From IMG/VR virus record IMGVR_UViG_3300017719_000241, positions 1-22,339 of that record: a DNA stretch of 22,339 nt; one strand, given 5' to 3'. The position numbers were made by a program, and so were the translations under genes. This DNA is from a virus. The notes beneath the pieces were generated by a model. That model worked only from the letters and a program-made list of their open reading frames with translations, did no database searches and was not told the DNA's origin. This document shows positions 1-22,339 of this stretch, piece by piece (position 1 is the stretch's first letter; each line of letters begins with the position of its first letter).

Positions 1-1
1 A

Positions 2-211
2 AGAACTTCACTACCATTTATACTACATCAAGCAGATATGATGGCAGCAAGGATAGAATTTGAAGTTGAATGGTTACCTAAATTTAAAAATAGCGTGGAT
101 GCTAGTAAGAAAAATTTTACATTAGATAATAATAAAAAACCATCAACCAAAAATAAAGCTTTAAGTTCTATTAAAAGTGAGGGTTTACAGAATATTTTTG
201 ATAAATTATAA
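2..211 (+). CDS. C-terminal fragment, possible HD-domain protein (5' truncated)
   Basis: An open frame enters from the left edge and ends at TAA 209-211, giving about 69 residues. The visible segment begins RTSLPFILHQADMMAARIEF and continues into EWLPKF, then a Lys/Asn/Ser-rich tail. The His-x-Ala-Asp followed by an aliphatic/Arg-Ile-Glu helix resembles the last helices of phage HD-superfamily phosphohydrolases, where a late 'H-x-A-D' helix is common. The diagnostic HD pair would lie outside the window, so this identity is a weak inference. The next gene starts only two bases after the stop, so the two are probably co-transcribed. It could equally be another conserved phage protein of unknown function. 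Confidence 0.6.
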   Translation, partial: RTSLPFILHQADMMAARIEFEVEWLPKFKNSVDASKKNFTLDNNKKPSTKNKALSSIKSEGLQNIFDKL

Positions 212-213
212 AA

Positions 214-513
214 ATGGAAATTACACCCACTACAGCAATAATAGTTATATCGTTTTTAAGTTTAGCAGTTTTAATTTTAGGATTCACAACAGTGAATCTT
301 TTAAAGAAAAATGAAAAAGCAGAAGACATATTATTAGGATATCTTGATTATTTAGATAAAATATCTAGAGTAATAGAAGTAGCAGATAATAAAGTTAAAA
401 AAATTGATATAAAAGGATCTTTTGAATCTGATGACGAGGTAGGATTTTTCTTCAAACAAATTAAACAAATACAAGAAATTCTTAATGATTTCCAATTAAA
501 AGGAGAAAAATAA
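214..513 (+). CDS. small membrane-anchored protein of unknown function
   Basis: A 99-residue protein with one hydrophobic segment at about residues 8-30, flanked on its C-terminal side by KK, so probably a single-pass anchor with the rest in the cytoplasm. The soluble part (about 35-99) is charged and helical: a predicted helix around the DKISRVIEVADNKVKKID stretch, then a GSFESDDEVGFFF segment and a final helix. I do not recognise a family with a known function. The start at 214 is preceded by an A-run and lies two bases after the previous stop; the sigma-factor gene starts three bases after its end. Its position suggests co-expression with the sigma factor. A membrane role in infection is possible but nothing in the sequence proves it. 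Confidence 0.75.
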   Translation: MEITPTTAIIVISFLSLAVLILGFTTVNLLKKNEKAEDILLGYLDYLDKISRVIEVADNKVKKIDIKGSFESDDEVGFFFKQIKQIQEILNDFQLKGEK

Positions 514-516
514 AAT

Positions 517-1329
517 ATGGATCACATAATAAGGGAAAAAAAATCCCAAAAACAAGGTAGAGTATACTTTACAAAAGAAACAGAAAATGCGATTGTTAAA
601 TACAATCGCTCTTCTGATGAAGAAGAACGAAGTGAATTATACCAAGAACATATCCATTGGCCCTTTTATAAATTAACCGAAAATATAATCCACACCTTTA
701 AATTCTATTACACGGATGGTGTTGAGAACCTAGAAGACCTACAACATGAAATAATTGTATTTCTTTTAAGTAAAATTCATTTATTTAACCCCGAAAATGG
801 GGCCAAAGCATACTCATATTTTGGTACCATTGTAAAACGTTGGTTAATAGTTTACAATCAAAAAAATTATGGTAATAAAATCAAAAATATCGCCATTTCA
901 GATCTTAATCAATATTCTCAATTAGATACTTCAGATCCTCTATTTATATCATCTAAAAAAAGAGAAGAAGATATTAGCATCGTTACGGAAGAAGAAGAAT
1001 TTAGTAATAAAAATTTAAAAGAAAGTAAAAACTATAAATATGAAGATCGTTTATCTATATTTATAGATCAGTATGTTGATTATGTAACAGATAGAATTTA
1101 TATTCTATTTCCTAAAGGCAATGATGCTACCATAGCAGATGCTATTTTAGAATTATTTAGAAAAAGAGATGCTATCGATGTTTTCAATAAAAAGGCACTT
1201 TACATCTATATTAGAGAAATGGTTGATGTAAAAACTCCTAAAATTACTAAAATAGCTAATAAGTTGTATGGTATTTTTAAGGAAAAATATTTATTTTACC
1301 TAGAACATGGGTATTTCCCTCCAAAATAA
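517..1329 (+). CDS. gp55-like late transcription sigma factor
   Basis: A 270-residue protein resembling T4 gp55-type sigma factors, which direct host RNA polymerase to late promoters. The clearest match is residues about 69-115, where a helix with LEDLQHEIIVFLL is followed by FNPENGAKAYSYFGTIVKRW. This is the sigma region-2-like core, with the 'F/Y-x-P-x-x-G-x-x-A-x-x-Y-F' signature typical of phage sigma factors. The C-terminal part (about 185-265) has a helical segment with ALYIYIREM and KTPKITKIANKL that may be a region-4-like or DNA-binding helix-turn-helix. T4 gp55 is about 185 residues, so this protein is longer, mainly through an acidic middle (about 145-180) and the C-terminal domain. 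It lies just upstream of the baseplate block, whose first gene is preceded by a candidate late promoter. The family call is from remembered motif patterns. Confidence 0.75.
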   Translation: MDHIIREKKSQKQGRVYFTKETENAIVKYNRSSDEEERSELYQEHIHWPFYKLTENIIHTFKFYYTDGVENLEDLQHEIIVFLLSKIHLFNPENGAKAYSYFGTIVKRWLIVYNQKNYGNKIKNIAISDLNQYSQLDTSDPLFISSKKREEDISIVTEEEEFSNKNLKESKNYKYEDRLSIFIDQYVDYVTDRIYILFPKGNDATIADAILELFRKRDAIDVFNKKALYIYIREMVDVKTPKITKIANKLYGIFKEKYLFYLEHGYFPPK

Positions 1330-1342
1330 CTTTAAAATTACA

Positions 1343-1351
1343 TATTTATAA
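1343..1351 (+). promoter_or_regulatory. candidate late promoter box TATTTATAA
   Basis: The word TATTTATAA followed by CCAAAAA occupies the 33-base gap between the sigma gene and the gene at 1363. The same nine bases occur in three other gaps. Read on the other strand, the first eight bases are TATAAATA, the T4 late promoter consensus. If it acts as a -10 element on the + strand, transcription would start near 1356, about 7 bases before the ATG. Function is inferred. Confidence 0.5.
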
Positions 1352-1362
1352 CCAAAAATATT

Positions 1363-1710
1363 ATGTCACAATTAGATTCATTTGTTTTTGGTGATAAGAA
1401 ATTCTCGGATATCTTAGAAGAGATTTACCAAAATCAAAAAAAGCGAGATGCTCAAGTAGTAGCATTAATATCAGAATTAAAACCTTTAGTTCAAGAAATT
1501 GGTGATGCCACTCTTATAGTCCCTTTAATTAAAGAATATATGGAGATAGGTGTTAAAAATGATGAAGCCTTAATTAAAATGGCTACTATTGTTCAAAGAT
1601 CTCTCCAAAATATGGGGGACGATGGAGGTTTAGGAATAACTGATGAAGAGAAAGAAGCATTATTAGCAGAAATGGATAAACTAAACATTAATAAAGAATC
1701 AAATGGCTAG
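1363..1710 (+). CDS. small acidic helical protein of unknown function
   Basis: A 115-residue protein with no domain I can name. It is predicted mostly helical, with a segment KKRDAQVVALISELKPLVQE (about 27-46), a hydrophobic stretch DATLIVPLIKEYMEIGV (about 49-65) and an acidic tail containing DEEKEALLAEMDKL. It is the first gene after the 1343 promoter candidate, so probably late. Its ORF overlaps the start of the spike gene by eight bases, suggesting translational coupling. It is about the size of T4 gp33, the co-activator that works with gp55, and it sits next to the sigma gene. I see no sequence feature that supports that identity, so it stays unassigned. A tail or baseplate assembly factor is equally possible. 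Confidence 0.75.
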   Translation: MSQLDSFVFGDKKFSDILEEIYQNQKKRDAQVVALISELKPLVQEIGDATLIVPLIKEYMEIGVKNDEALIKMATIVQRSLQNMGDDGGLGITDEEKEALLAEMDKLNINKESNG

Positions 1711-2938
1711 AGGAGTTGGATTAGGAAATTCTGTAGGGTCAGTTACACCTAAGGGTAATAGTAAAGGTGTTTTTACTTATGGTCGAGTAAAATTTGCTAT
1801 AACTAATGATGAAACCTACCCTGAAACTTTTGAAAAGTATGGAGGGTGGTCTACTTTAGGTGCTATTATATATGAAGATGTAAATAACCCACAAAGGAAC
1901 CCTAATGCTCAAGCTAATACTATAGCTTATCCTTTATTTCCTAACATATCAAACATTCCTATAACTAATGAAATAGTATATATAGTTGATTTGCCTAACT
2001 CCCAAATTCAAAATAGTGTAACTTCAACTTCACGATATTATTTTCAACCTATAAATATTTGGAATAGTGCCCATCATAATGCTATCCCTGATGGTCTATA
2101 TAATGAAGATACTATCCCAGAATCCCAACAACAGGATTACCAACAAACTGAAGCAGGTATAGTAAGAAGAGTTACGGATGGTAATACTGAAATTAATTTA
2201 GGTGATACTTTTCAAGAAACAATAGAAATAAAAAATCTTCAACCTTTTGAGGGCGATGTTATATATCAAGGTAGATGGGGAAATTCTATTAGATTTACAT
2301 CAACAGTTTTAAATTCAAAACCTTCTAACCCTTGGTCTAATAATGGAGATAGTGGTAGTCCCCTCACTATTATTAGAAATGGTCAACATGATGATGGTAA
2401 AGAGCAATGGATACCTCAGGTAGAAGATATAAATTTAGATAAATCTAGTATTTACTTAACATCTACACAACAAATTCCTATTGAAGCTGCAAGTAACATC
2501 TATGATTCTTATTCTACACCTCCAACTAATTTAAATCAATTTGATGGAGACCAAATAATATTAAATTCAGGGCGTATAGTTTTGAATTCAAAAACAGACT
2601 CAATTCTTTTATCATCTTTTGATACTATAAATTTAAATTCCCTTAATAGTGTAAATATTGATACCCCAAAAACAGTGATTTCCTCACCTGAAATATATTT
2701 AGGTGATAAAAATGCAACTGAACCTGTAATATTAGGAGATAAATTTTTATTTGATTTCAAAAAATTAATTTTATCTATAATCGACTTAAGCACTGCGTTG
2801 TCCACACCTATTGGAACACCTACTCCCTTTGTACCTAACGCAGCTATACCAGGACCAGCCACAGATACACTTATTAAAGCCCAAAATATGCTTAATAGAA
2901 TAGAAAATTATAAATCTAAAGTAAGCAAGTCTAAATAA
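1703..2938 (+). CDS. gp5-like baseplate spike protein without a lysozyme domain
   Basis: A 411-residue protein that I read as the central tail spike. Residues about 20-110 look like an OB-fold, with GRVKFAI, a GGWSTLGAIIYEDVN strand pair and PLFPNISNIPITNEIVYIV, as in the N-terminal domain of gp5 and VgrG. Residues about 183-235 hold EGDVIYQGRWGNSIRF, NPW and TIIRNGQ, a pattern I recall from spike proteins of marine T4-like phages. Residues about 283-340 form short alternating strands (ILNSGRIVLNSKTDSILLSS, then further NLNS, VNID and VISS steps), consistent with the triple-stranded beta-helix of gp5/VgrG needles. T4 gp5 is 575 residues with a lysozyme domain between OB-fold and helix. Here no E-D-T lysozyme motif is visible and the length leaves no room for one. 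The start overlaps the upstream gene by eight bases; the next gene overlaps by one (TAATG). Confidence 0.7.
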   Translation: MARGVGLGNSVGSVTPKGNSKGVFTYGRVKFAITNDETYPETFEKYGGWSTLGAIIYEDVNNPQRNPNAQANTIAYPLFPNISNIPITNEIVYIVDLPNSQIQNSVTSTSRYYFQPINIWNSAHHNAIPDGLYNEDTIPESQQQDYQQTEAGIVRRVTDGNTEINLGDTFQETIEIKNLQPFEGDVIYQGRWGNSIRFTSTVLNSKPSNPWSNNGDSGSPLTIIRNGQHDDGKEQWIPQVEDINLDKSSIYLTSTQQIPIEAASNIYDSYSTPPTNLNQFDGDQIILNSGRIVLNSKTDSILLSSFDTINLNSLNSVNIDTPKTVISSPEIYLGDKNATEPVILGDKFLFDFKKLILSIIDLSTALSTPIGTPTPFVPNAAIPGPATDTLIKAQNMLNRIENYKSKVSKSK

Positions 2939-4293
2939 TGTCAGAAGCTCTAAATAAAGTAATTAATAAGGCTGTTGTTTCAGTAGTTAAAAATACATCT
3001 AAATTAGAATTAGCTGTTGATCGGATATTGGAAAAATTTAAAGATTCTTGTCCTCCAAAACCTGAATTGTTAAAAATAGTACAACAAAAAAACCAACTTC
3101 AAGATGGTTTAAACCAAATATTAGATACTTTTAGTTCAGTTCAAGAAGCAACAGATTCTACTAATGTCGTTATAGATACACTATCAACAGCAGTACAAAC
3201 TATAAAATTAATTCCTATTCCAACCGCAATTATCCCACCTTCTGGGGGTGTTGGTATAGCCATAAATGTACTTACTAAATTAGCTGATTCCTTAGATATT
3301 TTAGGGGATGTTTTAAAAGGAGCTAAAGGAGCAACAGGTCAAGTAGGAGCAGTATCAAATACAGTATCAGGAGCTGTTGGTAGAGCTGTATCTCAACTAG
3401 GAAAATTAGATTTTTTGATTGATAAATGTATTGGAGAATTAGCAGAAAAAGAAGACATGAACCAACAGGAAAAAAATGCTTTAATAGCTGAAGTTGGTAA
3501 TGCTGCAGCTACAGCTGGTACCTTTGCAAACCCCAACTTAAATATTTTAAATGAGGAATCACTAATTTCTCAACTCCAACCAGGATCAAATCCTCCCTTT
3601 TTATATGCTAAAAAAGGAGCGGCATCTCGAGATTGGTTACTTATCTTAGAAGAAGATGCAAACAATCAATTTTCTTTCCCCTCAAGAAGAATTAAAGCTA
3701 CTAATATAAATGAAGATGCTGCTACTAACCCTTTCATAGGATATATAACATATAATAATAAATTCCAGAAATCATATTCTTACACTTCATCAGTAAAAAC
3801 CTTACTGGATGAAATGAAAGCTACTATTGATAGTTTGAATATAAGATGGGCTGAACAGAATAATGAAGCATATGACCCTCAGGATGAAGCAGAAAATGAT
3901 ACTAGTGGAAGAGATAAATTAACCATACCCTTAGATTTACTAGAAATTCCAGTTAAAAATAATCAACCTATATTTAAATTTGGAACTATTACTAAAAATG
4001 CCACTAACCAAAAACTACAACTTGTTATTAATACTGGTTTTAAAAATGGTACTTTTAACACGGGGGCTGAATATAGAGTAGCAGTTTCAAGTGTTAAATC
4101 TGGATCCACAGAAACCCCAAGGGTTAATACATATTTTGTTAAAGATAAAAAAGTAGAACGGTCTGTATTTTTATTTACTCCTGGAGAGCCTAGTATAGGA
4201 GATTATCAAGTTACTATTAGTATTACAGATACTAGGAATGTTACAAACAATGTAACTAATGCAAGAGTACAATTAAGAACACTTGTAGTGTAA
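2938..4293 (+). CDS. virion structural protein, helical with a beta-sandwich C-terminus (hub-associated candidate)
   Basis: A 451-residue protein. Residues about 1-90 are helical and include a CPPKPELLKIVQQKN segment and a Gln-rich likely coiled coil. About 90-150 is hydrophobic and Gly/Ala-rich (PIPTAIIPPSGGVGIAINVL, then GAKGATGQVGAVSNTVSGAV), followed by LDFLIDKCIGELAEKED. The middle has a Gly/Pro/Asn-rich linker, and the last 110 residues alternate in beta strands like an Ig-like sandwich (FKFGTITKN, LQLVINTGF, YQVTISITD). I cannot assign a named family. The gene overlaps the spike gene by one base, so a hub or spike-associated role is likely. The amphipathic, glycine-rich central part could interact with membrane or line a channel, but this is speculation. 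It ends the unit that starts at the 1343 motif. Confidence 0.7.
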   Translation: MSEALNKVINKAVVSVVKNTSKLELAVDRILEKFKDSCPPKPELLKIVQQKNQLQDGLNQILDTFSSVQEATDSTNVVIDTLSTAVQTIKLIPIPTAIIPPSGGVGIAINVLTKLADSLDILGDVLKGAKGATGQVGAVSNTVSGAVGRAVSQLGKLDFLIDKCIGELAEKEDMNQQEKNALIAEVGNAAATAGTFANPNLNILNEESLISQLQPGSNPPFLYAKKGAASRDWLLILEEDANNQFSFPSRRIKATNINEDAATNPFIGYITYNNKFQKSYSYTSSVKTLLDEMKATIDSLNIRWAEQNNEAYDPQDEAENDTSGRDKLTIPLDLLEIPVKNNQPIFKFGTITKNATNQKLQLVINTGFKNGTFNTGAEYRVAVSSVKSGSTETPRVNTYFVKDKKVERSVFLFTPGEPSIGDYQVTISITDTRNVTNNVTNARVQLRTLVV

Positions 4294-4322
4294 TAATTCG
4301 TTTAAAAAACTTAACAATCTAA

Positions 4323-4331
4323 TATTTATAA
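4323..4331 (+). promoter_or_regulatory. candidate late promoter box TATTTATAA
   Basis: TATTTATAA followed by T and an A-run lies in the 44-base gap between 4293 and the ATG at 4338. Only seven bases separate the eight-base core from the ATG. With T4-like geometry the mRNA would have a leader of about two bases, effectively leaderless. It would drive the gp25-gp6-giant-protein block. The rest of the gap is AT-rich without a convincing hairpin. Confidence 0.5.
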
Positions 4332-4337
4332 TAAAAA

Positions 4338-4679
4338 ATGAAGTCATCAGAATTAAAAAAATTAATTAAAGAATCCGTAAGAGAAGCAATTCAGGAAGAA
4401 TTGAAAGACATCTTATTGGAAGCTGTTAAGACTCCAAGAGTTTCAACCATAGCCGAAACCGGCCCAGTTTTAGAAACAGTTAATAAACAACAACCAACTA
4501 TGACTGCTGAACAAAAAAGATCAGCATATCAAAATATTTTGGGAGATATGAGTGGACAATTCACATCAGCTCAAGTTCAACCAAAATTCAACCCAGCAGG
4601 TGGAGATTCAATTAATGGGTCATTACCTCCAGGAGAAGTAGATATGTCTCAAATAGCAGGTTTAATGGGTAAAAAGTAA
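4338..4679 (+). CDS. small protein with charged N-terminal helix, unknown function
   Basis: A 113-residue protein. The N-terminus MKSSELKKLIKESVREAIQE and its continuation to about residue 30 form one strongly charged amphipathic helix with heptad-like spacing. The rest (about 32-113) is Pro/Gln/Thr/Gly-rich and probably disordered, with a short helical tail SQIAGLMGKK. I do not recognise a family with known function, though similar N-terminal helices recur in small proteins of T4-like marine phages. It is the first gene after the 4323 motif and lies three bases before gp25, so it is probably late. It could be an assembly or scaffold peptide, or a small baseplate component. The sequence does not decide. 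Confidence 0.7.
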   Translation: MKSSELKKLIKESVREAIQEELKDILLEAVKTPRVSTIAETGPVLETVNKQQPTMTAEQKRSAYQNILGDMSGQFTSAQVQPKFNPAGGDSINGSLPPGEVDMSQIAGLMGKK

Positions 4680-4682
4680 TAA

Positions 4683-5090
4683 ATGGCTAGGATATTAAAT
4701 AATAGATTTCCAATCGATGTGATTGGTAGAAAAGCAGTAGGATTTAGTTTACCTTTTAACGGTCCCGCTGTTTTTAACCCTACGTATACTGTTAGGGATC
4801 AAACAAAATCTAATTTAATTAACTATTTATTAACTAATAAAGGGGAAAGAGTATTTAATCCCGAATTTGGGGCTGATTTAAGAAATTTATTATTTCAAAA
4901 CATAGCAGACTCTACTACCGAAGAATTAGAAAATAGAATTCAAAATGATATTAATAATTTTTTCCCACAAGTAGCAATTAAGCAAATACAATTTATTAAC
5001 CAACCAGATCTTAACCAAATAAATTTTTCATTGTCTTATACAATAGCAAACTTTGGGATAACAGATGACATACAAATATTATTACAATAA
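4683..5090 (+). CDS. gp25-like baseplate wedge protein
   Basis: A 135-residue protein of the GPW/gp25 family, the small wedge protein that sits at the inner baseplate next to the sheath initiation site. The diagnostic segment is at about residues 36-90: LINYLLTNKGERVFNPEFGA, then DLRNLLF and a TEELENRIQNDINNFFPQ helix. This matches the family's 'L-x-T-x-x-G-E-R-x-x-x-P-x-x-G' pattern and the following helix. The length is typical (T4 gp25 is 132 residues). The C-terminal half ends in beta strands (INFSLSYTIANFGI), as expected. It overlaps the gp6-like gene by one base (TAATG). The gp25-gp6 pairing is seen in most contractile injection systems, which reinforces both calls. Confidence 0.9.
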   Translation: MARILNNRFPIDVIGRKAVGFSLPFNGPAVFNPTYTVRDQTKSNLINYLLTNKGERVFNPEFGADLRNLLFQNIADSTTEELENRIQNDINNFFPQVAIKQIQFINQPDLNQINFSLSYTIANFGITDDIQILLQ

Positions 5091-6958
5091 TGGCTAATTT
5101 AAATAGAGACATAAGATATATTGATAAGGATTTTAACCAATTTAGAAATTCTTTAATTAATTATTCTAAAACTTATTTCCCGGACACCTATAACGATTTT
5201 TCAGAAACTTCTACAGGTATGATGTTTATGGAAATGGCTTCTTATGTAGGAGATGTATTATCTTTTTACTTAGACAACCAAATCCAAGAAACTTTTATTC
5301 AAAAAGCTAGACAGCAAGAAAACTTATACCAAATGGCTTATTTATTAGGGTATAAACCAAAAGTAACAACTGTTGCTTCTACTATGGTTGATTTTTATCA
5401 ACAAATCCCTGCTAAGTTAGAAGGTGGTGAGTATGTTCCTGATTATGATTATTCTCTTTTAATCCCTGAAAATACTACTGTTACATCAAATGCTAATCCT
5501 TCTACTAAATTTATAATTGAAGATCCAGTTGATTTTTCATCTTCAGGTTCTTTAAATCCTACAGAAGTTACAGTTTATCAAATATCAGGTAATAATCCAA
5601 CTTACTATTTATTAAAGAAATCAAGAAAAGCAATCTCTGCAACAATTAATACAAAAGAATTTACATTTGGGGAAGCTTTTAGATTTGATACTCGTACTAT
5701 AAATGCTTCTAATATAATAGGAATTTTAGACTGTGTAGATATAGATGGTAATACTTGGTATGAAGTTCCTAATATGGCACAAGAAAATGTATTTAATTCT
5801 ATAAGAAATACAAATGTGAATGATCCAACCTATGGTTTCGAAGCCGATGCTCCGTATTTATTGCAGTTAAAACAAGTTCAAAGAAGATTTGTAACTAGAT
5901 TTATTAATTCCGGGTCATTAGAAATTGAATTTGGGGCAGGGAATACTCGAAGTAATGATGAAGAAATAGTACCAAACCCAGATAATGTAGGTTTAGGTTT
6001 ACCATTTGAAAGAGATCAATTAACAACAGCATTTTCTCCTCTTAACTTTATATTTACAAATACTTATGGTATTGCTCCTTATAATACTACACTAACTTTT
6101 AGGTTTTTAACCGGTGGTGGGGTTGGAGCTAATGTTGAAGCTAATACATTAACAGTAATAGATGATACTAATATTGTATTTAACAATCCTAATTTAACAG
6201 ATACAACATTAGCTAATCAAATATTTGCCTCTGTATCATCTAATAATGTTTTAGCTGCAGATGGAGGTCAAGATGGAGATACTGACGAAGAATTAAGATT
6301 AAATGCTGTAGGTAATTTCCAAAACCAATTAAGAACAGTAACTAAAGAAGACTATTTAATTAGAGCTTTATCAATGCCTTCTAATTTGGGTACAATATCC
6401 AAAGCTTTTGCAACCCCAGTAAATGTTGCAGATAAAAGAAATAATCCAGGTGAATTACCCACAATATTAGATTTATATGTTTTAACCTATAATTCAGAGG
6501 GTCAATTAGCAACTTCATCTAACTTACTAAAACAAAATTTAGCAACATATTTAGCAGAGTATAGAATGATTAATGATTCTATCAAAATAAAAGATGCATT
6601 TATAATTAATATTGAAGTAATATTTGATATAGTAGTATTACCTAACTATAACAATAATGAAACTATTACAAAGTGTATAACTTCACTATCAAATTACTTT
6701 GAAACTGATAAATGGCAAATTAATCAACCAATTTTAATGAAAGATTTATTTGTTCTTTTAGATAAAGTAGAGGGGGTTCAAACTGTTAAAGATGTAGTAA
6801 TTAATTGTTTAACAGATGAGGTTTTAGGATATAGTAACTTTGCATATGATATAGTTGGAGCTACTATTAATAATGTAGTATACCCATCTATAGATCCAAT
6901 GATTTTTGAACTTAAATATCCTAACTCTGATATTAAGGGAAGAGTAGTACCTTTATAA
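5090..6958 (+). CDS. gp6-like baseplate wedge protein (J-type)
   Basis: A 622-residue protein close in length to T4 gp6 (660 residues), the wedge protein whose dimers form the continuous inner baseplate ring. The N-terminal region, about residues 10-92, has RYIDKDFNQFRNSLINYSKT, then FSETSTGMMFMEMASYVGDVL and SFYLDNQIQETF, a pattern characteristic of gp6/J proteins. A mid-protein segment around 395-425 (DGDTDEELRLNAVGNFQNQL then RTVTKEDYL) is the acidic 'baseplate J-like' core. The C-terminus has strands and a helix (ITKCITSLSNYF, MKDLFVLLDKVEGVQTV), typical of the last J domain. It follows gp25 with a one-base overlap, the usual order. The start is the ATG in TAATG. Confidence 0.92.
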   Translation: MANLNRDIRYIDKDFNQFRNSLINYSKTYFPDTYNDFSETSTGMMFMEMASYVGDVLSFYLDNQIQETFIQKARQQENLYQMAYLLGYKPKVTTVASTMVDFYQQIPAKLEGGEYVPDYDYSLLIPENTTVTSNANPSTKFIIEDPVDFSSSGSLNPTEVTVYQISGNNPTYYLLKKSRKAISATINTKEFTFGEAFRFDTRTINASNIIGILDCVDIDGNTWYEVPNMAQENVFNSIRNTNVNDPTYGFEADAPYLLQLKQVQRRFVTRFINSGSLEIEFGAGNTRSNDEEIVPNPDNVGLGLPFERDQLTTAFSPLNFIFTNTYGIAPYNTTLTFRFLTGGGVGANVEANTLTVIDDTNIVFNNPNLTDTTLANQIFASVSSNNVLAADGGQDGDTDEELRLNAVGNFQNQLRTVTKEDYLIRALSMPSNLGTISKAFATPVNVADKRNNPGELPTILDLYVLTYNSEGQLATSSNLLKQNLATYLAEYRMINDSIKIKDAFIINIEVIFDIVVLPNYNNNETITKCITSLSNYFETDKWQINQPILMKDLFVLLDKVEGVQTVKDVVINCLTDEVLGYSNFAYDIVGATINNVVYPSIDPMIFELKYPNSDIKGRVVPL

Positions 6959-6969
6959 AATAAGAAAAA

Positions 6970-7422
6970 ATGGCAGATTCATTAATAGACAGCTTTAATA
7001 AAACTAACTTAGATACAGAAAATTCAGACCCCTCTGGTGGTCCGATTAATGACAAACCCTCAAATTTTAAGCAAATTTATTCTAAAGATAACCCATATTT
7101 TATCCCAGGCACCCAAGCTCAAGAATCTAACTTAAGTTCATCATTAACTATTACAGGTTTAGATGTAGAAAGTAATGAAGCAGGGGTACAACAAGGAGGG
7201 TCTGGTGGTCCTAATAGAACTAATTCAACAAATATTCCTAGCGGACAGTATAAAGCAATAGGTTCATCACCTCTTCCTCTATCACCATCACCCGGGGGTG
7301 AAGCATTAAAAACACGAGAAGGACAAGATAAAGATTTTACATTAAACGCTTATACACCTGAGAATACTTACATGCAAGCCATGGTAAAATTTAAAGATGA
7401 AGCAGAAAATAATTTAATTTAA
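6970..7422 (+). CDS. small disordered structural-block protein, unknown function
   Basis: A 150-residue protein rich in Ser, Gly, Pro, Asn and Thr, with low-complexity stretches (GGSGGPNRTNSTN, then SSPLPLSPSPGG). Only the last 30 residues, with YTPENTYMQAMVKFKDEAEN, look like an ordered helix. I recognise no family. It sits 11 bases after gp6 and four bases before the next gene, inside the baseplate block. Such a protein may act as a flexible connector or chaperone, its C-terminal helix binding a wedge protein, but that is inference. Its A-rich leader (aagaaaaa before the ATG) matches the start-site style of the window. Confidence 0.7.
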   Translation: MADSLIDSFNKTNLDTENSDPSGGPINDKPSNFKQIYSKDNPYFIPGTQAQESNLSSSLTITGLDVESNEAGVQQGGSGGPNRTNSTNIPSGQYKAIGSSPLPLSPSPGGEALKTREGQDKDFTLNAYTPENTYMQAMVKFKDEAENNLI

Positions 7423-7426
7423 AAAA

Positions 7427-8572
7427 ATGGCTGTATATAAAATATTTCCCGAAAAAGACTCAACTTTATATAGTTCTTATCCTAGTAAAAATACAGGATT
7501 AGATCAAATTATTGAAGCATCAACATTTCAATTTGATGATGCTGGGCAAGCTAGTAGGTATTTAATTAAATTCCCCACTAGTCAAATTTCTGAAATTATA
7601 ACTGATAAAGTTATTAATGGAGAATATAAAGTATATTTAAGAAACTTTAATGCCGTAGTAACAGGATTAAACTTAGACCAAAAATTAGAATTTTACCCTA
7701 CATCTGGTAGTTGGGGTATGGGGACTGGAAGGTATAATAATGCACCTGAAGTAGTTAATGGTGTTAGTTGGGTATGGCAAGATTACTCAGGTTCAACTAA
7801 ATGGCCAACAACAGGATTTGCAGAAAATGTAACAGCTTCTTTTTTAGGGAGTCAATATGAAGGTGGGGGAAATTGGTATACTGGTTCTAACTTACCATTA
7901 GATCCTGTTACACAATCTCAAGCATTTTCATATGCTGATACTAAAGATATTTTTGTAGATGTTACCAATACAGTAGAAACATGGTATAGTTATTCATTAG
8001 ATAATACAAAAGGGTTCAAAAATGAAGGGTTTATAATTAAACAACCTAATGATAAAGAATTCATAAATGATTTATCTAACAACGCAACCTTCCAGTTTTT
8101 TTCAATCGATACTAATACAATATACCCCCCACAGTTAGAATTTAGGTTTAATGATTATACATTTGAAACAGGCTCATCTAAAAATGTAATACTACCTCAA
8201 GTAGAAAGCTTTATTTCTATATATAACAATTTAGGAACTTATTATTCTGAAAGTATTCCTAGATTAAGATTTGCAGCAATGCCTAAATACCCAGATAGAG
8301 CTTTTTTAACAGCTTCCTTATATACAACTAATTACTTTTTACCTGAATCTCAATCTCTATATGCTATAAAAGATACAGAAACAAATGAATTTGTAATTGA
8401 TTTCGACTCAGAATATACAAGAATTAGTGCAGATGATACTTCAAGTTATTTTGATTTATACTGTAATGGTTTGGAACCTGAAAGATATTATACTATTCTG
8501 GTTAAGACATCTATTGGGGGAGAAGTAAAAGTTTTTGATGAGAATATAATGTTTAAAATAGCTAAAGGATGA
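7427..8572 (+). CDS. virion structural protein with DNRLRE-like N-terminal domain
   Basis: A 381-residue protein. The N-terminal 240 residues start with MAVYKIFPEKDSTLYSSYPS and contain FVDVTNTVETWYS, NEGFIIKQ and IYPPQLEFRF. This resembles the DNRLRE/CBM96-type beta-sandwich, in which a 'K-D-x-x-I/L-x-x-x-x-P-x-x-N-x-G' opening and a 'V-T-x-x-V-x-x-W' strand are typical. The C-terminal 140 residues form a second domain with PKYPDRAFLTASLYTTNYFL, YAIKDTETNEFVIDFD and YFDLYCNGLEPERYYTILVK, which I recall as a conserved block in structural proteins of marine T4-like phages. Its place between gp6 and the giant protein corresponds to T4 wedge or pin genes, so a peripheral baseplate role is likely. 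Its exact T4 counterpart is unclear. The next gene overlaps it by ATGA. Confidence 0.75.
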   Translation: MAVYKIFPEKDSTLYSSYPSKNTGLDQIIEASTFQFDDAGQASRYLIKFPTSQISEIITDKVINGEYKVYLRNFNAVVTGLNLDQKLEFYPTSGSWGMGTGRYNNAPEVVNGVSWVWQDYSGSTKWPTTGFAENVTASFLGSQYEGGGNWYTGSNLPLDPVTQSQAFSYADTKDIFVDVTNTVETWYSYSLDNTKGFKNEGFIIKQPNDKEFINDLSNNATFQFFSIDTNTIYPPQLEFRFNDYTFETGSSKNVILPQVESFISIYNNLGTYYSESIPRLRFAAMPKYPDRAFLTASLYTTNYFLPESQSLYAIKDTETNEFVIDFDSEYTRISADDTSSYFDLYCNGLEPERYYTILVKTSIGGEVKVFDENIMFKIAKG

Positions 8573-8958
8573 GTGAAGGAACAATAAAACAAGCAGCATT
8601 AAAAAGACAAGTATTTGATAAAGAAGCTTTTAATAATACTTACAATACAGAATTTACAGAATTATTAACTTCTGATGATCCTAGTTTTTTTAGTCTTGAT
8701 TTAGCTACTGTAGGGGATTTCTTTGAATTATACCTTAAGTTATTTGATGAAATACCTAAACTTGGAGAAGTAAATTCTCATGAGTATCTTGCTAAAACAA
8801 GTGGAGAATTTGTTAATTATTTACCTCAACAAGCAGAAATAGAAGCATTGTTAGCTGAAATAACCCAATTAAGAGAAGAAAATGTACAACTTAGAGTTGA
8901 TTTTGCAAATTCCTTAGGTAATGATAGTAGTGTACCTGGTAATAACTCACAAAATTAA
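8569..8958 (+). CDS. small coiled-coil protein of the baseplate block
   Basis: A 129-residue protein with no named family. Residues about 40-85 contain FFSLDLATVGDFFELYLKLF, then DEIPKLGEVNSHEYLAKTSG, a compact helical unit. Residues about 88-112 (QAEIEALLAEITQLREENVQ and following) have leucines at heptad spacing, a clear coiled coil, followed by a disordered Asn/Ser tail. The start overlaps the upstream stop by ATGA, implying coupled translation. The giant gene starts 12 bases later. It may be an oligomerising adaptor or chaperone for the neighbouring large protein. That role is inferred only from context and the coiled coil. Confidence 0.7.
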   Translation: MSEGTIKQAALKRQVFDKEAFNNTYNTEFTELLTSDDPSFFSLDLATVGDFFELYLKLFDEIPKLGEVNSHEYLAKTSGEFVNYLPQQAEIEALLAEITQLREENVQLRVDFANSLGNDSSVPGNNSQN

Positions 8959-8969
8959 ACATGCAATAA

Positions 8970-11900
8970 ATGAGCAATACTGAAGAAATAACAACAATAG
9001 GAATAGGCTTTACTAACCAGGGTTTCCCTGTAAGTGCTTCTATTACTATAGTTGCCCCAGAACAAATAGCTGATAGTGGTTTTCCTTTTGCAAATAATAC
9101 TATAGTACCTTCTGAATTAATTAGTGGTTCATTCGACCCAGACTCTCCACAATCTTCAATGGAGTTTTTCATTTATGATTATAATAATCAAATTATTTTC
9201 TCAAACCAAAATTATACAGATTGGTCAGTTGATGAAAATACTAATACAGAAAATAATCAAATCCCAACAACATACACAAATGATGAGGGGATTGAAGTAC
9301 TTAATTTTGCGGCAACTGCTTCTATAACAACAGATTTTGTTGAAGTAGATCCTGTGCAGGATACTACTAAAAGGGGTATTGATAGAGGTACAGTTTATAC
9401 TTTATATAACTTTTTAACAAACCATATAGGATCTAATGCTAATATAACTTTCTTTATAGATGAAATATCATCAGATAGAACAGAAATTAGATTAAAATCC
9501 AATGTAATAGAGGATGCAACTATTGAATTTGGGTATAATAGATTAAAAAATCAATTAGATTCAAATAATTATTTTGATGAGTTTTATATTAACTTATTTG
9601 ATAATAATTATGCTACTGGTATTAATTGTGCTCTTGATAAAGATGAAGAAAATGGATATTCAGTTTTAATAAAATTAGCTTCACCACTTCCAGGCTCTGC
9701 CTCAAATGGGGATAAATGTTTTGTTTGTGTTAAACAAAGTGAAACTATAGCTTATCAAGTTGAATTTATTGAAGATTATAGTAATTTAATAGATAATGCT
9801 ACTTATATTAAGGGTCCTAATGTCAATATTTCTTTACAAGAAGTAGTAAACAATTCAACACAACTACAATCAGGAGAAGATTTATTAGCAACCAAATCTT
9901 CAGCTTCTTTAGATAGTGTTTTAAACTATTTAAATAGAACTGGTGTAAATCTTACCCCAAATTATTCATATAACACTTTTAATGAATTTATTAATTTCTC
10001 CTCGGCAAAAGAAAGAATAAATAATTTTTATGAAAAAGTATCACAAATTCAAGCATATCAAGCTGATATTAATATTATTACAAATGTAGTACCAACAAAC
10101 CCTAATGTTACTCCTGTTTCTACTAGTTTAGCTAGTTTACAAAATAGCATTACCACCATAATTGAAAATTTTGATGGGTATGAAAATTATTTATATTATG
10201 ATTCCTCATCTTTTTCATATCCAAAAGATTTAACTAATAACACATATTATCCTTATCCTTTACTTGCAACTGGGAGTGTAGAAGTATTAGAATGGATGGG
10301 TAGTGATGTTGAAAATTCTCAATATTATGGAGGTTATATTCTCTCAGCTTCATTATATGATGAAAATAATCAAAATTGGTTATGGTATACTATTCCAGAT
10401 TATGTCAAAGAAAATGCTGAAAATGATAATTACATTACCTTTACTAATATGGTTGGTCAATCATTTGATGAGGTATGGATGTATACAAAAGCTTTAAGTC
10501 AAAGATTTAATACTACTAATAACCCAGATACAGGTTTACCTTTAGGTTTAGCTGCAGATGCTATAAAAGGTTTAGGATTCGAAACCTTTGGAAATAATTA
10601 TAATAATCAAAATAATTTTATAGGTTTAGTAGGTGAAGATAGTGGTTCATATACTCCTCCAACTGGTAGTGAACTAATTACTAATTATGTTGCTATTAAT
10701 GATGGTAGGATTCTTAATTATTGGGAGCATGGATATTCATGGGAAGATTATGTTGAACAAATTATAACTAAAGGATTCCCATATGCCATAGATAAAGTAA
10801 GTAAAGAAATTTACAAACGTCTTTATCATAACATGGCTTACCTTACTAAGAAAAAAGGTACAATTAGTGGTTTAAGACAATTAATTAATATTTGGGGTAT
10901 TCCTAATACTATACTTCGAATTAATGAGTTTGGAGGTAAAAATAGGGATAATACTGATGACTATGATTTATGGTATAAACGTTATAGTTACGCGTATACT
11001 CCTGTGGGTAATTCATATATCGCTAGTTCATCTGTAAAGATTCCTTGGATGCCATTAGAACGTAATTACGTAGCAGAAAATGAATATGTGGTACCAGATG
11101 GTGTAGCTTTTAGATTCAGAACAACTGGTTACCCTACATCAAGCCAATCAGGAGATAATTTTACACAATCATTAGCTGTAAAAAAATCAAATGGGGTTAA
11201 TGATGAGTTTATGGATTGGGGTATTAAATTATCCTATGAAGTACCCCCAGTAGGAACTTATGACGGATCTAGTAACAGTGAATATATTAATTATGGTAAA
11301 CTAAACTTTTATATGTCAGCTTCAGTAGCTGATGGGGGGGTTCAAGAATCAAGTGATATTTATTTACCTTTCTTTGATAGAGGTTGGTGGACTGTTTTAC
11401 TTCAAAGAGATATACATGCTCCTTATAATAATAATACTAAAAATACTACTTATACCTTACGAGTTGCTAATAAACAAGTTAATGGTTGGGATGGAAATTC
11501 CCTAGGTTGGAGTGGTGATACTACTCTTACAAGTATTAGTCAACCATCAATAAATGATGCTTGGAATAAATTTGGGGTTACACCAAATGATGGGGTTTAT
11601 TTAGGGGGGTATGTTTCAGGATCAACAATAGAAACTAAAATATTAAATGATTTTGGTAGAATATTTTCAGGATCGCTCCAAGAATTTAGATATTATTCAT
11701 ATAATATAAGTGAATCAGTATTTAATGATTTAGTTATGAATCCTGAAAGCATCGAAGGTAATACCATTTCAGGATCACAATCATCATTTGATATTGTGAA
11801 TTTTAGAGCACCTTTAGGTAATGAATTAGAATTTATTTACACAGCTTCTACGTATGATAGTTATGTTGAAAATATATCATCATCACACCCTGCAATTACA

Positions 11901-14900
11901 GGCTCAGCACCTACTTTAATAGTAACCCAATCTTTTGTAAACCCTGCAGATAGTTCTTTAACATCAAGTTATGAATTTATTCATTATGAATCCACAGTTA
12001 AAAGAACATATAGTAAAACAAACAGAGAAACATATTTCTTAGATCAACCTTCTATTGGGGTTAGAAATAGGGTATCAAATAAAATACAAGTTGAAGATGG
12101 GGAGGTTTATGGCAACGTATTATCTCAATATAGAAGTATTCAACAAAATTATTTAATTAGTGAAAGCTATACTGAAGATATTACTAGTTTAGAAGTTGGT
12201 TTTTCACCCCAAGATGAAGTAAATGATGATATTATTGCATCTTTTGGTTATGGAGTAATATCTGACACACTTGCTGATCCTAGATTTGCTTGGAGTGGAA
12301 GTTTAGATTATTACCCCAAATTAAGAAGTATATCTGAGAATTATTTTAGAAAATATACAGATGGGAGTGTTTGGGATTATATAAGATTAATAAAATATTT
12401 TGATAATTCAATATTTAAAGCAATTAAATCTTATGTTCCTGCTCGTACAAGTGTTAATACTGGTGTTATTATTAAACAACACATGCTTGAACGTAATAGA
12501 CGAGTTCCTGTAACAGTTAATCCTAATACTATAATAGCATATACTCCAGAAGAAGAAATTGTAGTTGGAGGTCAACCTACACTTTCAGGAATGAATAGTC
12601 CTATTTCATATAGAAATTTAGAAATTACAGGAAGTATAAAAGTAGCTACAATTGAAGGAGGAGCTGGGGGAGTAGTTAATCCTTATAATGTTTTAGATAG
12701 ACAAATAGGCGATTTTAATGCATATACCCAAACGGGTCCTGGTGCTATCGGAGCATCTTATGGAGATACCCCTCTAAGTGTAAATGGTTGGAATGCTAAC
12801 GCAACTCCAAATATTTTTAATGTAACAGATCCCAATGGTATTAGGGGAATTCAAGTTGCATATCCTCTTAGAACAGCATTTACATTAAAAAACACTTTAG
12901 ACATTCAGTATCTTGATGTAGATACTGGATTTTATTTAGGAGTATCATCTTCAATAAGAGGTATTATAGGAGAAGATTTATTTACATCGGCATCATTAAG
13001 CCCTACAAATACTAAAGTCTCAACTTCTGAATATAAAATAACCCCTGAAGAAGAAATTTATTTTTATTTAAGAGGAGTAACAATTCCAGGTTTAACTCCA
13101 ATATCATCAACCCAAATATCATATTTAATATTTGAATTAGATGAACCTACATGGTTTGAAGATACAGAGGCTTCATCTAGTATACATAACTTGTACACAT
13201 CTCAATCTTATATAGTACATGATGAAACAATTTCAGGTAGTGTTTGGAGATTACAAGATTCACATGATGAGTTTTATAATGGAGAATTTAGTGGGAGTGA
13301 ATTTATAGCAACTACTCAATCTTTATTAAATAACCCATTTGCTTTAGCTGGTCCTCTTGAGACAAGTTATGCTGTAGCTGTAACAGCTAGTACAGGCCAA
13401 TGGTATGTAGATAGAAATAATAACGGTACTTTTTTAGATACATACCCATCTTATTCTCTTAATATGGAACTTAAGGTATATCCTTGGCAGGATTATGACC
13501 CAGACCAAATGGATAGTGATATTGTTGATTGGACTAAGGAACAAGTTAATGATGGTGAAAATAAAGCTCTACTTGTACTATACCAAGACAACCTCCCAGC
13601 AGCTCAAGAGAAATTTTACATATACAGTATATGTTTCCCTGCAAAAGGAGCATATAAAACTGGATTTACATCAGTAGATCTTAATGATTGGCAAAGGTAT
13701 TTTGGTCTTACTATGTTATCTACTAATGATAATAGAGTTCAAAGTCAAAACATTAATAATGTACCTTTTCCTCCTGTTGGGTTAGCCCCTCAAGGTATAG
13801 TAAGTGAGGATTATATCCCTATGGAGTATGGTCCCTATTTTAAATTTGATCTTAGAGATGCTATAATTGATTCTGTACCACAAGCTACATTTTTTGCTTC
13901 TACTGCTCCTGACAACCCAGTATTTTTAGATGACCCAGAATTTGCGAATTTAAATAGTGGTGTTGTTGTGTCTTCAGCTTTAGGAGATACAAGTAGAATC
14001 ACAAGGAGAGTAATTAATTCATATGACTCCTTTCAATCCCCCGCACCACTATCAGATGCATCTTTTATCCAATTAAAATGGGATAATGCTAAAACATCAG
14101 GTCAAAGACCCCTTCTAATTGAAAATGATAACGGTACTTTAAATTCCTCAGATATTGCAGCAACTTTTAACACTGCAGGTGGACAATTTAGACCAACATT
14201 TTCAGTAATGGTTTCTAACTTTGATCAAGAATTTCAATCTAACCCTAGAGAAGAACTATCTTCTTGTGGTGAGGGAGGTTGGTTATACCAATTAAATGAA
14301 CCCGGAACTGGTTTAGGAGTAGGTAGTGGTAGTTTATTTTTACAAGGTACTACTTGGTCAGGTTCATATGGGGATAGTGGTAATTATGTTCCTTATGGTT
14401 TGATGCTTAATGATAAAAGTTTCCTAGATGATAATACTACTATAGTTGATAATACCGCAACATTATTAAACCCCCAAATAGAATTTGATTTTACCCTTAT
14501 AAACCAACTTTCAGGACTCCCAGCAACCGAAGATTTTAGTGGTAAACCTGGTAATTTATTTATTCATCAAAAGAATGAGTTTGCAGGATTAATTTCTTTA
14601 GGGGCAAATGTAACTAATGGAGTTGGGACTGGGTTTTTATATAACCCTTTAAATAGTAGATACATAAGCGGTAGTGCATATTCTGCTGTTCTCCCATTAC
14701 TTTATAATCCTTCAGGTGAAAACCCAACTCAATATGTTAGTTTTGACCCACAAATACCAACTTTTACACAATTTTATAATACTCCTTTCAATCCTTTAAT
14801 AAATAATGCAACTCAAAGTGTTGATAATACTTACTTACAAGTAGTAGAGTATGATAATGGTCCTATTCCTTCAAATATTATACCAATAATAGAAAATAGT

Positions 14901-16634
14901 GCAGTTAAAGCCGAAGTACCAGATAGTTTTTATACACAAAAAGCTTCAATAACTTCTAGATACCTAGGAAGTAAATTACAATCAGCTAATTATAACTATC
15001 CTTCAATTCCTTCACCAGCAACCCAAAAATATTTACCAAATAGTGCTGAAAATACTACAATTACGTATTTGAATGCTTTCTTATCAGGTAGTGGTGATGA
15101 TGGTTTCCCAACAGTTACAGGTAGTGATAGTTGGGGGGGAGATTCTTCATATGGGACTATGAAATCTACTAATACTTCTTTAAGTACAATATATAAAGCA
15201 CCAATATACTTTGCTCATTTTAAAACATCACATTATAACCAAAATAATGATGGTACTTATACATTTGAAATTGATGCTTTAATTGAATCTCCTTTAGAAA
15301 ACGTGCAAGGTAGTAAAGCCCCTGTAATGCCTCAAATTATAAAGATTGATGGTACTGATACTTGGGTTACAGATGTAAGAAGTACATTTGAAGTAGATAG
15401 AAAGGTAAGTGTTGCTTACACAAATGCTAAGTTTGGTAATATAAATTACAGTAATTTAACATTTGGGAGTAATACAATATATCAAGGAGCTGCTGAATTT
15501 CTTACTATAGGTGCTTCTACAACAGGAGAAAATGGAGTAACATCTTCATATGTAACACCTCGTTCAACCCCAACAATGTCATTTTTTAACCCTAGATGGG
15601 GATCATTAAATGAAAGGCCTGATGGTACTGGTGAACCTGTGGTAATAACATCAAATTTTGTAAATGCTCTCCCTAACGTATTACCCGCAGGTGATGTTGG
15701 AGATTTTGGTAATTTCTTATTAACGGGTAGTGATGGAAGTAATGGTTATTTTATTTTAGGTGGAAATAAGACCTATTTTTCCCAATCATTAGAAATTGCA
15801 GATGGTTCTAACCCTGGATATAGTGTTGTATTTGATGGTCCTGGTTTAGGATTAATAAATAGTATTAATATAGCTGTTAGTGAATCTAAACAAGCTAAAA
15901 AACGAATTATTGGTAGTAGTATTCAAAAAATAACATTAGGACTTCCTATAAATGAAGGAGCCTCACCTTTTATTAAACCTCCAAACCCTAATGATGTTGG
16001 TAATTATCTTACCCAAAATTACTTATCATCATCCTTTGATGGTCTTGATAATGGAATATTTGGATACCCCGAATCCATAGATAGTGGTTCCCTTCCTTTT
16101 ATGTTCAAGAAAGGAGATGAAATTGTATGTACTTTTAACACAAATGCATCAGCATCAAGCTTTGATCAATTCACATCAGTTACAAAAGTATATACTGTTA
16201 CTGAATTATCAGGTTCTGTAGGTATAGGTCAAATTGGTGATCCAATTAATACATCTACTTTATATACAGCTTCAATATGTTTGTTAGGATCGGGAGGGCA
16301 GTGTTACACCCCAGTAGGAATTAAAGGCTACTTTAATACAGATGAAGATGCTGTAAGAAATATTGTAAAAGTATATCCAAACCCTTCAAATGATGGTGTT
16401 GTCAAAGGACAAATTAATAATTTTATTGTACGTAGAAGAAATAATGCAGGTGATAGAGTAATAATATATCAAGAAGCACCTAACAATACTGTAACATCTC
16501 TCACAGGATCAGGTGAAGGGTATCTAATACCAGGAGATTTTACCCCAACCCAAAAGAGAAATGTTCAGTCACTAATTTCAAATTTATCTGCCAAAAATAC
16601 TTTTGAAAAAGATAATATAAATAAATTAAATTAA
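8970..16634 (+). CDS. giant baseplate wedge / fibre-like protein with gp7-like segment and LamG-like domain
   Basis: A 2,554-residue protein, the largest in the window. Approximate layout: 1-260 beta-rich region (YDYNNQIIFSNQNYTDW, ISSDRTEIRLKSN); 335-425 with a helix (FSSAKERINNFYEKVSQIQ) and FDGYENYLYYDSSSFSYPK; 575-660 with GYSWEDYVEQIITKGFPYAI and MAYLTKKKGTISGLRQLINI, then WGIPNTILRINEFGG; 720-930 a LamG/concanavalin-like sandwich closing with FSGSLQEFRYYSYNISESVF; 1130-1180 with YIRLIKYFDNSIFKAI and LERNRRVP; then about 1,300 residues of beta-rich, Ser/Gly/Asn-rich fibre-like sequence; and a C-terminal block with FIVRRRNNAGDRVIIYQEAP and LTPTQKRNVQ-like FTPTQKRNVQSLISNL. The 'KGT-x4-LR-x-L-I-x3-G' segment recalls P2 gpI and gp7-type wedge proteins. 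Location after gp6 is where T4 has gp7 (1,032 residues). LamG domains commonly bind glycans, so host recognition is plausible. Confidence 0.8.
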   Translation: MSNTEEITTIGIGFTNQGFPVSASITIVAPEQIADSGFPFANNTIVPSELISGSFDPDSPQSSMEFFIYDYNNQIIFSNQNYTDWSVDENTNTENNQIPTTYTNDEGIEVLNFAATASITTDFVEVDPVQDTTKRGIDRGTVYTLYNFLTNHIGSNANITFFIDEISSDRTEIRLKSNVIEDATIEFGYNRLKNQLDSNNYFDEFYINLFDNNYATGINCALDKDEENGYSVLIKLASPLPGSASNGDKCFVCVKQSETIAYQVEFIEDYSNLIDNATYIKGPNVNISLQEVVNNSTQLQSGEDLLATKSSASLDSVLNYLNRTGVNLTPNYSYNTFNEFINFSSAKERINNFYEKVSQIQAYQADINIITNVVPTNPNVTPVSTSLASLQNSITTIIENFDGYENYLYYDSSSFSYPKDLTNNTYYPYPLLATGSVEVLEWMGSDVENSQYYGGYILSASLYDENNQNWLWYTIPDYVKENAENDNYITFTNMVGQSFDEVWMYTKALSQRFNTTNNPDTGLPLGLAADAIKGLGFETFGNNYNNQNNFIGLVGEDSGSYTPPTGSELITNYVAINDGRILNYWEHGYSWEDYVEQIITKGFPYAIDKVSKEIYKRLYHNMAYLTKKKGTISGLRQLINIWGIPNTILRINEFGGKNRDNTDDYDLWYKRYSYAYTPVGNSYIASSSVKIPWMPLERNYVAENEYVVPDGVAFRFRTTGYPTSSQSGDNFTQSLAVKKSNGVNDEFMDWGIKLSYEVPPVGTYDGSSNSEYINYGKLNFYMSASVADGGVQESSDIYLPFFDRGWWTVLLQRDIHAPYNNNTKNTTYTLRVANKQVNGWDGNSLGWSGDTTLTSISQPSINDAWNKFGVTPNDGVYLGGYVSGSTIETKILNDFGRIFSGSLQEFRYYSYNISESVFNDLVMNPESIEGNTISGSQSSFDIVNFRAPLGNELEFIYTASTYDSYVENISSSHPAITGSAPTLIVTQSFVNPADSSLTSSYEFIHYESTVKRTYSKTNRETYFLDQPSIGVRNRVSNKIQVEDGEVYGNVLSQYRSIQQNYLISESYTEDITSLEVGFSPQDEVNDDIIASFGYGVISDTLADPRFAWSGSLDYYPKLRSISENYFRKYTDGSVWDYIRLIKYFDNSIFKAIKSYVPARTSVNTGVIIKQHMLERNRRVPVTVNPNTIIAYTPEEEIVVGGQPTLSGMNSPISYRNLEITGSIKVATIEGGAGGVVNPYNVLDRQIGDFNAYTQTGPGAIGASYGDTPLSVNGWNANATPNIFNVTDPNGIRGIQVAYPLRTAFTLKNTLDIQYLDVDTGFYLGVSSSIRGIIGEDLFTSASLSPTNTKVSTSEYKITPEEEIYFYLRGVTIPGLTPISSTQISYLIFELDEPTWFEDTEASSSIHNLYTSQSYIVHDETISGSVWRLQDSHDEFYNGEFSGSEFIATTQSLLNNPFALAGPLETSYAVAVTASTGQWYVDRNNNGTFLDTYPSYSLNMELKVYPWQDYDPDQMDSDIVDWTKEQVNDGENKALLVLYQDNLPAAQEKFYIYSICFPAKGAYKTGFTSVDLNDWQRYFGLTMLSTNDNRVQSQNINNVPFPPVGLAPQGIVSEDYIPMEYGPYFKFDLRDAIIDSVPQATFFASTAPDNPVFLDDPEFANLNSGVVVSSALGDTSRITRRVINSYDSFQSPAPLSDASFIQLKWDNAKTSGQRPLLIENDNGTLNSSDIAATFNTAGGQFRPTFSVMVSNFDQEFQSNPREELSSCGEGGWLYQLNEPGTGLGVGSGSLFLQGTTWSGSYGDSGNYVPYGLMLNDKSFLDDNTTIVDNTATLLNPQIEFDFTLINQLSGLPATEDFSGKPGNLFIHQKNEFAGLISLGANVTNGVGTGFLYNPLNSRYISGSAYSAVLPLLYNPSGENPTQYVSFDPQIPTFTQFYNTPFNPLINNATQSVDNTYLQVVEYDNGPIPSNIIPIIENSAVKAEVPDSFYTQKASITSRYLGSKLQSANYNYPSIPSPATQKYLPNSAENTTITYLNAFLSGSGDDGFPTVTGSDSWGGDSSYGTMKSTNTSLSTIYKAPIYFAHFKTSHYNQNNDGTYTFEIDALIESPLENVQGSKAPVMPQIIKIDGTDTWVTDVRSTFEVDRKVSVAYTNAKFGNINYSNLTFGSNTIYQGAAEFLTIGASTTGENGVTSSYVTPRSTPTMSFFNPRWGSLNERPDGTGEPVVITSNFVNALPNVLPAGDVGDFGNFLLTGSDGSNGYFILGGNKTYFSQSLEIADGSNPGYSVVFDGPGLGLINSINIAVSESKQAKKRIIGSSIQKITLGLPINEGASPFIKPPNPNDVGNYLTQNYLSSSFDGLDNGIFGYPESIDSGSLPFMFKKGDEIVCTFNTNASASSFDQFTSVTKVYTVTELSGSVGIGQIGDPINTSTLYTASICLLGSGGQCYTPVGIKGYFNTDEDAVRNIVKVYPNPSNDGVVKGQINNFIVRRRNNAGDRVIIYQEAPNNTVTSLTGSGEGYLIPGDFTPTQKRNVQSLISNLSAKNTFEKDNINKLN

Positions 16635-16676
16635 TAAAAATAAAATATAACTTGGAATAAAAATATAAAGATCATA

Positions 16677-16685
16677 TATTTATAA
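16677..16685 (+). promoter_or_regulatory. candidate late promoter box TATTTATAA
   Basis: TATTTATAA followed by TTAAAA lies in the 67-base gap after the giant gene, the longest gap in the window, with 17 bases between the eight-base core and the ATG at 16702. It would start the fibre-gene unit. The rest of the gap (16635-16670) is A/T-rich with no convincing hairpin, so I cannot place a terminator for the giant gene. Confidence 0.55.
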
Positions 16686-16701
16686 TTAAAATAATACAAA
16701 C

Positions 16702-17379
16702 ATGGGATACTTAAATAATCAGGTAGTAACAGTTGATGCTATCTTAACAACAAAAGGAAGAGAACTCTTAGCAAGAGGTGATGGTTCTTTTAATATACAA
16801 TCATTCGCTTTATCAGATGATGAGATTGATTATACTTTATACAACCCTACAAACCCATCAGGCTCAGCTTATTATGGAGAAGCTATTCAAAATATGCCTT
16901 TATTAGAAGCATTTCCTGATGAAACCCAAATGATGAAATACAAGCTAGTAACCCTACCTAGAGATACAGCTAAAATGCCTGTAGTAAGTATAGACACTTC
17001 AGTTATTTCATTAGCACAAACTCAAACAACTACAATTACTCCATCAACATTAAATTATTTAGGTAATAATTCAGTAGCAGAATCTTCAGGGTATTTATTT
17101 ACCGTAAGTGATGTAAGACAATTTGCAGCTCGATCTGGGGTAGTAGGAGTAGGATTTGCAGCTGATACTCAAAATAATGTAGATGAAAATCTACAAACTA
17201 ATGGTACTAATGTATCAACCACTGTAGGTGGAAGAAGTGTTAAATTAACCGCAACTGGTGTTAATACTTTATATGGTCAAGGTGGAAATTCAGTAACAAT
17301 ATTATATAGTACTCTAACAATAATAGGTAGAGATTCAGGAGCAAGATTACAAGTCCCTATCCAAATTAAAAAAACATAA
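16702..17379 (+). CDS. virion structural protein, tail appendage candidate
   Basis: A 225-residue protein. The N-terminal half begins MGYLNNQVVTVDAILTTKGR, continues ELLARGDGSFNIQSFALSDD, and includes MPLLEAFPDETQMMKYKLVT. 'A-I-L-T-T-K-G-R-E-L-L-A' is a motif I recall from structural genes next to fibre proteins in marine T4-like phages, with no known biochemical role. The C-terminal half is beta-rich (VGGRSVKLTATGVNTLYG, SVTILYSTLTIIGRDSGARL), consistent with a small sandwich or fibre domain. It is the first gene after the 16677 motif and lies 11 bases before the next gene. I take it as a late virion component, perhaps linking fibres to the baseplate; the exact role is unknown. Confidence 0.7.
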   Translation: MGYLNNQVVTVDAILTTKGRELLARGDGSFNIQSFALSDDEIDYTLYNPTNPSGSAYYGEAIQNMPLLEAFPDETQMMKYKLVTLPRDTAKMPVVSIDTSVISLAQTQTTTITPSTLNYLGNNSVAESSGYLFTVSDVRQFAARSGVVGVGFAADTQNNVDENLQTNGTNVSTTVGGRSVKLTATGVNTLYGQGGNSVTILYSTLTIIGRDSGARLQVPIQIKKT

Positions 17380-17390
17380 AATAAAAAGAT

Positions 17391-18473
17391 ATGGCAGTAG
17401 CTAATACAAACAACATTTCAACATTTGCACCTTTAGATCAAGGAGATCTATTAATCAGTACTGAAAATGTAGCTAGTACTGTTTGGTTAAATAATAACCC
17501 AACTTTATTTGCTTATTATACATCCTCAGTGCAAGTAGCTAGTTCAACAGGACAATTCTATTATAATATTTACCATAATGAAGAAACTACAGGATCTGTA
17601 CAATTTGCTATTGCTTATTGTGATGCTGATGGTAGTGGTAGTTTACTATATAACCCAAATGTAGATGGTTTATCTCCCACTAGAACAAATTATGGTCAAT
17701 ATAGAACATTAATTTTAGGAGATGAAACCTCAGCTTTTGTTTTTGGAAATAAATCAGCATCTTTTTTCTATGCCTTACCTGTTGAAAGATCAGGATATAA
17801 AGAAGAATTGCTACCTGGAGTTATGACATTAGCTCTCTCAGGTTCAGATAAAACATTATATCTTACAGATGATAGTAGGCAAGGTGGAGCTGCTCAATTT
17901 TCAGAAGCAGGTAGAGTATATAACTTAGTATCAGGTTCAGCTGGTGATGTATATACGGGTATAAATGAGTTTGGATGGTCAGAATTTTCGGGATCTTATG
18001 GTTGGTTCTTACCAGACATTGGTACTCTTTTATTAAATGGAGAAGCATTAAGTCAATCTTTTGCTGATGGTGGTATTGCTAATGGAACTGATTTCCAAAT
18101 TAATAGAGCATCAAATACTGAAGTAAATAACCCTGAAAAATTATTCACAGCTTTAAATTTAGGAGGTAATGTAATAGGTAATGTTACAACAAACCCAGGA
18201 TGGACATTAAATTCCCAAGAACAACTTTCCTCAGATTTTATATTTTGTAGAGCAAGAAGTCAAAACTTTAATTATTCAACTAACCCATCATTCATATCAG
18301 GATCAGATGGAGCTGTACTATATGATACTTTTATTAATGACCCCCAAGTATATATTACTACAGTAGGTTTATATAATAGTGATCAAGAATTAGTAGCAGT
18401 AGCAAAATTATCTCGACCTTTACTAAAAGATTTTACAAAAGAATTATTAGTAAGAATCAAGTTAGACTTCTAA
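17391..18473 (+). CDS. tail fibre / appendage structural protein A
   Basis: A 360-residue beta-rich protein with frequent Ser-Gly-Ser and Thr-Gly-Ser turns. Residues about 1-130 contain LDQGDLLISTENVASTVWLN and repeated YYTSS, FYYNIY strands. Residues about 185-225 contain VSGSAGDVYTGINEFGWSEF and SGSYGWFLPDIGTLLLNG. The last 40 residues, with VYITTVGLYNSDQELVAVAK then LSRPLLKDFTKELLVRI, are closely similar to the end of the next gene's product. I recognise no named family, but the composition, size and position between a virion protein and its partial paralogue support a late structural protein. The downstream gene begins three bases after the stop. There is no signal peptide or membrane segment. 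Confidence 0.7.
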   Translation: MAVANTNNISTFAPLDQGDLLISTENVASTVWLNNNPTLFAYYTSSVQVASSTGQFYYNIYHNEETTGSVQFAIAYCDADGSGSLLYNPNVDGLSPTRTNYGQYRTLILGDETSAFVFGNKSASFFYALPVERSGYKEELLPGVMTLALSGSDKTLYLTDDSRQGGAAQFSEAGRVYNLVSGSAGDVYTGINEFGWSEFSGSYGWFLPDIGTLLLNGEALSQSFADGGIANGTDFQINRASNTEVNNPEKLFTALNLGGNVIGNVTTNPGWTLNSQEQLSSDFIFCRARSQNFNYSTNPSFISGSDGAVLYDTFINDPQVYITTVGLYNSDQELVAVAKLSRPLLKDFTKELLVRIKLDF

Positions 18474-18476
18474 TGA

Positions 18477-19436
18477 ATGGGTGCATGGAAACAATTTACA
18501 AACAAGGATGTTACTATAACATCATTTATAGCAGATAAAGGATTTTCATTTGCTAGTGGTTCTATAACAGGATCAGAAAATGGCATTAATTTTTATGAGG
18601 GTTTAAATGTAAATTACACCTCTTCACTTAATGCTCAATCAGGATTTGAATATTCCTCATCTGTAAATTCTGTATATAATAGTGCTAAACAACTTTACTA
18701 TAAGAATTATTTATCTTCAAGTATAGGAGATTATGCTAATACAGGTAGTATGGTTCCTGGGGTAACAAGAGAAGATGATGTTTTACAAGGCCCAGTAAAT
18801 GCTACCCTATATGATAATTATTTACAATCTACCTTATTACAAGAAAGATATTTTCCTACAGGCAGTAATAAAAGAATTTCAACAATTTCTATCCCTACTT
18901 ATTTATATGGTGAAAAAATAGTTCCATATACTTTTGAACTTGAATTATCCAATTCATTTTACCCTTCCAAATTCCCAGGAGGACTTATTTTAAAAGATGA
19001 TGGTGATGGGAATGTTATTAGTGGGTCCGAGGATGTGACAGTAGGTCAAATATTTTATTCTCATGGCATTGCTGTATTAACAACCCATAGTTGTGATATT
19101 ATAGGGGCGATAGTTAATGCAATCCCTCAAAGAATAGATAATATGCAAGTAAGATTTAGTTCTTCACTTACTATACATGAGCAGCAGTATAGGTGTACTA
19201 TTTTAGAAAATGAATTTAATGTATCACTTAACCCAACTTTAGCAACCCAATCAATTGAAGGAGCTTTAAACACTTCTTATTATGATTTTACAACAGGATC
19301 ATTTTTTGAGCCTTATGTAACTTGTGTTGGATTATATAATGGGGATCAAGATTTAGTAGCTGTAGGGAAATTATCATTCCCATTACCCATTTCTCAATTC
19401 ACTGATACTACTATTGTAGTAAATTACGACGTATGA
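18477..19436 (+). CDS. tail fibre / appendage structural protein B
   Basis: A 319-residue beta-rich protein. Residues about 1-45 open with MGAWKQFTNKDVTITSFIAD and an FSFASGSITGSENG turn region. Residues about 130-215 include ISIPTYLYGEKIVPYTFELE, LILKDDGDGNVISGSED and VGQIFYSHGIAVLTTHSCD. The last 40 residues, with PYVTCVGLYNGDQDLVAVGK then LSFPLPISQFTD, match the end of the preceding protein (shared V-G-L-Y-N-x-D-Q-x-L-V-A-V-x-K-L-S-x-P-L). The shared module probably mediates trimerisation or attachment to a common partner. I chose ATG 18477; an overlapping ATG at 18473 is in another frame and soon stops. The GIY-YIG gene overlaps its end by ATGA. No family name can be given. Confidence 0.7.
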   Translation: MGAWKQFTNKDVTITSFIADKGFSFASGSITGSENGINFYEGLNVNYTSSLNAQSGFEYSSSVNSVYNSAKQLYYKNYLSSSIGDYANTGSMVPGVTREDDVLQGPVNATLYDNYLQSTLLQERYFPTGSNKRISTISIPTYLYGEKIVPYTFELELSNSFYPSKFPGGLILKDDGDGNVISGSEDVTVGQIFYSHGIAVLTTHSCDIIGAIVNAIPQRIDNMQVRFSSSLTIHEQQYRCTILENEFNVSLNPTLATQSIEGALNTSYYDFTTGSFFEPYVTCVGLYNGDQDLVAVGKLSFPLPISQFTDTTIVVNYDV

Positions 19437-19882
19437 TAAATTGGACACACCAGAATGAAGAAGTTACTGATATTAGTGACTTCCCAGATGACACCTATGG
19501 GTTTGTTTATAAAATTACCCATTTACCCACAGGAAAATCTTATATAGGTAAAAAAATCTTATATTTTACTCGTAAAGTAAAATTAGGAAAAAAAGATTTA
19601 CTTAAATACGAAGGGGTAGTTGGTAGGAGACCATCTTATAAATTAGCAGTTAAAGAATCTGATTGGAAAAATTATTGGGGCTCTAATAAAGAATTGGTAG
19701 AATTAGTTAAAACTGAACCCGAAGAAAATTGGGAAAAGTGGATTATTAAAACTTGTCCTACTAAAAAACTATTAACATATTTTGAAACAAAGTATTTATT
19801 TGTATACCAAACATTAGAAAATCCTGATGAATTTTGGAATGATAATATCCTAGGAAAATTCTTTACGAAAGATTTTAATTAA
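19433..19882 (+). CDS. GIY-YIG family endonuclease
   Basis: A 149-residue protein of the GIY-YIG nuclease superfamily. The signature is split in the usual way: FVYKITHLPTGKSYIGKK at about residues 24-41 holds the first catalytic tyrosine (the Y of FVY) and the Y-I-G triad. A following Arg/Lys-rich segment (FTRKVKLGKKDLLK) offers the conserved basic residue, and FETKYLFVYQ at about 117-126 offers the metal-binding Glu. The ending FWNDNILGKFF is typical of phage members of this subgroup. It is short, with no added DNA-binding domain, so it could be a free-standing homing endonuclease, a host-DNA nicking enzyme, or a repair/recombination nuclease. It is not obviously T4 DenA. The start overlaps the fibre gene by ATGA. 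Confidence 0.8.
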   Translation: MINWTHQNEEVTDISDFPDDTYGFVYKITHLPTGKSYIGKKILYFTRKVKLGKKDLLKYEGVVGRRPSYKLAVKESDWKNYWGSNKELVELVKTEPEENWEKWIIKTCPTKKLLTYFETKYLFVYQTLENPDEFWNDNILGKFFTKDFN

Positions 19883-19914
19883 ACGTGTTTTATTAAATTT
19901 AGTTTTGTATATTA

Positions 19915-20853
19915 ATGTTTATGGTAAATGAGCTATTAATAAATTTAGTAAATTCTGTTATTGGTACAGGCAAAAGAACAGCTAGAGGGAATCAAGCCCA
20001 TAGTTGTCCTTATTGTAACCATCATAAACCTAAACTAGAAATAAATTTTTCAGAAAATAAAAAAGGATATAATCCTTGGCATTGTTGGGTTTGTAATAAA
20101 AAAGGTACTAGGATTACTTCTTTGTTTAAACAATGTAAAGCCTCACCTGAAAAATTTACAGAATTATATAAATTAATAGGGAATGAACAAGAACACAAAT
20201 CTATAGTAAGTGTTAAAGCCCTAAAATTACCCCAAGAATTCAAAAAATTTCAAGATATTACAACTTCTGATATTGAAGGAAGGCAAGCTGCTTTTTATTT
20301 AAAAAATAGAGGAATTACTAAAGATGATATTGAAAAATATAATATAGGATATTGCACATCTGGTAGATATTCTAAAATGGTTATTATTCCTTCTTATGAT
20401 GAACAAGGTAATCTAAATTATTTTACAGGTCGTTCATTTGAAAAAGAACCATATATTAAATATCGCAACCCAGAAACATCCCGTGATATTATACCATTTG
20501 AGTTGTTTATAAATTGGAAATTACCGTTAGTACTGTGTGAAGGACCTTTTGACGCTATAGCTATTAAAAGAAATGCTATACCGTTACTAGGCAACAATAT
20601 ACAGTCTAACTTAATGAAAAAAATAGTAACATCAACAGTAGAAAAAATATACATAGCATTAGACAATGACGCGTTAAAAAAATCAATCAAATTCGCTGAA
20701 AAGTTTATGAATGAAGGTAAGGAAGTTCATCTTGTTGAACTTGAAGGAAAAGATCCTAGTGAAATGGGTTTTGCTCATTTTACAAATTTAATTCAAAAAT
20801 CCTCTCCACTCAACCAATACGCCTTAATGGAGAAAAAGTTATCATTAATATGA
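19915..20853 (+). CDS. DNA primase, zinc finger plus TOPRIM (gp61-like)
   Basis: A 312-residue bacterial/phage-type primase that would make RNA primers for lagging-strand synthesis with a replicative helicase. The zinc-binding domain is at residues 31-60, with C31-x2-C34 (CPYC) and C57-x2-C60 (CWVC), and His36/37 and His56 nearby. A TOPRIM fold follows: E209 in VLCEGPFDAIAI is the catalytic glutamate, and D250 and D252 in IYIALDND are the metal-binding aspartates. A GYCTSGRYSKMVIIPSYDEQ segment (about 143-162) matches the N-terminal core of the catalytic domain. T4 gp61 is 342 residues. Two in-frame starts exist, 19915 and 19921; the first gives the coordinates here, and neither has a Shine-Dalgarno sequence. 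The nuclease gene overlaps its stop by ATGA. The 32-base gap upstream lacks the TATTTATAA word. Confidence 0.9.
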   Translation: MFMVNELLINLVNSVIGTGKRTARGNQAHSCPYCNHHKPKLEINFSENKKGYNPWHCWVCNKKGTRITSLFKQCKASPEKFTELYKLIGNEQEHKSIVSVKALKLPQEFKKFQDITTSDIEGRQAAFYLKNRGITKDDIEKYNIGYCTSGRYSKMVIIPSYDEQGNLNYFTGRSFEKEPYIKYRNPETSRDIIPFELFINWKLPLVLCEGPFDAIAIKRNAIPLLGNNIQSNLMKKIVTSTVEKIYIALDNDALKKSIKFAEKFMNEGKEVHLVELEGKDPSEMGFAHFTNLIQKSSPLNQYALMEKKLSLI

Positions 20854-21638
20854 GTAAAAGAAAAATTAAAAAATCTTACAACAGAATTTTAGAAATTTCT
20901 GAAGATGCTAAGCAGATTACTCTTCCAGATTCACGCTATTACAGACGTAATGGTGAGTATTATCCATCTATAACTTATGTTTTAGGCTCTTATCCTAAAG
21001 GTAAATATTTCCAAGACTGGTTAAAAAAAGTAGGATATTCTGCGGAATACATAGTAAGAAAAGCAGGTGAAGAAGGGACCCAAGTACATGAAATGATCGA
21101 AGATTATTTAAATGGTAAAGAATTAAATTTCTTAATCAATGGTACACCTATGTACAATCCAGATGTATGGCAAATGTTTTTACGTTTTGTTGATTTTTGG
21201 GAAGAGTATAACCCTACACTAATCGAAACCGAAGTTCACCTATTTTCAGATGAATTAAAAGTAGCAGGTACTTGTGATATGATCTGTGAAATGGAAATTG
21301 ATGGAAAAAAAGAATTATGGGTTATTGATTTTAAAACTTCAAATAATTTACAAACTACTTACGATTTACAAGGAGCCATTTATGCTAAATGTTATGAAGA
21401 ATGTTATGGTAAAACAGCAGATCGAGTAGGTGTTTTATGGTTAAAATCAAAATCAAGAGGTGCTGATAAAAATGGTAAACGTTTAAAAGGCAAAAATTGG
21501 GAAATGTATGAATCCCCTCGTACACAAGAAGAAAATATTTCTATATTTAATACAGTTAAAACTTTATTTGATTTAGAAAACCCAAAACATAAGCCTATAT
21601 TTACTGAATTTAGAACGCAAGCTAAAAGAAAGTTGTGA
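20850..21638 (+). CDS. PD-(D/E)XK nuclease, RecB/Cas4-like
   Basis: A 262-residue nuclease of the PD-(D/E)XK superfamily. The expected active-site series is visible in order: H80 in GTQVHEMIEDYL, D143 in VAGTCDMICEM, D160-x-K162 in LWVIDFKT, and Q174-x3-Y178 in LQGAIYAKC. The H...D...D-x-K...Q-x-x-x-Y series is the RecB/AddB/Cas4 type, which cuts DNA ends or single strands with a metal ion. There are no four cysteines placed as in Cas4 iron-sulphur clusters, so this looks like a plain exonuclease-type domain. It is coupled to the primase by an ATGA overlap, suggesting work in replication, recombination or DNA-end processing. It does not resemble gp46/gp47. Whether it degrades host or phage DNA cannot be read from the sequence. 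Confidence 0.85.
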   Translation: MSKRKIKKSYNRILEISEDAKQITLPDSRYYRRNGEYYPSITYVLGSYPKGKYFQDWLKKVGYSAEYIVRKAGEEGTQVHEMIEDYLNGKELNFLINGTPMYNPDVWQMFLRFVDFWEEYNPTLIETEVHLFSDELKVAGTCDMICEMEIDGKKELWVIDFKTSNNLQTTYDLQGAIYAKCYEECYGKTADRVGVLWLKSKSRGADKNGKRLKGKNWEMYESPRTQEENISIFNTVKTLFDLENPKHKPIFTEFRTQAKRKL

Positions 21639-21647
21639 TATTTATAA
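21639..21647 (+). promoter_or_regulatory. candidate late promoter box TATTTATAA
   Basis: TATTTATAA followed by CAAAA begins at the base after the nuclease stop codon (TGA 21636-21638), with 16 bases between the eight-base core and the ATG at 21663. It would separate the kinase from the replication genes in expression and place it under late control. As at the other sites, the function is inferred. Confidence 0.5.
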
Positions 21648-21662
21648 CAAAATATTCAATTT

Positions 21663-22339
21663 ATGATATCATTAATACAACTACTCAAAGAAGCAGTAGG
21701 CAAACCTAAAGCAGTTATCTTAGCAGGAGCACCAGGGGCAGGTAAAGGATATATTTTACGTGGTTTAGACTTAGGAGGTCTAAAAGTAATGAATGTAGAC
21801 GACATTTTTGTTCCTTTATTAAAAAAAGCTAATGTTACTTTAGATTTAAAAAACGCTACACCTGAAGAAAGAAGTGAGCAAGCCAAACAAATGGCAGCTG
21901 CTAATAAACAGTTTAAAGGCGAGATGGAACAAATAATAGCTGGTAAAGAATCATTTATATTAGATGGTACAGCTGCATCATATAATACTACAGCTAAACT
22001 GAAAAATGAGTTAGATGAAGCAGGATATGATGTATTTATGCTTTATGTTTACACAGATTTAGAACGTTCGTTAAGCCAAAACCAAGACAGATATGTAAAA
22101 TCAGGAGGTGAAGATAGAAGTTTAGCACCTGCAATTGTAATGCGTACTTGGAAAAGTGTGACAGATAATTTACCTAAATATGAAGAATTATTTGGCGATA
22201 ATTTTGTAGCAGTAGCTAACACATTAGATGATAGAATGCAAGATATAGATAAAATTATACAAAAATATCTTAAACCATTTACTCCTCAAGGTACTAAACC
22301 TAAAACACCAGCTCAGCAAAAGAAATCTGATGAGCGAAA
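21663..22339 (+). CDS. P-loop kinase, zeta-toxin/adenylate-kinase-like (3' truncated)
   Basis: An open frame of 225 complete codons runs off the right edge. Residues 22-29 form a Walker A loop, GAPGAGKG, with G rather than S/T after the lysine, as in adenylate kinases. NVDDIF (44-49) supplies an acidic pair suited to base or phosphate-acceptor binding. FILDGTAAS (about 97-105) is a Walker-B-like strand plus turn, and LYVYTDLERSLSQNQDR with a later RSLAPAIVMRTWKSV helix resembles the Arg-bearing lid of small nucleoside, polynucleotide or zeta-type kinases. The substrate is unknown. The first eleven residues, MISLIQLLKEA, form a short amphipathic helix ahead of the kinase fold. The start is preceded by the 21639 motif, which suggests late expression. 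A nucleotide-salvage role or a packaged effector are both possible. The C-terminus may continue as a Pro/Lys-rich tail. Confidence 0.8.
   Translation, partial: MISLIQLLKEAVGKPKAVILAGAPGAGKGYILRGLDLGGLKVMNVDDIFVPLLKKANVTLDLKNATPEERSEQAKQMAAANKQFKGEMEQIIAGKESFILDGTAASYNTTAKLKNELDEAGYDVFMLYVYTDLERSLSQNQDRYVKSGGEDRSLAPAIVMRTWKSVTDNLPKYEELFGDNFVAVANTLDDRMQDIDKIIQKYLKPFTPQGTKPKTPAQQKKSDER

Follow-up and report, generated by a model that had tools for sequence, protein, structure and literature searches.

A giant protein of a marine T4-like phage is probably a gpI/gp7-type baseplate wedge subunit with a LamG sandwich and an attached C-terminal module

The giant protein encoded at positions 8970-16634 of the window (the whole 22,339-base stretch that was analysed, IMG/VR virus record IMGVR_UViG_3300017719_000241) is probably a gpI/gp7-type wedge subunit, in a marine T4-like myovirus, that carries a LamG sandwich and an attached, presumably once separate C-terminal module (C-module). 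We see in it a known part built in an unusual way and not a new machine. The open reading frame (ORF) is uninterrupted, starts with ATG, has its stop within these coordinates and encodes 2,554 aa. The ORF is genuine and intact; both ends recur at 100% identity in contigs of two other samples (residues 1165-2554 in L002 and 1-225 in L023). As a single-sequence query against Pfam, PHROGs and the PDB, the giant alone gave no hits. Its parts and the two baseplate genes upstream of it are as follows.

4683-5090, plus strand: gp25/gpW-type baseplate wedge protein, 135 aa (Pfam GPW_gp25 1.4e-10, over the cut-off; phrog_261 4.7e-19)
5090-6958, plus strand: gp6/gpJ-type baseplate wedge protein, 622 aa (phrog_219 6e-16, phrog_6 3.8e-15; Pfam Baseplate_J just below the cut-off)
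8970-16634, plus strand: giant protein, 2,554 aa, probable wedge core with LamG and fused C-module (single homologous ORFs of 2,067-2,835 aa in many contigs)
8970-12584, plus strand: conserved core, residues 1-1205, the putative wedge part with LamG included (common to three clades, whose ORFs are otherwise about 1,150-1,540 aa)
10794-10937, plus strand: gpI-like KGT...GL..LI..WGIP..IL.I.EFGG segment (KGT segment), residues 609-656 (hhalign 29-32 versus shuffled maxima of 19-22)
10980-12044, plus strand: LamG/pentraxin-type sandwich, residues 671-1025 (AF2 model, Foldseek prob 1.00, VIA Z 14.6)
12045-12539, plus strand: conserved core end, residues 1026-1190 (...IKSYVPARTSVNTGVIIKQHMLER...), 80% mean identity in the window clade
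Residues 1206-1400: variable linker
13167-13409, plus strand: conserved EFYNGE.SGS element, residues 1400-1480, which in split genomes is found close to where the core ORF ends
13410-14744, plus strand: first hypervariable stretch within the C-module (residues 1481-1925), with 28% mean identity among members of the window clade
14745-15149, plus strand: diagnostic domain of the C-module (residues 1926-2060), which fused genomes encode in the core's ORF and split genomes in the next gene
15600-16379, plus strand: hypervariable stretch 2 of the C-module, residues 2211-2470 (29% mean identity)
16380-16619, plus strand: conserved C-terminal end, residues 2471-2550 (58% mean identity)

The original prediction had assigned the giant to the gp7 position after gp6. 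It does lie downstream of the gp25- and gp6-type genes, although not directly, given that three ORFs (6970-7422, 7427-8572 and 8569-8958) separate it from the latter. The second of these encodes a 381-aa protein that is kept in all clades of relatives (22-82% identity) and has no Pfam or PHROG match; its start is similar to DNRLRE-type sandwich domains. Farther upstream, 1703-2938 encodes a spike-like protein, a call made from repeats only. Downstream of the giant, the window encodes a pair of proteins that resemble each other at the C-terminus, together with a GIY-YIG protein, a primase and an exonuclease. The pair (17391-18473 and 18477-19436), which end alike in VGLYN.DQ.LVAV.KLS.PL, look like paralogues with differing N-terminal parts and are probably baseplate or fibre connectors. 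An incomplete ORF at the window end (21663-22337) matches Zeta_toxin-type P-loop kinases (Pfam 6.4e-17).

A search of viral contigs and phage records yielded relatives in three clades: the window clade, with many contigs and intact ORFs of up to 2,835 aa; the immuto clade, which consists of Flavobacterium phages; and the Microcystis-phage clade. Residues 1-1205 are common to all three, and most relatives keep the order gp25, gp6, ~380 aa, ~115 aa, core, 225, 360. Given that a near-complete 163.6-kb relative has terminase, portal, major head protein and sheath, the family belongs to the T4-like myoviruses; it is widespread and mostly made up of uncultured marine phages, with isolated Flavobacterium and Microcystis phages among its members. 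True homologues of the core stand at the same operon place in Flavobacterium phage vB_FspM_immuto (immuto35A_161/162, MW353176) and in Microcystis phage Mel-JY01, in both cases annotated as hypothetical. The immuto homologue has 1,265 aa, is without LamG and leaves the C-module domain to the following gene (162, 403 aa); that of Mel-JY01 has 1,336 aa with an alignable LamG region, and no C-module was detected in this phage. Residues 1208-1369 at the end of an immuto-clade core ORF (L121:10001-14143) match sequences that carry the annotation DNA helicase or large terminase in phages of Vibrio, Acinetobacter and others, and may be an intein or homing-endonuclease domain.

We consider it quite likely that the giant is a gpI/gp7-type wedge protein that would contact gp6. 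The call is based on the gp25/gp6 context, the match of the KGT segment to gpI in three clades, the single copy and the literature, in which T4 gp7, P2 gpI and TssG are treated as equivalents (PMC6300606). In T4 and the T6SS, the gpI/gp7-type protein and two gp6-type chains form a heterotrimer with a core bundle and a trifurcation (PMC6300606), and the core (residues 1-1205) would have two tasks, to bind the gp6-type protein of its own operon and to form the wedge. Twelve gpI-family proteins were combined into a profile, which hhalign aligned to each clade separately, with column-shuffled controls. The profile scored 29.2 in the immuto clade, 32.2 in the Microcystis-phage clade and 30.2 in the window clade, and the null maxima were about 19-22; the hhalign probabilities are low in absolute terms (6-13%), yet well above the shuffles. 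All three alignments fall at residues 609-656, inside the region (575-660) where a gpI/gp7-like segment had been predicted. This KGT segment is the most conserved part of the protein, with 94% mean identity within the window clade and with K, G, P and GG columns that are invariant across 76 sequences.

A six-frame scan with PF09684 (Tail_P2_I) pointed to the core ORF. Among 42 relative records, 13 matched, once each and only in the ~1,310-1,407-aa core frame, at profile positions ~54-108 and with E values of about 4e-4 to 0.02; these matches are all below the Pfam cut-off and come nearly all from one clade, and represent kin sequences and not independent trials. The KGT profile occurs in one copy per genome in eight relatives of 142-190 kb, and no second, separate homologue of the core or the KGT segment was found in them. 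The C-terminal half of gpI (..KP....) scored 12.2 against the core, with a null maximum of 13.6; given that this half was not alignable above the shuffles, we dropped the idea that LamG is inserted within a complete gpI domain. T4 gp7 itself (GenBank X15907) gave no match. Its profile scored 16.7-18.4 against the core, under the shuffled means of 20-21, and nothing came up when a T4 gp7 alignment of seven members was compared as a profile with the core as a whole. This non-detection is weak evidence, given that T4 gp7 and gpI fail to detect each other likewise. Profiles of the core and the C-module gave chance hits only against the PDB. The core end (1026-1190) has a counterpart in the immuto clade, where it is kept directly after the KGT segment.

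An AF2 model of the core (residues 40-1235; pLDDT 70.5, pTM 0.42) had no PDB match for its wedge part, and its confidently modelled sandwich matched carbohydrate-binding, pentraxin and LamG structures. Foldseek returned prob 1.00 to PAPP-A and PTX3, and VIA Z values reached 14.6, against 4dqa (rmsd 3.7 over 207 aligned residues; model residues 632-986, protein residues 671-1025). The LamG-like sandwich that had been expected at 720-930 is present in the model and is larger. It occurs in the window and Microcystis-phage clades and is missing from the immuto clade, which may have lost it; alternatively, it may have been gained twice, separately. We rejected LamG as a special acquisition of the window phage, given that the Microcystis-phage clade is also alignable there. 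Within the window clade, mean identity is 68% for LamG and 68% for the wedge part. Because its conservation equals that of the wedge core, LamG is probably not the host-range part, which stays compatible with the binding of a conserved glycan. We picture it on the outer face, where it could bind a glycan or stabilise the wedge. Some relatives have extra segments where the LamG region begins, among them L016 (residues 751-824 and 874-947, with query residues 702-775 matched twice) and L020 (inserted at about 707), and this site thus accepts insertions.

After the LamG sandwich, the original prediction had described about 1,300 further fibre-like residues. The stretch that follows the core is not a uniform fibre. 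In the C-module (about 1,070 residues, 1481-2554), conserved parts (1926-2210 and 2471-2550; 51-59%) alternate with the hypervariable stretches (28-29%). The C-module model (pLDDT 69) showed no clear fold or PDB match over residues 1360-2554, with a best Foldseek E of 0.19; a VIA Z of 7.5 to scattered ribosomal-protein strands was judged to be noise. A BFVD structure search matched only unnamed relatives, with E below 1e-17.

The diagnostic domain (1926-2060) lies in the core's own ORF in the window clade and in the adjacent gene in the immuto clade. It also lies in the next gene in the closer relatives L012, L062, L065, L067, L095, L099 and L101, and an HMM of the C-terminal end (2471-2550) matches the separate gene of L012, L062 and L067 and, weakly, that of L101. 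In split relatives the separate C-module gene always follows the core gene directly. The break is clean (stop, short gap, new ATG) in L062, L065 and L067, and the immuto clade likewise has a clean stop and ATG; the split in L012, with overlapping ORFs and without the YNGE element, may be a frameshift. On the core tree, parsimony requires at least nine changes between the fused and split states, and the sisters L065 (split) and L070 (fused) differ. That a neighbour has fused and separated repeatedly suggests that the core and the C-module touch in the virion. The C-terminal third (about 1481-2554) would then once have been a separate adjacent baseplate or fibre protein that is now covalently attached and would be delivered in fixed stoichiometry with the wedge. 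Its two hypervariable stretches would be the likeliest surface-contact or fibre-docking sites.

Several known systems resemble parts of this build. P2 gpI shares with the core a KGT-helix-glycine-strand-(Y/F)GG segment, a gene after the gp25-/gp6-type genes and the single copy, but it has 176 aa and neither LamG nor C-module, and about 45 residues are alignable, with Pfam scores all below the cut-off. T4 gp7 (1,032 aa) is also a large wedge protein of a T4-like myovirus with its gene near gp6; it differs in having no profile similarity to the giant and in being followed by gp8, which was not found in eight relatives. Gp119 of Bacillus phage Vp4 is wedge protein 3 (831 aa, A511 gp105 family) with CBM16-like modules and cell binding shown by experiment (PMC11406892). 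Like the giant, it is a wedge protein with built-in carbohydrate-binding-type modules, which are missing in the close homologue Deep-Blue Gp177 (PMC11406892). However, its family and modules are other ones, and binding is experimental in Vp4, whereas the giant is known from sequence and model. In AlgoCIS, Alg12 is a gp6-gp7 fusion and Alg11 carries two CBMs, and the authors regard the gp7-like part of the wedge as a re-engineering hotspot (PMC8894135). Alg11/Alg12, Afp12 and Pvc12 are, like the giant, wedge proteins with fused or inserted modules, but they belong to eCIS and not to phages, their fusion partner is gp6 or the inserted modules sit in Alg11, and no build of LamG plus C-module is reported (PMC8894135). 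We found no description in the literature, open-access full text, of a gpI-type core with LamG and a fused or split hypervariable module.

Within the preferred explanation, we considered as a tentative possibility that the C-module serves at the periphery as a structural or fibre-docking part, with a role like that of T4 gp8, gp10 or gp11, which happens to be fused to the wedge in this clade and whose variability would reflect coevolution with fibres. The alternation of conserved (1926-2210, 2471-2550) and variable segments fits this role, as do the separate gene that always follows the core gene and the absence of a gp8 (PF09215) match in the eight relatives, although the positive control matched; however, neither sequence nor fold was found to connect the C-module with gp8, gp10 or gp11, and residues 1360-2554 are without a clear PDB match. 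It is unlikely, in our judgment, that the chain acts as wedge and as primary receptor-binding protein at once, such that C-terminal receptor contact would pull the baseplate ring directly. Hypervariable residues 1481-1925 and 2211-2470 do lie on the wedge chain, and Vp4 Gp119, a wedge protein whose carbohydrate-binding modules go with decoration of host cells, is a precedent (PMC11406892). Against this stand the conservation of LamG, equal to that of the wedge core, a C-module without a recognised binding fold and the separate fibre candidates of the 163.6-kb relative. These are a 3,006-aa ORF that consists mainly of collagen Gly-X-Y repeats (L170:6475-15495), a candidate long fibre, and 846-aa and 650-aa fibre-like ORFs upstream of the sheath; the collagen-like ORF lies between these two and the tail sheath. 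They are at least equally good receptor-binding candidates as the giant, although they belong to the relative's genome, the window phage being covered by 22,339 bases only. The original proposal of one chain for the jobs of T4 gp7, gp8, gp10, gp11 and gp12 is not supported, given that the C-module is a separate neighbouring gene in many relatives, LamG evolves no faster than the wedge core and the 163.6-kb relative has its own long collagen-like fibre gene and two fibre-like ORFs.

Receptor binding by the giant chain is possible, and only the hypervariable stretches point there. We think it quite improbable that the surface decisive for host recognition lies on the wedge chain, in the hypervariable parts of the fused C-module; if it did, receptor contact would act via one polypeptide on the gp6-contacting wedge domain, with no fibre-to-baseplate joint. 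We also give little credence to the giant being a tail fibre or adhesin only, with a chance KGT resemblance and with another protein, such as the 381-aa product of 7427-8572, as the gp6 partner. This would account for the lack of an over-cut-off family hit and of T4 gp7 similarity, and the LamG fold is common in adhesins; however, the KGT segment is both the most conserved part and what matches gpI in three clades, and the core occurs in a single copy, in synteny with gp25 and gp6.

In summary, with the giant read as a probable gpI/gp7-type wedge subunit, a hypothetical protein in the gpI/gp7 place is now identified for a widespread family of marine T4-like phages. The natural series of fused and split genes shows to which neighbour the wedge would be physically tied.
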